Positions 1-64,000 of a DNA stretch of 64,000 bases are shown here, in pieces. This DNA is from Candidatus Gemmiger stercoripullorum (lineage in GTDB: Bacteria; Bacillota; Clostridia; Oscillospirales; Ruminococcaceae), in the NCBI GenBank assembly GCA_019119365.1, contig DWXD01000044.1, positions 1 through 64,000 on the forward strand, in the 5' to 3' direction. The stretch's first letter is position 1; each line of letters starts with the position of its first letter. Both the position numbers and the translations under genes were made by a program. Under the pieces are notes generated by a model. It had not been told where the DNA came from. It did not search any database and worked only from the letters and a program-made list of their open reading frames with translations.

Positions 1-2
1 TG

Positions 3-149
3 GGCCGCATGCACGGCGACGCCCAGTTCGCCGGCTCCTCCAGCGTGCCCGCCCACGTTGAGATGATGGGCCTGATCGGCGCCGGCAACAACCCGATGGT
101 CGGCATGACCGTCGCCTGCGCCGTCGCCGCCTCCCAGGTCGCGGACTGA
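3..149 (+). CDS. C-terminal fragment of an unrecognised protein
   Basis: An open frame enters from the left edge and stops at a TGA ending at 149. The visible 48 residues include GRMHGDAQFAGSSSVPAHVE and a glycine/alanine-rich end (GLIGAGNNPMVGMTVACAVA). Codon use matches the neighbouring genes and the frame ends just before a strong terminator, so it is very probably the end of a real gene. I do not recognise the family, and no function can be given from this fragment. Confidence 0.6.
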   Translation, partial: GRMHGDAQFAGSSSVPAHVEMMGLIGAGNNPMVGMTVACAVAASQVAD

Positions 150-183
150 ACCCCGCCTGCGCGTGAGCGCATAACGACAAAAT

Positions 184-237
184 AAAAAGTGCTGTACGGA
201 CCCTTGGCATCCCGCCGCTGTCCGTACAGCACTTTTT
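184..237. terminator. Bidirectional intrinsic terminator
   Basis: A perfect 17-bp inverted repeat (AAAAAGTGCTGTACGGA at 184-200, its complement at 221-237) has a 20-nt loop and A/T runs on both flanks. It lies between the convergent fragment at the left edge and mnmA, so it can serve both strands. Confidence 0.9.
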
Positions 238-260
238 TATTGCTTTTGCCCGCGCCGGTT

Positions 261-1325
261 TTATTCCGCCGTTTCGATAAAGCCGCCGCCGAAGACGAAG
301 CCGCCGCGGTAGAACACGGCGCTCTGCCCGGGGGCGGGGGCGCGGACCGGCTCGGGGAAGGCGGCTTCCCACACGCCGTCCGCCAGCGGCTGCACGCGGC
401 AGGGCGCGGGGGCGGCGGCGCTGCGCACCTTGACGCGGTAGTCGCCCGCGGCCAGCGGCGCGCCGTCCGGCGTCACCACGCCGGTCACGGTCAGGCGGGC
501 GGCGTACTCGCCGCCGCTTTCGGCCAGCTGGATGTCGCCGTTCGGCAAAATCGCCTTGACGAACAGCGGCCGCCCGGCCGCAATGCCCAGCCCCTTGCGC
601 TGGCCCACCGTGTAGTGGTCCACCCCGGCGTGGGGGCCCAGGTCCTCGCCGTCGGGGCCCAGGAACCGCCCGCTCTGCGGCTGGTGGCCGCGCGCGCGGA
701 TGAACGCCGCATAGTCGCCGTCCGGGATAAAGCAGATCTCCATCGAGTCGGGCGCTTCGGCGCAGGCGAGCCCGATGTCCCGCGCAATGTCGCGCACATC
801 GTCCTTTTCAAATTCCCCCAGCGGCAGCACCAGCCGCTGCAGGATGTCCTGCCCCAGGCGGTACAGCATATAGCTCTGGTCGCGCGCGGTGCTCTCGGCC
901 GTGCACAGGCGGCACTGGCCGTCGTCGCACAGCACAACGCGCGCATAGTGCCCGGTCGCGATGGACGGGCAGCCCAGCTCGTCGGCTTTCTGCGCCAGCA
1001 GCCGGAACTTGACGGCCGGGTTGCACAAAATGCAGGGGTTGGGCGTGCGCCCGGCGCAGTAGCTCTCGCAGAACGGTGTGACGACCTCGCGCTCGAACGC
1101 CTCGGCGGCGTCGATCACATGCACCGGCACGCCCAGCGCGGCCCCGGCGTCCTTCGCCGCCTCAACGGCGGCGTCGTGCGCGGGCGAAAAGCGGATGACC
1201 GCCCCCTGCACGGCAAAGCCCTGCTCCTGCAAAATGCGCACGGCGACGCTGGAATCCACCCCGCCGCTCATGCCCACAAGGATCTTGTCCTGCTTTTCAA
1301 ATGTGTTGAAACCGATCGCGTCCAT
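261..1325 (-). CDS. mnmA: tRNA-specific 2-thiouridylase MnmA
   Basis: Uses ATP and persulfide sulfur to make 2-thiouridine at the wobble position U34 of tRNAs for Lys, Glu and Gln, in the cytoplasm. About 354 residues, normal for the family. The PP-loop SGGVDSS sits near residue 21. The catalytic cysteine pair is visible as NPCILC and, later, MEICFIPDGDY. GHYAR and GQRKGLGI are further family signatures. The ORF track starts at 1352, but GGGGAGG lies 7 nt before the ATG at 1325, so the shorter form (MDAIGF) is preferred. It follows the broken cardiolipin synthase gene with little spacing and probably shares its transcript. Confidence 0.95.
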   Translation of the reverse strand: MDAIGFNTFEKQDKILVGMSGGVDSSVAVRILQEQGFAVQGAVIRFSPAHDAAVEAAKDAGAALGVPVHVIDAAEAFEREVVTPFCESYCAGRTPNPCILCNPAVKFRLLAQKADELGCPSIATGHYARVVLCDDGQCRLCTAESTARDQSYMLYRLGQDILQRLVLPLGEFEKDDVRDIARDIGLACAEAPDSMEICFIPDGDYAAFIRARGHQPQSGRFLGPDGEDLGPHAGVDHYTVGQRKGLGIAAGRPLFVKAILPNGDIQLAESGGEYAARLTVTGVVTPDGAPLAAGDYRVKVRSAAAPAPCRVQPLADGVWEAAFPEPVRAPAPGQSAVFYRGGFVFGGGFIETAE

Positions 1326-1358
1326 GGAAAAACCTCCCCGGTAAAATGACATGACATT

Positions 1359-2611
1359 TCAGCAAAGCGGCGACAGCACGCGCAGCACGCCGTCCACAAG
1401 GAACCGCCCGAACCCCACGCGCACATTGCCGCCCAGCCGCATCTCGCGGCATTGGGCCTGTGTGGCCAGGAAATCCGCGCGCAGGTCGGCCAGCAGCGAG
1501 GCTTTGTAGAACAGGGCGTTGTTCTCAAAATGCAGGAACAGGCTGCGGTAATCAAGGTTGACCGTGCCCACCGTGCCGACGGCATCGTCGATGATGCAGC
1601 CCTTGGCGTGCACAAACCCCGGCGTGTACTCGTAAATTTTCACCCCGGCGGCCAGCAGCAGCGGGTAAAAGCTCTGCGACATGCGGAAGATGAGCTTTTT
1701 GTCCGGCACGCCCGGCATCAGGATGCGCACGTCGACGCCGCGGCGCGCCGCGCGCACGAACGCCTCCTGCAGCGAGTTGCCCAGCATCAGGTACGGCGTG
1801 AAAAACCACGCCGTGCGCTCCGCCTGGGACAAAAGCTCGATATACAGCTCGTTGCTGGCGGCCTGGCGGCGCAGCGGCGAATCATAGTAAGAGAGGACAT
1901 ACCCGTCCGGCTGCGCCGGGGCGGGGCAGGCCGGGGCGGCGGGCTGCGGCTGCGGGTCGCCGGAAAAGGCGTTCCAGAACTCGGTGAACATCCGCGTATA
2001 GTTTTGGACAGCCGGGCCGCGCAGCTCCAGGCCAAAGTCCTTCCAGTGGCCGAACTTTTCCACGCGGTTGATATACTCATCGGCCAGGTTGATGCCGCCC
2101 GTGAAAGCGACCTCGCCGTCGACAATCATCATTTTGCGGTGGTCGCGGCAGTTGAGCGTGCCCTTCAAAAACAAAAACGGGTTGAACGCCGCGCAGCGGA
2201 TGCCCTGCTGCTGCAGCTGCCAGGTGTCGCCGCCGTTGTAGGTCGAAATGCTGCCAAGGTCGTCGTACAGAACGCGGACGTCGACGCCCGCGGCGGCGCG
2301 GGCGGAAAGTCCGCCCCGACCCTGTCCAGCTGCCTGCGCAGTTTGCGGGTCGTGCGTTTGTCGCCGAACAGCAGGTACAAAAACGCGCCCGGCAGCGGGA
2401 AGCTCAAAATCACGAGCAGCCACAGCATGTTGTAGGCGGTCTCGTCCGCTTTGATGACAAGGTACAAAACAAACAGCAACGCCAGCACCGAAAGGACAAA
2501 GTTGAGCAGCGCTGCCCACGGGGCCAGCCAGCGGGCCAACAGCAGCAGCCAGGCAAACTGGATGGCCACCGCCGGGACGGCCGCCAGCACCCGGATCACG
2601 ATCCTGCGCAT
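1359..2611 (-). pseudogene. cls: Cardiolipin synthase, disrupted by internal deletion and frameshift
   Basis: The N-terminal part (ATG at 2611, AAGGAGG upstream) encodes two membrane segments and the PLDc_N-type sequence ending FLYLLFGDKRTTRKL. Around 2290-2310 the reading frame changes. The other frame continues with GVDVRVLYDDLGS, HRKMMIVDGEVAFTGG (first HKD motif) and HAKGCIIDD (second HKD motif) to a normal C-terminus at 1359. Family members carry roughly 100 residues between the membrane anchor and the VRVLYDD block. Here they are missing, so the lesion is a deletion plus a frame change, not one lost base. The gene would join two phosphatidylglycerol molecules into cardiolipin. As written it is probably non-functional unless the deletion is an assembly artefact. 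The track's 438-aa ORF has a nonsense N-terminus. Confidence 0.85.
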
Positions 2612-2645
2612 CGCGTGCCCTCCTTAAATCATGGGATACGCCTCC

Positions 2646-2675
2646 ATCATACCACATCCGGCGTGCCGCAGGCAA
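2646..2675 (-). promoter_or_regulatory. Putative sigma-A promoter for cls-mnmA
   Basis: On the minus strand TTGCCT is followed by 18 nt and TATGAT, about 35 nt upstream of the cls ATG. It would drive cls and mnmA separately from the ABC operon upstream. Confidence 0.55.
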
Positions 2676-2689
2676 GGCGTTTTGCGCGC

Positions 2690-3499
2690 TCAGCCGCCGG
2701 CGCTTGTGTAGCGGCGCAGCGCGCGCCGCCAGACAAGGCGCTGCACCCCGAACGCCAGCACCGGGACGGCCAACCCCCAGGCGGTCAGCGCGGGCGGCAG
2801 CTTCCCGGCGGCGAACAGGGTCGGGAAATTGGTGATGACAAACACCGGCAGCACAAAGACGCCCAGCCGCCGTACCCAGTGGGGGTAGAGGTTCATCGGC
2901 GTGTTGTTGAAATCAAACACGGCCGAGGACAGCGCCTGCATGCCGTTGCCCGCAACGAACCAGAACGACAGCAGCTCCGGGATCAAAAACAGGCAGTAGG
3001 TCAAAAACAGCCCCGCCAGGCACAGCGCGGCAAACCCGGCCACGCTTGTAAACGTGACGGCCAGCCCCTCGCGCCGCCACCCCCAGGCGATCAGCGCCGC
3101 GCCGCAGGCGACGTCCGGGAGCGGCATGCCGAAATCCAGCTTGCGCAGCGTGACCAGAAACTGCGTGTTGACCGGCTTGGTCAGCAGCATGTCCAAGCTG
3201 CCGTCCCGCACGCTGAGCGGCAGCGCCCAGAAGTTGGGGTAGACGCCCATGTATACGCCGGTGACCAGGATATAGGTGCCGATGCACATCAGCATCTCGT
3301 TGGCGCTCAGGCCGTTGATGTCGGCCCCGGCGTTCAAAATCAGCACCGCATACATGAGCTTGATCAGCATATAGCCGCATCCAACGGCAATCCCGGCAAT
3401 AAAATTGATGCGGTATTCCATCTGCTCCATCAGCGAATACCGGGCGAACAGCGCCAGCAGGCCGAGATAATAGCGCAGGCGTTTGGCAATCGGTCCCAT
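2690..3499 (-). CDS. ABC-2 type exporter permease (COG3694-like)
   Basis: Integral membrane protein of 269 residues with about six hydrophobic segments. It resembles the uncharacterised ABC-2 permease family that pairs with a second permease and a COG4586-like ATPase. The central motif SVRDGSLDMLLTKPVNTQFL is typical of these permeases, and the paralogue next door has KTGGLNRYLVKPMDH at the matching place. GGGAGG stands before the ATG. It is the last gene of the three-gene exporter operon, 13 bp after its partner. The substrate is unknown; family members are loosely annotated as multidrug or daunorubicin-type exporters. Confidence 0.85.
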   Translation of the reverse strand: MGPIAKRLRYYLGLLALFARYSLMEQMEYRINFIAGIAVGCGYMLIKLMYAVLILNAGADINGLSANEMLMCIGTYILVTGVYMGVYPNFWALPLSVRDGSLDMLLTKPVNTQFLVTLRKLDFGMPLPDVACGAALIAWGWRREGLAVTFTSVAGFAALCLAGLFLTYCLFLIPELLSFWFVAGNGMQALSSAVFDFNNTPMNLYPHWVRRLGVFVLPVFVITNFPTLFAAGKLPPALTAWGLAVPVLAFGVQRLVWRRALRRYTSAGG

Positions 3500-3512
3500 A
3501 CCGTTCCTCCCT

Positions 3513-4316
3513 TCAGCCGCCCACGGCGGCGTAGCGCCGCACGCCGCGCCGCCACAGCAATGTGTGCAGCCCCGTGAACACGGCGCACCAGCCCAGCTGC
3601 ATCAGCAGCCCGCAGCCGATGCCGCCCCAGCCCAGCCGCCCGCTGACGATGTTGACGCAGAACTGCGTCGTATAGCCGAACGGCAGCACGGCCGAGAGCA
3701 CGGCCGCCGCCGGGCCGAAGATGTCCAGCGGGAACACGCCGCCGCTCATCACCATAATGACGATGGAGATGGTGCCGAACAGCTGGTCGATCTCGGTCAG
3801 CCAGAAAGCCAGCAGCGCGATCGTGTAAAAAATCGAAAAGTAGAGCGCGAGGGCCAGCACCAGCGAGAGCGCATAGACAGCCAGCCGCAGCGGCGCGAAC
3901 GCCAGCCCGAACACGGCCGCAGCGCCCGCCAGCACCGCCGCCGTCACCGCCAGCAGCAGGGCGATGCCCGCCGCTTTGCCGCCCAGGAACTGGGCGAGGG
4001 TATAGCGGCCGTGGTCCATCGGCTTGACCAGGTAGCGGTTCAGTCCGCCGGTTTTGATGTCGGCCGCCACCTCGTTCTCAAACCCGGTGGCCACAATGCG
4101 CGCGGTCACGCCCGCCAGCAGCGTGTACAGCATCATCTGCTCATAGGTATAGCCGTTGGCTTCGGCCGCGCCCGCCGCATACAGCGCGTTCCACAAAAAG
4201 ACCTGCATGACGATGGGAAACAGGCAGCTGACCAGCCCGAGGAAAAAGTCGGCGCGGTAGACCATCGCTTTCTGCATCCCCATGCCGAAAACATAAAGAT
4301 ACCCCTTTGCTTTCAC
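3513..4316 (-). CDS. ABC-2 type exporter permease (COG4587-like)
   Basis: A 267-residue membrane protein with about six predicted helices, paralogous to the downstream permease. The KTGGLNRYLVKPMDHGRY stretch is the conserved cytoplasmic loop of this permease family. Its ATG overlaps the stop of the ATPase gene by 4 bp (ATGA), which indicates translational coupling. With the partner permease it should form the heterodimeric channel of the exporter. Because the ATPase gene upstream is frameshifted as sequenced, the complex may lack its motor in this genome. Confidence 0.85.
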   Translation of the reverse strand: MKAKGYLYVFGMGMQKAMVYRADFFLGLVSCLFPIVMQVFLWNALYAAGAAEANGYTYEQMMLYTLLAGVTARIVATGFENEVAADIKTGGLNRYLVKPMDHGRYTLAQFLGGKAAGIALLLAVTAAVLAGAAAVFGLAFAPLRLAVYALSLVLALALYFSIFYTIALLAFWLTEIDQLFGTISIVIMVMSGGVFPLDIFGPAAAVLSAVLPFGYTTQFCVNIVSGRLGWGGIGCGLLMQLGWCAVFTGLHTLLWRRGVRRYAAVGG

Positions 4317-5301
4317 GGCGCGCCCACCCCGGCTTTCTCATAAAACCAGGCGATCCCCTCTTCAAGCGGGATGTCCCGGACATCCAGGTCGACCACCGGC
4401 AGCGCGCCCAGCAGCTGCGGCAGGCAGCGCTCCAGCCCGTCGCGGTCCACCTCCAGCAGGGCGGTGTTGTGCCTGCATTTGCGCACGGCGCCAAAGCGCG
4501 CCAGCCCGGCGGGGTCAAGGTCGCGCTGCGCCTTGAGCGCAATGAGCTTTTTGTGCCCGAACACCTCGCTGACCTCGGCCAGCGGGCCGTCAAACACGAC
4601 GCTGCCGTGGTTGATGATGCTGCTGCGCGGGCACAGCGCTTCGATGTCGGCCGTATAGTGGCTGGTCAGCAAAAGCGTGGTGCGCGTCTGTTCGTTGTAA
4701 TATTTGAGAAATCGCGGATGCTGCGCTGGGACAGGATGTCCAGGCCGATCGTCGGCTCGTCCAGGTATAAAATGTCCGGGCGGTGCAGCAGCGCCGCAAT
4801 CAGCTCCATCTTCATGCGCTCGCCCAGCGAAAGCCGCCGCACCTGCACTTGCAGCAGCGCGCGCACGTCGAGCAGGCCGGTCAGCTCGTCCAGCGTGCGG
4901 CGGTAAGCGTCCTCGTCGATCTCATAGATGCGGCGGTTGAGCTCGAACGTGTCCAGCGCGGGCAGGTCGGGCCAGAGCTGGCTTTTCTGCCCCATGACAA
5001 TGGCGAACCGGCGCTGGTAGCCGCGGCGGCGCTCCCACGGGGTGTACCCGGCCACCGCGGCGCTGCCGGACGTCGGGTACAAAATGCCGGACAGCATCTT
5101 GAGCGTCGTCGTTTTGCCCGCGCCGTTGGGCCCCAGCAGGCCGACGGCCTCCCCTTTCTCCACCGTAAAGCTCACGCCGTTCACGGCGGTCTTGGTCTGT
5201 ATCTGGCGGTTGAACAGGTTGCGCAGCGAACCTTTGAACCCTTTCTCCTTGGTTGAATAAGTAAAGGTCTTGCACAGGTCCTGCACGGTGATGATGTCCA
5301 C
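4313..5301 (-). pseudogene. ABC exporter ATPase (COG4586-like), single-base frameshift
   Basis: The first part (219-aa ORF in the track) carries Walker A GPNGAGKT, the signature LSLGERMKMEL and Walker B ILYLDEPTIGLD. It then turns to nonsense after SQRSIRDF. The other frame resumes at once with LLLTSHYTADIEALC, which holds the H-loop histidine, and a normal C-terminal domain to 4313. Restoring one base in the A run at about 4709-4711 gives the continuous sequence RDFLKYYNEQTRTTLLLTSH. The lesion is therefore a one-base loss in a short homopolymer, either real or a sequencing error. The track's TTG start at 5325 is replaced by GTG at 5301 because GGAGGGGG precedes it at proper distance. Without repair the protein lacks the H-loop and should not hydrolyse ATP normally. 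Confidence 0.85.
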
Positions 5302-5368
5302 GGGAAAATCCCCCTCCGGCGTCAAAAATCATCGCGCCCGCCCCCCGGCGGGGCGGCGGCGCAGATGC

Positions 5369-5397
5369 ATGGTAGCATAGAGGGGGAACCTTGTCAG
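5369..5397 (-). promoter_or_regulatory. Possible promoter of the ABC exporter operon
   Basis: Minus-strand CTGACA, 17 nt, TACCAT lies about 70 nt before the GTG start. The -10 match is only partial. Confidence 0.35.
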
Positions 5398-5411
5398 CGC
5401 GGGCGCGGCCA

Positions 5412-5470
5412 AAAGAAAAAACAGCCCACACGCCCCGGGCGTTGCCCGCGCGGGCGGGTGGACTGTTCCG
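5412..5470 (-). terminator. Intrinsic terminator of rnhA
   Basis: On the minus strand AACAGTCCACC...GGGCTGTT forms a long GC-rich hairpin ending in TTTTTTCTTTT. It lies directly after the rnhA stop and upstream of the ABC operon promoter region. Confidence 0.7.
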
Positions 5471-5476
5471 GCTTTT

Positions 5477-5941
5477 TTACGCCTGCCGGCCGCCGTACTT
5501 TTTGCTCTGCTCAACGGCCAGGCGGTCGCAGCGCTCGTTTTCGGGGTGCCCGGCGTGGCCCTTGAGCCAGTGGTAGTGGATCTTGTGCTTTTCGCTCTCC
5601 TCCAGCAGCGGGGCCCACAGGTCGGGGTTCAAAGCGGGGGATTTGTCGGCCTTTTTCCAGCCGCGGGCGCGCCAGCTTTTGGCCCAGCCTTTTTCCAGGC
5701 CGTTGATGACGTACTGGCTGTCCGAATAAAGGTCGATGTCGCACGGCTCTTTCAGCTGGCGCAGCGCTTCCAGCAGGCCGGTCAGCTCCATGCGGTTGTT
5801 GGTGGTCGAAGCCTCGCCCCCGCTGATCTCTTTTTCAAAAACCTTGCCCGCCGCGCTGCGAAACCGCAGGATCGCGCCCCAGCCGCCCGGGCCGGGGTTG
5901 CCGCTGCACGCGCCGTCGGTATAGATCTCTACATGCTTCAT
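5477..5941 (-). CDS. rnhA: Ribonuclease HI
   Basis: Degrades the RNA strand of RNA-DNA hybrids in the cytoplasm. The protein is 154 residues, the normal bacterial length. The four catalytic acids are visible in [12 protein letters not shown], the RMEL glutamate, YSDSQY and ERCDRLA, and [13 protein letters not shown] is the characteristic C-terminal block. The track extends the ORF to 6184, but the ATG at 5941 matches the family start ([10 protein letters not shown]) and follows GGGAGA. The gene is monocistronic, with its own promoter and terminator, divergent from the RNase J operon. Confidence 0.95.
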
Positions 5942-5977
5942 TAGATCGGTCTCTCCCTGTCCATACTCTATAATAGT

Positions 5978-6006
5978 ATTATACCCGGTTTCGCCCGCGC
6001 TGGCAA
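5978..6006 (-). promoter_or_regulatory. Sigma-A promoter of rnhA
   Basis: Minus-strand TTGCCA, exactly 17 nt, TATAAT; the -10 lies about 40 nt from the rnhA ATG. It sits back to back with the RNase J promoter 23 bp away. Confidence 0.8.
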
Positions 6007-6028
6007 GGCGCGCCGCGCGCCGGACGAT

Positions 6029-6057
6029 TTGACAAGACCCCGTACAGGAATTATAAT
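6029..6057 (+). promoter_or_regulatory. Perfect consensus sigma-A promoter of the RNase J operon
   Basis: TTGACA at 6029-6034, a 17-nt spacer and TATAAT at 6052-6057 match the consensus at all 12 positions. A transcript would carry a leader of about 210 nt before the ATG at 6275. The interval 5942-6274 holds this promoter, the rnhA promoter and this leader. I saw no further gene or recognisable riboswitch in it. Confidence 0.88.
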
Positions 6058-6274
6058 AAAACCAATTGCAAAGCTGTGTTTTTTGCGGGCCCGGTCGCAT
6101 CCGGTCGGATGGACCCATGCGCCCGAAAATGCCCTTGGCAACAACAGGCGGCCCGGCCGCGCTGTATACGATAACGCAAATCATGCCCCGCCCCAGGGCG
6201 GCGGCTCCCCCGGGTCCGGCGGACGGCGCTGCGCGTCCGCCGGCCGGGGCGTCAACTGTTCAGGAGGACAACGA

Positions 6275-8233
6275 ATGGAAGAATTGAACCAGAAAAAACC
6301 GGCCCAGCCCAAGCGCGCCCGCCAGGGCGGCCAGACCCGCCGCCCGCGCGCGGCCCATACCGCCGAAACCGAAACCAAAACCGCCAAACCGCCCCGCAGG
6401 CAGCCCGCCAGGGCGGCCGCGCCCAAGGCCCCGCGCGCGCCCAAAACGGGCGAAGCGCCCGCCGCCAACCGTCGCGCCGCCCGCCCGGCCCAGCCGCGGC
6501 TGCCGCAGGCGCCGCAAGCGCCGCGCCTGCCGCGCCGCCGCCAGAGCGCGCCGGTCTACACCGACCCGGCCGTGCCCATGCACATCTGCCCGCTGGGCGG
6601 CCTGGGCGAAGTGGGCAAAAATATCACGCTGTACGAATGCCAGGGCGACATGATCCTTGTCGACTGCGGCCTCGTCTTCCCGGACGAAGAGATGTTCGGC
6701 GTCGACCTCGTCATCCCCGACTTCACCTATGTGCTCGAAAATAAGGACCGCATCAAGGGCCTGTTCATCACCCACGGGCACGAGGACCACATCGGCGCGC
6801 TGCCCTACCTGCTCAAAAAGTTCAATGTGCCGATTTATACGGCCCGCCTGACCATCGGTCTGATCAAGAACAAGCTCGAGGAGCACGGCCTCGCTTCCAG
6901 CGCCGTCTTCCACGAGATCCGCCCGCGCCAGAAAGTCAAGCTCGGCTGCTTTACGGTCGAACCGATCCACGTCAACCACAGCATCCCGGACGCGCTCGCC
7001 TTCGCGATCGAGTGCCCGGCCGGCATCGTGCTGCACACCGGCGACTTCAAGATCGACTACACACCGCTTTCGGGCGACGCCGTCACCGACCTTTCCACCA
7101 TTGCCGAGTACGGCCGCCGCGGCGTGCTGGCGCTGCTGGCCGATTCCACCAACGCCGAGCGCCCCGGTTTCACCGCCACCGAGCAGACGGTGGCCGAAGG
7201 CGTGCGCAGCCTGTTTGCCCGCGCCAAAAACCGGCGCATCATTGTGGCGACCTTCGCCTCCAATATCTACCGCGTTCAGCAGATCATCGAGCTGGCCATG
7301 GAGAGCGGGCGCAAGGTGGCCGTCAGCGGCCGCAGCATGGTCTCCAACACCGAGATGGCCCGCGAGCTCGGCTACATCCGCGTGCCGGACAATGTCCTCA
7401 TCGACGTCGAGGAGGTCAACAAATACCCGCCCGAAAAGGTCGTGCTGATCACGACCGGCAGCCAGGGCGAACCGCTGTCTGCGCTGTCGCGCATGGCGCA
7501 GTCCAACCACCGCAACGTCAAGGTCGGCCCGTCCGACTTCATCATCATCTCGGCGCGGCCCATCCCCGGCAACGAAAAGACCGTGACCAAGGTCGTCAAC
7601 GGCCTGCTCAGCCTGGGGGCGGAGGTCATCTACGAGAACATGTACGATACCCACGTCTCCGGCCACGCCTGCCAGGAGGAGCAGAAGCTGATTTTGACGC
7701 TTGCCCACCCGCAGTATTTCCTGCCCGTGCACGGCGAGTTCAAGCAGCTCAAACGCCACGCCGAAACGGCCGAGCACCTGGGCTATATCCCGAAAAACAA
7801 CATCTATATCGCAGAAAACGGCCAGAACATCCGCGTCTCGCAGGATGGCCTCGTGCTGGAAGGCACGGTGCCCTCCGGCGCCGTGATGGTGGACGGCTAC
7901 GGCGTCGGTGATGTGGGCAACGTCGTTCTGCGCGACCGCCACCATCTTTCGGAGGACGGCATCGTCATCGTCACGGTGGCGGTGGACGGCCGCACCGGGC
8001 AGGTCGTGTCGGGCCCGGAGATCGTCAGCCGCGGCTTTGTGTATGTGCGCGAGAGCGAGGAACTGCTGGACGGCGCGCGCACCCAGGTGGAGATGGCGCT
8101 CGACCGTTCCCTGGCCGAAAACCTGCACGACTGGGCCAGCGTCAAGGCCCGCGTGCGGGAGGCGCTCTCGGGCTATATCTACCGCCGTACCAAGCGCAGC
8201 CCCATGATCCTGCCGATCCTGCTGGAAGTCTGA
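6275..8233 (+). CDS. rnj: Ribonuclease J with long basic N-terminal extension
   Basis: Metallo-beta-lactamase/beta-CASP ribonuclease with 5'-3' exonuclease and endonuclease activity, a main mRNA decay and rRNA maturation enzyme in Firmicutes. The zinc motif THGHEDHIGALPY, LHTGDFKID, ADSTNAERPG and the C-terminal HVSGHA and LPVHGEF motifs are all present. The track starts at 6029, but AGGAGG at 6262-6267 places the start at the ATG at 6275, giving 652 residues. Residues 1 to about 95 are an Arg/Lys/Pro/Ala-rich low-complexity tail before the core begins at MHICPLGGLGEVGKN, so the protein is about 100 residues longer than the usual 550. The tail could bind RNA or ribosomes (inference). First gene of the rightward run to ftsH. 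Confidence 0.93.
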   Translation: MEELNQKKPAQPKRARQGGQTRRPRAAHTAETETKTAKPPRRQPARAAAPKAPRAPKTGEAPAANRRAARPAQPRLPQAPQAPRLPRRRQSAPVYTDPAVPMHICPLGGLGEVGKNITLYECQGDMILVDCGLVFPDEEMFGVDLVIPDFTYVLENKDRIKGLFITHGHEDHIGALPYLLKKFNVPIYTARLTIGLIKNKLEEHGLASSAVFHEIRPRQKVKLGCFTVEPIHVNHSIPDALAFAIECPAGIVLHTGDFKIDYTPLSGDAVTDLSTIAEYGRRGVLALLADSTNAERPGFTATEQTVAEGVRSLFARAKNRRIIVATFASNIYRVQQIIELAMESGRKVAVSGRSMVSNTEMARELGYIRVPDNVLIDVEEVNKYPPEKVVLITTGSQGEPLSALSRMAQSNHRNVKVGPSDFIIISARPIPGNEKTVTKVVNGLLSLGAEVIYENMYDTHVSGHACQEEQKLILTLAHPQYFLPVHGEFKQLKRHAETAEHLGYIPKNNIYIAENGQNIRVSQDGLVLEGTVPSGAVMVDGYGVGDVGNVVLRDRHHLSEDGIVIVTVAVDGRTGQVVSGPEIVSRGFVYVRESEELLDGARTQVEMALDRSLAENLHDWASVKARVREALSGYIYRRTKRSPMILPILLEV

Positions 8234-8283
8234 ATCTGCCGCCGCGGCCTGCCCGGCGCGCTGCGCAAGGATGGTAAAAAACC

Positions 8284-10260
8284 ATGAAACATAGAATATG
8301 CCCGGACCCTGTGGTCCTTTATGTGCTGCTGGCCGCGGCCTGCCTGGGGCTGGCCGTGCCGGTGGCGGTGCTGGATGCGCGCTGGCTGATCCTGCCGGCG
8401 GCGCTGCTCGTTCTTGCCGCCGTGCTGCTGGCGTTCCACATCCGCCGCCTGCGGCGCTTTGTGGCCGTCAACCTGGGCGGGCGCAGCTTTGCGGGCAGCA
8501 AGATGCAGGTCAGCCTGGCCGCGCTGCCGGTGCCGCTCATGCTGCTCAGCGACGGGGTCGTGATCTGGTACAACGACCAGTTCCGCGACCAGGTCCTCGG
8601 CGGCGAGGACGCCGTGCGCCCGCTGGCCGCCAGCTGCCTGGAAGGCTTCGACCTTGCGGTCTGCGCGCGCCCCCACGGCCAGGACCTTGCCGCCAACGGC
8701 TTCCGCTTCACCGGCTATGCCAGCCCGGTGCCCGGCGGCGCGGGCGGGGCGCTGGTCTACCTCATCAACAACACTTTCTATAAGGACACGCTGGACGAGT
8801 ACACGGCCAGCCGCCCGGCCTACCTCAACATCGTCATCGACAGCTACGACGAGCTGTTCACCGATATGAAGGACTCCGAGCAGGCGCACGAGCTGGAAGC
8901 CATCAACCGCCTGCTGGAAGAATACTTCAGCACAACGACCGGCTTTTTGCGCAAAGTCTCGAACAACCGCTACATTGCGGTGATCGAGGAGCGCGACCTG
9001 CACCCGATGATCGAAGGCCGGTTTGAGATCCTCGACAAAGTCCGCGCGCTGCTGCCCAGCGGCATGCTCACGCTGTCCATCGGCGTCGGCCACGGCGGCA
9101 AAACGCTGGCCGAATGCCAGGAAATGGCCCGCCAGAGCATCGACATCGCGCTCGGCCGCGGCGGCGACCAGGCCGCCGTCAAGACCGCTGACGGCTTTGA
9201 GTTCTACGGCGGCGTCTCCCACGGGGTGGAAAAGCGCAGCCATGTGCGCAGCCGCATCATCGCCAACGCCCTGGCCGACCAGATCCGCCAGAGCGACAGC
9301 GTCATCATCATGGGCCACCGCATGTCCGACCTCGACGCCGTCGGCTCGGCCATCGGCGTGCTGCGCATGTGCAAAATGTGCGACGTGCCGGCGGTCATCG
9401 CCGTGCAGCAGGGCGCAACGCTGGCCGGGGCGCTCATCGACACCTTCATTGACGCGGGCGAAAGCCACAACTTCATCGAACCGCGCGAGACGCTCAGCCT
9501 CATCACGCCGGACACGCTGCTGATCGTCGTCGATACCTACCAGAAATATCTGCTGGAAAGCCGCGAGATCTACGAAAAGTGCAAGCGGGTCGTCGTGATC
9601 GACCACCACCGCATGGCGGTCGGCCACATCGACAACCCGGTGCTGCTCTACCACGAACCCTACGCCTCCTCGGCCAGCGAGCTTGTGTGCGAGCTGCTGC
9701 AGTTCATGCCCAGCGCCGACAACATCACCCCGCTGGAAGCGCAGGCCCTGCTGGCCGGCATCATGCTGGACACGCGCAGCTTTGCGCTGCATGTGGGTGT
9801 GCGCACGTTTGAGGCCGCCGCCTGGCTGCGCAGCCGCGGCGCCAAAACCGCCGAGACCAAGCTGCTGTTCAACACCAGCAAGGAAGAGTACGAGGCGCGC
9901 GCCGCCATCGTCGAAAGCGCTTACATCTACAAGGGCTGCGCCATCGCGCTCTCGCAGGAGCTCCCGCCCGAAATGTCGGTCGTGCTGCCCATGGCCGCCA
10001 ACGACCTGCTCACCATCAACGGCGTGGACGCCAGCGTCGTCGCCGTGGCCAAAAACGGCGGCGTCAACATCAGCGCCCGCAGCATGGGCGCGCTCAACGT
10101 CCAGGTCATTCTGGAGGGGCTGGGCGGCGGCGGCCACCTGACCATGGCCGGGGCCCAGCTCAAGGACTGCACGCTCAAGGAGGCCGAGAGCCGCATCCGC
10201 GCCGAAATCGACCGCTACCGCGAGGCCCAGAGCGCCGAAAAAGCGGCCGCCCTGGTCTGA
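8284..10260 (+). CDS. gdpP: Cyclic-di-AMP phosphodiesterase GdpP
   Basis: Membrane-bound enzyme that hydrolyses c-di-AMP to 5'-pApA and so tunes osmolyte and cell-wall homeostasis. Order of parts in 658 residues: two N-terminal membrane helices (about 12-55), a PAS-like region, a degenerate GGDEF domain (about 170-310), then DHH/DHHA1. The DHH domain shows GHRMSDLDAVGSAIG and VIDHHRMAV; DHHA1 shows the GGGGHLTMAGAQ glycine block. Metal-binding Asp/His residues appear intact. It lies 50 bp after RNase J and 36 bp before rplI, the usual gdpP-rplI-dnaB order of Firmicutes. Confidence 0.95.
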   Translation: MKHRICPDPVVLYVLLAAACLGLAVPVAVLDARWLILPAALLVLAAVLLAFHIRRLRRFVAVNLGGRSFAGSKMQVSLAALPVPLMLLSDGVVIWYNDQFRDQVLGGEDAVRPLAASCLEGFDLAVCARPHGQDLAANGFRFTGYASPVPGGAGGALVYLINNTFYKDTLDEYTASRPAYLNIVIDSYDELFTDMKDSEQAHELEAINRLLEEYFSTTTGFLRKVSNNRYIAVIEERDLHPMIEGRFEILDKVRALLPSGMLTLSIGVGHGGKTLAECQEMARQSIDIALGRGGDQAAVKTADGFEFYGGVSHGVEKRSHVRSRIIANALADQIRQSDSVIIMGHRMSDLDAVGSAIGVLRMCKMCDVPAVIAVQQGATLAGALIDTFIDAGESHNFIEPRETLSLITPDTLLIVVDTYQKYLLESREIYEKCKRVVVIDHHRMAVGHIDNPVLLYHEPYASSASELVCELLQFMPSADNITPLEAQALLAGIMLDTRSFALHVGVRTFEAAAWLRSRGAKTAETKLLFNTSKEEYEARAAIVESAYIYKGCAIALSQELPPEMSVVLPMAANDLLTINGVDASVVAVAKNGGVNISARSMGALNVQVILEGLGGGGHLTMAGAQLKDCTLKEAESRIRAEIDRYREAQSAEKAAALV

Positions 10261-10296
10261 CAGCGTTCCAAACAACGACAATACGAGGTAACTGCC

Positions 10297-10746
10297 ATGA
10301 AAGTCATTCTCAAACAGGACGTCAAGAACATCGGCAAGCGTGACGAGATCCACGAAGTCTCGGACGGCTATGCCCGCAACTTCCTGCTGCCGCGCGGCCT
10401 GGCCGCCCCGGCGGACGCCGACGCGCTGAACACCGCGCGCACCAAGAGCGAGGCCAAGGCCCACCACGAGGCCGAAGCCCGCGCCGCCGCCGAAGCGCTG
10501 GCTGCCAAGATCAAGGGCTGCACCGTGACCCTGCAGGTCAAGGGCGGGGCCTCCGGCAAGCTGTACGGCAAGGTCACGGCCAAGGACGTGGCCGACGCGC
10601 TGAGCAAGCAGACCGGCGCCGAAGTGGACAAGAAAAAGGTCGAGCTGCCCGCCTCCATCAAGGAGTTCGGCGTCTGCCAGGCGCAGGTGCGCCTGTACGC
10701 CGGCGTGACCGCCGCCTTCAACATCAAGGTGGAGCCGCTCGCATAA
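10297..10746 (+). CDS. rplI: Ribosomal protein bL9
   Basis: Large-subunit protein that binds 23S rRNA through its N-terminal domain and helps maintain reading frame. The 149-residue sequence begins [17 protein letters not shown] and has the typical [13 protein letters not shown] motif, an Ala/Glu-rich connecting helix (about 45-75) and a C-terminal domain. It sits between gdpP and dnaB, as in many Firmicutes. Confidence 0.97.
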
Positions 10747-10783
10747 GTGTTTGTGAACAAGCAGAAGGGAAGGGGGTGCCCGT

Positions 10784-12178
10784 GTGGCCGCCAATGAACT
10801 GAGCCTGGCTTCGCTGGGCATCCAGATGCCCTACAACATGCAGGCCGAGCAGAGCGTGCTGGGCGCGGCGCTGATGGAGGAGAGCATCCTCAACCGCCTG
10901 ATGACCGAGCTGCAGCCGGAGATGTTTTACTCCGACCAGAACCGCGCCGTGTTCGAGCAGATGCGCGCGCTGTTCAGCGACAGCGAGGCCGTCGACGTCA
11001 TCACGCTGGTCGACGCGCTCGCCCAGAACGAAGTCTTCCGCAGCGCGGACGACGCCAAGACCTACATTGCGCAGATCGCCGAGACGGTGCCCGCTATCTC
11101 CAACGTCGATTCCTACATCAAGATCGTCAAGGAAAAGTACCAGACCCGCCGCCTGATCGAAGCCGCGCGCCAGACGCTGGAGCAGGCCGTCAGCGAGCCG
11201 GACGCCGATATGCTGCTGGAAAGCGCGGAGCAGAAGCTCTACGACATCCGCGGCGGGCAGGACAAATCCGGCGTCAAGAGCATCCGCGAATCCATCCTCG
11301 AAGTCATCGACACAATGCAGAAGCTCTCGGGCGCGGACCGCAGCAAGTATGCGGGCATCCCCACCGGCTTCAACTATCTCGATACCGTGCTCACCGGCCT
11401 GGGCCGGTCCGACCTCATCATCCTGGCGGCCCGCCCCGGCATGGGCAAAACGAGCTTTGCGCTCAACATCGCGACCAACGTCGCCCGCCAACAGAAGGTG
11501 CCCACCATCATCTTCAGTTTGGAAATGACCTGCGAGCAGCTGACCGACCGCATCCTTTCGAGCGTGGCCGGCATCGACAGCCAGGCGTTCCGCACCGGCC
11601 GGCTCAACAATTCCGACTGGAACGACTTCGCCACCGCGACTTCGCTGCTCTACAACGTGCCGATCTATATGGACGATTCCTCCGGCATTTCGGTGCCCGA
11701 GATCAAGGCCAAGATCCGCCAGATCAACCAGGACCCCAAGCGTGAGCCCATCGGCCTGGTCATCATCGACTACCTGCAGCTCATGCAGAGCGCCAAGCGC
11801 ACCGAGAGCCGCGTGCAGGAGATCAGCGATATCACGCGGAACCTGAAGATCATGGCCAAGGAGCTCAACGTGCCGGTCATTGCGCTGTCGCAGCTTTCGC
11901 GTGCGGCCGAAAAGACCACCGGCCGCTCCGACCACCGCCCGCAGCTGTCCGACCTGCGCGATTCCGGTTCGATCGAACAGGACGCCGACGTCGTGCTGTT
12001 TTTGTACCGCGCCGCCTACTACAACCGCCAGAACGGCGAAGGCGAACAGGCCAACGAGAACGAGGCCGAGTGCATCGTGGCCAAAAACCGCCACGGCGAG
12101 ACGAGCATCGTCCGCCTTGGCTGGGACGGCGCGCACACCCGCTTCAGCAACCTGGACCAGGTGCATGAAGAATACTGA
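10784..12178 (+). CDS. dnaB: Replicative DNA helicase DnaB
   Basis: Hexameric 5'-3' helicase of the replication fork, 464 residues. The N-terminal helical domain (MQAEQSVLGAALMEE, about 18-120) is followed by the RecA-like ATPase domain. Walker A is ARPGMGKTSFALNIA at about residue 213, Walker B is LVIIDYLQLM, and SLEMTCEQLTDRILS is also diagnostic. The start is GTG at 10784, with a GAAGGGGG-type site upstream. No intein or insertion is visible. Confidence 0.96.
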   Translation: MAANELSLASLGIQMPYNMQAEQSVLGAALMEESILNRLMTELQPEMFYSDQNRAVFEQMRALFSDSEAVDVITLVDALAQNEVFRSADDAKTYIAQIAETVPAISNVDSYIKIVKEKYQTRRLIEAARQTLEQAVSEPDADMLLESAEQKLYDIRGGQDKSGVKSIRESILEVIDTMQKLSGADRSKYAGIPTGFNYLDTVLTGLGRSDLIILAARPGMGKTSFALNIATNVARQQKVPTIIFSLEMTCEQLTDRILSSVAGIDSQAFRTGRLNNSDWNDFATATSLLYNVPIYMDDSSGISVPEIKAKIRQINQDPKREPIGLVIIDYLQLMQSAKRTESRVQEISDITRNLKIMAKELNVPVIALSQLSRAAEKTTGRSDHRPQLSDLRDSGSIEQDADVVLFLYRAAYYNRQNGEGEQANENEAECIVAKNRHGETSIVRLGWDGAHTRFSNLDQVHEEY

Positions 12179-12207
12179 ACCTTATCGGACCGCCGGGGCG
12201 CGCCGGG

Positions 12208-12245
12208 GGCGTTTATCCCCGCCCCGCCTGGCGGGGATAAACGCC
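12208..12245. other. Perfect 16-bp hairpin without a T-tract
   Basis: GGCGTTTATCCCCGCC at 12208-12223, a 6-nt loop, and the exact complement at 12230-12245. It fills the dnaB-tilS gap. No run of T follows on either strand, so it does not look like a classical terminator. It could be an mRNA processing or stability element, or a binding site. Confidence 0.7.
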
Positions 12246-12266
12246 ATCTGAATGCGGTGAACCGTT

Positions 12267-13673
12267 ATGAATGGGACCGATTGCGAACGAATCATTTCCG
12301 GGACAGAGCAGACCCTGCTTGCCTACTGCAAACGGCAGGGCCTGTTCAAGCCTGGCGACAGGGTCATTGCAGCCTGCTCCGGTGGGGCGGACTCGGTGGC
12401 CCTCTTGCTGTTTTTGCTGCGCTGCCGCCGCGAGCTTTCCATCGAGGTGCTCGCCACCCATGTCGACCACGGCCTGCGCGGCGAAGCATCGCAGGAGGAC
12501 GCCCGCTTTGTGGCGCGCCTGTGCCAGAAAAAAGGCGTGGAGCTGTTTTTGTATGACGCGCGCCGCGCGGGCGTGACCATCCCCGAACACCCCGGCGAGG
12601 ACTGGGCCCGCCGCCTGCGCTACGCCTGGTTCGACGAGCTGGCCGCGCGCGAGGAAGCCAAGATCGCCACCGCCCACACGCTGTCCGACCAGGCCGAGAC
12701 CGTGCTGCTGCGCCTGGCGCGCGGCACCGGCCTGCACGGGCTGGGCGGCATCCGCCCGCAGCGCGGCGTCTACCGGCGGCCGCTGCTGTGCCTGAGCCGC
12801 GCCGAGACCGAGGCATACTGCGCGGCGCTCGGGCAAAGATATGTGCAGGATGAAACGAACGACACCGGCCTCTACGCCCGCAACCGCGTCCGCCAGGGGG
12901 CCGTGCCGGCGCTGCAGAGCGTCAACCCTTCGGCCGAGCGGTGCATCGCCCGCCTGTGCGCGCAGATGCAGGAGCTGGATTCCTGGCTGACCGGCGAGGC
13001 CGCCGCGCTGCTGCAGGCCGCCGCCACCCCCCGCGGCTACGACATCCAAACGCTGCGCGAAGCCGAAGGCCCCGTGCTGGACGCCGCGCTGCACAGCCTG
13101 GTGGCCCCGGTGCGCGACGCCGAGGAAAAGTACGTCAGCCTGCTGCGCTTTCTGGTGCTCAAGGGCGAAGGCGCGCTGCAGCTGACGGCCGACGTCAGCT
13201 ACCGCGTGCAGAAATACGGCGGGGACAAACAGCTCGTGCGCATCTCGGCGGCGGGCGCTTTGCCGCCGCCCGCGCCGCCGCAGCCCGCTTTGCCCGGCGT
13301 TTACCGCCTGCCGGGCGGCTATGTGCTGTCTTTACAGGTCGAAAAGTATGAAGATTTTCTGAAAAATGCACCAATTTTCAAAAAAGACTTAACCTGTTGC
13401 GCGGATTATGCTAAAATAAACAAGAATGTTCTGCTGCGCACGCGCCGCCCCGGCGACGACTACCGCCCCTGCGGCCGCCATGTGCGCAAGACGCTCAAAA
13501 AATATTACAACGAGATCGCGGTGCCCACAGCCGAACGCCCGCTGCTGCCGCTGCTGGCGGACGGCAGCGAGGTGCTCTGGCTGTGGGGGTCCGGCTTTGC
13601 CGAAGGGCTTGCCCCGGACGACTACACGCGCGAGGTGCTCATCATCCGCACCGAAAAAACGGAGGGAACTTGA
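12267..13673 (+). CDS. tilS: tRNA(Ile)-lysidine synthase TilS
   Basis: Attaches lysine to C34 of the minor tRNA-Ile (CAU) using ATP, changing its decoding from AUG to AUA; essential in bacteria. The PP-loop ACSGGADSVALLLF is at about residue 37, followed by THVDHGLRG and the TAHTLSDQAETVLLRLARG motif. The C-terminal domain with RRPGDDYRPCGRHVRKTLKKY is present, so this is the full 468-residue type. Its stop is immediately followed by the hpt ATG, the classic tilS-hpt-ftsH order. Confidence 0.95.
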   Translation: MNGTDCERIISGTEQTLLAYCKRQGLFKPGDRVIAACSGGADSVALLLFLLRCRRELSIEVLATHVDHGLRGEASQEDARFVARLCQKKGVELFLYDARRAGVTIPEHPGEDWARRLRYAWFDELAAREEAKIATAHTLSDQAETVLLRLARGTGLHGLGGIRPQRGVYRRPLLCLSRAETEAYCAALGQRYVQDETNDTGLYARNRVRQGAVPALQSVNPSAERCIARLCAQMQELDSWLTGEAAALLQAAATPRGYDIQTLREAEGPVLDAALHSLVAPVRDAEEKYVSLLRFLVLKGEGALQLTADVSYRVQKYGGDKQLVRISAAGALPPPAPPQPALPGVYRLPGGYVLSLQVEKYEDFLKNAPIFKKDLTCCADYAKINKNVLLRTRRPGDDYRPCGRHVRKTLKKYYNEIAVPTAERPLLPLLADGSEVLWLWGSGFAEGLAPDDYTREVLIIRTEKTEGT

Positions 13674-14225
13674 ATGAAGCCCAACCACAAGGACATTGAC
13701 CATATCCTTGTCAGCGAAGAACAGCTCAAAGCCAAGGTCGCCGAACTTGGCGCGCAGATCAGCCGCGACTACGCCGGCCGGGACCTGCTGATGGTCTCCA
13801 TCCTCAAAGGCGCGGTCGTGTTCATGGCCGACCTCATGCGCGCCGTCACCATCCCCTGTGCAATTGACTTCATGGTGGTCTCCAGCTACGGCGGGGCCAA
13901 CACCTCCTCCACCGGGCTGGTCAAGATCATCAAGGACCTCGACCAGGACCTGACCGGCAAGGATGTGCTCATTGTCGAGGATATCCTGGACACCGGCATC
14001 ACGCTGTCCAACCTTGTGCCCATGCTGCAGCTGCGCAACCCCCGCAGCGTGCGGCTGTGTACGATCCTTTCCAAGCCCAGCCGCCGCAAGGCGGAGATCG
14101 CGCCCGATTACTGCGGCTTCGAGGTGCCGGATGAGTTCGTTGTCGGCTACGGGCTGGACTATGACGAGCGCTACCGCAACCTGCCCTATGTGGGCGTTCT
14201 GAAACCGGAGGTCTACAGCAAGTGA
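13674..14225 (+). CDS. hpt: Hypoxanthine phosphoribosyltransferase
   Basis: Salvages hypoxanthine and guanine to IMP and GMP with PRPP. The 183-residue protein shows the PRPP-binding loop VEDILDTGITLSNL at about residue 100, the flexible-loop region MVVSSYGGANTSSTG, and the C-terminal DEFVVGYGLDYDERYRNLP signature. The ATG directly follows the tilS stop, so the two are translationally coupled. Confidence 0.96.
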   Translation: MKPNHKDIDHILVSEEQLKAKVAELGAQISRDYAGRDLLMVSILKGAVVFMADLMRAVTIPCAIDFMVVSSYGGANTSSTGLVKIIKDLDQDLTGKDVLIVEDILDTGITLSNLVPMLQLRNPRSVRLCTILSKPSRRKAEIAPDYCGFEVPDEFVVGYGLDYDERYRNLPYVGVLKPEVYSK

Positions 14226-14258
14226 CCGCAGGCCCCGTTGTTATAAGGAGTTGATCTT

Positions 14259-16352
14259 TTGCAGCATAAACCGCGCATGGGCGGCATCATCGTCACAGCC
14301 GTCCTCCTTGTCCTGGTGCTGGTCATGGCCACGACCTACAGCTCAATGGCCCAGGCCGGCGCCACCACCATGAAGATGTCCGAGGTCATGAACTGGTTCT
14401 CCGCCAACCAGGTCACCTACTTCAACCTCGACCTCAACACCGGCGAGATCGAACTGAGCCTGAAGGAAGGCGCCTACCCGCTGCCGGACGAAGCCGACCT
14501 GCAGGCGCAGCGCCCTTCGGGCGGGTTCCTCACCGACCTGTCCGGCCTTGAGGACGAAGGCCCCCAGAACGGCGGCATCGTCACCGTCACCTACAAGCTG
14601 CCCTACACGGCCTATTTCCTCGACTATGTGCAGGGGTATATCGACGCGTACAACGAAGCCAACCCCGACGCCCCCATGGAATACGACATGGTGGGCCTGC
14701 GCACCTCCATCCCCTGGTTTGAGATCCTGCTCTACGCCTTCATGATCGGCAGCGTCGTGCTGCTGTTCATGTCGATGTACCGCGGCGGCGCCGGGGGCGG
14801 CGGGCTGATGAACGTCGGCCGCGCCAAGGTCAAGGACCAGCAGGAAGGCCAGCGCAAGGCCACCTTTGCCGACGTTGCGGGCGCGGACGAGGAAAAAGCC
14901 GAACTGCAGGAGGTTGTGGAATTCCTCAAAGCCCCCAACAAGTTCAACTCGCTCGGCGCGCGCATCCCGCACGGCGTGCTGCTTGTCGGCCCCCCGGGCA
15001 CCGGCAAAACGCTGCTGGCCCGCGCCTGCGCGGGCGAGGCGGGCGTGCCGTTCTACGCGATCTCCGGCTCCGACTTCGTCGAGATGTATGTCGGCGTCGG
15101 CGCGTCCCGCGTGCGCGACCTGTTTGAAAAAGCCAAAAAGACGATGCCCTCCATCATCTTCATCGACGAGATCGACGCGGTCGGCCGCCAGCGCGGCGCG
15201 GGTCTCGGCGGCGGGCATGACGAGCGCGAACAGACGCTCAACCAGCTGCTTGTCGAGATGGACGGCTTCGACGCCAACGACGGCGTCATCGTCATGGCCG
15301 CCACCAACCGCGCGGACATCCTCGACAAAGCCCTGCTGCGCCCCGGCCGCTTTGACCGCCAGGTCTACGTCGGCCTGCCCGACGTCAAGGGCCGCGAAGC
15401 GATCCTGCGCGTGCACACCAAAAACAAGCCGCTCGGCCCCGACGTCGACCTCGGCACCATCGCCAAATCGACGGCCGGGTTCTCGGGCGCAGACCTTGAG
15501 AACCTTGTCAACGAGGCCGCCCTGCTGGCCGCCCGCAAGGGCAAGAAGGCCATCACCGAACCCGAGATCGAGGAAGCCTCGATCAAGGTCGTGGCCGGGC
15601 CGGAAAAGAAGAGCCGCGTCGTCACCGACAAGGAAAAGCGCCTGACCGCCTACCACGAGACCGGCCACGCCATCACCGGCTACTTCTGCAAGACGCACGA
15701 CCCCGTGCACCAGATCAGCATCATCCCGCGCGGCTCGGCCGGCGGCTTCACGATGTATCTGCCCGAAAAGGACCCCAGCTACGTCACCAAGACCGCCATG
15801 AGCGAAAACATCGTCTGCCTGCTGGGCGGCCGTGTGGCCGAGCAGCTCGTGCTGGACGATATCTCCACCGGCGCTTCCAACGACCTGGAACGCGCCACCG
15901 CCACCGCCCGCGCCATGGTCACGCGCTACGGCTTCTCGGAGCGGCTCGGCCCCGTCGTCTACGGCACCGACCCCGGCGAGACCTTCCTTGGCCGCGACTT
16001 CGGCCAGGGCCGCGGCTACAGCGAGAACATCGCCGCCGAGATCGACAACGAGATCCGCGATATCGTCGACGAATCCTACGAGACCGCCCGCCGCATCCTG
16101 ACCGAACACATGGACCAGCTGCACACCGTGGCCGCTGTGCTGATGGAGCGTGAGAAGATCAGCGGCGACGAGTTCAAGACCCTGATGGAGGGCGGCAAGC
16201 TGCCGCCGTTCGATCTGGGCAGCGGCAAGACCGCCGCCCAGACCCCCGCAACCCCCGCGCAAGACCCGGCCCCCGCGGCCCCGGCGCAGCCCGAAACGGA
16301 CGCCCCGGCCCCCGAAGCCCCCGCACCCGAAACACCCGAAGAAAATAACTGA
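14259..16352 (+). CDS. ftsH: ATP-dependent zinc metalloprotease FtsH
   Basis: Membrane AAA+ protease that degrades damaged and regulatory proteins, 697 residues. An N-terminal helix (about 7-28) and a second helix (about 150-170) flank an extracytoplasmic domain of about 120 residues. The AAA domain has [26 protein letters not shown] and the SRH region [20 protein letters not shown]. The zinc site is HETGH. The last 50 residues are a Pro/Ala/Glu-rich tail. The start is TTG at 14259, supported by AAGGAG at proper spacing. Confidence 0.97.
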
Positions 16353-16366
16353 GGTGGAATGAAATC

Positions 16367-17440
16367 ATGGATCAGAATTTTACCCTTATGGCACAGTCCC
16401 GCGCCAACTACTACACCGCGGGCAGCCCGGTACAGTTTGTCCGTGTCGAGCTGCTCAAAGGGGATGTCACCGGTGAAGTCGCCGTCTGCCTGACCTTCAA
16501 GAATGTGGGCACCGAGCCCCTGACCGGCCTCGTCATCCACTTCAAATGCAAGGACGCCGCCGGCCAGGTGCTGTGCGAGGACGACTTCTACTACGAAAAC
16601 CTCAACGCCCAGCCCGGCGACCTGTTCGGCAGCGACGACGCCGTCTTTGTGTCCGATACGCCGGTTTCCAGCGTCGAGACCGAGCAGGACCGCGCCTTCT
16701 TGAACGGCCGCGGCGTCGATTTGCGCGGCTACAAGCGCGTGCGCCTGCCGCAGCCGCGCGTGCTGCCCGGCTCCATCGCCAAAACGCTGCAGGCCCGCAC
16801 CGGCAACCCGCAGCTGACCTGCGTGCCCCAGGACACCGAATACGGCTGGTTCTGCGCCTGCGGCGCCTTCCACCCCAACGAGGAAGCTGCCGCCGCCTGC
16901 AGCGAGTGCGGCGGCGACCGCGCCTTCATCAAGGCGAGCCTGACCTCGATTTTGGAGGAAGCCCGCCGCGCGGCCGAACAGCAGCAGCGTGAGATCAACG
17001 CCGTGGCCGGTATGCAGCAGCCCGCCGCCCCGGCTGCCCCGGCCGACCCGGCGGCCGCCACCGCCGCGGCCGCGCAGGCGGCCATCGCCGCCGACGAGCC
17101 CGAACCGGAGGAGGAGCCCACCGCCCAGTTCGACCCCAGCCAGGCCACCAACGCCGAGATGGCGCGCGTGCAGCGCTACGCCCCCAACGGCCGCCTGTTT
17201 GACGACGAGGAGGACGAGGACGACGGCGGCACCCGCATGTTCGACACCGACGAAGAGGACGAGGACGACTACGAGGAAGAACGCCCCGCCAAGCGCCGCG
17301 GCCGCTACGCCGACGACGAGGAGGAGAGCGAGGACGATATCATGGCCGAGCGCATCATCCGCTGGGCCCCGCCCATCACCGCCATCGTCTGCGCGCTGAT
17401 CGTCGCCGTGTCGCTGATCTACTACTTCGTCATTGCCTGA
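16367..17440 (+). CDS. Zinc-ribbon protein with acidic linker and C-terminal membrane anchor
   Basis: I do not recognise a named family. The 357 residues fall into four parts. Residues 1-150 form a beta-rich domain with VAVCLTFKNVGTEPLTGLVIHFKCKD, resembling intracellular beta-sandwich domains. About 162-185 is a four-cysteine ribbon (CACG...CSECGG). About 190-325 is an Ala/Pro then strongly acidic linker (DDEEDEDDGG and similar). The end is one hydrophobic helix (AIVCALIVAVSLIYYFVIA) reaching the last residue. The layout predicts a tail-anchored protein facing the cytoplasm. It lies 14 bp after ftsH and before a strong terminator, so it is the last gene of the operon and may act at the membrane with FtsH (inference). 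Confidence 0.8.
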   Translation: MDQNFTLMAQSRANYYTAGSPVQFVRVELLKGDVTGEVAVCLTFKNVGTEPLTGLVIHFKCKDAAGQVLCEDDFYYENLNAQPGDLFGSDDAVFVSDTPVSSVETEQDRAFLNGRGVDLRGYKRVRLPQPRVLPGSIAKTLQARTGNPQLTCVPQDTEYGWFCACGAFHPNEEAAAACSECGGDRAFIKASLTSILEEARRAAEQQQREINAVAGMQQPAAPAAPADPAAATAAAAQAAIAADEPEPEEEPTAQFDPSQATNAEMARVQRYAPNGRLFDDEEDEDDGGTRMFDTDEEDEDDYEEERPAKRRGRYADDEEESEDDIMAERIIRWAPPITAIVCALIVAVSLIYYFVIA

Positions 17441-17470
17441 TCTGCTCCAGTACACACAAAAACGCCGCAT

Positions 17471-17505
17471 AAAAGCGCCGCCCGGTCCAGCCGGGCGGCG
17501 CTTTT
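17471..17505. terminator. Intrinsic terminator after the ftsH operon
   Basis: A perfect 15-bp stem (AAAAGCGCCGCCCGG / CCGGGCGGCGCTTTT) with a 5-nt loop. It closes the rightward run that began at RNase J. Confidence 0.88.
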
Positions 17506-17535
17506 GTGCGTTTCCCAAATCTTTACATCTGGCCC

Positions 17536-17569
17536 CTTGCCAAACGGGTGTACTAGTGCTATAATACAC
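17536..17569 (+). promoter_or_regulatory. Promoter and YtrA-like operator of the Ytr-like operon
   Basis: TTGCCA, 17 nt, TATAAT (-10 at 17559-17564). An inverted repeat GTGTA (17548-17552) and TACAC (17565-17569), spaced 12 nt, brackets the -10. YtrA-subfamily GntR repressors bind sites of the AGTGTA-N13-TACACT kind, so this is a likely autoregulatory operator for the next gene. The promoter is seen directly; the operator role is inference. Confidence 0.75.
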
Positions 17570-17615
17570 ACAAACGAAGGGGCACCCCGCCCCGCACAGA
17601 AAGGAGGCGCCCCGC

Positions 17616-17993
17616 ATGGTCAGCTTTCAGGGGCTGCGGTTCCATGACCGCACCCCGGTCTACCAGCAGGTGGCCGAATACCTCAAGCGGCAGATCCTGC
17701 TGGGCACGGTGCAGGACGGCGACCCGATGCCCAGCCGCCGCGAGCTGGCCGCCCAGACCGGCATCAACCCCAACACCGCCCAAAAAGCCTACCGCCTGAT
17801 GACCGAGGAGGGCTATGTCCGCACCGAGGGCAACAACGTCAGCACGGTCAGCCTCACGCCGGAGCGCCGCGCCTGGATCGAGGACGAACTGACCCGCGGC
17901 CTTGTGCAGCAGTTCGTGGCCGACGCCCGGGAAAATCATCTTTCTTACAAAAAAGTCATCAGCCTCATCAGCGAACTGTGGGGCGAGGAATAA
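17616..17993 (+). CDS. GntR-family repressor, YtrA subfamily
   Basis: A 125-residue transcription regulator with an N-terminal winged helix (RTPVYQQVAEYLKRQILLGTV, then PSRRELAAQTGINPNTAQKAYRLM, about residues 12-75). It has only a short C-terminal tail, the hallmark of the YtrA subfamily, which typically represses its own ABC-transporter operon. AAAGGAGG precedes the ATG. It is the first gene of the six-kilobase operon ending at 23582. Confidence 0.92.
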   Translation: MVSFQGLRFHDRTPVYQQVAEYLKRQILLGTVQDGDPMPSRRELAAQTGINPNTAQKAYRLMTEEGYVRTEGNNVSTVSLTPERRAWIEDELTRGLVQQFVADARENHLSYKKVISLISELWGEE

Positions 17994-18064
17994 ATCCGTT
18001 AGTTTGCTTTTTACCCTGTGCGTATGATGTGCGTGGTACACAAAGCCCCGCAAAGGAGGAAACC

Positions 18065-18835
18065 ATGAAACAGACCCTGCGCTATACCGCCTGGTGCTGG
18101 CGGCTGTGCCGCCGCCCGCTGGGCATGTGGCTTGCCCTGGGCGCGGCGGCCCAGGCCGTGCCGCTGCTGTGGGCCGCGTCCCGCCCGGCCAATGCTGCCT
18201 ACAGCTATGACTGGCTGCAAAACAGCGCCGGTACGCCGTTCGTCTTTGCGGTCTTCTACCTGGGTGCGGCGGTCGCCGCCCAGTGGCCGGTGCGCCAGGC
18301 GGCGGGCCGCAGCCGCGCCGCCTTCACCATCCTCACCTTCCGCATGCCCCGCCGCTGCCTGCTGGCCGGGCACATACTGAACACGCTGCTGGCGCTGTTT
18401 GCGGCCATGGCGGGGGAGCTGGCGCTGCTGTTCGCGCTCTGCCCGGCCGCGCTCGCCTTGCAGGACGCCGCCGCGGCCGCGTCCTTTGCGTTTGCGCTGC
18501 CCGCCGCCGGGCGGCTGTGGTGGGCCTGGGCAGGCAGCTACACGGTGCAGCTCCTGCTGCCTGTCACGGTGCCGGTGGCTGCAATGTGGGCGCTGGTGCT
18601 GGCCGTGCCCGCCGTGCTGGCTCCGGCCGTGGCGCTGCACCGCGGCGCGCACCGCCTGGCGGCCGCCGTGCTGGCGCTGGCCGCCGCGGGCTGCTGGGTT
18701 GGGCTGCTTTACCGCAACGGCGAACCGCTGTGCTCGCCGCTCACACTGGGGTTGGCGGCGGCGCTGGCGGCGCTGCTGGCGCTGACCGCGCTCTCCGCCC
18801 TCTGGGCGCTGCGCCGCGCCGAAATCGCCCGCTGA
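18065..18835 (+). CDS. Polytopic membrane protein, putative ABC permease subunit 1
   Basis: A 256-residue protein with about six hydrophobic segments and very few charges outside loops. The start is the ATG at 18065 behind AAAGGAGG, not the track's 17978. It resembles the second membrane protein at 20376: both open with a basic/aromatic amphipathic start (KQTLRYTAWCWRLCRRPL versus KRIAKLAAWHWALARKPF), have a YSYDWL or YATLYA extracytoplasmic patch, and share the TLPGPR/TFRMPR loop position. By context with the downstream ATPase it should form part of an ABC-2-like channel. That assignment is inference. Confidence 0.7.
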   Translation: MKQTLRYTAWCWRLCRRPLGMWLALGAAAQAVPLLWAASRPANAAYSYDWLQNSAGTPFVFAVFYLGAAVAAQWPVRQAAGRSRAAFTILTFRMPRRCLLAGHILNTLLALFAAMAGELALLFALCPAALALQDAAAAASFAFALPAAGRLWWAWAGSYTVQLLLPVTVPVAAMWALVLAVPAVLAPAVALHRGAHRLAAAVLALAAAGCWVGLLYRNGEPLCSPLTLGLAAALAALLALTALSALWALRRAEIAR

Positions 18836-18853
18836 CAGGGGAGGGAACGTTCA

Positions 18854-20362
18854 ATGCCTCAAAAGACAAACGCTGAAAAGCAAAAAAACAGACGCCCCTA
18901 CCGCGCCGCGCTGGTGGTTCTGGCGGCGGCGCTGGCCGTGTACGCGGCGCTGGCGGCCTTCCGCCTGGCCGGTTGGCCGCGCGGGCAGTTTGCCTTCACG
19001 GCCGCAAACGGCAGCGAGAGCGCCTGGCAGGGCTTCACGCTGTACACGGCGGTCGAATCCGGCAGGTCGCCCTTTGCGCTGCGGCTGGCGGCCCGCCTGC
19101 AGGACGGCGTGCTGGCCACCTGCTCCGTCCCGCCGCAGTCCGCGCAAAGCGGCTACAGCTACGCCGGTGTCCGCGAATTCCTCACGGTGCCTGCGGCGGA
19201 CCACCAAGCGCTGGACGCCGCCGCGGCCAAAACCGAAATAAGCAGCACAAGCGGCGCGTTTTTCCTGCAGCGCCGGTTTTACGGCCACGCCTACCTGACC
19301 GAGACCGACCGCGTGCAGGTGATGGAGGAGGTCACGTTCCAGGAGAACGGCCGCGTCATCGGTTCGGTGCGGCTGGACCTCGGCACAGTGAAGCTGCTGG
19401 AACCGGTCACGTTCTATGCCGAACTCTATGAGGACGCCGCGCCCCGGCGCATGGACAGCGACTACAGCCTGAACATTGATAACGGCCTGCCGCAAAGCTG
19501 GCCCGGCGAAACCGAGGAAGCTTACCGCCTGCAGTTCCTGCCCGCCGAAGACGCGGCCCTGATCGCCGTCGACCCGCTGCCGGGGTCGCCGCTTTCCTGC
19601 GGCGTCTACCGCGTGACCGAACTTTTGACCGAAGCCGAGGTCGCCGCCCTGCCCGCCGACACGGCGGTGGACGGCACGCCGATGACCGCGCTTTCCACGC
19701 CCTACGGCAGCGTTGAGCTGATCTGCCCGCTGGCGGCGGGCGAGACGGTCTGCCGCCTGCTGCCGGTGGAGGGCGGCCACGCGCTGCTGACCCGGCTGAC
19801 CACGGGCGCGTTCCGCCTCTATCTCTTTGACGGGGGCTGGCAGCTGCAGAGCGAACAGACGCTGCCCATCCGCCAAGACCCGGCGGCAAGCTACACGATG
19901 CCGGAGCGCCTGCGCGGGGACGAGCTTGTGCTGCAGCTGCAGAACGAGCAGGACCCCGAAGCCCCCGGCGATACCTGGGTGCTGCGCGTGAGCGGCGGGC
20001 AGCTGGCCGAAAGCATCTGCCTGCCCGGCGCGGCGCTGCCTGCCGCGGACGATACGGGCGGCCCGTGGCTGGCGGCCGCCGGGCTTAACGCGGACGCCAC
20101 CGCGCTGCTGACCGTGCAAACCGCCTGCCACACCGAGACCGCCCGCCTGCCCGGCGCGGGGCAAACGCTGCCCGCCAGCGCGCTGGTGGAGGACGGCTAC
20201 CTGCTGCGCGTGTGGCAGGGCGGCGTGTGCACGGCCGCCGGTACGCTGGCCGCCAACGTGCAGGCCAACTGGCGCGGCGATGTCTGGGGCGGCAGCCGCC
20301 AGCTCAACCTCAGCCTGCCCGCGCCGGGGGAAACCGCCGCCCTGCGCCGGTATTTTGAGTAA
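18854..20362 (+). CDS. Exported single-span protein of the Ytr-like operon, copy 1
   Basis: 502 residues, family not recognised. A basic N-terminus and one hydrophobic helix (about 18-40) predict a signal anchor with about 460 residues outside the cell. The ectodomain begins with a WQGFTLYTAVESG block and contains many short strands, suggesting a beta-propeller-like or beta-sandwich fold. It has no cysteine motif or recognisable catalytic signature. The second exported protein of the operon has LQGFTLQGRVEHSG at the same distance from its anchor and a shared GVYRV motif, so the two look like diverged paralogues. It lies 18 bp after the membrane-protein gene. Confidence 0.75.
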   Translation: MPQKTNAEKQKNRRPYRAALVVLAAALAVYAALAAFRLAGWPRGQFAFTAANGSESAWQGFTLYTAVESGRSPFALRLAARLQDGVLATCSVPPQSAQSGYSYAGVREFLTVPAADHQALDAAAAKTEISSTSGAFFLQRRFYGHAYLTETDRVQVMEEVTFQENGRVIGSVRLDLGTVKLLEPVTFYAELYEDAAPRRMDSDYSLNIDNGLPQSWPGETEEAYRLQFLPAEDAALIAVDPLPGSPLSCGVYRVTELLTEAEVAALPADTAVDGTPMTALSTPYGSVELICPLAAGETVCRLLPVEGGHALLTRLTTGAFRLYLFDGGWQLQSEQTLPIRQDPAASYTMPERLRGDELVLQLQNEQDPEAPGDTWVLRVSGGQLAESICLPGAALPAADDTGGPWLAAAGLNADATALLTVQTACHTETARLPGAGQTLPASALVEDGYLLRVWQGGVCTAAGTLAANVQANWRGDVWGGSRQLNLSLPAPGETAALRRYFE

Positions 20363-20375
20363 AGGGGGAAACGCT

Positions 20376-21203
20376 ATGAAACGCATTGCCAAACTGGCCG
20401 CCTGGCACTGGGCGCTGGCCCGCAAACCGTTTTTGGCGCTGTGCGCCGTTTTTGCCGCCCAGCAGCTCGCCCTGCTGCTGGCGGCGGCCGCCCTGCAGGC
20501 GAACATCGGCCACAGCTACGCCACGCTGTACGCCGCCTGCTGGCAGCCGCTGGCGTTTTTGCTGGGGCTGGCGGCGGCGCTGCTGGTGGCTTCGGCCGGG
20601 CTGTGGCGGCCCGGGGCCGCGCGCACCGGCACGGCGCTGCTCACGCTGCCCGGCCCGCGCTGGCATCTGGCGGCGGCGCAAAGCGCGCTCTGCGCGCTGC
20701 TGGCGCTGATCTTCACGGCCTGGCAGGTCGTTTTGTACGCCGCGTGCTATGTGCCGGTCACGGCGCTGCTCGCCGCCACTGCCGGCGCACAGCTCGCCAC
20801 GCCCGGCACCGTCTACTATGCGCAGATGGCCGCCGCCAGCACGCAGCCCGGTATGCCCGCCACCACCCTGTATGCGCAGGCGGCCCTGCAGCCGCTTTTC
20901 CAGGCGCTGGCCCCTGCGTTCCCGCTGGGGTGGGCGGCGCTGGCCGTGGGCTTTGCCTGCGTGGCTGTCCAGTCCGGCTGTCTGTTCTTCCACCGCGGGT
21001 GGGGGCGGGCGGCTTCGGCCGCGCTGTGGCTTTGCACCTGCGGCGGCGCGCTGCTCGCTGTGTACGGCGCCCGGCAGCTGCACCAATATGGCTTTGACCT
21101 CTACGGCGGGGCCCTGGTCGTCGGCCTCGGGGTCATGGCCGTGCCGCTGGCCGTTCAGCTGCCGTGGACGCTGCTGCGCCTGCGCCGCGGCGAGCTTTTG
21201 TAA
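20376..21203 (+). CDS. Polytopic membrane protein, putative ABC permease subunit 2
   Basis: 275 residues with about six hydrophobic segments. The start is the ATG at 20376 behind AAAGGGGG; the track's longer form (20280) is out of the family pattern. It is a likely paralogue of the 18065 gene, with matching amphipathic start and loop positions. It lies 13 bp after the first exported-protein gene and 15 bp before the second. Together with the 18065 product and the ATPase at 22629 it could form a heterodimeric ABC complex (inference). Confidence 0.7.
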   Translation: MKRIAKLAAWHWALARKPFLALCAVFAAQQLALLLAAAALQANIGHSYATLYAACWQPLAFLLGLAAALLVASAGLWRPGAARTGTALLTLPGPRWHLAAAQSALCALLALIFTAWQVVLYAACYVPVTALLAATAGAQLATPGTVYYAQMAAASTQPGMPATTLYAQAALQPLFQALAPAFPLGWAALAVGFACVAVQSGCLFFHRGWGRAASAALWLCTCGGALLAVYGARQLHQYGFDLYGGALVVGLGVMAVPLAVQLPWTLLRLRRGELL

Positions 21204-21218
21204 AGGAGGAAAAACGCG

Positions 21219-22613
21219 ATGAAAACCACCCGCAAACCCGGCCGCAGCCTGGCTGTGCTGGCACTGGCCGCCGCGGCGGTGCTGGCGGCGGCCGCCGTCT
21301 TCCACTATGCGGGGCGCGGCGTGCTCAACGCCCGCCTGATCGAGCCGCAGGGCGACCCCGCGGCGCTGCAGGGCTTTACGCTGCAGGGCCGGGTCGAGCA
21401 CAGCGGCAACGCGCGGACCACCTTTGCCGTGCAGGACGGCGGCTTTACCAGCGCGACCGAACTGGATACGGACGCCGATCCGCAGAGCTACGGCTTCGGT
21501 TCTGTCAGCTGGGGTACGTTGTGGACCGTGCTGCCGCAGGACCTGGACGCCGTCAACGCCGCGGCCGAGAGCAGCGGCGACACCCTTTACAGCCAGGCCA
21601 GCCGGCTTGTGCGCATCTGCACGCTCAACCTGCCGGACGGCAGCTGCGTGGCGTTCCCGGGCATGACCTGCGAGCTGGACGAGCCTGTCCAGGTCGCCGC
21701 TTACTGGGACGAACTGCGCGGCGGCTGGCAGGCCTGGCGCGACGCCGCCGACCCCGGGGCCCTGCCCGACGGCCCGCAGCTCTCCTTTGAAACGCCGCGC
21801 TGGCAGGGGCATTACTGCTTTGTCTGGCCGCAGTCCACCGACCGGATGACCGCCGGGGTCTACCGCGTTGACCAGGCGCTGTCCGCCGCCGAGGCGGACG
21901 CGCAGGACGGAAGCCAGACCCCCGCCGCCGGGGGAAGCTATGGGGCCGTCAGCTGCCTGTATGCGCCGCCCGAAGCCGCCCGCGTGCTGGCCTGCCTGCC
22001 CGCCGGGGATCTGATGGGGGTGCTGTACCTGGACGCGGAAAACACAATGCTGCTCGACTTCGTCAGTCAGGACGGCCGCTGCGTTGAACAGTATCCGCTT
22101 GCCGCCCAGGTCGACCCGAGCACGGCGTACGCCGAACGGCTGCCCTGCCAGCGCGAAGGGCAGGCGGCTTTCCTGGCCGGCTGCATGGCGGGGGAAGAAG
22201 TACAATTGTGGAAACATCTGGTCGTCGTACAGGTGGAGAACGGCCGGGTGAGCCGGCTGTACAATGAGGCTTATGCCCCCGCGCGCACCGCGCTGGGGAA
22301 CGAGAGCTTCGGCGGAGACCTGTGCCTGGCCCAGCTGGACGGCACCGGCGACCGCCTGCTGCTGGTGGAGGAAGCCTATGATGTCTGGCGCTGGACCGTG
22401 CGCGGGTACGAGGAACGCGCCATGACCAAGAACTGCTACCTGACTGTGCAGGATACGGCCGAAGGCAAGATGCTGTACAGCGCCAAAATCAAGACCGACC
22501 AGCTCAGCGGCTGGGGTTGGGGAAGCATGCACGGCCATGTGTACAATGCGTTGGACGCCCTGCACACGCTGAGCGCCAGCTCCTATATTGATTTCCCGGA
22601 TCTTGCCGAATAA
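21219..22613 (+). CDS. Exported single-span protein of the Ytr-like operon, copy 2
   Basis: 464 residues with a basic start (MKTTRKPGRS), one hydrophobic helix (about 10-32) and a large outer domain. The motif LQGFTLQGRVEHSGN directly after the anchor parallels copy 1. The C-terminal half has several aromatic-rich strands (WRWTVRGYEERAMTKNCYLTV) suggesting repeated beta blades. No enzyme motif is visible. AAAGGAGG precedes the ATG. Its role could be ligand sensing or coupling to the envelope, as proposed for accessory proteins of other Ytr-like systems, but this cannot be shown here. Confidence 0.75.
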   Translation: MKTTRKPGRSLAVLALAAAAVLAAAAVFHYAGRGVLNARLIEPQGDPAALQGFTLQGRVEHSGNARTTFAVQDGGFTSATELDTDADPQSYGFGSVSWGTLWTVLPQDLDAVNAAAESSGDTLYSQASRLVRICTLNLPDGSCVAFPGMTCELDEPVQVAAYWDELRGGWQAWRDAADPGALPDGPQLSFETPRWQGHYCFVWPQSTDRMTAGVYRVDQALSAAEADAQDGSQTPAAGGSYGAVSCLYAPPEAARVLACLPAGDLMGVLYLDAENTMLLDFVSQDGRCVEQYPLAAQVDPSTAYAERLPCQREGQAAFLAGCMAGEEVQLWKHLVVVQVENGRVSRLYNEAYAPARTALGNESFGGDLCLAQLDGTGDRLLLVEEAYDVWRWTVRGYEERAMTKNCYLTVQDTAEGKMLYSAKIKTDQLSGWGWGSMHGHVYNALDALHTLSASSYIDFPDLAE

Positions 22614-22628
22614 AAGGAGGGGACTGCA

Positions 22629-23360
22629 ATGATCGAAGTCAAGGACCTGAAAAAGACCTGGCGGCGCCGCGGCAAGCCGGTCGGCCTGCTGGGCGCGAGC
22701 TTTACGGTGCCAAACGGGCAGATCGTAGGCGTGCTGGGCGACAACGGCGCAGGCAAAACCACGCTGCTGCGCACGATGGCCGGGCTTTTGCCCGCGCAGG
22801 GCGGCACGGCGCTGTTCGACGGCCGCCCCGCCGCCAGCCAGTACGAGCGGCTCAGCTTCATCACCGGCGAAGGCAGCTACTACCCCGCCATGACGGTGGG
22901 GGAGTACGGCGCGTTTTTGGCCGACCTGCACCCGGCGTTCGACCCGGCGCGCTACGCGGCGTTTTTGCAGTTTTTCTCCCTGGCCGAAACCGACCGCATC
23001 GGCCACCTTTCCACCGGGCAGAAAGCGCGGGTGGAGCTGGCCGCCGGGTTTGCCAAGCGGGCGGACTATTACCTGATGGACGAGCCGTTTTTGGGCAAGG
23101 ACGCCTTCACCCGCAAGGACGTTCTCAAGCTGATGAGCGGCGTGCTGCACGGCGGCGAGACCATTTTGCTGACGACGCATTATCTGGATGATGTGGAGCA
23201 GTTTTTGGACCGCGTTCTTGTGCTGCATGACGGCGTCATCGCCGATGATTTCCTCATGGAGGACCTGCAGCAGAGCGGCGAAACGCTGCTGGCCCGCCTG
23301 GGCCGCACCTGCGGGTGGGACCCCGCGCGCTACCTGCAGTTCGGCCGGGGGGAGGGGTGA
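22629..23360 (+). CDS. ABC transporter ATPase, YtrB-like
   Basis: A 243-residue nucleotide-binding subunit. Walker A is GDNGAGKTTLLR (about residue 39), the signature is HLSTGQKARVEL (threonine replacing the second position of LSGGQ), Walker B plus catalytic acid is YYLMDEPF, and the H-loop is LLTTHYLDD. All functional positions look present. The LSTGQ signature and the long spacing MTVGEYGAFLADLHPAFD are typical of Ytr/GntR-linked ATPases. It is the only ATPase of the operon and would pair with the two membrane proteins. Confidence 0.9.
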   Translation: MIEVKDLKKTWRRRGKPVGLLGASFTVPNGQIVGVLGDNGAGKTTLLRTMAGLLPAQGGTALFDGRPAASQYERLSFITGEGSYYPAMTVGEYGAFLADLHPAFDPARYAAFLQFFSLAETDRIGHLSTGQKARVELAAGFAKRADYYLMDEPFLGKDAFTRKDVLKLMSGVLHGGETILLTTHYLDDVEQFLDRVLVLHDGVIADDFLMEDLQQSGETLLARLGRTCGWDPARYLQFGRGEG

Positions 23361-23363
23361 ACC

Positions 23364-23582
23364 ATGCCCCGCCTGACCCCCAACGAAGCCGCCCTCTGGC
23401 GGCTTTTGCAGGCGCGCCGCGGCCAGGCCGTGCCCCGCGCGGAGCTGTTGGCGGGCGTCGGCTGGCCGGCCGCCGCCCGCACCCGCACGCTGGATGTGCA
23501 CATCCAGCACCTGCGCCGCAAACTCGGCCCCGCCGCCCGCATCGAGACCGTGTTCAAGGTCGGCTACCGCCTGGTGGGCTGA
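23364..23582 (+). CDS. Stand-alone OmpR-type winged-helix protein
   Basis: Only 72 residues, all corresponding to the Trans_reg_C DNA-binding domain of OmpR/PhoB response regulators: LTPNEAALWRLLQARRGQAV, the recognition helix TRTLDVHIQHLRRKLG, and the wing ending VFKVGYRLVG. There is no receiver domain and no room for one. The ATG follows the ATPase stop by 3 bp, so it is coupled to the transporter operon. It may be a second regulator of the system; its partner or signal is unknown. The sequence match is clear even though the protein is very short. Confidence 0.88.
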   Translation: MPRLTPNEAALWRLLQARRGQAVPRAELLAGVGWPAAARTRTLDVHIQHLRRKLGPAARIETVFKVGYRLVG

Positions 23583-23595
23583 CAAAACAGAAAAG

Positions 23596-23643
23596 AAAAA
23601 CCGGCGCCCGCTGCCATTCCCAAGGCAGCGGGCGCCGGTTTTT
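23596..23643. terminator. Strong bidirectional terminator
   Basis: A perfect 20-bp stem: AAAAACCGGCGCCCGCTGCC at 23596-23615 with its complement at 23624-23643 and an 8-nt loop. It ends the Ytr-like operon on the plus strand. Confidence 0.92.
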
Positions 23644-23715
23644 TAAAACATGTTTGTCGCCCCGGCGAAACAGGCGCTGGACCAGTCGAAAAATTGCAAC
23701 CCGCATCCCGCCGCA

Positions 23716-23855
23716 ACCTCTGTAGGGGCCGATTCCATATCGGCCCGCGCCGCGCCGCCGCAACCCCCGCGGGCGGATATCGAATCCGCCCCTGCGACCG
23801 GCCACAGGGCCCGCAACCCCTGTAGGGGACGATGCTCGCATCGTCCCGCGGCACT
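23716..23855. repeat. Cluster of three REP-like palindromes
   Basis: Three GTAGGGG-type palindromic units: GGGCCGAT-tccat-ATCGGCCC (23726-23746), GGGCGGAT-atcga-ATCCGCCC in reverse orientation (23771-23791), and GGGACGATGC-tc-GCATCGTCCC (23826-23847). Units 1 and 3 share the flank CTGTAGGGG and a CCCGCG tail; unit 2 has the mirror image. They look like dispersed intergenic REP-type repeats. Apart from these and the adjacent terminator, the 23583-23914 gap shows no gene. Confidence 0.8.
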
Positions 23856-23914
23856 GGCCGGGCTGCCAACCTCCCCGGGAAAACAGAAACCTCCCCCGCG
23901 CGCGGGGCTGCGCC

Positions 23915-24883
23915 TCACACGCCGCCCTGTCCGTTCACGCGCTCGAACACGCGCAGGATGTCCGGGTCGGCCAGCTTGATGCACCGGCCGGACAGGCGGT
24001 GCAGGCCGTTTTCTTCGGGGATGCGCCCAAACGTCAGCCGCTGCGCGCACAGCGCCTGCGTCTTTAGCCCGCTGCGCTCGTTCATTTTGCGGTTGCCGTA
24101 CTTGATATCGCCCAGCACCGGGTGGCCCAGATACGCCAGGTGTGCGCGGATCTGGTGCGTGCGCCCGGTGACAAGCCCGATGCGGCACAGCGCATACGGC
24201 CCCTGGCACCGCAGCACGGACACATCGGTGATGATCTGCTTGTACCCTTCGCTTTCGCGCGCGTGGATGCGGACCTTGTTGCCCTTCTCGCTGTGCTGCA
24301 GCCAGGCGATGTGCCGCCCGGCGGGCGGCGCGCCCACCGTGATGGTCAGGTACTCTTTTTTCAGCCAGTCGCTGCGGATGATCTCGTTCATGTCGCGCAG
24401 CGCGGCATAGTTTTTGGCCGCGATCACCAGCCCTTCGGTGCCGCGGTCCAGCCGGTTGCACAGCGCGGGGGCAAACCGCTGCTCGGCGTGCGGGTCATAC
24501 TGCCCGGCCGCCGCCAGCTGCGCCGTGAACGCGTCGATCAGGTTTGCGTCGCCGGTGCGGTCGCTGTGGCACAAAAGGTGCGCGGGTTTGTACAAGACGG
24601 CGATGTCCGCATCCTCGTACACGACCGTCACCGGCGGCTGGCGGCGCGCCGGTTTCGCGGCCGGGGCGGGCTTTTCGGGGAAAAACTCGTCGTTGATATA
24701 CAGCTCGATCACATCGCCCGCCGCCAGCCTTGCGTCCGGCTCGGCGCGCCGGCCGTTGACCTTGACGCGTTTGTTGCGGAAACTCTTGTACAAAAGGCTG
24801 CGCGGCAGCCCGCTGGTCACGCTCTCCACAAAGCGGGACAGGCGCACCCCGTCCTCGTTTGCCCCGGCGGTAAACTTTTTCAT
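23915..24883 (-). CDS. RluA-family pseudouridine synthase with S4 domain
   Basis: Converts specific uridines of rRNA to pseudouridine. The 322 residues contain an N-terminal S4 RNA-binding domain (about 14-75, SLLYKSFRNKRVKVNGRR) and a catalytic domain with the aspartate motif NRLDRGTEGLVIAAK and the C-terminal GRTHQIRAHLAYLGHPVLGD. The sequence is closer to RluC-type than RluD-type enzymes, but the exact target cannot be read from it. The track's start at 25615 is an artefact. The ATG at 24883 follows GGGAGGGG. It is divergent from radC. Confidence 0.92.
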   Translation of the reverse strand: MKKFTAGANEDGVRLSRFVESVTSGLPRSLLYKSFRNKRVKVNGRRAEPDARLAAGDVIELYINDEFFPEKPAPAAKPARRQPPVTVVYEDADIAVLYKPAHLLCHSDRTGDANLIDAFTAQLAAAGQYDPHAEQRFAPALCNRLDRGTEGLVIAAKNYAALRDMNEIIRSDWLKKEYLTITVGAPPAGRHIAWLQHSEKGNKVRIHARESEGYKQIITDVSVLRCQGPYALCRIGLVTGRTHQIRAHLAYLGHPVLGDIKYGNRKMNERSGLKTQALCAQRLTFGRIPEENGLHRLSGRCIKLADPDILRVFERVNGQGGV

Positions 24884-24901
24884 CCCGGCCCCTCCCGTGC
24901 A

Positions 24902-24929
24902 TTGCAAATCGTTGAGAATAGTATATAAT
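24902..24929 (+). promoter_or_regulatory. Promoter of radC
   Basis: TTGCAA, 16 nt, TATAAT (-10 at 24924-24929), about 45 nt upstream of the radC ATG. Confidence 0.7.
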
Positions 24930-24973
24930 AAAAACGACCGAACGTAAAGCCGCAGAGGGGGAGGGAAGCCGCC

Positions 24974-25783
24974 ATGCCGCAGGACAAAAAGGAAAAGCCG
25001 CTGCACGCCGACCACCGCGCCCGCATGCAGCAGCGTGTGCGGCGCGACGGCCTTGCCAGCCTGGCCGCGCACGAAGTGCTGGAATACCTGCTGTTTTTCT
25101 CCATCCCGCGGCAGGACACCAACCCCATCGCCCACCGCCTGATCCGCCATTTCGGCAGCTACTGCAACGTGCTGGACGCCACCGAGGAAGAGCTGCTCAA
25201 GGTCGAAGGCGTCGGCCCGGCCAGCGCGCGGCTCATCGCGTCCATCCGCAAGTTTGAGCAGGTCTACCAGCTGCAGCAGCGGCGCGGCCGCGCCCGGCCG
25301 CTGCGCACCGAGGCCGACCGCATCGAGTATGTCAGCCCGCTGTTTCTTTCCGAACGCGAGGAAAAGTGCTACCTGATCACGATGAACGACCAGTGCCTGC
25401 CGCTGCGGGAGGTCCTTGTGTCCGAAGGCGTGCCCAACCACACCGGCATCGACAGCCGCAAGCTCGCGCGGGCGGCGGTGGCCAGCGGCGGCACCTGCGC
25501 CGTGCTGGCGCACAACCACCCCTCCGGCGTGGCCGCGCCGTCCCGGTCGGACCTTGTGGCCACCGCGCTGGTCGAACGCCTGCTGGATACGCTGGGCGTG
25601 CATCTGCTGGACCACATCATCACCGCGCCGGACGGCGCCGCCAGCATGATGCGCCAGTACCGCGCCGCGCAGGAGCAGGCCCGGCGCGAAGGCGAAACCC
25701 TGGCCCGGCCCGCCGTGCAGGACCCCATGCTTGCCAGCGACCCGGTCATCCTCCTTGATACCCTCGAAGGCGAAGAAGCATAA
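24974..25783 (+). CDS. radC: RadC/JAB-domain protein
   Basis: 269 residues of the RadC family, named for DNA repair although its biochemical role is unsettled. An N-terminal helix-hairpin-helix region (LLKVEGVGPASARLIAS, about 75-95) precedes the JAMM metallo-domain with AHNHPSG and a downstream aspartate in GVHLLDHIITAPDG. The 45-residue C-terminal tail after the JAB domain (AAQEQARREGETLARP) is longer than usual and of unknown use. It is a single gene between its own promoter and a hairpin terminator. Confidence 0.9.
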   Translation: MPQDKKEKPLHADHRARMQQRVRRDGLASLAAHEVLEYLLFFSIPRQDTNPIAHRLIRHFGSYCNVLDATEEELLKVEGVGPASARLIASIRKFEQVYQLQQRRGRARPLRTEADRIEYVSPLFLSEREEKCYLITMNDQCLPLREVLVSEGVPNHTGIDSRKLARAAVASGGTCAVLAHNHPSGVAAPSRSDLVATALVERLLDTLGVHLLDHIITAPDGAASMMRQYRAAQEQARREGETLARPAVQDPMLASDPVILLDTLEGEEA

Positions 25784-25792
25784 AACACAAAA

Positions 25793-25830
25793 CCGCCGCC
25801 CCTTGCGGGGCGGCGGCGTTATGCCTGTTT
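25793..25830. terminator. Convergent terminator of radC and hpf
   Basis: CCGCCGCCCC-ttgc-GGGGCGGCGG. On the minus strand it is followed by TTTTGTGTTTTA, and on the plus strand by a weaker CGTTATGCCTGTTTT. Confidence 0.75.
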
Positions 25831-25852
25831 TACGTTTTATGCGTTACGCTTC

Positions 25853-26365
25853 TTATTCTTCCGGCACCAGCAGCCCGTAGCCGCCGTTGGCGCGGCGGTA
25901 CACGGCTTCAATGCCGCCGCTCTCGACGCTGCGGAACAGATAGAAGCTGTGGCCCAGCAGGTCCATCTGCAAAATGGCTTCCTCGACCGTGCAGGGCTTG
26001 ACCGCGAAGTGCTTTTCGCGCACAACGTTCATCGGCTCCTCCGTCACCTGCGGGGCTTCCTGCGCGGCTGCGGCCGTCAGCTTGTCGCCCAGGCGCTTGC
26101 GGTGTTTTACCACCCGGCGCACCAGCAGGTCCACGGCGTCGTTCAGGGCGTCCTCCATGCGCTCGTCGGTCTTTTCGGCCCGCATTGTCAGCGAACCGCT
26201 GCGCAGCGTCAGCTCCACCGTCTGGCCGCTTTTTTCCACCGTGACGGTGACCTGGGCCGCCGGCTCCTGCGGGAAGAACTTGTCCAGCTTGGCCAGCTTT
26301 TTCTCCGCCAGGTCGATAAAACTCTGCTTTAAGGTGACACGGCGACCGGTACATGTGACTTTCAT
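25853..26365 (-). CDS. hpf: Long-form ribosome hibernation promoting factor
   Basis: Binds the 30S subunit and drives 100S dimer formation in slow growth. The 170-residue protein has the N-terminal S30AE/RaiA domain (MKVTCTGRRVTLKQSF, about 1-100) and the C-terminal dimerisation domain (VVREKHFAVKPCTVEEAILQMDLLGHSFYLF, about 118-170), so it is the long Firmicutes type. The ATG at 26365 follows AAGGGAGG; the track's start at 26401 adds an unlikely leader. It is monocistronic. Confidence 0.95.
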   Translation of the reverse strand: MKVTCTGRRVTLKQSFIDLAEKKLAKLDKFFPQEPAAQVTVTVEKSGQTVELTLRSGSLTMRAEKTDERMEDALNDAVDLLVRRVVKHRKRLGDKLTAAAAQEAPQVTEEPMNVVREKHFAVKPCTVEEAILQMDLLGHSFYLFRSVESGGIEAVYRRANGGYGLLVPEE

Positions 26366-26457
26366 TGGAAAACCTCCCTTATGCGCCGCACCCGGCGGCA
26401 CGGCGCCTCATCGGCCCCCGCCCGGCGCCTTGCGGTGCGGGCGGATACCGTACCTAT

Positions 26458-26486
26458 ATTATAGCAAGCCTTGGCCGAAAAGTAAA
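26458..26486 (-). promoter_or_regulatory. Sigma-A promoter of hpf
   Basis: Minus-strand TTTACT, 17 nt, TATAAT. The leader to the hpf ATG is about 90 nt. Confidence 0.75.
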
Positions 26487-26569
26487 ATACTTTCCAACAA
26501 AAAACACCAGATTTGTAAAAAGTTCACAAAGGCGGCCCGCGGCGGCTGTCACCACAGAAAGGGAACGAT

Positions 26570-28447
26570 ATGGACAAACTCACCGCCCTGCAGACCTATT
26601 TCGGCCACAGCGCGTTCCGCCCCGGGCAGGAGCCCATCATCGACGCGCTGACCGCCGGGCGGGATGTGCTGGCCGTCATGCCCACCGGCGCGGGCAAATC
26701 GGCCTGCTACCAGATCCCGGCCGTGCTGCTCGGCGGCGTCACGCTGGTCATCTCGCCGCTGATCTCGCTCATGCAGGACCAGGTCGCCGCCCTGCGGGAG
26801 GAGAGCATCCCCGCCGCCTGCCTGCATTCCGGCCAGGACGAGGAGACCTACCGCGCCCTTGTGCAACAGGCGCTCGGCGGTGCGTTCCGCATCCTCTACG
26901 CCGCGCCCGAACGCCTGGAGACCGAAAGTTTCACCGCCCTGTGCCAGCGCCTGGATGTGCGCCTTGTGGCGGTGGACGAAGCGCACTGCGTTTCGCAGTG
27001 GGGGCAGGATTTCCGCCCGAGCTATCTCAAAATCGCGGCGTTCCTGGCCCGGCTGCCGCGCCGCCCGGCCGTCGGCGCGTTCACGGCCACCGCGACCGAA
27101 CAGGTCCGGCAGGACATCATCCGCCTGCTCGGCCTGCGGGACCCCCTGTGCCTGACCACCGGCTTCGACCGCCCCAACCTCTACTTTGCGGTCGCCCGCC
27201 CGCGCGACAAAGAACGTTATATAGAAGAATACGTCCTTGACCACCCCGACAAAAGCGGCATCGTCTACTGCGCCACGCGCAAAAGCGTCGAAAGCCTCTG
27301 CCGCCAGCTGCAGGCCTCGGGCATCCGGGCCACCCGCTACCACGCCGGGCTGGAGGCCGAAGAACGCGCCAGAAACCAGGAGGATTTCGTCTACGACCGC
27401 CGCCGCGTCATGGTTGCGACCAACGCGTTCGGCATGGGCATCGACAAATCGAACGTTAGCTTTGTGCTGCACTACAACATGCCCAAGAACCTCGAAAACT
27501 ACTACCAGGAGGCCGGGCGCGCCGGGCGCGACGGCGCAAAGGCCGAGTGCATCCTGCTGTTCTCTCTCGGCGATATCCAGACCGCGCGCTATTTCATAAA
27601 AAACAGCCGTGAAAACGACGAGCTCACGCCCGAAGAAGCCGAAGCCGCCGAGGCCCGCGACCTCGAACGGCTGGAGCGCATGGTCGGCTACTGCAAGACA
27701 ACGCGCTGCCTGCGCGGGTATCTGCTTGCCTATTTCGGCGAGACCCATACCGGCAAATGCGGAAACTGCGGCAACTGCTGCGGCGATTTCGTCGAGACCG
27801 ACATCACGACCGAGGCGCAGAAGATCCTCTCCGGCCTGGCCCGCATCGAAAAGCGCTGGCCCGGCGGGCTCGGCGTCGTTGCGCTGGTGCAGATGCTGCG
27901 CGGCAGCCGCGACCAGAACACGCTGCGCCGCGGGCTGGACGAACTGCCCACCTACGGCATTATGAAGGACACCGCCCCCGCCCGCATGCGCCTGTACCTC
28001 GACGCGCTCGAAGAACAGGGCTACATCCTGCCCGCTGGCGGCGAGTACCCGGTGCTGCGCCTTGGGGCCAAAGCGGGCGGCGTGCTGTTCCGCGGCGAAA
28101 AAGTCACCATGACCGAGCGCCGCCCCGCCCCCGGGCGGGAGGAACAGGCCGGCCGCCGCGCCTCCCGCCGCAAAACCGCCGCGCGCGCCGCAGCCGCCTA
28201 TGCGGCAGGGGACGGAACGCTGTTCGACCGCCTGCGCGCGCTGCGCGCCGAACTGGCCCAGCAGCACCATGTGCCCGCCTACTTGATCTTTTCCAACGCC
28301 ACGCTGACCGAAATGGCCGAAAAACGCCCGCGCACGGCGGGGGACTTCATGCGCATCTCGGGCGTCGGCAGCGCCAAGGCCAGCCGCTACGGCCCGGCCT
28401 TCCTGCGCGAGATCGCCGCCTATCTTGCCGAAGAACCGGAAAAATGA
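26570..28447 (+). CDS. recQ: ATP-dependent DNA helicase RecQ
   Basis: 3'-5' helicase of recombination and repair, 625 residues. The helicase core shows FRPGQEPII, Walker A MPTGAGKSACYQIP (about residue 41), the DEAH box VDEAHCVSQWGQDF and motif VI QEAGRAGRDG. The zinc subdomain has the four-cysteine cluster ending GKCGNCGNCC. It is followed by the RQC winged helix and a C-terminal HRDC domain (LFDRLRALRAELAQ, about 540-620). All standard domains are complete. Confidence 0.96.
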   Translation: MDKLTALQTYFGHSAFRPGQEPIIDALTAGRDVLAVMPTGAGKSACYQIPAVLLGGVTLVISPLISLMQDQVAALREESIPAACLHSGQDEETYRALVQQALGGAFRILYAAPERLETESFTALCQRLDVRLVAVDEAHCVSQWGQDFRPSYLKIAAFLARLPRRPAVGAFTATATEQVRQDIIRLLGLRDPLCLTTGFDRPNLYFAVARPRDKERYIEEYVLDHPDKSGIVYCATRKSVESLCRQLQASGIRATRYHAGLEAEERARNQEDFVYDRRRVMVATNAFGMGIDKSNVSFVLHYNMPKNLENYYQEAGRAGRDGAKAECILLFSLGDIQTARYFIKNSRENDELTPEEAEAAEARDLERLERMVGYCKTTRCLRGYLLAYFGETHTGKCGNCGNCCGDFVETDITTEAQKILSGLARIEKRWPGGLGVVALVQMLRGSRDQNTLRRGLDELPTYGIMKDTAPARMRLYLDALEEQGYILPAGGEYPVLRLGAKAGGVLFRGEKVTMTERRPAPGREEQAGRRASRRKTAARAAAAYAAGDGTLFDRLRALRAELAQQHHVPAYLIFSNATLTEMAEKRPRTAGDFMRISGVGSAKASRYGPAFLREIAAYLAEEPEK

Positions 28448-28481
28448 CCACAGGGCAGGGCGCGTTTCGCTGTCAGGCCAC

Positions 28482-28510
28482 TTTACTTTTCACCCGGCGT
28501 GCATTATAAT
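28482..28510 (+). promoter_or_regulatory. Sigma-A promoter of uvrBA
   Basis: TTTACT, 17 nt, TATAAT (28505-28510), about 70 nt before the uvrB ATG. The leader is notably AT-rich. No clear Gram-positive LexA box (GAAC-N4-GTTC type) was seen here. Confidence 0.75.
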
Positions 28511-28579
28511 GGGTACAGCCGAGATACTACTATTAGTTGTAAAAACAAATATAAGTTGTTGCAAAAAGGAGGGGACGGC

Positions 28580-30624
28580 ATGGACCAGACCGGCGAAAGC
28601 ATCTTTCATCTCCAGGCGCCTTTTGCCCCCACGGGCGACCAGCCGCAGGCCATCGAAGCGCTTGTGCAGGGCATCCGGGCGGGGGACAAGGGGCAGACGC
28701 TGCTCGGCGTGACCGGCTCGGGCAAGACCTTCACGATGGCCAACATCATTGCCCGCTGCAACCGCCCCACGCTGATCCTGGAGCCGAACAAAACCCTCGC
28801 CTCCCAGATCTGCACCGAGATGCGCGGCTTTTTCCCGGACGATGCGGTCGAGTATTTTGTCTCCTACTACGACTATTACCAGCCGGAAGCCTACATCCCC
28901 TCGACAGATACCTATATCGAAAAGGACAGCGCCATCAACGATGAAATCGACCGCCTGCGCCATTCGGCCACGGCGGCGCTGTCGGAGCAGCGCAACGTCA
29001 TCATCGTCGCCAGCGTCTCCTGCATCTACAGCCTGGGCGACCCCATCGACTACCGCAGCATGGTCATCAGCCTGCGCCCCGGCATGCGTCTGGACCGCGA
29101 CGAGCTCTGCCGCCGCCTGGTCAAGCTGCAGTATGAGCGCAACGACGTCAATTTCATCCGCAACAAGTTCCGCGTGCGCGGCGATATCGTCGACATCCAC
29201 CTCGCTTACAACGACGAGTTCGCCATCCGCGTCGAGTTTTTCGGCGATGAGGTCGACCGCATCTGCGAGTTCGACCCCCTGACCGGCGAACGGCGCAACG
29301 TGGTGCGCCATGTCGCGATCTTCCCGGCTTCGCACTACATCGTCGGGCCGGAAAAGATGCAGCAGGGCCTGGCCAAGATCAACGACGAGATGGAGGCCCA
29401 GGTCCGCCTTTTCACCGAGCAGGGCAAGCTGATCGAAGCGCAGCGCATCGCCCAGCGCACCAAATACGATATGGAGATGCTGCAGGAGGTCGGTACCTGC
29501 AAGGGCATCGAAAACTATTCGGCGGTTCTGTCCGGCCGCGCGCCCGGCTCCACGCCGACAACGCTGCTCGACTATTTCCCCGAAGACTTCCTTTTGATGG
29601 TGGACGAGAGCCACGTCATGCTGCCGCAGGTGCGCGGCATGTTCGGCGGCGACTACAGCCGCAAAAAAACGCTGGTCGAATACGGGTTCCGCCTGCCTTC
29701 GGCGTTCGACAACCGCCCGCTCAAATTTGAGGAATTTGAGGCGAAGGTCGGCCAGACCATCTTTGTCTCGGCCACGCCCGGCGGCTATGAGCGCGAGCAT
29801 TCCTCCCGCGTGGCGGAGCAGGTCATCCGCCCCACCGGCCTGCTGGACCCGCTTGTCAGCGTGCGCCCGGTCGAAGGCCAGATCGAGGACCTGCTCGGCG
29901 AGATCCGCACGCGCATCGACCGCGGCGAGCGCGCCCTTGTCACCACCCTGACCGTCAAGATGGCCGAGGACCTGACCGATTACCTGGAAGAACACGGCGT
30001 CAAGACCAAATATATGCACCACGAAGTCGATACCTTCGAGCGCATGGAGATCATCAAGGACCTGCGCACCGGCGCCATCGACGTCATTGTCGGCATCAAC
30101 CTGCTGCGCGAGGGTCTCGATCTGCCAGAAGTCTCGCTCATCGCCATCCTGGACGCCGACAAGGAAGGTTTTCTGCGCAGCGAGACCAGCCTGATCCAGA
30201 CCATCGGCCGCGCCGCCCGCAACGCGAACGGCATGGTCGTCATGTATGCGGACGAAGTCACCCCCAGCATGGAGCGCGCCATCCGCGAGACCGAGCGCCG
30301 CCGCGCCATCCAGGACGCCTACAACAAAGAGCACGGCATCACGCCCAAAACCATCGTCAAGGCCATCGGCGACGGGCTGGAGATCAGCATGTCGGACGAA
30401 AACAAACGCCTGCGCCAGCGCCGCATGAGCCGCGCCGAGCGCGAACAGACCATCGCCCGCCTGACCCGCGAGATGAAGGAGGCCGCCAAGCTGCTGCAGT
30501 TTGAGCACGCCGCCTTCCTGCGCGATGAGATCGAGCGCCTGCAGCGCGGCGAAGACCCCGATACAGACGAAAGCGAGCGCCGCGCCGCGGGCAAGAAACG
30601 CAAAGGCAGGAGGAAAAAAGCACA

Positions 30625-30628
<4 letters not shown>
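28580..30628 (+). CDS. uvrB: Excinuclease ABC subunit B
   Basis: Damage-verifying helicase of nucleotide excision repair, 682 residues. Walker [15 protein letters not shown] is at about residue 38. The beta-hairpin region [21 protein letters not shown] inserts between DNA strands. [14 protein letters not shown] and the [12 protein letters not shown] motif VI are present. The C-terminal UVR motif ([22 protein letters not shown]) contacts UvrC. The ATG at 28580 follows AAAAAGGAGGGG; the track's start at 28499 lies within the promoter. It overlaps uvrA by 4 bp. Confidence 0.97.
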
Positions 30629-33507
<2,879 letters not shown>

Positions 33508-33537
33508 ACCCGGGCAAACGCCTGTGTAAATGCAAAC

Positions 33538-33573
33538 CAGCCCGCCCGGCCCCGTTTGGGGCCGGGCGGGCTG
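33538..33573. terminator. Terminator after uvrA
   Basis: A perfect 16-bp stem CAGCCCGCCCGGCCCC / GGGGCCGGGCGGGCTG with loop GTTT, extendable through AAAC/GGTTT pairs. The T-run is short. Confidence 0.75.
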
Positions 33574-33633
33574 CGGTTTCCAGAGGGCGGCGGCCTGCGG
33601 TTTTGCTGCGCCAAATTTTGCGCGGCGGGCATC

Positions 33634-33662
33634 TTGTGCATTTTCCGGCGTTGCTGTATACT
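33634..33662 (+). promoter_or_regulatory. Promoter of miaB
   Basis: TTGTGC, 17 nt, TATACT (33657-33662), about 58 nt before the TTG start of miaB. Confidence 0.65.
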
Positions 33663-33719
33663 ATAACAGTATATCTGGGCGTGTGCCCATTTGTCAAAAC
33701 TGCACCCGGAGGGGCTATT

Positions 33720-35102
33720 TTGGAAAAGCTGACCTATACCCACGATGCGGCGGCCGCCGCCGTCATCGCATCCGTTTACCCGGACGCGCCGCCCATGGCC
33801 TACGTCCACAGCTTCGGCTGCCAGCAGAACGTCAACGACGGCGAAAAGATCCGCGGCGTTCTGCAGGATGTCGGCTTCGGCCTGACCGATACGCTCGAGC
33901 AGGCCGACCTCATCCTGTTCAACACCTGCGCCGTGCGCGAACATGCCGAGCAGCGCGTGTTCGGCAACGTCGGCGCGCTCAAGCAGCTCAAGGAAAAAAA
34001 TCCCAAACTCGTCATCGGCGTCTGCGGCTGCATGGCCCAGCAGCCGCATATTGTCGAAAAGCTGCGTCGCAGCTACCCGTATGTCGACCTTGTGTTCGGC
34101 GTCGACGGCATCGACCGCCTGCCCGCCATGCTGGCCGAGCGTTTCCGCCGCGGCAAACGTTACCTGGAAGAACCCCGCGCCCGCAATGCGGTCGTCGAGG
34201 ACCTGCCCATCCGGCGGGATTCGGGCTTCCGCGCCTGGCTGCCCATCATGTACGGGTGCGACAATTTCTGCACCTACTGCATTGTGCCCTATGTTCGCGG
34301 GCGGGAGCGCAGCCGCGAACCGGCCGATATCCTGGCCGAGTTCAGGGGCCTTGTCGCGGCCGGGTACAAGGAGATCACGCTGCTGGGCCAGAACGTCAAC
34401 AGCTACGGCAAGGGCCTGGCCGCGCCCATCGACTTTGCCGACCTGCTCAACCTGCTCTGCGCCGTGCCCGGGGACTATCAGATCCGCTTCATGACCAGCC
34501 ACCCCAAAGACGCGAGCCGCAAGCTCATCGACACCATCGCCGCGCAGGCGCACCTGTGCAAGCACATCCACCTGCCGGTGCAGTCCGGCAGCGACCGATT
34601 GCTAAAACAGATGAACCGCCGCTACACCGCCGCGCAGTACCGGGAACTCATTGACTACGCGCGGGCAAAGATCCCCGGCGTGACCTTTTCGAGCGATATC
34701 ATCGTCGGCTTCCCCGGCGAGACCGAAGAAGACTTTCAGGCCACGCTCGACCTGGTCGAATCGGTCGGCTATATGCAGCTGTTCACCTTCATCTATTCCA
34801 AGCGCGAGGGTACCCCGGCCGCCAAAATGGACGACCCCACCCCGCGCGCCGAAAAGACTGCCCGCATGGAGCGGCTGCTGGCCGTGCAGGAAAAATACTC
34901 CCACGCCGCCGTGGCCGCCCTTGTCGGCCAGACCGTGCGCGTGCTTGTCGAGGCCGCGGGCCGCACGCCGGGCACTGTCAACGGGCGGCTGGACAACAAC
35001 CTTGTCGTCGAATTCCCGGCTGACGAAAGCCTCATCGGCCAGTGGGCGCAGGTCAAACTGACCGCTGCGCGCGCCGCCATGCTCGTCGGCACGCTGGCCT
35101 GA
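33720..35102 (+). CDS. miaB: tRNA-2-methylthio-N6-isopentenyladenosine37 synthase MiaB
   Basis: Radical-SAM methylthiotransferase that adds the methylthio group to i6A37 of tRNA, completing the modification begun by MiaA (also in this window). About 460 residues. The UPF0004 cluster cysteines are in SFGCQQNVNDGEK, NTCAVREHAEQ and VCGCMAQQ. The radical SAM motif is CDNFCTYCIVPYVRGRE. A TRAM domain follows at the C-terminus. The track's ORF begins at 33603 inside the promoter. The TTG at 33720 follows GGAGGGG and matches the family start. Confidence 0.95.
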   Translation: MEKLTYTHDAAAAAVIASVYPDAPPMAYVHSFGCQQNVNDGEKIRGVLQDVGFGLTDTLEQADLILFNTCAVREHAEQRVFGNVGALKQLKEKNPKLVIGVCGCMAQQPHIVEKLRRSYPYVDLVFGVDGIDRLPAMLAERFRRGKRYLEEPRARNAVVEDLPIRRDSGFRAWLPIMYGCDNFCTYCIVPYVRGRERSREPADILAEFRGLVAAGYKEITLLGQNVNSYGKGLAAPIDFADLLNLLCAVPGDYQIRFMTSHPKDASRKLIDTIAAQAHLCKHIHLPVQSGSDRLLKQMNRRYTAAQYRELIDYARAKIPGVTFSSDIIVGFPGETEEDFQATLDLVESVGYMQLFTFIYSKREGTPAAKMDDPTPRAEKTARMERLLAVQEKYSHAAVAALVGQTVRVLVEAAGRTPGTVNGRLDNNLVVEFPADESLIGQWAQVKLTAARAAMLVGTLA

Positions 35103-35120
35103 GGCAAAAGGGGCACCGCC

Positions 35121-35291
35121 ATGGAAGAAAAGAACCAGACCATCGTACAAAAAACCGTCAAGAGCGGCATCACCTTCGGCAGCGCCCTGGCTATGGTCAT
35201 CAGCTACACCACCTGGGAGTCGGTGGGCTGGGCCATCTTCCACGGGTTGCTGAGCTGGGTGTATGTGATTTACTTTGTGCTGCGTTATTAA
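35121..35291 (+). CDS. Small membrane protein, 56 residues
   Basis: Too short for the ORF track. The ATG at 35121 follows AAAAGGGG. The sequence reads MEEKNQTIVQKTVKSGITFG then a hydrophobic stretch including WAIFHGLLSWVYVIYFVLRY up to the stop. One or two membrane segments are likely. Codon use is like the neighbours and the spacing (18 bp after miaB, 47 bp before the YlbF-family gene) fits an operon. No family is recognised; its role may relate to the neighbours but this is not shown. Confidence 0.7.
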   Translation: MEEKNQTIVQKTVKSGITFGSALAMVISYTTWESVGWAIFHGLLSWVYVIYFVLRY

Positions 35292-35338
35292 CAAACAGGA
35301 ATATAGAATTAAAATAGTACAAAAAGGAGATACACAAC

Positions 35339-35746
35339 ATGGATTGCATCGATCTTTTCAAAAAAGCCGCCGTCGCGCTGCAGACTGACGCCCGCTACCT
35401 GGAGCTGGACGCGGCGCGCCGCCAGAACGATATGGACGAAGAACTGCAGAACCTGATCGGGGAGTTCAACCTCGCGCGGCTCGATCTCAACAACGAGACG
35501 TCCAAGAAGGAACCGGACTCCGCCCGCACGGCCGAGCTCAACCAGCGCGTCAACGACCTGTACACCCAGATCATGTCCAGCGAGGGCATGGTGCGCTACA
35601 ACACCGCCAAGAGCGAGTGCGAAGCGCTCATCAGCCACATCGACGCGATCATCAACACCGCCATGAACGGCGGCGACCCCATGACGGTCAACCCGCCGGC
35701 CGGCGGCTGCACCGGCAGCTGCGCCACCTGCGGCGGATGCCACTGA
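35339..35746 (+). CDS. YlbF/YmcA-family protein with cysteine-rich tail
   Basis: 135-residue helical protein of the Com_YlbF family (DARYLELDAARRQNDMDEEL, then NDLYTQIMSSEGMVRYNTAKSECEALISHID). In Bacillus subtilis YmcA, YlbF and YaaT form the RicAFT complex that promotes mRNA maturation by RNase Y and carries Fe-S clusters, and ymcA lies next to miaB (ymcB). The same neighbourhood here supports a YmcA/RicA-like identity. The C-terminal GGCTGSCATCGGCH tail has four cysteines and a histidine, suited to a metal or Fe-S cluster. AAGGAG precedes the ATG. Confidence 0.85.
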   Translation: MDCIDLFKKAAVALQTDARYLELDAARRQNDMDEELQNLIGEFNLARLDLNNETSKKEPDSARTAELNQRVNDLYTQIMSSEGMVRYNTAKSECEALISHIDAIINTAMNGGDPMTVNPPAGGCTGSCATCGGCH

Positions 35747-35757
35747 GAAACATTTGG

Positions 35758-35910
35758 AAATGAGGAATTAGAAATTAGGAATTAGGAATTAGCGGGTGGG
35801 CGGCGCCGGGCAGGTTTCGGAATATAAGTCCGAAAATTCTGTGGGCGGGATATCGCAGGGCTTACCCGCGGGGAAATTCCTCATTCCTCATTCCTAATTT
35901 CTAATTTTAG
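35758..35910 (+). repeat. MITE-like element, copy 1
   Basis: About 153 bp bounded by AT-rich repeats: GAGGAATTAGAAATTAGG on the left and CCTCATTCCTAATTTCTAA on the right, imperfect inverted copies of each other. The GC-rich core contains GGGCGGGATATCGCAGGG. It has no coding capacity. A 37-nt segment at its right end is identical, in opposite orientation, to the left end of copy 2 at 39.5 kb, and the cores are also similar. It behaves like a miniature non-autonomous element. Confidence 0.82.
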
Positions 35911-35935
35911 AAAAAAGGAATACCTGGATTTTATA

Positions 35936-36217
35936 TTGGAGCAGCTCTCGGAACTGCATGATGTGACCTATCGGGCAATGATGGGAGAATACATCATTTA
36001 CTATCGCGGCAAGATTGTCGGCGGCATTTACGATGACCGCCTTCTTGTGAAGCCGACAAAATCTGCTGTGGCGATGATGCCGAATGCGGATTTGGAACTT
36101 CCGTATGAAGGTGCAAAGGAAATGCTGCTCGTGGATGATGTTGATAATAAGGAGTTCCTGCGGGAATTGCTGGAATCAATGTATGAGGAGCTTCCCGCTC
36201 CGAAAAAGAAGAAGTGA
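35936..36217 (+). pseudogene. TfoX N-terminal-domain protein, 5' end replaced by the repeat
   Basis: The 93-residue frame reads MMGEYIIYYRGKIVGGIYDD, LLVKPT, YEGAKEMLLVDDVD and a lysine-rich end, matching the TfoX_N family of small proteins related to the competence factor Sxy/TfoX. The frame continues upstream as KKEYLDFILEQLSELHD, the usual family start, but no ATG remains: it runs straight into the repeat ending at 35910. The native start has therefore probably been lost. A TTG at 35936 with AAAGGA far upstream is a weak alternative. GC content is much lower than in the surrounding genes, so the gene looks acquired. Confidence 0.72.
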
Positions 36218-36224
36218 GAACAAT

Positions 36225-36674
36225 ATGGGCAGAACAGAAAATGTCGAATTGACGGTATTATGTCTCATCACGGATGGAGACAAAATGCTCCTTCAGAACA
36301 GAATAAAAAATGACTGGCAGGGATATACGCTTCCGGGCGGTCATGTGGAACCGGGAGAATCTTTCGTTGACGCGGTGATTCGTGAAATGAAAGAAGAAAC
36401 GGGGCTGGACATAAAAAATCCCCGCCTTGTTGGCGTGAAGCAATTTCCAATCAAAGACGGACGGTATGTTGTTCTACTGTTCAAGGCTACAGAATATAGC
36501 GGCACGGTTGTGTCTTCTGATGAGGGGCAGATGGAATGGGTGGAAAGCAATCGTCTGTCAGAAATAAACACGGTCGATGATTTTGAAGACTTGATGCGTG
36601 TGATAAACGATCCGACTCTGACGGAATTTCAGTACCTGGTCGATGGGGACATATGGACAATCTCTATAAAATAG
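36225..36674 (+). CDS. NUDIX hydrolase
   Basis: 149-residue nucleotide-diphosphate hydrolase. The Nudix box GHVEPGESFVDAVIREMKEE plus TGL fits GX5EX7REUXEEXGU fully, so catalytic glutamates are intact. The start MGRTENVELTVLCLITDGDK is typical of 8-oxo-dGTP diphosphatase (MutT/MutX)-like members, but the substrate cannot be fixed from sequence. The track begins at 36084 in another context; the ATG at 36225 is correct. It lies 7 bp after the TfoX_N fragment, with the same AT-rich codon use, unlike the rest of the window. Confidence 0.9.
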   Translation: MGRTENVELTVLCLITDGDKMLLQNRIKNDWQGYTLPGGHVEPGESFVDAVIREMKEETGLDIKNPRLVGVKQFPIKDGRYVVLLFKATEYSGTVVSSDEGQMEWVESNRLSEINTVDDFEDLMRVINDPTLTEFQYLVDGDIWTISIK

Positions 36675-36893
36675 CTTTACGAGGAAAACGCAATGTATGC
36701 ACAGGCAGCGATACAACCGAATCCCTTACTTCGTAACGGTGCATACGGCATCGTTATGAGGGGTGTGCAAAAATGCACACGGGGGTGTTCATCGTTACGG
36801 GGTAGAAATAGGCTGCCGTTATGTTGTATCAAATTAGACACGGCAACAGAACGAATTTTTAAACTTTGTTTTTGTGTTTTGGGAGCGTGAACC
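36675..36893. other. AT-rich intergenic segment before mutS
   Basis: This 219-bp stretch is compositionally like the NUDIX gene. It contains a short hairpin GTGTGCA-aaaa-TGCACAC (36763-36780). The track's 65-residue ORF (36693-36890) has no family features and an atypical Cys/Arg-rich end, so it is not called. A promoter for mutS should be here but no clear one was found. Confidence 0.5.
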
Positions 36894-39512
36894 ATGGCCG
36901 GACAAACTGTATCGCCCATGATGCAGCAGTATTTTGAGATCAAGAAGCAGCACCCCAACGAGATTTTGTTCTACCGCGTGGGCGATTTCTATGAAATGTT
37001 CTACGACGACGCCCTCACCGCCTCGCGCGAGCTGGAGCTGACGCTGACCGGCAAGGCCTGCGGCGGGGAGGAGCGCGCCCCCATGTGCGGCGTGCCGTTC
37101 CACTCGTATGAAATTTACGTCGCCCGGCTCATCGCCAAGGGCTACAAGGTCGCCATCTGCGAGCAGATGGAGGACCCCGCGCTCGCCAAGGGGCTTGTCC
37201 GGCGGGACATCATCCGCGTCGTCACGCCCGGCACCGTCATCGAATCGAGCATGCTCGCCGAGGACAAGAACAACTACCTCTGTTCGATCTGCGCCAAACG
37301 CACGCGCAGCCGCTGGAAAGCGGGCGTCTGCTTTGCCGACATCTCGACCGGCGAAGCCTATGCGACCGAGCTGGACGCCGACAAGATGGGCGGCGCGCTG
37401 ATTGCCGAGCTGTGCCGCTTCGCCCCCAGCGAAATTCTGATCAACCCGGCCGTTCTCGACCTCAAGGACCTGACCAACTACATCAAGCAGCACACAAACG
37501 CCCTCGTCGAACTGCGGGAGGACGCCTGCTACAAGCCCGCCGTCATTGAGGAAGCCCTGCAGGCGCAGTTCGGCCCCGACTGGCGCGCGTCGGCCGGTTT
37601 TGCGGCCGACGGCTTTGCCGCCCCGGCGTTCGGCGCGCTGCTCGGCTATCTGAAAGAGACGCAGAAGCACGGCATCGAGCGCATCAAGGCCGTGCAGAAC
37701 TATGCCGACGCCCAGTACATGCGCCTGTCGCCGGTCACGCGCGCCAACCTTGAGCTGACCGAGACGATGCGCGGACGGGAAAAGCGCGGCACGCTGCTCT
37801 GGGTGCTGGACAAGACCGAGACCTCGATGGGCAAGCGCATGCTGCGCTCCTGGATCGAACAGCCGCTGGTCGACCCGGCGGCCATCAACGCCCGGCTCGG
37901 CGCTGTCGAAGCGCTGTACAACGCCAATGTCGGCCGTGCCGAGCTCAAGGACGCGCTCTCCCACGTCTTTGACATCGAGCGCCTGACCACCCGCATCCTG
38001 TACGGTTCCGCCACCCCGCGCGAGGTCAAGGCGCTGGGCGATACCTGCCTGCAGCTGCCCGCCGTCAAGGCGCAGGCCGCGGCGGCCGACGCCCCGCTGC
38101 TGACACAGCTGGCCGGCGCCATCGACCCGCTGGCCGACATCCTTGACAACATCACCCGCGCCCTGGTCGACGACCCGCCCGCCAACCTCAAGGACGGCGG
38201 CGCCATCCGCGCCGGATACAACGCCGAAGTCGACGAACTGCGCGACATCATGCACGGCGGCAAGGGCGTGCTTTCGCAGATGGAGGCCAAGCTGCGCGAG
38301 GAGACCGGCATCCCCAAGCTCAAGATCGGCTTCAACAAGGTTTTCGGCTACTATATCGAGGTCAGCCGCAGCTATGTCGGCAGCGTGCCGGACACCTTCA
38401 CGCGCAAGCAGACGCTGACGACCGGCGAGCGCTACATCACGCCCGAACTCAAGGAGCTTGAAAATAAAATTCTGGGCGCCAACGAACGGCTGCTCGTGCT
38501 GGAGCACCAGCTGTTTGCCGACCTGCTCAGCTCTATTGCCGCGCAGATCTTGCAGCTGCAGCGCACGGCCTCGGCCGTCGCCCAGCTGGATGTGCTCGCC
38601 GCCTTTGCCGAAGCCGCCGTGCAGAACAACTATACCAAGCCGACCGTCGACGACAGCGACGTGCTCGACATTGCCGAAGGCCGCCACCCGGTCATCGAGC
38701 AGATGCTCAAGGGCAGCCTGTTCGTGCCCAACGACACAACGCTTGACGAGGGCGAAAACCGCATGCTCATCATCACCGGCCCCAACATGGCCGGTAAATC
38801 GACCTACATGCGCCAGAACGCCCTCATTGCGCTGATGGCGCAGATCGGCAGCTTTGTGCCCGCGGCGCAGTGCCATGTCGGCGTTGTGGACGCGATCTTC
38901 ACCCGCGTCGGCGCTTCGGACGACCTCGCCGCCGGGCAGTCCACCTTCATGGTTGAGATGACCGAGGTGGCGGAAATTTTGCAAAACGCCACCCGCCGCA
39001 GCCTGGTCATCCTGGACGAGATCGGCCGCGGTACCTCGACGTTTGACGGCATGAGCATCGCCCGCGCCGTGGTAGAATACATCTGCGACAACATCGGCTG
39101 CAAAACGCTGTTTGCCACCCATTACCACGAGCTGACCGGCATGGACAAGGACGTGGCCGGGGTGAAAAACTACAACATTGCCGTCAAAAAGCGCGGCGAG
39201 GACATCACCTTCCTGCGCCGCATCGTCGCCGGCCCGGCGGACGACAGCTACGGCATCGAGGTCGCCAAGCTGGCCGGCCTGCCCGACGCGGTCATCAAGC
39301 GCGCCCACACCGTGCTGCGCGGCCTGGAAGCCCAGGCCCCCGGCCGCCGCACGGCGCTGCAGCTCGACTTTGACACGGTCGAAGCCTACCAGAACCCGGC
39401 CGTGCCCAGCGAGGTCGTGGACAAACTGCACGCCATCGACATCGAAACGCTGACCCCGCTTGAGGCGCTGAACTTCCTCTACGAACTCAAGCAGGCGCTG
39501 GACAAAAACTGA
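36894..39512 (+). CDS. mutS: DNA mismatch repair protein MutS
   Basis: Mismatch-recognition ATPase, 872 residues. The N-terminal mismatch-binding motif is FYEMFYDDA. The core and clamp domains follow, then the ATPase with Walker A GPNMAGKSTYMRQ (about residue 628), the DEIGRGTSTFDG Walker B/D-loop and the ATHYHELT motif. The protein ends after the helix-turn-helix dimerisation region with a short tail (LYELKQALDKN). The ATG at 36894 follows GGGAGCGTG. It precedes mutL with only a repeat element between them. Confidence 0.97.
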   Translation: MAGQTVSPMMQQYFEIKKQHPNEILFYRVGDFYEMFYDDALTASRELELTLTGKACGGEERAPMCGVPFHSYEIYVARLIAKGYKVAICEQMEDPALAKGLVRRDIIRVVTPGTVIESSMLAEDKNNYLCSICAKRTRSRWKAGVCFADISTGEAYATELDADKMGGALIAELCRFAPSEILINPAVLDLKDLTNYIKQHTNALVELREDACYKPAVIEEALQAQFGPDWRASAGFAADGFAAPAFGALLGYLKETQKHGIERIKAVQNYADAQYMRLSPVTRANLELTETMRGREKRGTLLWVLDKTETSMGKRMLRSWIEQPLVDPAAINARLGAVEALYNANVGRAELKDALSHVFDIERLTTRILYGSATPREVKALGDTCLQLPAVKAQAAAADAPLLTQLAGAIDPLADILDNITRALVDDPPANLKDGGAIRAGYNAEVDELRDIMHGGKGVLSQMEAKLREETGIPKLKIGFNKVFGYYIEVSRSYVGSVPDTFTRKQTLTTGERYITPELKELENKILGANERLLVLEHQLFADLLSSIAAQILQLQRTASAVAQLDVLAAFAEAAVQNNYTKPTVDDSDVLDIAEGRHPVIEQMLKGSLFVPNDTTLDEGENRMLIITGPNMAGKSTYMRQNALIALMAQIGSFVPAAQCHVGVVDAIFTRVGASDDLAAGQSTFMVEMTEVAEILQNATRRSLVILDEIGRGTSTFDGMSIARAVVEYICDNIGCKTLFATHYHELTGMDKDVAGVKNYNIAVKKRGEDITFLRRIVAGPADDSYGIEVAKLAGLPDAVIKRAHTVLRGLEAQAPGRRTALQLDFDTVEAYQNPAVPSEVVDKLHAIDIETLTPLEALNFLYELKQALDKN

Positions 39513-39513
39513 G

Positions 39514-39648
39514 AAAAATTAGAAATTAGGAATGAGGAATGAGGAATTTCCTCGCGGGAAGCTCTGCGGCATCCCGCTTGCGGAACTTTCGGGGGAATAT
39601 CTGAAATAACGGCGTTGCCTGCCTTCCCAATTCCTAATTCCTCATTAC
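39514..39648 (-). repeat. MITE-like element, copy 2 (inverted)
   Basis: About 135 bp filling the mutS-mutL gap, starting 1-2 bp after the mutS stop. Read on the minus strand it aligns with copy 1: GGAATTAGGAATTGGG at one end, a core with CAAGCGGGATGCCGCAGAG, and CCTCATTCCTAATTTCTAA at the other end. The 37-nt end is identical between copies. It lies just before the mutL ribosome binding site (AAGGTG). Confidence 0.82.
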
Positions 39649-39666
39649 ACAAACCAAGGTGACCCT

Positions 39667-41736
39667 ATGCCCAAGATCCACGTTTTAGACAAGCACACCG
39701 CCGAGCTCATCGCCGCGGGCGAAGTTGTCGAGCGGCCTGCCTCGGTGGCGAAAGAACTGCTCGAAAACGCCATCGACGCCGGGGCGACGCAGATCACGCT
39801 CTCGATCCGCCGCGGCGGCATCGAGCAGCTGCAGATCTCCGACAACGGCTCCGGCATCGAATCGGACTCCATCGAAAACGCCTTCATCCGCCATGCCACC
39901 AGCAAGATCGCGGCCGCCGAGGACCTGGCCCACATCCACACGCTGGGCTTCCGCGGCGAGGCGCTGGCCTCCATCGCCAGCGTGGCGCGCGTCGAACTGC
40001 TGACCAAGAGCGACGCCGATGAATTCGCGCTGTGCTACCGCATCGCGGGCGGCGTGCCGCAGGGGCTGGAGCCGGGCGCGCGCGGGCGCGGCACGACCAT
40101 CACGGTCAGCGATTTGTTCTACAACACCCCCGCCCGCATGAAGTTTTTGAAAAAGGACGTCAGCGAAGGCAACTTTGTCGCCGACGCTGTCGCCCATGCG
40201 GCGCTGTCCCACCCGGAAATCTCCTTCCGCTTTGTGCGCGAAGGCAAGCAGCAGTTCGTCACCCCCGGAGACGGCAGCCTGCGCAGCGCCGCGTACGCCG
40301 TGCTTGGGCGCGAGTTTGCCCGCGACCTGCTCGACGCGGCGGGGGAGAGCGGCCCGTACAAAGTCACCGGCCTCATCACGCCGCCGCGCGCCTGCCGCGG
40401 TTCGCGCAGCGCGCAGCATTTCTACGTCAACGGCCGCTATGTCAAAAACCGCACGATGATGGCCGGGCTGGAAAACGCCTACAAAGGCACCGTCATGCAG
40501 GGCAAGTTCCCCGGCGCGGTGCTCATGCTTTCAATGCCGGCCGAACTCGTCGACGTCAACGTACACCCGGCCAAAACCGAGATCCGCTTTGCGCGCGAGA
40601 GCGATGTGTTCGACGCAGTCTACCGCACCGTGCGCGCGGCGCTCGCCACGCCGGGCAGCGGCGAGCGCCGCTTTTCCCTCGGCCAGACCGTGCCGGAACC
40701 GCCGGAGCCCCAGGCCCCGCAGCCGTCCGCGGCCCCGGCTGCGCCCCGCGCCGCCGCGCCCGCGCCGCAAAAGCATTTTTCGACGCTGTCGGCCGCCGAA
40801 TTCCGCGCGCTGCGCGGCCTGACCGACCCCGTGCCCACCAAAGCGGTGCCGGGGCTCAACACGGCGGCTATCCCCGATGTGATCCACCTGGAATCCGCCC
40901 CCGCCACCGCCCCGGAAACTGTGCTGGATATCCAACCGGACCCGGCCGAGGCGCCCGCCGCGCAGCACCCGGCCGCGGCGGCTGCCGGTCTGGCAGCCCT
41001 GCCCGACGCGCAGGGCCGCACACTGGCCGGCGTGCTGCCCGATGTGCTGAACGACCTGCCCCCGGTCCCAACGCCGGAGCCCGGGCCGCAGGACGCCGAA
41101 CCGCCGCACGGCCTGCGCGCGCTGCCGGACCCAGAGCAGCAGACCTTCGCCCCCGCCCCGGCCAGCGTGCCGCTGCGCCTTGTCGGCGAAGTGTTCAAAA
41201 CCTACATCATCACCGAGCGCGAAGGCGAGCTCTGTTTGATCGACAAGCACGCCGCGCACGAGCGCATCCTGTTTGAGCAGCTGTCCGAACAGTACGGCGA
41301 CGTGCCCGCGCAGCTGCTGCTTGTGCCGGTGCAGGTCAACCTGAGCGCCGAGGAAAAGCAGGCCGTGATGGACAACCTCGAACTTCTGCGCGACGCGGGC
41401 ATCGAAGCCGAAGACTACGGCGGCCCCACCGTCGTCGTGCGCGCGGTCCCGGCCGACGTGCCGGTCGACGATGTGTCCGATATGCTGCTCGAGCTGGCCG
41501 ACCGCCTCAAAAACGGCGGCCATGACGCGCTGCGCGAAAAGACCGAGTGGGTGCTGCACTCCATCGCCTGCCGCGCCGCCGTCAAGGCGGGCGACCGCAC
41601 CGGCGCACAGGAGATGGTCGCCCTGGCGCAGAAAATTTTGGACGGCAGCGTGCCGCCGTTCTGCCCCCACGGCCGCCCCTGCGTGCTCAAGATCACCCGG
41701 AAGGAGCTGGAAAAACAGTTTGGCCGCCTTGTGTGA
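39667..41736 (+). CDS. mutL: DNA mismatch repair protein MutL with endonuclease domain
   Basis: Couples MutS to strand removal, 689 residues. The GHKL ATPase domain has ELLENAIDAGA, DNGSGIESDSI and the GFRGEALASIASVA motif. A long Pro/Ala-rich linker (about 340-495) joins the C-terminal domain. That domain carries the nicking-endonuclease signature DKHAAHERILFEQ (family motif DQHAX2EX4E) and CPHGRP. It therefore belongs to the methyl-independent MutL class. Its stop overlaps the start of miaA. Confidence 0.96.
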   Translation: MPKIHVLDKHTAELIAAGEVVERPASVAKELLENAIDAGATQITLSIRRGGIEQLQISDNGSGIESDSIENAFIRHATSKIAAAEDLAHIHTLGFRGEALASIASVARVELLTKSDADEFALCYRIAGGVPQGLEPGARGRGTTITVSDLFYNTPARMKFLKKDVSEGNFVADAVAHAALSHPEISFRFVREGKQQFVTPGDGSLRSAAYAVLGREFARDLLDAAGESGPYKVTGLITPPRACRGSRSAQHFYVNGRYVKNRTMMAGLENAYKGTVMQGKFPGAVLMLSMPAELVDVNVHPAKTEIRFARESDVFDAVYRTVRAALATPGSGERRFSLGQTVPEPPEPQAPQPSAAPAAPRAAAPAPQKHFSTLSAAEFRALRGLTDPVPTKAVPGLNTAAIPDVIHLESAPATAPETVLDIQPDPAEAPAAQHPAAAAAGLAALPDAQGRTLAGVLPDVLNDLPPVPTPEPGPQDAEPPHGLRALPDPEQQTFAPAPASVPLRLVGEVFKTYIITEREGELCLIDKHAAHERILFEQLSEQYGDVPAQLLLVPVQVNLSAEEKQAVMDNLELLRDAGIEAEDYGGPTVVVRAVPADVPVDDVSDMLLELADRLKNGGHDALREKTEWVLHSIACRAAVKAGDRTGAQEMVALAQKILDGSVPPFCPHGRPCVLKITRKELEKQFGRLV

Positions 41737-42685
41737 CAAACCCGTGGTCGTCGCCGTCGGCGGCCCCACGGCCACCGGCAAGACCGCGCTGGCCGTGCAC
41801 CTGGCCCGGGCGTTTGGCGGCGAGGTCATCAGCGCCGATTCGATGCAGGTCTACCGCGGGCTGGACATCGGCACCGCCAAGGCCACGGCAGAAGAGCGCC
41901 GGGGCGTGCCGCACCATCTGCTGGACATCCTCGACCCGGCCGAGCCTTTCAGCGTCGCCGATTTTGTCCCGGCGGCCGGCGCCTGCATCCGCCGCCTGAC
42001 CGCGGCGTGCAGGCTGCCCATCGTGGCCGGGGGCACGGGGCTTTACCTGACCAGTTTGCTCACCGGCCTCTCGTTTTCGCCCGAAAAGGCCGACCCCGCC
42101 CTGCGCGCGGCGCTCGAGCGCCGCGCTGAAACAGAGGGCCTCGGCGCGCTCTATGCCGAGCTCGAACGCATCGACCCGGCGTATGCCGCCGCGGTGCACC
42201 CCAACAACCGCCCGCGCATCCTGCGCGCGCTGGAGCTCTACGCCGCCACCGGCCGCCGCATGAGCGAGCAGCGCGCCGCCGCCCGCCCGGCCGAAGCGCC
42301 CTACCGCGCGCTGTGCCTGTGCCTGACCTTCCGCGACCGCGAAATGCTCTACCGCCGCATCGACGCGCGCGTCGACAGCATGGTGGCGCAGGGTCTTGTG
42401 CGGGAAGCGCGCTATGTGTACGAAAACCGCGGCCGCTTCGCCACCGCCGCGCAGGCCATCGGCTATAAAGAGCTGTTCCCGTATCTGGCGGGGCAGAGCG
42501 AACTGGAACCCTGCGTGGCCGCGCTCAAGCAGGCGTCCCGCCGCTATGCCAAACGGCAGCTGACCTGGTTCCGCCACCAGGGCGACGTCACCTGGCTCGC
42601 CCTCGACGAGCCGGGCGCGCCGCCCCCCGCCGCCCGCGCCGAAGCGCTTGTGCGGGCGTTTCTTGAAAAGAACGCCGCTTGCTGA
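41720..42685 (+). CDS. miaA: tRNA dimethylallyltransferase MiaA
   Basis: Transfers the dimethylallyl group to A37 of tRNAs reading U-starting codons, the step before MiaB. The P-loop GGPTATGKTALAVHLA, SADSMQVYRGLDIGTAKA, and AGGTGLYLTSLL motifs are clear. The track's start at 41471 is an overlong frame inside mutL. A TTG at 41720, 13 nt after AAGGAG, gives MAALCDKPVVVAVGG and a 321-residue protein of normal length. It overlaps mutL by 17 bp, which implies coupling. Confidence 0.94.
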   Translation: MAALCDKPVVVAVGGPTATGKTALAVHLARAFGGEVISADSMQVYRGLDIGTAKATAEERRGVPHHLLDILDPAEPFSVADFVPAAGACIRRLTAACRLPIVAGGTGLYLTSLLTGLSFSPEKADPALRAALERRAETEGLGALYAELERIDPAYAAAVHPNNRPRILRALELYAATGRRMSEQRAAARPAEAPYRALCLCLTFRDREMLYRRIDARVDSMVAQGLVREARYVYENRGRFATAAQAIGYKELFPYLAGQSELEPCVAALKQASRRYAKRQLTWFRHQGDVTWLALDEPGAPPPAARAEALVRAFLEKNAAC

Positions 42686-42746
42686 ACCATAACGCCGCGG
42701 GCATATCCCTGCCTGAACACTCAAAAAAGAAAGGAGGTGCCGGGCC

Positions 42747-43979
42747 GTGCAGGACCGTGAAACCCGCCGCCGCGCCGCCAAGCGCGCGGCCATCGCGCTC
42801 AGCGTGCTGCTGCTCATTCTGGCCGCTGTGTACATCATCGTGCAGCTGTACGCCATCCTCGGGCGCACCTACCGCACCGAGACCGCCATCGCCTACACGA
42901 TGGAGGACACGCTCGAGCTGCCCGGCATCGCCATGTTCGATTCGGCCGGTGTGCCCGGCAGCGGCAACCTCGGCTATCTTGTCGAAGACGGCGAGCGCGT
43001 GACCGAGGGCACCGTGCTGGCCGAAGTCTATACCGACCCCGCCCAGGGCGCCCGGCGCGAAGAACTCGACCGCCTTGACCGCCAGATCGACCTTTTGACC
43101 AAGTCGGAAAATTCGGTCGGCAGCGACTTGACGCTGCTGACCACCCAGACCCAGAACGCCCTCTACGACCTGCTCGACCAGCTGGACACGGCGGCCTACA
43201 CCGGCATGCGCGACGCCATCGACGAATTCCTGCTCGCGCAGAACCGCCTGCAGGTCTCGACCGGCCAGAGCGGCGGTTTTGATGCGACCATCGCCGCCCT
43301 GCAGGCGGAGCGCGACGCCGCGGCCGCCGCCCTGCAGGGCCTTGCCGAGATCACGGCGGACCGCAACGGCTATTTCATCTCGACCGCCGCCGCCCGGCCG
43401 CTCGCCCTCAGCGAGGAGGAGCTCAAAAACGATACTCCCGCCGCGCTCAGCGCCCGCCTGCAGCAGCCGCTTGAAACGACCGGGGCTGACTGGGCCGGGC
43501 GCATCGTCACCGGTTTTTCCTGGCGCTTTTACGGCGTCTGCACCCTGGCGCAGGCCGACCGCTTCGACGGCGTGACCCGCGTGCAGATCCGCGTGCCCGG
43601 CAAGCAGGACGAAGCGCTGGACGCCACGGTGGTTGAAGTTTTGCCGGACGAAGAGAGCGGGCTGGCCAAGGTCACGCTGGAATGCAACACGATCAACGCC
43701 AATGTGCTGCACTTTGCGCAGGAGGAGGCCGAGATCGTGCTGGCCACCTACAAGGGCATCCGCGTCAACAAGGAGGCGCTGCACATCGTCGACGGCGAGC
43801 GCGGCGTCTATGTCAAGTACGGCAGCCTGCAGCGCTTCCGCCGCATCGAGATCGAGTTCGAGGACGAAAGCTACCTGCTGCTGCCCGCCGACGGCGCTGT
43901 CGGCGAAGCGAGCGAGGTGCGCCTGTACGACGAGATCATCGTCGAAGGTCCCAACCTGCAGGACGGCGGGCTGGTTTGA
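42747..43979 (+). CDS. HlyD-like membrane-anchored protein
   Basis: 410 residues: a basic N-terminus, one membrane helix (about 16-36), then an outer region. It contains a half-motif GYLVEDGERVTEGTVLAEVYTD like biotinyl-lipoyl segments of HlyD-type adaptors, a helical stretch (about 90-205, RREELDRLDRQIDLLTKSEN) and a C-terminal beta-barrel-like portion (about 290-400). Such adaptors normally pair with exporters, but no transporter gene is adjacent. The GTG start follows AAAGGAGGTG. Its place just upstream of sepF hints at an envelope role; the actual function is unknown. Confidence 0.75.
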   Translation: MQDRETRRRAAKRAAIALSVLLLILAAVYIIVQLYAILGRTYRTETAIAYTMEDTLELPGIAMFDSAGVPGSGNLGYLVEDGERVTEGTVLAEVYTDPAQGARREELDRLDRQIDLLTKSENSVGSDLTLLTTQTQNALYDLLDQLDTAAYTGMRDAIDEFLLAQNRLQVSTGQSGGFDATIAALQAERDAAAAALQGLAEITADRNGYFISTAAARPLALSEEELKNDTPAALSARLQQPLETTGADWAGRIVTGFSWRFYGVCTLAQADRFDGVTRVQIRVPGKQDEALDATVVEVLPDEESGLAKVTLECNTINANVLHFAQEEAEIVLATYKGIRVNKEALHIVDGERGVYVKYGSLQRFRRIEIEFEDESYLLLPADGAVGEASEVRLYDEIIVEGPNLQDGGLV

Positions 43980-44019
43980 CGGCCGGCGCGTGCGTGCGCG
44001 AACTTTTGGCGTTTTCATA

Positions 44020-44048
44020 TTGACAAGACGCGCAAAAAAGGCGATAAT
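44020..44048 (+). promoter_or_regulatory. Promoter of the sepF-divIVA cluster
   Basis: TTGACA, 17 nt, GATAAT (44043-44048), about 75 nt before the sepF ATG. Confidence 0.78.
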
Positions 44049-44123
44049 GATTTATGTGTATCGCTGGGAGTATTGTCCGTTCCCGGCATACGGTTTGAAA
44101 CATATGCAGAGGAGAATTTGACC

Positions 44124-44582
44124 ATGTCCATGTTTGATGGCTTGAAAAATGTCCTGGGCATCAATCAGGACCCCGATGGGGACGCCTATATTGACGACGC
44201 CGAAGACGAGATCTTTGCGGGCGGCCAGGGGGGCGCGCCCGCGCAGGAGTATGCCCAGCCCGAACCGCCGCAGCAGCGCAACAAGGTGGTCAACATCAAC
44301 GCCACCACCCAGCTGCAGGTCGTGCTGGTCAAGCCGGAACGCTTTGACGACGCTTCCGCCATTGCGGACCAGCTCAACGCCAAGCGCACCGTCGTGCTCA
44401 ACCTGGAGTCCACCAACAAAGAGGTCTCCCGCCGCCTGATCGACTTTTTGTCCGGCGTGGCCTATGCCAACAACGGCCAGATCAAGCGCGTCGCCACCAG
44501 CACCTTCATCATCACGCCCTACAACGTCGATATCATGGGCGATCTGATCGACGAACTCGAAAACAATGGCGTCTTCTTCTGA
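44124..44582 (+). CDS. sepF: Cell division protein SepF
   Basis: Membrane-associated partner of FtsZ in Gram-positive bacteria. The 152-residue protein starts with the amphipathic membrane-binding helix (MSMFDGLKNVLGI). An acidic/Gln-Pro linker follows, then the SepF core (VVLVKPERFDDASAIADQLN, RRLIDFLSGVAYANNG, and TFIITPYNVDI). AGAGGAG stands upstream of the ATG at 44124, and the track's longer version is not supported. It overlaps ylmH by 17 bp. Confidence 0.95.
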   Translation: MSMFDGLKNVLGINQDPDGDAYIDDAEDEIFAGGQGGAPAQEYAQPEPPQQRNKVVNINATTQLQVVLVKPERFDDASAIADQLNAKRTVVLNLESTNKEVSRRLIDFLSGVAYANNGQIKRVATSTFIITPYNVDIMGDLIDELENNGVFF

Positions 44583-45369
44583 TGCCGCCAGGGGGCAGCG
44601 CGGTTTCATCCCGCCGCAGAACGACAGCGAGCGCTTCCTTATGCGCCGTGTCGAGGAGCTCTGCCGCACGGCGGAAAACCGCGGCATTGCGCGCAGCACC
44701 GGCTTTTTGTCTGACCGCGAGCAGGCGCTGGCCGCCGCGGCCATGAACCGCGCGCAGTGCGGCTGCGGGCGGTTCTGGGGCGGGTGGCCGGGTGCGGAGC
44801 GCAGGGTGCTCTGCCTGGAGCCGCCCGGCGCCTGGGCGCCCGAGCCGGTCGCCGCGCTGCGCATCGCCGCCAAAGGCGAGCTGCTGCCGGGCCACCGCGA
44901 CCTTCTGGGCGCGATGCTCGGCCTTGGCATCGAGCGGGTCTGCGTTGGCGATATCCTGCCAGACGCGCAGGACCCGGCCGTCTTTTACGCCTTTGTGCTG
45001 GAAGAAAAGGCCGATTTCCTCGCCGCCGAACTCACGCAGGCCGGGCGCGCCGCCGTGTGCGCAGCGCGCTGCGCCGCCGTGCCGGAGCATGTGCTCGCCG
45101 CGCCGCAGCGCGCGCTGCGGGAAGCGACGGTGCCCAGCCTGCGCGCAGACGCCGTGCTGGGCGCCATGATGAACACCTCCCGCGCGCTGGCCGCCCAGGC
45201 CATCGCCGCCGGAAAGGTTGAAGTCAACCACCTGCCGCTGCGCACGGCGCACGAGCCTGTCTATGAAGGCGACCTTTTCACCGTGCGCGGGCAGGGCCGC
45301 TGGCGGCTGCAGGCCGTCGGCGGCAAAAGCCGCAAGGACCGTATATTTATCACATTTTTTCGGTATTGA
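44566..45369 (+). CDS. ylmH: YlmH-type S4-domain RNA-binding protein
   Basis: 267 residues with an N-terminal YlmH-family region (RFLMRRVEELCRTAENRGI) and a C-terminal S4 domain (about 190-255, MMNTSRALAAQAIAAGKVEVNHL). YlmH homologues lie between sepF and divIVA in many Firmicutes, exactly as here. They have been linked to rescue of stalled ribosomes with a P-tRNA. The start overlaps sepF. Confidence 0.92.
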   Translation: MASSSDAARGQRGFIPPQNDSERFLMRRVEELCRTAENRGIARSTGFLSDREQALAAAAMNRAQCGCGRFWGGWPGAERRVLCLEPPGAWAPEPVAALRIAAKGELLPGHRDLLGAMLGLGIERVCVGDILPDAQDPAVFYAFVLEEKADFLAAELTQAGRAAVCAARCAAVPEHVLAAPQRALREATVPSLRADAVLGAMMNTSRALAAQAIAAGKVEVNHLPLRTAHEPVYEGDLFTVRGQGRWRLQAVGGKSRKDRIFITFFRY

Positions 45370-45413
45370 CCGCCCAAACCCCGGCCATTGGCCCTGAACA
45401 GGAGGAATGACGG

Positions 45414-46298
45414 ATGATCGCATCAGAGGACGTGCGCCGCGTGACGTTTGAACGCGCCATGCGCGGCTACCGCTGCGAGGATGTGGACGACTATCTCAAG
45501 CAGGTCGCCGACAGCATGGACGCCCTGGCCGCCGAGAACGAGGACCTGCAGAAAAAGCTCGTCGTTCTGGCCCAGCGCATCGACCAGTACCGCGCGGAGG
45601 AAGATACCCTGCGCACCACCATGATCAACGCCCAGCGCCTGGGCGAAAACGTCATCAAGGAAGCCAAGCAGAAGGCGGCCGAGACCATCCGCGCCGCCAC
45701 GATCAAGGCCGAGGACCGCGAGCAGCACGCCCGCGATGAAGTCGAGCTGGCCAAGCAGGAGCTCATCACGCTCAAAAAGGAGGCCACCAGCTTCAAAAAG
45801 ACGCTGATGGGCATGTACCGCGAGCATATCGAGGTGCTCAGCAAGATCCCCGAATATTCCGAACACATCGAAGAGCCCGAGCCGGAGCCCGCCGCCGCGG
45901 AACCCGCGCCGTATACCGAGCCCGCGCCGGAACCCGTGTTTGCGGAACCGGACCAGGAGCCGGAGGCCGAGGCCCCTGCCGCCGCGCCGGAACCCGAATA
46001 CGCCGAGCCGGAGTATTACGAGGAACAGCCCGCCGAGGGCGGCCAGCGCATCAGCACGGTGGAATTTGCCATCGCCCCCAAGGCCGATACCCCGGAGGAG
46101 GAACCCGCCCCCGCGCAGGAGGACCTGCCCGACGCTTCGGCGCTGTTTGAGCAGCCCGCCGCCGCGCCCAAGAAATCCCCCCGCAGCCGCGGCGGTACAG
46201 CCGCCAAAAAGACCGGGACCCGCAAGAAGGCCCAGCCCCAGCAGGAGAACCTGCCCGCCGCCTTCGATTCGTTCCAGGGCGTCGATTATAACGACTGA
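45414..46298 (+). CDS. divIVA: Cell division/polarity protein DivIVA
   Basis: Curvature-sensing coiled-coil protein that marks poles and septa. The N-terminal lipid-binding region is VTFERAMRGYRCEDVDDYLKQV. A long coiled coil (about 30-145) follows with heptad-rich helices. The C-terminal half (about 150-294) is a Pro/Glu/Ala-rich tail ending with a basic patch, longer than the 164-residue Bacillus protein but common in clostridia. AGGAGG precedes the ATG. Confidence 0.95.
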   Translation: MIASEDVRRVTFERAMRGYRCEDVDDYLKQVADSMDALAAENEDLQKKLVVLAQRIDQYRAEEDTLRTTMINAQRLGENVIKEAKQKAAETIRAATIKAEDREQHARDEVELAKQELITLKKEATSFKKTLMGMYREHIEVLSKIPEYSEHIEEPEPEPAAAEPAPYTEPAPEPVFAEPDQEPEAEAPAAAPEPEYAEPEYYEEQPAEGGQRISTVEFAIAPKADTPEEEPAPAQEDLPDASALFEQPAAAPKKSPRSRGGTAAKKTGTRKKAQPQQENLPAAFDSFQGVDYND

Positions 46299-46312
46299 GC
46301 GCTGAAAAGCGA

Positions 46313-46353
46313 AAAAGCCGGGGCGGCGGCGCGCCGCCCGAGCTTTTGTTTTG
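46313..46353 (+). terminator. Probable terminator between divIVA and ileS
   Basis: AAAAGCCGGGGCGGCG...CGCCGCCCGAGCTTTT forms a bulged hairpin followed by TTTTGTTTT. A second small hairpin CTCCGC-N6-GCGGAG-TTTT lies at 46362-46383. No T-box motif was found before ileS. Confidence 0.6.
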
Positions 46354-46413
46354 GCTTGCGCCTCCGCCGCAAAGCGGAGTTTTAACATAGACATAGAGGG
46401 AGTGTGCACGACT

Positions 46414-49185
46414 TTGGCGCAGAACTATAACGATACCATCCACAAGATGGCGACCCCGTTCGAGATGCGGGCGGGGCTGCCGAAAAAGGAACCCAAAATG
46501 CTGGAAGACTGGGAGAAAAACCATGTCTACGAGCAGATGATTAAAAACAACGAGGGCAAGCCCCGCTTTATTTTGCACGACGGGCCGCCGTATGCCAACG
46601 GCAGCATCCACATGGGCACCGCGCTCAACAAGATCATCAAGGATATCATCCTGCGCTACAAGAACATGGCGGGCTTCTGCGCGCCCTATGTGCCGGGCTA
46701 CGATACCCACGGCCTGCCCATCGAGCTCAAGGCCCTCGGTTCTCTCGGCGATAAAAAGGCCGATATCTCCAAGCTCGAACTGCGCCGCATCTGCCGCGAG
46801 TTCGCCACCGAGCACATCGACCTGATGAACAGCCAGTTCCAGCGCCTCGGCGTGCAGGGCGACTTTGCCGACCCCTACCTGACCCTCAAGCCGGAGTTTG
46901 AGGCCCGCCAGGTCGAGATCTTCGGCAAGATGGCGCTCAAGGGCTATATCTACAAAGGCAAGCGCGTCGTCTACTGGTGCCCGGAAGACCAGACCGCCCT
47001 GGCCGAAGCCGAGATCGAATACGGCGAGGACCCCTGCGATTCCATTTATGTCCGCTTCAAGCTGACCGCCGACCCCAACGGCGTGCTGGCCTCTGCCGGC
47101 GTTCCGCTGGACAAAGCCTACATCGTCATCTGGACCACGACGACCTGGACGCTGCCCGCGAACGTCGCGACCTGCGTCCACCCGGACTTTGACTATGCCG
47201 TCGTCAAGATCGGCGAAGACTACCACCTGATGGCCGAAGGCCGCATTGAAGCCACGATGGCCGCCTGCGGCATCAGCGATTACACCGTGCTGGACGCCCG
47301 CATCCCGGGCCGCGACCTCGAACTGCTCGAGTATCAGCACCCCTTCCTCGACCGCAAGGGGCTTGTCATCCTCGGCAACCACGTCACGCTGGAAAGCGGC
47401 ACCGGCTGCGTGCACACCGCGCCCGGCCACGGCGAGGACGACTTCAACGCCTGCGTGCCCTACCCGCAGCTGCCGTTCGTCATGCCGGTCGATGCGGCCG
47501 GCCGCCTGACCGAAGAAGGCGGCAAGGAGTTTGCGGGCATGAAGGTCTGGGCCGCCAACAAGGCTATTCTGGAGCATATCCGCGGCACCGGCCACCTGCT
47601 GGGCGTGGAGCACATCATCCACCAGTACCCGCACTGCTGGCGCTGCCACCACCCCATCATCTACCGCGCCACCGAGCAGTGGTTCTGCTCGATCGACGCC
47701 TTCAAAGAAGACGTCTACAAAGCCATTGACAACGTCAAGTGGCAGCCCGCCTGGGGCCATGACCGCATGGCGGGCATGGTGCGTGACCGCAGCGACTGGT
47801 GCATCTCGCGCCAGCGCGTGTGGGGCGTGCCCATCCCGGCGTTCTACTGCAAAAAGTGCGGCAAGTACCACATCACCGAAGCCTCGATCCAGGCCGTGTC
47901 CGACCTGTTCCGCAAAGAGGGCAGCGACGCCTGGTACAAATACGACGCCAACGACATCATGCCCAAGGGCGAAATCTGCGAATGCGGCGCGTCCGACTGG
48001 GAAAAAGACGGCGATATCATGGACGTCTGGTTCGACTCCGGCTCCACCTGGAGCGCCGTCTGCCGCGAACGCCCCGAGCTCACCTGGCCGGTCGACCTCT
48101 ACATGGAGGGCGCGGACCAGTTCCGCGGCTGGTTCCAGTCCAGCCTGTTGACCTGCGTCGCCACCGAGGGAATCGCCCCGTACCGGGGCGTGCTGTGCCA
48201 CGGCTGGGTTGTGGACGCCCAGGGCAAGCAGATGCACAAATCGGCGGGCAACGGCATGGAACCGGCCGAGATCATCCGGGACTACGGCGCCGACATCATC
48301 CGCCTGTGGGTTGCCTCCAGCGACTACACGGTGGACGTGCGCGCGGGCAAGGAGATCTTCCGCCAGCTGTCCGAAGCCTACCGCAAAATGCGCAACACCG
48401 CGCGCTTCATGCTCGGCAACCTCGGCGGCTTTGACCCCGCGAAGGATATGGTGCCGGACGATCAGCTCTACGAGATCGACCGCTGGGCGCTCAACGCCTG
48501 CAACGAGCTGACCCGCACGATGCGCGCGGCGTATGACAGCTACGATTTCTCCCGCGCCTACCACGCGATCTATAACTTCTGCGTCATTGATATGTCCAAC
48601 TTCTATATGGACGTCATCAAGGACCGCCTGTACTGTGCCGACGACCACGCCCGCCGCTGCGCGCAGACCGCGCTGTACCGCGTGCTGGTCGACTTCACCA
48701 AGCTGCTCGCGCCCATCCTCTGCTTCACCAGCCAGGAGATCTGGAGCTATGTGCCCAAGCTCCCCGGCATGAAGGACTATGTCGTGTTCGAACAGATGCC
48801 CGAAGCCAAGCCCGCCGCCGACGCCGCCTTCACCGAAAAGTGGGCGCGCATCATGGCCGTGCGCGACGACGTCAAGAAGGTGCTCGAGCAGGTCCGCGCC
48901 GACAAGGCGATCGGCTCCTCGCTCGAAGCCGCGCTGACGCTGTACGCCGAAGGCGAAGTCTACGACCTGCTGAACGCCATCCCGATGGACGAGCTGGCCG
49001 ACCTGATGATTGTCTCGCAGGTCCGCCTTGTCAAGGGCCAGGGCGGCGCGCAGGGCGTTGTCGCGGGCCTCGGCGTCGAAGCCGCCCGCGCCGCGGGCCA
49101 GAAGTGCCTGCGCTGCTGGAAGTTTGACGAACAGGTTGGCGAAGACGGCCTGTGCCCGCGCTGCGCCAAGGTGCTCGGCCGCTGA
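46414..49185 (+). CDS. ileS: Isoleucyl-tRNA synthetase
   Basis: Charges tRNA-Ile and edits valine. About 923 residues. The HIGH-type motif is GPPYANGSIHMGTALNK, the editing domain includes WTTTTWTLPAN and GTGCVHTAPGHGEDD, and the class I KMSKS loop reads KQMHKSAGNGM. A C-terminal zinc finger (CLRCWKFDEQ...CPRCAKVL) is intact. The start is uncertain: the TTG at 46414 lies 11 nt after AGAGGGAG and gives MAQNYNDTIHKMATPFEMRAG. The track's 46351 start lies in the terminator. Four genes of the sepF-to-rluD neighbourhood are in standard order. Confidence 0.95.
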   Translation: MAQNYNDTIHKMATPFEMRAGLPKKEPKMLEDWEKNHVYEQMIKNNEGKPRFILHDGPPYANGSIHMGTALNKIIKDIILRYKNMAGFCAPYVPGYDTHGLPIELKALGSLGDKKADISKLELRRICREFATEHIDLMNSQFQRLGVQGDFADPYLTLKPEFEARQVEIFGKMALKGYIYKGKRVVYWCPEDQTALAEAEIEYGEDPCDSIYVRFKLTADPNGVLASAGVPLDKAYIVIWTTTTWTLPANVATCVHPDFDYAVVKIGEDYHLMAEGRIEATMAACGISDYTVLDARIPGRDLELLEYQHPFLDRKGLVILGNHVTLESGTGCVHTAPGHGEDDFNACVPYPQLPFVMPVDAAGRLTEEGGKEFAGMKVWAANKAILEHIRGTGHLLGVEHIIHQYPHCWRCHHPIIYRATEQWFCSIDAFKEDVYKAIDNVKWQPAWGHDRMAGMVRDRSDWCISRQRVWGVPIPAFYCKKCGKYHITEASIQAVSDLFRKEGSDAWYKYDANDIMPKGEICECGASDWEKDGDIMDVWFDSGSTWSAVCRERPELTWPVDLYMEGADQFRGWFQSSLLTCVATEGIAPYRGVLCHGWVVDAQGKQMHKSAGNGMEPAEIIRDYGADIIRLWVASSDYTVDVRAGKEIFRQLSEAYRKMRNTARFMLGNLGGFDPAKDMVPDDQLYEIDRWALNACNELTRTMRAAYDSYDFSRAYHAIYNFCVIDMSNFYMDVIKDRLYCADDHARRCAQTALYRVLVDFTKLLAPILCFTSQEIWSYVPKLPGMKDYVVFEQMPEAKPAADAAFTEKWARIMAVRDDVKKVLEQVRADKAIGSSLEAALTLYAEGEVYDLLNAIPMDELADLMIVSQVRLVKGQGGAQGVVAGLGVEAARAAGQKCLRCWKFDEQVGEDGLCPRCAKVLGR

Positions 49186-49216
49186 CCGCTGTCCCTATTT
49201 CGATACACGCTGCCCG

Positions 49217-49239
49217 GGGCGGTGCTTCGCGCACCGCCC
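49217..49239. other. Hairpin between ileS and lspA
   Basis: GGGCGGTGC-ttcgc-GCACCGCCC is a perfect 9-bp stem with no clear T-run. It could be a weak terminator or a processing site. Confidence 0.5.
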
Positions 49240-49274
49240 TTCAGCGTCTTATCCCCCACACAAGGATATTTTCT

Positions 49275-49799
49275 ATGTCAGAACAGAAAAAACTTGCCCC
49301 GGACCTGCGCGCGGGGGCGGTGTCGGTGCTGGCGGCGGCCGCGCTGGCCGCCGTCGACCAGCTGTGCAAGGTCTGGGCCACCGCCGCGCTCGCGCCGGAC
49401 GGCGCAGCGCCGCTGCTGCCCGGGGTTTTGGAGCTGCGCTATGTCCTCAATGACGGTATGGCGTTCTCGATGCTCAGCGGGCGGCGCTGGCTGCTGCTGG
49501 GCGGCACCGGCGCGATTTTGGCCGTGCTGCTGCTGATGCTGTTTTTCCGCCGCATGCCGCGGCTGGAGCGCCTGACCTGGGTGCTTGTGCTCGGCGGCGG
49601 TGTCGGCAACTTCATCGACCGCGCCCGCAGCGGCGTCGTGGTCGATTATCTCAACTTCCAGTTCATCAGCTTCCCGGTCTTCAATTTTGCCGATATCTGC
49701 GTCACGGTCGGGGTGGCGCTGCTCGTGCTGCTGCTTGCGGCCGATCTCTGGCAGGAACATAAGGCCGCCAAGGCGGCTCCGCCCCATGGAGACGCTTGA
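49275..49799 (+). CDS. lspA: Lipoprotein signal peptidase
   Basis: Membrane aspartic protease that cleaves lipoprotein signal peptides. 174 residues with four membrane helices. The catalytic aspartates are in GGVGNFIDRARSGVVVDYL and FNFADICVTVG, and LNDGMAFSML corresponds to the conserved N-x-G-x-A-F/W block. The ATG at 49275 follows AAGGAT; the track's start at 49152 lies in ileS. It overlaps rluD by 14 bp. The lipoprotein at 52272 is one likely substrate. Confidence 0.94.
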   Translation: MSEQKKLAPDLRAGAVSVLAAAALAAVDQLCKVWATAALAPDGAAPLLPGVLELRYVLNDGMAFSMLSGRRWLLLGGTGAILAVLLLMLFFRRMPRLERLTWVLVLGGGVGNFIDRARSGVVVDYLNFQFISFPVFNFADICVTVGVALLVLLLAADLWQEHKAAKAAPPHGDA

Positions 49800-50712
49800 G
49801 TTCACGGCCGCCGCGGCCGATGCGGGCCAGCGGCTGGACCGCTGGCTGGCCGCGCAGGCGGGGGAGCTTTCCCGCAGCGCGCTGCAGGCGCTGATCGAAC
49901 AGGGGCAGGTGCTGCGCAACGGCGCGCCGGCCAACAAAAAAGACAAGATCGCCCCCGGCGACACCGTCACGCTGGCGCTGCCCGACCCGCAGCCGATCGA
50001 AGCGCAGCCGCAGGACATCCCGCTCGACATCGTCTATGAGGACGCGCACCTGCTCGTCGTCAACAAACCCAAGGGGATGGTCGTGCACCCGGCCCCCGGC
50101 AACCCGGACGGCACGCTGGTCAACGCGCTGCTCTACCACTGCGGTCCCTCGCTTTCCGGCGTCGGCGGGGCCATCCGCCCCGGCATCGTCCACCGCATCG
50201 ACAAGGACACCAGCGGCCTGCTCGTCGTCGCCAAGAACGACGCCGCCCACCAGGGCCTTTCCGCGCAGATGGCCGTCCATTCCATCCACCGCGTGTACCA
50301 TGCCGTCGTCTACGGCAACATCAAGGAGGACGCCGGCACGGTCGAAGCCCCGATCGGCCGCGATGCGCGCGACCGCAAAAAGATGGCGGTCACGCAGCAG
50401 AACGCCAAATACGCCTGCACACACTGGCAGGTGCTGGAGCGGTTCGGCCGCTTTACTTACATCGCCTGCAAGCTCGAGACCGGCCGCACCCACCAGATCC
50501 GCGTGCATATGGCGCATATCGGCCACCCGCTGGCCGGGGACCCCGTCTACGGCCCGCGCCGCGTCATCGCCGGGCTGCACGGCCAGTGCCTGCATGCCAA
50601 AGAACTCGGCTTCATCCACCCCGTCACCGGCGAAGCGCTGCGCTTTGACAGCCCGCTGCCCGCCTGGTTCACCGCATTTCTCGAACGCTTGAGAAAGGAA
50701 CGTCGCGAATGA
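49786..50712 (+). CDS. rluD: RluD-type 23S rRNA pseudouridine synthase
   Basis: 308 residues with an N-terminal S4 domain (RLDRWLAAQAGELSRSALQA, about 14-75) and the catalytic domain. The catalytic aspartate is in VHRIDKDTSGLLVVAKN; MVVHPAPGNPDGTLVNALLYH and GRTHQIRVHMAHIGHPLAGD are RluD family blocks. It is the usual partner gene of lspA in Firmicutes. The ATG at 49786 lies inside lspA; the track's start at 49585 does not fit the family. Confidence 0.94.
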   Translation: METLEFTAAAADAGQRLDRWLAAQAGELSRSALQALIEQGQVLRNGAPANKKDKIAPGDTVTLALPDPQPIEAQPQDIPLDIVYEDAHLLVVNKPKGMVVHPAPGNPDGTLVNALLYHCGPSLSGVGGAIRPGIVHRIDKDTSGLLVVAKNDAAHQGLSAQMAVHSIHRVYHAVVYGNIKEDAGTVEAPIGRDARDRKKMAVTQQNAKYACTHWQVLERFGRFTYIACKLETGRTHQIRVHMAHIGHPLAGDPVYGPRRVIAGLHGQCLHAKELGFIHPVTGEALRFDSPLPAWFTAFLERLRKERRE

Positions 50713-51539
50713 AACGGAACCTCAAAGATACCCTCGTCTTTTGCGATATGGACAACACCCTGCTGACCGCCAAGGAGGGCATCCCGGAGTGCAACCGCAC
50801 CGTCATCAAGCTGTTCACCGGTATGGGCGGGCGGTTCACGGTGGCCTCCGGCCGCCCGCCGGAATCGGTGCGCGCGGCGCTGGGCGATATCCGCCTTTCG
50901 CTGCCCGCCATCTGCTGCAACGGTTCGCTGCTGTATGATTTTTCCACAGAGCGCGTGCTGCGCCACGCCACGCTTGAGCGCGGCCAGGCCACGGCGGCCA
51001 TCCTGGAGATCACGGAAAAATTCCCCCGCGTCGGCGTCGAGGTCATGGCCGGGGCCGGGGATATGTACGTCGTGCGCGCCAACCCCTATACCCACGCCCA
51101 TCAGGTGGACGAACAGCTGTCCGGTGTGGCCTGCCCGCTGGACGCCGTGCCCGACGGCTGGGTCAAGGTCGTGTTTGCGGGCGACCCCGAAATGATCCGC
51201 AAGGTCGGCCAGTATGCCAAGACCCGCTACTACGGGCGGGAAAATTATTTCCTGGCCACCAACAGCATTTATTACGAGATCATGCCCGCGGGCGTCGGCA
51301 AGGCTTCGGCCCTGCGGGACCTGTGCGCGCTGCTCGGCGTGCCGGTCGAAAACACCGTCGTCATCGGCGATTATTACAACGACCTCGAGATCATGCAGGC
51401 GGCGGGCTACTCGGTCGCGGTATCCAACGCCCCGCCCGAAGTAAAAGCCGCGGCCGACGAAGTGACCAACTGCACCTGTTCGGACGGCGCTGTCGGCGAA
51501 TATCTCTACAAACTCATCGAGGAAGCCACCGCGCTGTAA
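50709..51539 (+). CDS. Cof-type HAD phosphatase
   Basis: 276 residues of the Cof/YidA HAD subfamily: motif I FCDMDNTLL, motif II VASGRPP, lysine region WVKVVFAGD and motif IV VVIGDYYNDLEIMQAAGYS with a type II cap. It dephosphorylates sugar phosphates or nucleotides; the exact substrate is unknown. It overlaps rluD by 4 bp (ATGA). Confidence 0.9.
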   Translation: MKRNLKDTLVFCDMDNTLLTAKEGIPECNRTVIKLFTGMGGRFTVASGRPPESVRAALGDIRLSLPAICCNGSLLYDFSTERVLRHATLERGQATAAILEITEKFPRVGVEVMAGAGDMYVVRANPYTHAHQVDEQLSGVACPLDAVPDGWVKVVFAGDPEMIRKVGQYAKTRYYGRENYFLATNSIYYEIMPAGVGKASALRDLCALLGVPVENTVVIGDYYNDLEIMQAAGYSVAVSNAPPEVKAAADEVTNCTCSDGAVGEYLYKLIEEATAL

Positions 51540-51566
51540 GCGGCGGCGCAAAAGGAGGCGGGCCCC

Positions 51567-52037
51567 ATGCGGGTGAGCGAGCTTTTACACCGGAACAGCG
51601 TGCTGCTGCACGCCGATTTGACCACGCGGGACCAGGCCATCGACCTGCTGGTCGACCTGCAGGAAGCCAACGGCGTGATCACCAACGCCACGGCCTATTA
51701 TAACGAGATCAGCCGCCGCGAAGCCACCGGCGGCACCACGGCCATCGGCGAGGGCATCGCCCTGCCCCATGCGCGCAACGCGGGCGTGGCGGCCCCCGGC
51801 GTGGCCGCGCTGGGCCTGCGCCGCGGCATCGACTGGGGCGCGCCGGACGGCCGCTTGGTCGATCTCGTGTTCATGGTCGCCGCCCCGGCGGACGACCCCG
51901 GCGGCCACCTGCTGATCATGGCGCGGCTGGTCAACCTTGTGTCCGACCCCGCGCTGGTCGAAGAACTGCGCACCTGCCTCACGCCGGAGGATTTCATCCG
52001 CCGCCTCGCCCGCGCCGAAGCCTCCCGCTTCGCCTGA
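51567..52037 (+). CDS. PTS EIIA domain protein, fructose/nitrogen type
   Basis: 156-residue single EIIA domain. The phosphorylatable histidine lies in GTTAIGEGIALPHARN, and the C-terminal DPGGHLLIMARLVNLVSDP block is characteristic. No EIIB or EIIC gene is adjacent. It may therefore be a PtsN-like regulator or serve a PTS encoded elsewhere. AAAGGAGG precedes the ATG, 27 bp after the HAD gene. Confidence 0.88.
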   Translation: MRVSELLHRNSVLLHADLTTRDQAIDLLVDLQEANGVITNATAYYNEISRREATGGTTAIGEGIALPHARNAGVAAPGVAALGLRRGIDWGAPDGRLVDLVFMVAAPADDPGGHLLIMARLVNLVSDPALVEELRTCLTPEDFIRRLARAEASRFA

Positions 52038-52051
52038 AAACCGTACCCCCG

Positions 52052-52087
52052 CCCCGGAATGCATGTGCGTTCCGGGGTGGTTTTTGT
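52052..52087 (+). terminator. Intrinsic terminator after the EIIA gene
   Basis: CCCCGGAA...TTCCGGGG, with further pairing inside the loop, followed by TGGTTTTTGT. Confidence 0.75.
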
Positions 52088-52151
52088 ACATTCTTGTGCA
52101 ACCTGTACAGCCAAACCGGCGCTTCGCTGCTTTAATTTGTTGAATTGCATC

Positions 52152-52180
52152 TTGCACGGGCCGCTTTGGCATGGTATACT
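52152..52180 (+). promoter_or_regulatory. Promoter of the TrpXYZ-type importer
   Basis: TTGCAC, 17 nt, TATACT (52175-52180), about 92 nt before the ATG. No T-box or other known riboswitch was recognised in the short leader. Confidence 0.72.
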
Positions 52181-52271
52181 TTATCACATTAAAGCGAAAG
52201 AGTGCCGGGCGGCCTGCGGGCGGCCGGACCTTTTGGCTCCAAGTGCAGAAAGTGAAAGAGGAGGAACCCCC

Positions 52272-53339
52272 ATGAGAAAACGTATCCTTGCGGCGCTGAC
52301 CGCCGCCAGCCTGGCCGTCTCGCTGGCGGCCTGCGGCTCCGCCGGCAGCTCGGCGGCTGCTTCCGAAAGCACGGCCGCCGGTACCGGCACGACCGAGGCC
52401 GCCGAAGAAGCCGAAGACGCTGCCGAAGGCGCAGACGCCGCCACCGGCGAAGCCTTCACCGTCGGCATCTGCCAGCAGATGCCCCATGTCGCGCTGGACG
52501 CCGCGACCCTGGGCTTCAAGGATGCGCTGGTCGAAGCGTTTGGCGAGGGCGGCGTCGAATTTGACGAACAGAACGCCCAGGGCGATTCCAACACCTGCAA
52601 CACCATCGTCAACAGCTTTGTGTCCAGCGGCTATGACCTCATCATGGCCAACGGCACCAGCGCCCTGCAGGCCGCGCAGGCCGGCACGGCGGACATCCCC
52701 ATCCTCGGCACCTCTGTCACCGAGTACGGCGTCGCGCTGGGCATCGACGGCTTTGACGGCACCGTGGGCGGCAACGTCTCCGGCACCAGCGACCTGGCCC
52801 CGCTCGACGAGCAGGCCCAGATGCTGGCCGACCTGTTCCCGGTGGCCGAATACCCCAACGTCGGCATGCTCTACTGCAGCGCCGAACCCAACAGCGCCTA
52901 CCAGGTCGAGCAGGTCTCCAGCTTCCTGACCGAGATGGGCTACACCTGCACCGATTACTCGTTCAGCGATTCCAACGACCTCGCCACCGTTGTGACCAGC
53001 GCCTCCACGGCCTGCGACGTCATCTATGTCCCGACCGACAACACCGCCGCCTCCAACACCGAGATCATCCAGAACATCTGCCTGCCGGCCGGCGTGCCCA
53101 TCATCGCCGGTGAGGAGGGCATCTGCGGCGGCTGCGGCGTCGCCACGCTGTCGATCAGCTACTATGACCTCGGCTACGCCACCGGCGAGATGGCGGTGAA
53201 GGTCCTCTCCGGCGAGGCGGACATTGCCGAAATGCCGATCGAATACGCCCCCAACTTTACGAAGAAGTACAACGCCGCCAACGCCGAAGCGCTCGGCGTT
53301 GCCATCCCCGAAGATTACGAGGCCATCGCCGCCGAGTAA
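52272..53339 (+). CDS. ABC importer substrate-binding lipoprotein (TrpX-type)
   Basis: 355-residue lipoprotein. The signal peptide ends in the lipobox LAAC (cysteine about residue 21). A 40-residue Ala/Glu/Thr-rich tether follows, then a periplasmic-binding fold of the ABC_sub_bind family (COG2984): QQMPHVALDAATLGFKDAL, MANGTSALQAA, IPILGTSVTEY, GMLYCSAEPNS. Family members bind aromatic amino acids in some species; the ligand here is not known. The ATG at 52272 follows AGAGGAGG; the track's 52059 start is upstream of the promoter. Confidence 0.9.
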   Translation: MRKRILAALTAASLAVSLAACGSAGSSAAASESTAAGTGTTEAAEEAEDAAEGADAATGEAFTVGICQQMPHVALDAATLGFKDALVEAFGEGGVEFDEQNAQGDSNTCNTIVNSFVSSGYDLIMANGTSALQAAQAGTADIPILGTSVTEYGVALGIDGFDGTVGGNVSGTSDLAPLDEQAQMLADLFPVAEYPNVGMLYCSAEPNSAYQVEQVSSFLTEMGYTCTDYSFSDSNDLATVVTSASTACDVIYVPTDNTAASNTEIIQNICLPAGVPIIAGEEGICGGCGVATLSISYYDLGYATGEMAVKVLSGEADIAEMPIEYAPNFTKKYNAANAEALGVAIPEDYEAIAAE

Positions 53340-53361
53340 ACCGCCCCAAACAGACCCCACG

Positions 53362-53404
53362 GCAGGAAAAAGGGAAAAAGTGCTTCCCTTTTTCCTGCTT
53401 TTTT
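53362..53404 (+). terminator. Terminator between binding protein and permease genes
   Basis: A perfect 15-bp stem GCAGGAAAAAGGGAA / TTCCCTTTTTCCTGC with a 7-nt loop and TTTTTT. It lies inside the transporter operon, so it probably reduces permease and ATPase expression relative to the binding protein. Confidence 0.85.
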
Positions 53405-53472
53405 GCTATACTTTAAAAGTCTGTAACTATTTTTCGGCCCATGCGGCCTTTGTGCAGGGAGGAATGTTTCTT

Positions 53473-54402
53473 TTGGATATCATGGCATTGGTCAACGCGC
53501 TGCCGGGTGCGGCGGCGCAGGGCCTGATCTGGGCCATCATGGCCATCGGCGTCTACATCACCTACCGCGTGCTCGACATTGCGGACCTGACCGTCGACGG
53601 CACGCTGTGCACCGGCGGCGCGGTCTGCGTCGTCTGCATGATGAACGGCTGCAACGTCTGGGTCGCGATTTTGGCGGCCACCTGCGCCGGTCTGCTGGCC
53701 GGGCTTGTCACCGGCATCTTCCACACCTTCATGGGCATCCAGGCCATCCTGGCCGGTATCCTGACCCAGCTCGCGCTGTGGAGCGTCAACCTCAAGATCA
53801 TGGGCAAGGCCAACCAGGCCATCAATGTCGATAAATACGACCTGATCGTCTCGCTGCGCTACATCAAGGGCGTGCCGCTGTACCAGAACACGATCTTTGT
53901 GGTGGCCGTTATCATCGCCGTGCTCATCGCCGTGCTCTACTGGTTCTTCGGCACCGAGCTCGGCTGCGGCATCCGCGCCACCGGCTGCAACGCGGCCATG
54001 GCGCGCGCCCAGGGCATCAACACCAACCGCAACAAGGTTCTCGGCCTCATGATCTCGAACGGCCTGGTCGCTTTGTCCGGCGCGCTGCTGGCCCAGTACC
54101 AGGGCTTTGCCGATATCAATATGGGCCGCGGCTCCATCGTCATCGGCCTGGCCGCCGTCATCATCGGCGAAGCGCTGCTCAGCCGCATCTTCCGCAACTT
54201 TGCGCTCAAGCTCGTCTCGGTGGCGGTGGGCAGCATCGTCTACTACCTTGTCTATCAGGTCGTGATCTGGTGCAAGGTGGACACCGACCTGCTCAAGGCG
54301 TTCAGCGCCGTCGTGGTTGCCATCTTCCTGGCCGTGCCGTACTGGAAGGCCAAATACTTCACCCGTGTCGACGTGCGGAAAGGGGGCAGCGGCCGTGCTT
54401 GA
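53473..54402 (+). CDS. ABC importer permease (COG4120-like)
   Basis: About 309 residues with eight or more membrane helices. QGLIWAIMAIGVYITYRVLDIADLTVDGT is the diagnostic start of the permease that partners COG2984 binding proteins. The track's 53224 start lies in the upstream gene. GGGAGGA at 53456-53462 is too close to the ATG at 53464, so the TTG at 53473 (or the ATG at 53482) is preferred. It overlaps the ATPase gene by 8 bp. Confidence 0.9.
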   Translation: MDIMALVNALPGAAAQGLIWAIMAIGVYITYRVLDIADLTVDGTLCTGGAVCVVCMMNGCNVWVAILAATCAGLLAGLVTGIFHTFMGIQAILAGILTQLALWSVNLKIMGKANQAINVDKYDLIVSLRYIKGVPLYQNTIFVVAVIIAVLIAVLYWFFGTELGCGIRATGCNAAMARAQGINTNRNKVLGLMISNGLVALSGALLAQYQGFADINMGRGSIVIGLAAVIIGEALLSRIFRNFALKLVSVAVGSIVYYLVYQVVIWCKVDTDLLKAFSAVVVAIFLAVPYWKAKYFTRVDVRKGGSGRA

Positions 54403-55189
54403 ACTGAAAAACATCTACAAGACCTTCAACGCGGGCACCGTCAATGAAAAGGTGGCCCTCAACGGCCTGGACCTCACGCTGGAGGACGGCGACTTCGTCA
54501 CCGTCATCGGCGGCAACGGCGCGGGCAAGTCGACCATGCTCAACGCCGTGGCCGGGGTCTGGCCCATCGACATGGGCCGCATCCTCATCGACGGCAAGGA
54601 CATCACCCGCCTGCCGGAGCACAAGCGCGCCCAATACATCGGCCGCGTGTTCCAGGACCCGATGATGGGCACCGCCGCCACGATGGGCATTGACGAAAAC
54701 CTTGCGCTGGCCGCGCGCCGCGGCGCTTCCCGCACGCTGCGCCCCGGCATCAGCAAAAAGGAGCGCGAAGGCTACCGCGCCCAGCTCGCAAGCCTCGGCC
54801 TCGGGCTGGAAACGCGCATGACCAGCAAGGTCGGCCTGCTTTCGGGCGGGCAGCGCCAGGCCATCACGCTGCTGATGGCGACCCTGAAAAAGCCCAAGCT
54901 GCTGCTGCTGGACGAACACACCGCCGCGCTGGACCCCAAGACCGCGGCCAAGGTGCTGGAACTTTCGGAAAAGATCGTGCAGGAACACCACCTGACCACG
55001 CTGATGATCACCCACAACATGAAGGACGCCATCAAGTACGGCAACCGCCTGATCATGATGTACGAAGGGCGCATCATCTACGACGTGCGCGGCGAGGAAA
55101 AGCGAGCGCTGCATGTGTCCGACCTGCTGGCCCGCTTTGAGCAGATCAGCGGCGACGCCGCCGCCAACGACCGCATGCTGCTGAGCTGA
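54395..55189 (+). CDS. ABC importer ATPase (COG1101-like)
   Basis: 264 residues. Walker A is GGNGAGKSTMLNAV (about residue 37), the signature LLSGGQRQAITLL and Walker B KLLLLDEHTAALDP. The H-loop is LMITHNMKDAIKYG. The DEHTAALDP form (His instead of Pro after DE) is characteristic of this subfamily. The start is GTG at 54395, behind AAAGGGGG, inside the permease gene. It completes a binding protein-permease-ATPase importer of the TrpXYZ type. Confidence 0.92.
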   Translation: MLELKNIYKTFNAGTVNEKVALNGLDLTLEDGDFVTVIGGNGAGKSTMLNAVAGVWPIDMGRILIDGKDITRLPEHKRAQYIGRVFQDPMMGTAATMGIDENLALAARRGASRTLRPGISKKEREGYRAQLASLGLGLETRMTSKVGLLSGGQRQAITLLMATLKKPKLLLLDEHTAALDPKTAAKVLELSEKIVQEHHLTTLMITHNMKDAIKYGNRLIMMYEGRIIYDVRGEEKRALHVSDLLARFEQISGDAAANDRMLLS

Positions 55190-55231
55190 GGCTGCGCCGG
55201 GGTTTGCTTTTCCATTGGTTTCGATACACAG

Positions 55232-55266
55232 CCGGCAGCGCCCGTTCGGGCGCTGCCGGTTTTTGC
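55232..55266 (+). terminator. Intrinsic terminator of the importer operon
   Basis: CCGGCAGCGCCCG-tt-CGGGCGCTGCCGG followed by TTTTT. Confidence 0.85.
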
Positions 55267-55315
55267 GCAATGATTACGAAATGGTGAAAGAATTCGTAAA
55301 TTTGGCTGCAAACAA

Positions 55316-55344
55316 TTTTCAAACACGCGGGTTTGTGCTATAAT
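55316..55344 (+). promoter_or_regulatory. Promoter of the HAD gene at 55392
   Basis: TTTTCA, 17 nt, TATAAT (55339-55344). The -35 box is weak and the -10 is perfect. Confidence 0.6.
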
Positions 55345-55391
55345 GATAAGCACGAGTATTCTGCCGCTTTGGTGAGAAAGGGGAGGGGCGC

Positions 55392-56051
55392 ATGCCTGCG
55401 TTTGACGCCGTTTTGTTCGATGTGGACGGAACGCTGCTGCATTCCCGCCCCGGCATCCTGCACACGTTCGCCTATGCGTTCCGGCAAATGGGCCTTGACC
55501 CCGCGGGCATCGACTGTACGCGGTATCTGGGCCCGCCGCTGCGCTGGAGCTTCGCGCAGCACTTTTCAAGCGAGGCGGACGTCGAGCGCGCCGTCGAACA
55601 CTACCGCACGCGCTATGCGGAGGCCGGCATGCATGAATGCGCGCCGTTCCCCGGCGTCAGGGCGATGCTGGCGGCGCTGCGCGCGGCGGGGGTGTTCCTG
55701 GCCACCGCCACCTGCAAGCCGGTCGACGTCGTGCGCCCGATTTTGGCCGAACAGGGCCTTGCGCCGTATTTTGATCTCATCGGCGGCGCAAGCATGGACG
55801 CGAGCGTGGACACCAAGGCCGCCGTCATCCGGCAGGACCTGGCCGATGCGCGCCTTGCCGGCAGGCGGGTGCTCATGGTCGGCGACCGGCAGGACGACCT
55901 GCAGGGCGCGGCCGCCTGCGGCCTGCCCGCCGCCGGGGTGCTGTACGGCTACGGCAGCCGGGCGGAGCTGGAAGCCTGCCGCCCGCTTTTCCTGGCAGAG
56001 GACTGCGAAGAACTGACCCGCCGTATCCTGCAAGGGGACACGGCGCGATAG
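55392..56051 (+). CDS. HAD phosphatase, phosphoglycolate phosphatase-like
   Basis: 219 residues. Motif I is LFDVDGTLLHSRPGILHTF, motif II ATATCKP, lysine region ASVDTKAAVI, and motif IV MVGDRQDDLQGAAACG. A four-helix cap (about 18-90) places it near Gph/YqaB-like enzymes. The substrate is unknown. AAAGGGGAGGGG precedes the ATG. Confidence 0.9.
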   Translation: MPAFDAVLFDVDGTLLHSRPGILHTFAYAFRQMGLDPAGIDCTRYLGPPLRWSFAQHFSSEADVERAVEHYRTRYAEAGMHECAPFPGVRAMLAALRAAGVFLATATCKPVDVVRPILAEQGLAPYFDLIGGASMDASVDTKAAVIRQDLADARLAGRRVLMVGDRQDDLQGAAACGLPAAGVLYGYGSRAELEACRPLFLAEDCEELTRRILQGDTAR

Positions 56052-56076
56052 AAACAAACGGAGGGATACCCAAGCT

Positions 56077-57759
56077 ATGAGCCGCCACAATTCCCGTATG
56101 GGCTCGTTCAGCCCCACCCAGCGCCGCGCCTGTATCGTGCTTGTTCTGTGCGTGCTGGCCGTCATCCTCAGCGCCGTGTTCTCCTGGGGGCTGCTGCCTG
56201 GTCTGCTCGGCCGCGGCGGCGGCCGGACCGGCGACTATGACCCGGACCAGTACCCTGTCGATACCACGCTGGGCAGCGTTCTGCCCGCCTCTGCCGCCGA
56301 CGGCAGCTACCTGTCCTCGACCGTGTTCGTGGGCGGGCCGTATACAGACTCTCTGTACACCACCGGCCAGATCACGCTGGACCAGTACCTGGGCGCCGAC
56401 GGCCTGACCATCGGCGATATCCTGCAGCGCTCCTGCATCAGCTTTGCCCAGGACTCGAACACCTATACCGTGCCCCAGGCGCTTGCCAAAATGAAGCCCC
56501 GCCGCGCCATCATCACGCTGGGCGGCGCCGATTTGGACGGCGCGACCGTCGACAGCTTCATCATGGACTACCGCAACGTGCTGCGCTCGCTTTCGACCGC
56601 CTACTCTTACTGCGATCTGATCGTCAACGCGCTGCCGCCGGTGGCGGAAACCAGCGAGGGCGCCGCTGCGCGCCAGACGCTGATCGACCAGATCAACCAG
56701 CAGCTGGCGATCGTCTGCAACGAGGACGGCTACAAGTTCCTCAACAGCGCCGAGGTCCTCAAGGCGGACACCGGCTTTGCCGACCCGACCTATTTTGAGG
56801 GCAACGGCTACAACGCCTCCGGCGCACGCACGGTGCTCGACTACGCCGCGGCCCACGCCTGGCAGTCGGACGACCGCCGCCCCGATACCAACGACATCCC
56901 CGTGCGCGCCCAGCAGCCCGCCGCCGCGCCCACAGCCGGGCCGACGCCGTCGGCCACGCCGGGCAAGTTCACCGCCAGCTACGAGGTCGAGGACCCCGAC
57001 ACGGGCTCGCTCAAGAGCGGCGACAAGAGCGGCGTTTCGGAGCTTTCGTTCGAGGATGTGGAGCCCGGCGAGCCGATCTCGGTCACAGCCGTCCCGGCCG
57101 AAGGTTATGAGTTCTACCAGTGGAGCGACAACCAGACCAGCGCCACCCGCTACGACATCGTCACGCGCGATATCTCAGTCACGGCGATGTTCAACAAAAA
57201 GGTCACCGTTGTTCTGACCATCAACGAGGGCGACCGGAACATCCGCCTCGGCGAGAGCGTCGTCTTCCACTCCACCCTCAAGGTCGACGATAAGGACGGC
57301 AACACCGACAACGTCCAGTGGGCCGTCAACGGCGACCTTGTCCGCAACGGCTACAGCTTTGAGTTCAAGCCCGAGGCCGAAGGCACCTACACCATCCGCG
57401 CGGGCATCGAGATCGAGGGCGTCTACGCCTCGCAGGAGGTCACGGTCACGGTCGAAAAACCGGCCACCAGCATCTCGATCAGCGGCTCGGATTCGATCCG
57501 CGCCGGGGAGTCTGTCACCCTCACCGCCAAAGTGGAGAACGGCTCCGGCGATACGACCTGGTCCTGCGAGCAGCTGCCCGGCTGGTCCGCCACCGGCTCT
57601 ACGGCGCAGTTCAGCGCCGACTCGGTGGGCCGCTACTACATCAAGGCGACGAACAACGGCGCCAGCAGCGAATTTGAGCTCAATGTCGAGGCCGCCCCGA
57701 CGCCGGAGCCGGACCGCGGCGACGAGCACAAGGACGACAACGACGACGAAGAAGATTGA
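56077..57759 (+). CDS. Exported SGNH-like protein with InlB-type repeat and Ig-like domains
   Basis: 560 residues. One N-terminal membrane helix (about 18-40) anchors an outer part. Residues about 55-270 follow the pattern of GDSL/SGNH hydrolases (TVFVGGPYTDSLYTTGQI, KMKPRRAIITLGGADLDG, IVNALPPV, AHAW). However, the GDS block reads GGP, the Asn block reads GGAD, and the C-terminal Asp-x-x-His block reads GNGYNASG. The Ser/Asp/His catalytic residues thus appear lost. A Pro/Thr linker follows, then a divergent InlB B-repeat-like domain (VPAEGYEFYQWSDNQTSATR), two Ig-like domains (about 375-545) and an acidic tail. It may bind glycans or polymers rather than cleave them (inference). Confidence 0.78.
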   Translation: MSRHNSRMGSFSPTQRRACIVLVLCVLAVILSAVFSWGLLPGLLGRGGGRTGDYDPDQYPVDTTLGSVLPASAADGSYLSSTVFVGGPYTDSLYTTGQITLDQYLGADGLTIGDILQRSCISFAQDSNTYTVPQALAKMKPRRAIITLGGADLDGATVDSFIMDYRNVLRSLSTAYSYCDLIVNALPPVAETSEGAAARQTLIDQINQQLAIVCNEDGYKFLNSAEVLKADTGFADPTYFEGNGYNASGARTVLDYAAAHAWQSDDRRPDTNDIPVRAQQPAAAPTAGPTPSATPGKFTASYEVEDPDTGSLKSGDKSGVSELSFEDVEPGEPISVTAVPAEGYEFYQWSDNQTSATRYDIVTRDISVTAMFNKKVTVVLTINEGDRNIRLGESVVFHSTLKVDDKDGNTDNVQWAVNGDLVRNGYSFEFKPEAEGTYTIRAGIEIEGVYASQEVTVTVEKPATSISISGSDSIRAGESVTLTAKVENGSGDTTWSCEQLPGWSATGSTAQFSADSVGRYYIKATNNGASSEFELNVEAAPTPEPDRGDEHKDDNDDEED

Positions 57760-57777
57760 TCCCAACAGGAGCAGACC

Positions 57778-58524
57778 ATGGCATACTATACCTGTCTTTT
57801 GCTCGATGCAGACAACACGCTGCTCGATTTTGACGCGGCCGAGCGCAAGGCGCTGGCCGACACCCTCATCCATTACGACCTGCCCCACGACGAAGCGGCG
57901 CTCGACACCTATCACCAGGTCAACCGCCGCCTGTGGGACAGCCTGGCCAAAGGCGAGCTCAACAAAAACCGGCTGTTTGCCATCCGTTTCGGCCAGTACC
58001 TCAAGGCGATGGGCCTGCCGGATAACGGCAAAGGCCGCGAAATGAACGAATTTTACGAAGACCTGCTTTCGACCCACGCCGACCTTTTGCCCGGCGCGCT
58101 GACCGCGCTGGACGAACTGGCCGAAGTCGCCACGCTGGCCATCGTCTCCAACGGCGCGTACAAGGTGCAGAGCGCCCGCATCGCCGATTCCGGCATCGCC
58201 CGCTTTATGGACGGCGTCTATATCTCGGAAAAGGTCGGGGCCTCCAAGCCGTCGGCCCGCATCTTCGACGCCGCGCTGCGCGACCTTGGCGTCAACGACC
58301 GCAGCCGCGTGCTCGTCGTCGGCGACGATCTGCTCGCCGACATCCGCGGCGGCCAGAGCGCCGGGCTGGACACCTGCTGGGTCAACTTTGACGGCCGCGA
58401 AAACGAAAGCGGTGTGGAACCCAAATATACGATCGGCTCCTACGAGGCGCTGTACCACATCGTCATGGAGCCCGAAGAACTTGAAAATCTTGGCGCCCGC
58501 AACCGCCGCCACCGCAACGATTGA
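57778..58524 (+). CDS. YjjG-family HAD 5'-nucleotidase
   Basis: 248 residues of the YjjG/YfnB group: motif I LLLDADNTLLDFDAAE, motif II IVSNGAY, KVGASKPSARIFDAAL (lysine motif) and motif IV VVGDDLLADIRGGQSAG. The family dephosphorylates nucleoside monophosphates, including non-canonical ones. It lies 18 bp after the exported protein gene, behind AGGAGC. Confidence 0.9.
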   Translation: MAYYTCLLLDADNTLLDFDAAERKALADTLIHYDLPHDEAALDTYHQVNRRLWDSLAKGELNKNRLFAIRFGQYLKAMGLPDNGKGREMNEFYEDLLSTHADLLPGALTALDELAEVATLAIVSNGAYKVQSARIADSGIARFMDGVYISEKVGASKPSARIFDAALRDLGVNDRSRVLVVGDDLLADIRGGQSAGLDTCWVNFDGRENESGVEPKYTIGSYEALYHIVMEPEELENLGARNRRHRND

Positions 58525-58528
58525 CGCG

Positions 58529-58561
58529 ATGCCGCTGCCGCCCCGGGCAGCGGCATTTTTG
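58529..58561 (+). terminator. Intrinsic terminator after the YjjG-type gene
   Basis: ATGCCGCTGCC-N6-GGCAGCGGCAT followed by TTTTT; a perfect 11-bp stem. Confidence 0.82.
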
Positions 58562-58602
58562 GCGCGGGCGCATCCAACGAAACAACGAAAGGTTTGAATA
58601 CC

Positions 58603-60501
58603 ATGCTGATCGAACTGCAGGACCTTGGCCGCAGCTTTGGCGAGCGCGAGGTCCTGGCCGGTGTGACGGCCAACGTGGAAAAAGGCGACCGCATCGGCAT
58701 CATCGGTGCCAACGGCACCGGCAAGACCACGCTGCTGCGCATCCTGTGCGGCGAACTTGCGCCGGATACGGGCACGGCCGCTTTCGCCCGCGGCGTCACC
58801 TGCGGCTACCTGGAACAGACCGGCCGCCTGGAGCCGGGCCGCGATATCTACGACACGATGCGCCAGGCGTTCTCCCCGGCGCTGGCCGCCATGCAGCAGC
58901 AGGAATCGCTGCAAAAGCAGCTCGCCCACGCCGCGCCGGACCAGATCCCCGCCATCGAGGAACAGATCGCCCGCTGTATCGCCGTCATTGACGCGATGGA
59001 CGCCTACAACATGGACACCCAGATCCGCAAGGTGCTCAACGGCATGGGCTTCCCGGAAAACACCTGGGAGAAAAAGGCCGGCGTGCTTTCGGGCGGGGAA
59101 CAGACCCGCCTGCGCCTGGCGCGCCTGCTGCTCGAGCGCCCCGACGTGCTGATTCTGGACGAACCCACCAACCACCTGGACCTGACCACGATGGATTGGC
59201 TGGAAACTTATCTCAAGGCCTACCGCGGCGCGGTGCTTGTCGTCAGCCACGACCGCTATTTTCTCGACGCCGTCTGCACCCGCATCTGGGAGCTGGCGGG
59301 CAAGACCATCGTGACCTACAAGGGCAACTATTCGGCGTACCTGCCCCAGCGCGAAGCCGCCGACGAACGCCAGCAGAAGTTGCACGACGCCGCCGTCGAA
59401 AAGGCCGCCAAGCTGCAGGATTACATCGACCGCAACCTTGTGCGCGCCTCCACGACCAAAATGGCCCAGAGCCGCCGCAAGCAGCTGGAAAAGCTCGAGA
59501 TCGTCGACGCGCCCGAGCGCCCCGGCCGCGGGCTCAATTTCCGCTTTGAATACGACATCGAGCCGTATGAGGAGCTCGTCATCATGAAGGGCCTGACCAT
59601 CCGCATCGGCGAGCGCACGCTGCTGGAACCGCTGGATTACACGGTCCGCCGCGGCGACAAGCTCGTCATTGCCGGGCCCAACGGCACGGGCAAATCGACG
59701 CTTTTGCAGGTGCTGGACGGCAAGCGCCGCCCCTCCGGCGGCATGGTGCGCCTGGGCTCCGGGGCCAAGGCGGGCGTTTTCACCCAGCAGCAGGCGCGCC
59801 GCGCCGGCCGCGTCATCGACGCGATCTGGAACCAGTACCCGCGCTTTACCGAGCTCGAAGTCCGCAGCCACCTGGCCCGCTTCGGCTACCGCGGCGAGGA
59901 AGTCTTCAAGGACTGCGCGACGCTGTCCGGCGGCGAGGCCGCCCGCCTGCGCTTTGCCGAGCTCGCGCTCGAACGCCCGAACCTGATGTTTCTGGACGAG
60001 CCGACCAACCACCTCGACATCTATATGCGCGAAAGCCTGACCCAGGCGCTGGCCGCCTACACCGGCACGCTGCTGCTCGTCACCCACGACCGCTACCTGA
60101 TGCAGACGCTCGGCTGCCCGATCCTCTACCTTGAAGACGGCAAAGCGACGTTCTACCGTGATTTTGCCGCCCTGCATGCGCAGGACACTGCCCCGGCCGC
60201 CCCGCGCGCCGCCGCGCCGAAGGATGCCCCGGCGCGCGGCGGCTACGGCAAGGAGCAGCGCCGCCGCCGCGCCGAGCTGCGCGCCCGCATCAAGGCACTG
60301 GAGGACGAGATCGAGGACCTCGGCGCGCACATCGTTGAACTGGAAAACGAGCTGAACGACCCGCAGGTCCTGCGCGACCATCTGCTCGTACGCGATAAAT
60401 GCGACGAACTGGACGACGCGCGCTTCCACCAGCAGGAAAAATTTGACGAGTGGGAACGCCTGAGCGAGGAGCAGGAACGCCTGGAAGCCGAGGACGCCTG
60501 A
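58603..60501 (+). CDS. ABC-F family ATPase
   Basis: Soluble protein with two ABC modules and no membrane part; ABC-F proteins act on the ribosome. 632 residues. Walker A motifs are GANGTGKTTLLR and GPNGTGKSTLLQ, signatures LSGGEQTRLRLA and LSGGEAARLRFA, and both have DEPTNHLD. The inter-domain P-site tRNA interaction linker (KLHDAAVEKAAKLQDYID...MAQSRRKQLEKL) is present. A C-terminal coiled coil (about 555-630) puts it near the Uup/YdiF type. Target-protection resistance cannot be claimed. AAAGG favours the ATG at 58603 over the track's TTG at 58594. Confidence 0.9.
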   Translation: MLIELQDLGRSFGEREVLAGVTANVEKGDRIGIIGANGTGKTTLLRILCGELAPDTGTAAFARGVTCGYLEQTGRLEPGRDIYDTMRQAFSPALAAMQQQESLQKQLAHAAPDQIPAIEEQIARCIAVIDAMDAYNMDTQIRKVLNGMGFPENTWEKKAGVLSGGEQTRLRLARLLLERPDVLILDEPTNHLDLTTMDWLETYLKAYRGAVLVVSHDRYFLDAVCTRIWELAGKTIVTYKGNYSAYLPQREAADERQQKLHDAAVEKAAKLQDYIDRNLVRASTTKMAQSRRKQLEKLEIVDAPERPGRGLNFRFEYDIEPYEELVIMKGLTIRIGERTLLEPLDYTVRRGDKLVIAGPNGTGKSTLLQVLDGKRRPSGGMVRLGSGAKAGVFTQQQARRAGRVIDAIWNQYPRFTELEVRSHLARFGYRGEEVFKDCATLSGGEAARLRFAELALERPNLMFLDEPTNHLDIYMRESLTQALAAYTGTLLLVTHDRYLMQTLGCPILYLEDGKATFYRDFAALHAQDTAPAAPRAAAPKDAPARGGYGKEQRRRRAELRARIKALEDEIEDLGAHIVELENELNDPQVLRDHLLVRDKCDELDDARFHQQEKFDEWERLSEEQERLEAEDA

Positions 60502-60521
60502 TACTTTTACGCAACTGTAAC

Positions 60522-60549
60522 TTGCTTTCTGGTCAAAACGCGGTATACT
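60522..60549 (+). promoter_or_regulatory. Promoter of the polysaccharide gene cluster
   Basis: TTGCTT, 16 nt, TATACT (60544-60549), about 70 nt before the first gene. Confidence 0.65.
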
Positions 60550-60620
60550 AATTTTAAAAATGCCGTAAACTGTGCCCAAAACGCGGCGCTGCGCCGCAAA
60601 ACTGCGAACGGGGAACCGAG

Positions 60621-61385
60621 TTGGAAACGAAGATCATCATCGCTACGCATAAGCCTTACTGGATACCGGACGATCCCATGTATCTGCCGGTACAGATGGG
60701 GCATGCCATCCACCCGGATATCGGCTATACCGGCGACGATACCGGCGAGAACATCTCCGACCGCAACTGGAATTTCTGCGAGCTGACCGGGCTGTACTGG
60801 GCCTGGAAAAACATCGAGGCCGATTACATCGGCCTTGTGCACTACCGGCGCTACTTTGCCAGCCGGGCCAACCGCTTTGCGCCCAAGCGCCAGCGCGTCA
60901 TCCGGCACGAGGAGCTCGACCAAATCCTCGCCACCACCAACGTGATCCTGCCGCAGGAGCGCCACTATTACATCGAGACCAACTACACCCAGTACATCCA
61001 CGCCCACCACAAGCAGGACCTCGTGGTCACGCGGGCCATCATTGCGCGCAAATGCCCGGAGTATCTGCCCGCCTACGACCTCTACATGTCCAAGACCCAC
61101 GGCCACCACTTCAACATGTTTGTGATGAAGCGGGAACTGCTGGATCACTACTGCACCTGGCTGTTCGATATCCTGTTCGAGCTCGAGCGCGAACTGGACA
61201 TCTCCCACTATTCGGTCAACGACAAGCGGGTGTTCGGCTTTGTCAGCGAGCGCCTGCTCGACGCCTGGCTCAGCACCAACAACATCTCTTACGAGGAACT
61301 CGCCGTGCTCTACATGGAGCCGCAGCACTGGCTGCGCAAGGGCAGCGCCTTTGTGTGGCGCAAGCTGTTCCCCAAAAAGGACTGA
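60621..61385 (+). CDS. DUF4422 glycosyltransferase-like protein
   Basis: 254 residues of the DUF4422 family found in capsule and exopolysaccharide clusters. Diagnostic blocks are IIIATHKPYWIPDDPMYLPV, NFCELTGLYWAWKNIEADYIGLVHYRRYF, and HFNMFVMKRELLDHYC. Such proteins are thought to transfer sugars to lipid-linked intermediates. The TTG start at 60621 follows a weak GGGGA site. First gene of a rightward cluster that continues past the window. Confidence 0.88.
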   Translation: METKIIIATHKPYWIPDDPMYLPVQMGHAIHPDIGYTGDDTGENISDRNWNFCELTGLYWAWKNIEADYIGLVHYRRYFASRANRFAPKRQRVIRHEELDQILATTNVILPQERHYYIETNYTQYIHAHHKQDLVVTRAIIARKCPEYLPAYDLYMSKTHGHHFNMFVMKRELLDHYCTWLFDILFELERELDISHYSVNDKRVFGFVSERLLDAWLSTNNISYEELAVLYMEPQHWLRKGSAFVWRKLFPKKD

Positions 61386-61391
61386 ACGAAC

Positions 61392-62312
61392 GTGCAAACG
61401 CAACGCATCGCCGCCGTCGTCGTCACCTACAACCGGCTGCCGCTGCTGCGCCGCTGCCTGGCGGCGCTGGCCGCCTGCCGCGCGGCGTGCCCGGGCGCGG
61501 CGCTGGATATCTGGGTCGTGGACAACGCCAGCACCGACGGCACCGCCGCGGCGCTGGCCGCCTGGCAGGACCCCGGCCTGCATTACCGCAACACCGGGCG
61601 CAACCTGGGCGGGGCGGGGGGCTTTGCCTGGGGCCTGCGCGCCGCCGCGGCCGAAGCCTATGACTTTTACTGGATCATGGACGACGACACGCTGCCCGAA
61701 CCCGGCGCGCTGGCCGCGCTGCTGGCGGCCCACGCCGGGCTGGGCGGCCGGTACGGCTGGCTTTCCTCCCGCGCGCTCACGCCGCAGGGCTGCGACCAGC
61801 CCATGAACCGCCAGCGCCGCACGCCCTACCGCGACATCGCCGGGTACGGCGAAGCGCTCGTGCCCTCGGTCATGGCGAGCTTTGTCTCGCTGTTTGTGCC
61901 GGGGGACGTTGTGCAGGAATACGGCGTGCCCATCGCCGAATTCTTCATCTGGTCCGACGATTGGGAGTATACCCGCCGCATCTCCCGCGCGCTGCCCTGC
62001 TACACCGTCCCGGCCAGCCGCGTCGTCCACGCAATGCAGAACACAGCGCCCTGCAACATCGCTCTCGACGTGCCCGCCCGCTGGGAGCGGTACCGCTATT
62101 TTTACCGCAACGACGTCTATCTCTACCGGCGCGAAGGCCCGGCCGGGTGGCTGTGGCTGCTTTGCAAGGACCTCTGGCACAGCGCCCAGGTGCTTGTGCG
62201 CCCCGGCGCGCGCAAAGCCTACCGCCTGGGCATCATCTGGGGCGGTTTTGCCGCCGGGGTCCGCTTTGCCCCGCCCGTGCCCGCGCTGGCGCCGCCATCG
62301 GAACCGCAATGA
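61392..62312 (+). CDS. Family 2 glycosyltransferase, GlfT2-like
   Basis: 306 residues. The GT-A fold starts AAVVVTYNRLPLLRRCLAAL, with WVVDNASTDGT, NLGGAGGFAWGLR and the metal-binding IMDDDTLPEPG. The FFIWSDDWEYTRRI block, with Asp/Trp, is typical of galactofuranosyltransferase-like GT2 enzymes. The start is GTG at 61392, 6 bp after the previous stop. It overlaps the next gene by 4 bp (ATGA). Confidence 0.9.
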   Translation: MQTQRIAAVVVTYNRLPLLRRCLAALAACRAACPGAALDIWVVDNASTDGTAAALAAWQDPGLHYRNTGRNLGGAGGFAWGLRAAAAEAYDFYWIMDDDTLPEPGALAALLAAHAGLGGRYGWLSSRALTPQGCDQPMNRQRRTPYRDIAGYGEALVPSVMASFVSLFVPGDVVQEYGVPIAEFFIWSDDWEYTRRISRALPCYTVPASRVVHAMQNTAPCNIALDVPARWERYRYFYRNDVYLYRREGPAGWLWLLCKDLWHSAQVLVRPGARKAYRLGIIWGGFAAGVRFAPPVPALAPPSEPQ

Positions 62313-64000
62313 AAAAACAACGTCTCCTCAACATCCTTTCGCAGACCGCCGGTCCCTGCCGGGCGGTCGCTTTTGATGTGTTCGATACGCTTTTGTTCCG
62401 GGATACGGCCTGCCCGTCCGATGTGTTCCGCTTGATGGAGCGCACGGGCGAAGCCGCGCCCGGCTTTGCGCAGCGCCGCTTGGACGCCGAGGCCGCCGCC
62501 CGCCGCCCGCATGCGGAAGTAACGCTCGCCGAAATTTACGCGCAGCCCGCGCTGCAGGGGGCTGCCCCGACCGCCGAGTGCGCGGCCGAGTTGCGGGCCG
62601 TGCATGCCGACGCCGCCCTGCTGGCCGCGGCGCGCGCGTGCAAGGCGCGCGGCCTGGCCGTCTATGTCGTGTCCGACATGTACCTGCCCGAAACGCAGGT
62701 CACGGCCATGCTGCGCCGCTGCGGCTTCGATTTCCTCGACGGCGTCTTCGTCTCCTCGGAATATGGCGTGCAGAAGCGCAGCGGGCGGCTGTTCCGGCTG
62801 TTCCTGCAAAAGACCGGCCTCAACCCGCGGCAGGTGCTGTTTGTCGGCAACGACCGCCGGGCCGACGCCCTCGGCGCGGCGCTGGCGGGCATCCGCTGCC
62901 TGCTGGTCCCGCCGCCCGCCGCCCCGGCTTATTACGCGCCGCCGCAAAACCCGGAACAGGGCGCGCTGCGGGCGTTTGTGCAGAACCGCCCAAACGCGGG
63001 CGGCCCGGCCGCCCGGGTCGGTTTCGGCCTGCTGGGGCCGCTGCTGGCGGGGTTCGCCGCCTGGCTGCGCCAGCAAAAAGAACGCCATCCCGGCGCGCGG
63101 CTTGTGTTCCTTGCGCGCGATATGGACCTTGTGCGCCGCCTGTACGCGCAGGCGGCCCCGGGCGAAGAAACCGGCTACCTGCGCGTTTCGCGGCGCAGCC
63201 TCTGCCCGGCGCTTTTGCAGCGCCCGCTGGGCGAAGCGGCGCTCGACCTTCTGGCCGACGCGCTGCCCCGCCAGCGGCTGACCGCCGCGCAGGCGCTCGG
63301 CTATCTTGGCTTTGCGCCGGGCACGGCGCTGCCCGGCATGGCGGATACCGCAGCGGTCGACCTGCGCACCCGCCCGCTGCCCGCCGCCACGCGGGACTTC
63401 CTGCGCGCCGCGGCGGCGCTGGGCAAAGGCCCGGCCGGGCAGGAGGTCCGCCGCCAGGCGCAGCTTGTGCGCCGCTATCTGGCGGAGCAGGGCGTCGGCC
63501 GCGGACCGCTGCTGCTTGTCGATATCGGCAGCGGCGGCACGACCCAGCGCATTCTGGAAGAACTCACCGGCTGCGCGCTGCACGGGCTCTACCTTGCCTG
63601 CGATGCGCGCCTGCACCGGCATCTGCCGCCGGAGCGCGCGCAGGCGTTCCTGTTCGGCGGCCAGCCCGCGCCGCTGTGGTACTGGGCGGGCCAGCCGATG
63701 CTGGAGCGGCTGATCTCCGAACCCTGCGCCCCCACCGCCCGCTACGCCCAGACCCCGGCGGGCGTGCAGCCGCAGGCGGGGGAAACGGCGGACGCCGCCG
63801 CGGCCGATGCGCCGCAGCGCCGCATCATTGAAGCCGCGCGCCGCGGCGCGCTGGATTTCGCGGCCGCCTGGCGCGCCGGGGCCTGGGGCGCGCTGCCGCC
63901 GCCCGCAGACTATGCGGCCGAAGCGCTGCTGCGCCTGATCCGCGACCCGCAAACGGCGGAGGCCGACGTCCTCGGGGACCTGACCGTCGAGGACGGCGGC
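62309..64000 (+). CDS. HAD-like protein of polysaccharide cluster (COG5610-like), incomplete
   Basis: Missing from the track because it has no stop inside the window; the long minus-strand ORF there (62219-63952) is its shadow. From the ATG at 62309 the frame stays open for 564 codons. Visible features are FDVFDTLLFRDTACPSDVF (HAD motif I), VYVVSDMYLPETQV (motif II), and SEYGVQKRSGRLF and VLFVGNDRRADALGAALAG (motif IV). After about residue 245 comes a second region with VFLARDMDLVRRLYAQA and LLVDIGSGGTTQRILEEL. This two-part layout matches predicted HAD hydrolases (COG5610) in surface-polysaccharide clusters. The C-terminus lies beyond the window. Confidence 0.85.
   Translation, partial: MKKQRLLNILSQTAGPCRAVAFDVFDTLLFRDTACPSDVFRLMERTGEAAPGFAQRRLDAEAAARRPHAEVTLAEIYAQPALQGAAPTAECAAELRAVHADAALLAAARACKARGLAVYVVSDMYLPETQVTAMLRRCGFDFLDGVFVSSEYGVQKRSGRLFRLFLQKTGLNPRQVLFVGNDRRADALGAALAGIRCLLVPPPAAPAYYAPPQNPEQGALRAFVQNRPNAGGPAARVGFGLLGPLLAGFAAWLRQQKERHPGARLVFLARDMDLVRRLYAQAAPGEETGYLRVSRRSLCPALLQRPLGEAALDLLADALPRQRLTAAQALGYLGFAPGTALPGMADTAAVDLRTRPLPAATRDFLRAAAALGKGPAGQEVRRQAQLVRRYLAEQGVGRGPLLLVDIGSGGTTQRILEELTGCALHGLYLACDARLHRHLPPERAQAFLFGGQPAPLWYWAGQPMLERLISEPCAPTARYAQTPAGVQPQAGETADAAAADAPQRRIIEAARRGALDFAAAWRAGAWGALPPPADYAAEALLRLIRDPQTAEADVLGDLTVEDGG

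Follow-up and report, generated by a model that had tools for sequence, protein, structure and literature searches.

What does the protein encoded directly behind ftsH in Candidatus Gemmiger stercoripullorum do, and does its position tell us who its partner is? The window (the whole stretch of DNA analysed, 64,000 nucleotides) holds at 16367-17440 an intact ORF, here called X, that starts with ATG 14 bp past the ftsH stop codon and encodes 357 residues plus stop. Is it a gene at all? Codons 1-198 compared with nine congeners give dN/dS values of 0.03-0.29, which is purifying selection, and X is single copy in 12 of 12 Gemmiger genomes of a high-completeness set; of 35 further-ranging genomes of its own genus, which vary in completeness, 33 have it, each once. 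X is thus a real gene. A second copy was not found at E <= 0.001 in its own genome, which is 90% complete. The product is acidic (pI 4.3), and searches of Pfam and NCBIfam gave no fitting model and no match to an unrelated function, only low-complexity matches. X is an undescribed, clade-specific protein in Gemmiger and related gut bacteria, with the following parts.

16367..17440, + strand: complete ORF for the tail-anchored zinc-finger protein X (357 aa), supported by purifying selection and orthologues
16367..16759, + strand: beta-sandwich head, residues 1-131, an ApaG/FxLYD-like Ig fold by weak similarity (AlphaFold2, Foldseek)
16841..16930, + strand: zinc finger, residues 159-188, W161-F-C163-x-C165-G ... 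C178-x-x-C181-G, RanBP2-like, from conserved cysteines
16961..17353, + strand: acidic low-complexity linker, residues 199-329, probably disordered, from composition and identity between genera
17108..17131, + strand: linker motif copy 1, EEEPTAQF (Thr252), a weaker form that lacks Arg at +1
17219..17242, + strand: linker motif copy 2, DDGGTRMF, the conserved acidic-x-T-[RQ]-hydrophobic form, kept in ftsH-linked linkers
17354..17440, + strand: C-terminal membrane helix, residues 330-357, core IIRWAPPITAxxCA, from hydropathy and core identity

The original prediction had described a beta-rich domain, a CxC...CxxC ribbon and a very acidic linker, with a membrane helix at the end, and all four are there. 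AlphaFold2, given an alignment of 40 relatives, models residues 1-198 with a pLDDT of 94.6 and a pTM of 0.87 as ten strands (within residues 1-126) followed by the finger and a helix; the head alone reaches a pLDDT of 93.2. What does this head resemble? Foldseek with the two models found no PDB structure at E <= 1e-3, and a sequence search of solved structures with X gave nothing significant. The top matches of the head are ApaG domains (best 1xq4, E 5.8e-3, TM-score 0.42-0.46), with POLDIP2, which has an ApaG-type fold, among the low-ranking ones. The Pfam ApaG (DUF525) profile matched none of the 40 family members at E up to 1, and the SLAP, FxLYD and DUF5780 profiles gave sub-threshold matches in 3-5 of 40 relatives (best E-values between 7e-5 and 4e-3; the relative L032 matches DUF5780 below the family cut-off) and left X itself unmatched.

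The four cysteines of the ribbon (C163-x-C165 ... C178-x-x-C181) are invariant in the 40 relatives, and the finger has a mean pairwise identity of 73% between genera; it presumably binds zinc. The pattern W-x-C...C...N/H...C-x-x-C-G recalls RanBP2-type fingers such as that of ZNF265/ZRANB2, whose consensus is W-x-C-x(2,4)-C-x3-N-x6-C-x2-C. The match to the ZNF265 structure 1n0z is a weak profile match (E 0.18), and the zf-RanBP Pfam profile matched none of 40 members. We do not place X in the RanBP2 type, as its first spacing is CxC and not two to four residues, and Gemmiger has His for the Asn. The linker carries 39 Asp/Glu within residues 199-331, 27 of them within the 50 residues 277-326. 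The top 19-residue Kyte-Doolittle window (2.71) covers residues 339-357, the very C terminus, and the sequence is hydrophobic from about residue 330. With a single helix at its extreme C terminus and a folded head from the N terminus onward, X is a C-tail-anchored membrane protein; post-translational insertion and an N-in topology are predicted, so that head and finger would face the cytoplasm.

Is this layout, as the original prediction held, unusual in bacteria? The architecture is real, but the claim holds only in part, as head, ribbon and membrane helix are also found together across a wider family of clostridial proteins. Head-and-finger homologues occur in other clostridia and in one genome labelled Bacilli, and a search with one sequence alone already gives significant homology between X and this distant family (8.8e-9 and 3.3e-7). 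Distant relatives run from head and finger through a charged linker and a membrane helix to domains outside the cell: LRR and TPR by Pfam, and RCC1-like, WG-like and YD-like repeats by eye. Those at L031, L032, L097-L103 and L113 share head, CxC...CxxC finger and membrane helix with X; unlike X they have basic or charged linkers, large extracellular C-terminal domains and no ftsH adjacency, and ftsH was absent from the flanks fetched for the distant relatives. The broad family (L097:1-7752; L031, L032, L098, L099, L101, L102, L113) occurs in tandem in Intestinimonas, and no family model for it was found.

How constant, then, is the neighbourhood? The local features are these.

12267..13673, + strand: tilS, conserved block
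13674..14225, + strand: hpt (hypoxanthine phosphoribosyltransferase), conserved block
14259..16352, + strand: ftsH (AAA + peptidase M41), ending 14 bp upstream of X
17475..17505, + strand: GC-rich hairpin GCGCCGCCCGG-TCCAG-CCGGGCGGCGC then TTTT, read from the sequence

We take the first two to be tilS and hpt from the known tilS-hpt-ftsH order. X is probably co-transcribed with ftsH, and the hairpin would be the probable end of the ftsH transcript; a terminator scan that demands a longer T run does not list it. Past the hairpin, at 17537-17565, lies a promoter-like site (11/12) for the next gene. Beyond it, positions 17616-23360 of the window encode a GntR-type regulator, pairs of unannotated membrane or exported-looking proteins and an ABC ATPase, with four of six proteins lacking a Pfam match at E <= 0.001.

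A survey of ftsH neighbours bears out the adjacency widely. X lies directly 3' of ftsH in eight genus codes (g1, g32, g35, g40, g42, g44, g64, g85), that is, in Gemmiger and seven further ones, with gaps mostly of 1-50 nt and up to 263. On its other side X meets, in several genera, a second pair of genes, which we named parE and parC from our own reading of the sequences: the order ftsH-X-parE(-parC) occurs in g40, g44, g64 and L090/L091, with X-parE gaps in ftsH-linked blocks mostly of 100-370 nt, longer than on the ftsH side. No parE was found in the roughly 5 kb downstream of X in Gemmiger (g1), in g85 (L117) or in the g32-like loci L093-L095 (L093 being placed in g32 by an identical protein), as judged on flanks of about 5-6 kb and, for several loci, of about 1.5 kb. 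In g49, parE-parC come after X, and ftsH sits at another place with other genes downstream; five of seven g49 copies (L106, L107, L110-L112) lack linker and membrane helix, and two (L105, L108) retain the helix away from ftsH. Linker and helix are retained in all complete ftsH-linked copies. In two genera where no X orthologue was found there (L133, L137), parE directly follows ftsH. In a quick tree of head plus finger, three groups are each set apart by one branch: ftsH-linked copies with support 83, g49 copies with 94 and distant relatives with 99. The ancestral order that this makes most economical is ftsH-X-parE-parC, and the fuller order would be tilS-hpt-ftsH-X-parE-parC. X would have stood between ftsH and parE-parC in that order, and therefore its linkage to ftsH may simply be inherited; adjacency by itself says less than it might seem to.

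Is X then an adaptor or presenter for FtsH, as the original prediction suggested from its placement? The strict adjacency, the short gaps and the tail-anchored form of every complete ftsH-linked copy stand for this idea; against it, parE-parC borders X in several genera and the head-and-ribbon relatives live apart from ftsH. The membrane helix adds a further point. Its core, IIRWAPPITAxxCA, has a mean identity between genera of 64% (11 representatives), above that of the head (55%) and the linker (18%). The membrane helices of FtsH itself (TM1 20%, TM2 33% identity, in four genomes only) are not conserved in step with it, which tells against the adaptor idea as far as four FtsH sequences can. 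Conservation of the helix core beyond that of the head is one new feature of X; the other is the acidic T-[R/Q]-hydrophobic motif of its linker.

This motif stands in a poorly conserved linker. Every complete ftsH-linked linker has acidic-x-T-[RQ]-hydrophobic. A script counted it in 55 of 57 distinct linkers, compared with about 5 of 57 after shuffling; of the other two, L109 has a variant recognised by eye, and L039, a distant relative with LRR, does not belong to the set. For the narrower form, TR plus two hydrophobics, there are 73 occurrences, and shuffles yield 1.9 +/- 1.35. These motif counts, like the Thr and Ser counts below, are drawn from related sequences and hence not independent. 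The position is occupied by Thr 92 times and by Ser twice, a threonine-specific conserved site as expected of a phosphoprotein linked to a PASTA kinase and FHA proteins, and the genome encodes both a PASTA kinase and FHA proteins. The DDGGTRMF-type form matches X alone in its own genome. Eight whole genomes were scanned with DNA patterns for two motif forms; the patterns cover part of the motif only and can miss copies. Four genomes gave X, and two further ones gave matches at two unrelated places in all, one encoding a Clp-type ATPase that looks ClpB-like by eye, the other a doubtful ORF. The forms searched are thus near absent from other proteins of these genomes, and the motif does not appear to be a general kinase/FHA signature there. 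Nor does the X site match the one enriched phospho-Thr motif of Clostridioides difficile, GXT (PMC9674922). Elsewhere in the genome (L125:5143-10278, G000 contig C2) lies an FHA cluster comprising FHA-FHA-ABC ATPase, a vWA-FHA protein, a short Cys-rich FHA-like protein and a DivIVA-like coiled coil. Its layout is reminiscent of Rv1747-type FHA-ABC systems.

How might these parts work together? The conserved helix, the motif and the tight ftsH linkage favour, on sequence grounds, a membrane scaffold working with FtsH. From them we infer, tentatively and at somewhat less than an even chance, that X is a membrane-tethered binding scaffold, most plausibly at FtsH, whose motif docks a partner and may do so in a phospho-Thr-dependent way. 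Head and finger would bind a client, the acidic linker would give X reach, and the conserved helix core would hold it at a specific site in the membrane, most plausibly FtsH. The acidic-T-[RQ]-hydrophobic motif would dock the partner, possibly only when its threonine is phosphorylated, for instance by the PASTA kinase, and is then read by an FHA protein. X could so present clients to FtsH, or it could restrain FtsH. The phospho-switch is hypothetical: the strict threonine, a genome that encodes both PASTA kinase and FHA proteins, and the precedent of ReoM suggest it, and the C. difficile motif lends it no support. We consider unlikely the more specific version, in which X is an FtsH accessory and phosphorylation of the repeated motif by the PASTA kinase gates client delivery; if it were true, a cell-wall signal would control membrane proteolysis in gut Clostridia.

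Could X do all this without FtsH? A membrane-tethered scaffold or sensor independent of FtsH, kept in place by inertia in an old ftsH-X-parE-parC neighbourhood, is a reading we likewise hold at somewhat less than an even chance, and a helper of FtsH and an inherited neighbourhood are about equally likely. Several genera have X flanked by both ftsH and parE-parC, in g49 the ftsH side is gone and X still sits with parE-parC, and the distant head-and-finger relatives are off ftsH and carry LRR, TPR, RCC1-like or WG-like C-terminal domains. However, at least three genera have a broken link to parE, against one (g49) with a broken link to ftsH, and the gaps are shorter on the ftsH side. Alternatively, X may be a client of FtsH, removed by it and co-transcribed so that both are kept in balance; this would suit a membrane-anchored, cytosol-facing protein encoded beside ftsH, but the strong conservation of the head, the finger and the core of the helix demands a role for X in its own right and the linker motif would be left unexplained, which makes the idea quite improbable. 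Least probable of all, and by our estimate very unlikely, is a role with topoisomerase IV or in chromosome segregation, with X tethering ParE/ParC or DNA to the membrane: X does lie directly upstream of parE-parC in g49, g40, g44, g64 and L090/L091, and POLDIP2 is reported to bind DNA replication and repair partners (in an excerpt of PMC8138528), but X is fully conserved in Gemmiger, g32 and g85, where parE is absent within 5 kb, and its membrane helix is lost in most copies that sit with parE and without ftsH.

Being single-copy and ftsH-linked, with a near-unique motif and a conserved helix, X offers a concrete handle on how FtsH may be regulated in these bacteria. We know of no described FtsH adaptor in Gemmiger-type gut bacteria, and a full-text literature search for FtsH with Faecalibacterium and zinc ribbon found nothing.

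Which known systems does X recall? LapB/YciM, the E. coli FtsH adaptor for LpxC, resembles the predicted layout of X in spanning the membrane once and in having cytosolic domains as well as a zinc-binding module. LapB has its single helix at the N terminus, followed by TPR repeats and a rubredoxin-type module, and its gene is not an ftsH neighbour. X has a C-terminal helix, a beta-sandwich, a CxC...CxxC finger and no TPR match; we therefore do not place it in the LapB/YciM family, and we liken the two by architecture, not by homology. An excerpt of PMC9356133 describes LapB as acting with FtsH. ApaG proteins (bacterial ApaG, POLDIP2/PDIP38, FBXO3) provide the nearest fold match of the head, unlike X in the low TM-score and the unmatched Pfam profile. 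One of them, PDIP38, modulates the AAA+ protease CLPXP, according to an excerpt of PMC7647994. The linker threonine has its proposed analogue in ReoM/IreB. Here too we compare unlike proteins, as ReoM is unrelated and acts on ClpCP, and phosphorylation of X is putative. As for a zinc finger or a tail anchor in ApaG proteins, we know of none. What ReoM contributes is a Firmicute route from a threonine kinase to an AAA+ protease, as it links the PASTA kinase to ClpCP (PMC7286690).

Follow-up and report, generated by a model that had tools for sequence, protein, structure and literature searches.

A seven-gene operon bounded by two terminators

The window, by which we mean the whole stretch of 64,000 nucleotides analysed, carries seven open reading frames at positions 17616-23582, all on the plus strand and provided with ribosome-binding sites, in the order R1-M1-E1-M2-E2-A-R2. 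R1 encodes a GntR/YtrA-type repressor, M1 and M2 permease-like membrane proteins, E1 and E2 membrane-anchored exported beta proteins, A an ABC ATPase, and R2 a stand-alone OmpR-type winged helix. The gaps between them measure, in gene order, 71, 18, 13, 15, 15 and 3 bp. At the 5′ boundary lies the hairpin terminator of the upstream gene (17466-17510, plus strand; RNA fold -43.3 kcal/mol, z -9.6), and at the 3′ boundary a stem-loop terminator with a 20-pair stem (23596-23643). A sequence-only reading of this DNA had proposed the same gene order, gaps of 3-71 bp and strong terminators on either side; all seven frames were recovered in place, together with a stem-loop at each end. In relatives, the start and stop codons of M and E overlap (ATGA, e.g. 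in L024 and L026), suggesting that the two are translationally coupled.

A PADLOC search of the operon returned a weak helix-turn-helix match for R1 and, for A, generic ATPase models, and nothing more, so that a reading as a defence system was dropped. Just 3′ of the operon (23720-23832) there are two CTGTAGGGG(N)2GA elements, each in a palindromic context. This 13-bp pattern has 102 copies in the genome (57 forward and 45 reverse; 0 and 1 for the reversed-pattern control), often paired about 140 bp apart, and is an interspersed repeat.

R1 and a conserved operator over the -10 box

R1 (17616-17993, plus strand; 125 aa) is the first gene of the operon, as expected of YtrA-subfamily regulators. 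Its helix-turn-helix occupies residues 16-72 (Pfam GntR, 1.5e-12) and is followed by a short C-terminal part, in line with the winged helix and short (about 50 aa) C-terminal region that define the YtrA subfamily of GntR regulators, whose operators are about 24 bp in length and have widely separated half-sites (PMC6746942). Upstream of R1 we found a predicted sigma-70 promoter, TTGCCA-17-TATAAT (17537-17565, plus strand), with 11 of 12 consensus matches, and over its -10 box a palindrome of the form GTGTACTA-N6-TAATACAC (17548-17569). The earlier assignment of R1 as a YtrA-type repressor thus agrees with its helix-turn-helix, its short C-terminal part and a long, spaced palindromic operator.

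In the genus, each of the 16 promoters checked has the 22-bp palindrome, GTGTAYTA-N6-TAATACAC or a near variant, overlapping its -10 box, and the same type of operator was present at each of ten distant loci examined, at some of them twice. The 21-bp operator pattern is expected 0 times in the window. Because the genome contains a single exact copy, and one further copy with two mismatches, R1 appears to act locally, as an autorepressor that would bind the predicted operator and repress the operon from over the -10 box.

A single ATPase and two permease-like membrane proteins

The ATPase A (22629-23360, plus strand; 243 aa; Pfam ABC_tran, 8e-22) has a Walker A motif (NGAGKTT), a signature (LSTGQ), a Walker B motif (YLMDEP) and an H-loop histidine (H184) that are invariant in 16 relatives, and PmtA is among its closest NCBIfam ATPase models. 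It is the only ATPase gene in the operon, which supports the earlier proposal that one ATPase serves both M-E pairs.

M1 (18065-18835, plus strand; 256 aa) and M2 (20376-21203, plus strand; 275 aa) matched no Pfam family, ABC2_membrane included, and no NCBIfam family, and a PDB sequence search with M profiles gave chance matches alone. The AlphaFold model of M2 (pLDDT 90, pTM 0.85) consists of six long helices. Its best seven PDB fold matches were all NosY chains of NosDFY complexes, with CcmB in ninth place and PmtCD lower in the list; statistically, all these matches are weak (best E 0.19, probability 0.91, TM 0.42). We therefore read M2 as a permease of the ABC-2/type V kind on the consistency of a list of weak fold matches, and not on any single score.

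The exported proteins form an undescribed family

E1 (18854-20362, plus strand; 502 aa) and E2 (21219-22613, plus strand; 464 aa) had been described from the sequence alone as exported proteins of no recognised family, and Pfam and NCBIfam were indeed blank for both, as they were for M1 and M2; searching the PDB with E profiles gave no sequence match either. The AlphaFold model of E2 (pLDDT 84, pTM 0.83) has one helix at residues 7-35, and the rest of the protein is an almost all-beta ectodomain. The N-terminus is rich in Lys and Arg, which by the positive-inside rule is consistent with an ectodomain located outside the cell. Among the PDB fold matches of E2, the leaders were mostly beta-propellers of many kinds, with some glycoside hydrolases, and no fold family can be named since TM was at most 0.32. 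The fold is thus putatively propeller-like, a propeller being a closed ring of four-stranded blades. A search of a viral structure library gave scattered low-TM beta proteins and no useful match, and a sequence search of genome contigs with E found no relative.

The (W/L)QGFTL motif noticed earlier behind the membrane anchor proved to be real and family-wide: in an alignment of 30 E sequences F53 is invariant, and G52 and L50 are kept in at least 90%. Most conserved columns hold Gly or a hydrophobic residue. E225 is the sole acidic residue to reach 90%, so that no catalytic set is conserved, and an enzymatic reading of E was set aside on this ground. Taken with its distribution (see below), E is an undescribed family of surface-tethered beta proteins that is genetically tied to an ABC ATPase.

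ATPase and E co-occur in three layouts

We searched 35 genomes of the genus, counting the ATPase as present at E <= 1e-70. ATPase and E were found in exactly the same 18 genomes. The layout R1-M-E-A occurs in three of them (L035, L037 and L038), R1-M-E-E-A in seven (L027-L033) and R1-M-E-M-E-A in eight including the window (L021-L026, L034 and L036); in this double-pair set the operon of G006 is split over two contigs and that of G023 is cut by contig ends. The operon is thus not a chance arrangement, since eight genomes in the genus keep its order, and in 18 of 18 genomes the ATPase is found together with E. As regards the earlier proposal, the exported proteins did not turn out to be unrelated known enzymes, and the neighbourhood survey found the gene order conserved in relatives.

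Where the contigs reach, the double-pair operon sits, in the genomes examined, between a pair formed by ftsH and a gene of 357 aa (16367-17440 in the window) and a pseudouridine-synthase-like gene. The 357-aa gene, which lies upstream of the operon and beside ftsH, is present in 33 of the 35 genomes (loci examined: the window and L139-L168), and in most genomes without an operon at the ftsH site it adjoins the pseudouridine-synthase-like gene directly. From this we conclude that the double-pair operon is an islet inserted at a fixed site. Operons without R2 are located elsewhere.

Outside the genus, family-wide and order-wide searches showed the E family to be sparse, its recurrence there being judged from samples of genomes. 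Within the order we found R1-M-E-A, R1-M-E-E-A, R1-M-E-M-E and R1-M-A-E-E loci, again sparsely. At one R1-M-E-M-E locus (L053, 8173-11066, in G313) a truncated second E precedes a transposase-like gene on the opposite strand, and the ATPase gene lies past the latter.

Duplication of the M-E pair and unequal rates of change

Pairwise BLAST related the two pairs marginally (E = 0.005 for E1 vs E2 and 0.012 for M1 vs M2). Profiles built from orthologues placed the relationship beyond doubt, with hhalign E-values of 6e-41 over 424 columns for E1 vs E2 and 1.5e-32 over 254 columns for M1 vs M2, against 0.1 to 0.6 for E with shuffled columns and 0.26 for the unrelated pair M1-E1. Both proteins are therefore paralogous between the pairs, and the M-E pair as a whole was duplicated, as had been suspected from the sequence.

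The trees of M and E are concordant. Across the double-pair operons M1 forms one group and E1 another, and the same is true of M2 and E2 in the main clade; the second pair of L036 has no firm placement. M and E from most operons with a single M fall on the M2/E2 side, suggesting that in these the other pair was lost or never gained. In the M-E-E operons E was then duplicated once more. In the double pair of L053, from outside the genus, the two M copies group together on long branches, which perhaps reflects an independent duplication, and in L054 E1 and E2 likewise group with each other (support 96/95, again on long branches), which may mark yet another separate duplication. In all, E has been duplicated several times beside an ATPase that is always single. 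Two M and two E positions around an ATPase dimer would account for all three layouts.

Diversification is also several times faster in the outer parts than in the motor. Comparing the window with G023 gave dN/dS values of 0.64-0.69 for E1, E2 and M1, 0.34 for M2 and 0.14 for A. For the pair G003 and G018 the values were 0.35-0.43 for both E proteins, 0.18 for M and 0.09 for A. Such a contrast would arise if the outer parts were following a ligand that changes, and since no value exceeds 1 it indicates relaxed or diversifying pressure and not proven positive selection.

R2 accompanies an upstream motif and weak -35 boxes

R2 (23364-23582, plus strand) is a protein of 72 aa in which the Trans_reg_C domain (Pfam, 2e-15) covers residues 3-70, i.e. 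a winged helix alone, with no phosphorylatable receiver domain by Pfam. In each of the seven double-pair operons for which the 3′ end is available it follows A, and no other operon has it; the lone OmpR-type winged helix pointed out by the sequence-only reading is thus a conserved component of these operons. The stretch of the recognition helix, TRTLDVHIQ, is kept in all seven copies.

Upstream of the promoter in the window lies AATCTTTACATCTG (17518-17531, plus strand), the proposed R2 site, which is identical in six R2-type operons. The seventh (L036), which has the most diverged R2, carries ACTGTTACATCTTT at the same position, with the variant core TTACATCT. We did not find AATCTTTACATCTG near operons without R2, and in the genome it is unique even if one mismatch is allowed. 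From its end to the TTG of the -35 box there are 5 nt in the window and in G006, and 15-16 nt in four others, spacings that differ by about one helical turn. The -35 boxes of the seven R2 promoters are all weak (TTGCCA, TTGCGC, TTGTCA, TTGCCA, TTGCTT, TTGTAT and TTGCTT), and at eight of nine genus promoters without R2 the box is TTGACA or TTGACG. The ninth, L038 (TTGCAT), and L050 outside the genus (TTGCGC) are exceptions to this rule, both being weak and both lacking R2.

Conservation of AATCTTTACATCTG by descent alone is unlikely, since synonymous sites of R1 and A approach saturation when the window is compared with R2 operons further away in sequence (pS 0.58-0.77). The R2 operons all lie at one chromosomal site and form one lineage, so that the correlation between R2 and the motif amounts to few independent events. 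The pairing of AATCTTTACATCTG with weak -35 boxes, at spacings one turn apart, suggests that R2 is a dedicated activator acting through AATCTTTACATCTG: in double-pair operons this OmpR-type domain without a receiver would bind the upstream motif and activate a weakened promoter.

A proposed machine and its relation to known systems

The operon had been labelled Ytr-like, and here our results part from the earlier description. This is not a Ytr operon: shared with ytrGABCDEF of B. subtilis are only the class of the leading repressor, YtrA-type, and the style of its operator, a long palindrome with a spacer. The ytr operon has two ATPases (YtrB and YtrE) and the YtrF protein (PMC12772383), whereas here there is one ATPase, accompanied by R2 and by two exported beta proteins that ytr lacks; no YtrF-type (FtsX/MacB-type) or other Pfam family was found in M1, E1, M2 or E2. 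Nor does the analogy carry over the envelope-stress role that had been suggested as a possibility: ytr of B. subtilis is induced by lipid II cycle inhibitors, yet a consistent role in antibiotic survival could not be shown for it (PMC12772383).

NosDFY (PDB 7o0y, 7znq) offers a parallel in its parts: one ATPase, a six-helix permease that tops the weak fold list of M2, and an exported all-beta partner. NosD has a beta-helix fold, whereas E is membrane-anchored, belongs to another sequence family and is predicted to be propeller-like. Gene layout and regulator also differ, and by Pfam there are no nos genes in this operon.

Gene order, homology, duplication, co-occurrence and the conservation of operator and motif are established by the data above; beyond them we propose the following. 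A homodimeric ATPase (A2) would drive two permease subunits (M1M2), with a surface-tethered E sitting on each permease and handling or sensing something outside the cell. The two M and two E positions are taken from the ME, MEE and MEME layouts, each of which has a single ATPase; duplication of an M-E unit gave the double-pair form and would thereby have turned a homodimer into a heterodimer. Such a machine would work like NosDFY, or like an exporter of the Pmt type to which an external cap has been added. Its cargo or signal would most likely be a fast-changing envelope-active compound, for example a peptide or lipid, a guess drawn by analogy with the release of PmtR by exported peptides (PMC5080381) and the induction of ytr described above. 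We consider the architecture itself probable. To the full model, in which A2, M1M2 and E1E2 form an ABC-2/type V machine repressed by R1 and activated by R2, with the cargo guessed, we give an even chance, and the function class, in which the surface proteins of an ABC-2-type machine handle or detect a compound active at the envelope, we hold with somewhat less than even confidence.

An alternative is that the operon encodes an ordinary YtrA-regulated ABC-2 exporter of peptides or lipids, like PmtR-PmtABCD of Staphylococcus aureus, in which E would be a passive accessory or binding protein and the exported compound would free R1. The likeness extends to a YtrA-subfamily repressor gene placed first in an ABC-2 operon, to an operator of the length expected for R1 (PMC6746942), to the PmtA-like score of A and to PmtCD among the fold matches of M2; moreover, the exported peptides themselves release PmtR, which is a YtrA-type repressor (PMC5080381). 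Pmt, however, comprises two ATPases plus two permeases and lacks large exported subunits, whereas this operon has a single ATPase gene, exported proteins in pairs and a winged-helix regulator in addition. Its strict linkage to the ATPase and its repeated duplication make E look central and not accessory. We consider an ordinary exporter unlikely.

Alternatively, the proteins may form a sensor and not a transporter, with E binding an external compound, M and A relaying the signal and R2 as the output, in a kind of BceAB-type flux sensing without a kinase. R2 would suit this role, being an output domain that binds DNA, is restricted to double-pair operons and has a candidate site at their promoter, and E diversifies fast. 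R2 has neither a receiver nor a visible link to the membrane proteins, however, and since most layouts (ME and MEE) lack R2, a function common to all of them cannot consist in sensing through it, which makes a sensor improbable to us. That E proteins are surface enzymes of a beta-propeller-type fold (glycosidase or lyase), whose product the ABC part exports or imports, would accommodate the glycoside hydrolases among the E2 fold matches, but is highly improbable given very low TM scores and no conserved catalytic set.

Returning to the machine proposed above, what is new at this locus is the E family, the conserved 22-bp operator over the -10 box and AATCTTTACATCTG at R2 operons. The parts list is testable because relatives carry one-pair and mixed versions: the natural ME, MEE and MEME layouts, with the same ATPase, make subunit stoichiometry directly accessible to experiment. 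The correlation of R2, motif and -35 box offers a concrete candidate case of a receiver-less OmpR domain serving as a local activator, and the slow change of the ATPase beside the fast change of E suggests an external ligand on which selection acts in gut communities. A wider reading, which we regard as doubtful, is that these operons represent a new class of ABC machines in Clostridia in which the ATPase would drive surface-tethered propeller-like pairs and not a solute, in homodimeric, mixed and heterodimeric forms, with a receiver-less OmpR domain recruited as local activator upon duplication of the pair.

Distant relatives are a Flavonifractor locus (L056, R1-M-A-E-E) and three R1-M-S-A-E loci (L057-L059) in MAGs labelled Agathobacter, Clostridia and Pygmaiobacter. 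They share with the window operon homologous M and E proteins (hhalign E 2e-6 and 8e-8), the ATPase group and the type of operator, and differ from it in that E is placed after A and R2 is missing. L057-L059 differ further by a single E and an extra small membrane protein, S (about 160 aa), encoded between M and A (L057 7510-7986, L058 7487-7996, L059 7489-7980). We considered S as a half permease and rejected this, as one loop alone aligned (the loop between helices 2 and 3 of M; E 0.24, not significant). In these single-E operons S has a conserved HYxYHYxxSKxxYxMKRLP motif.
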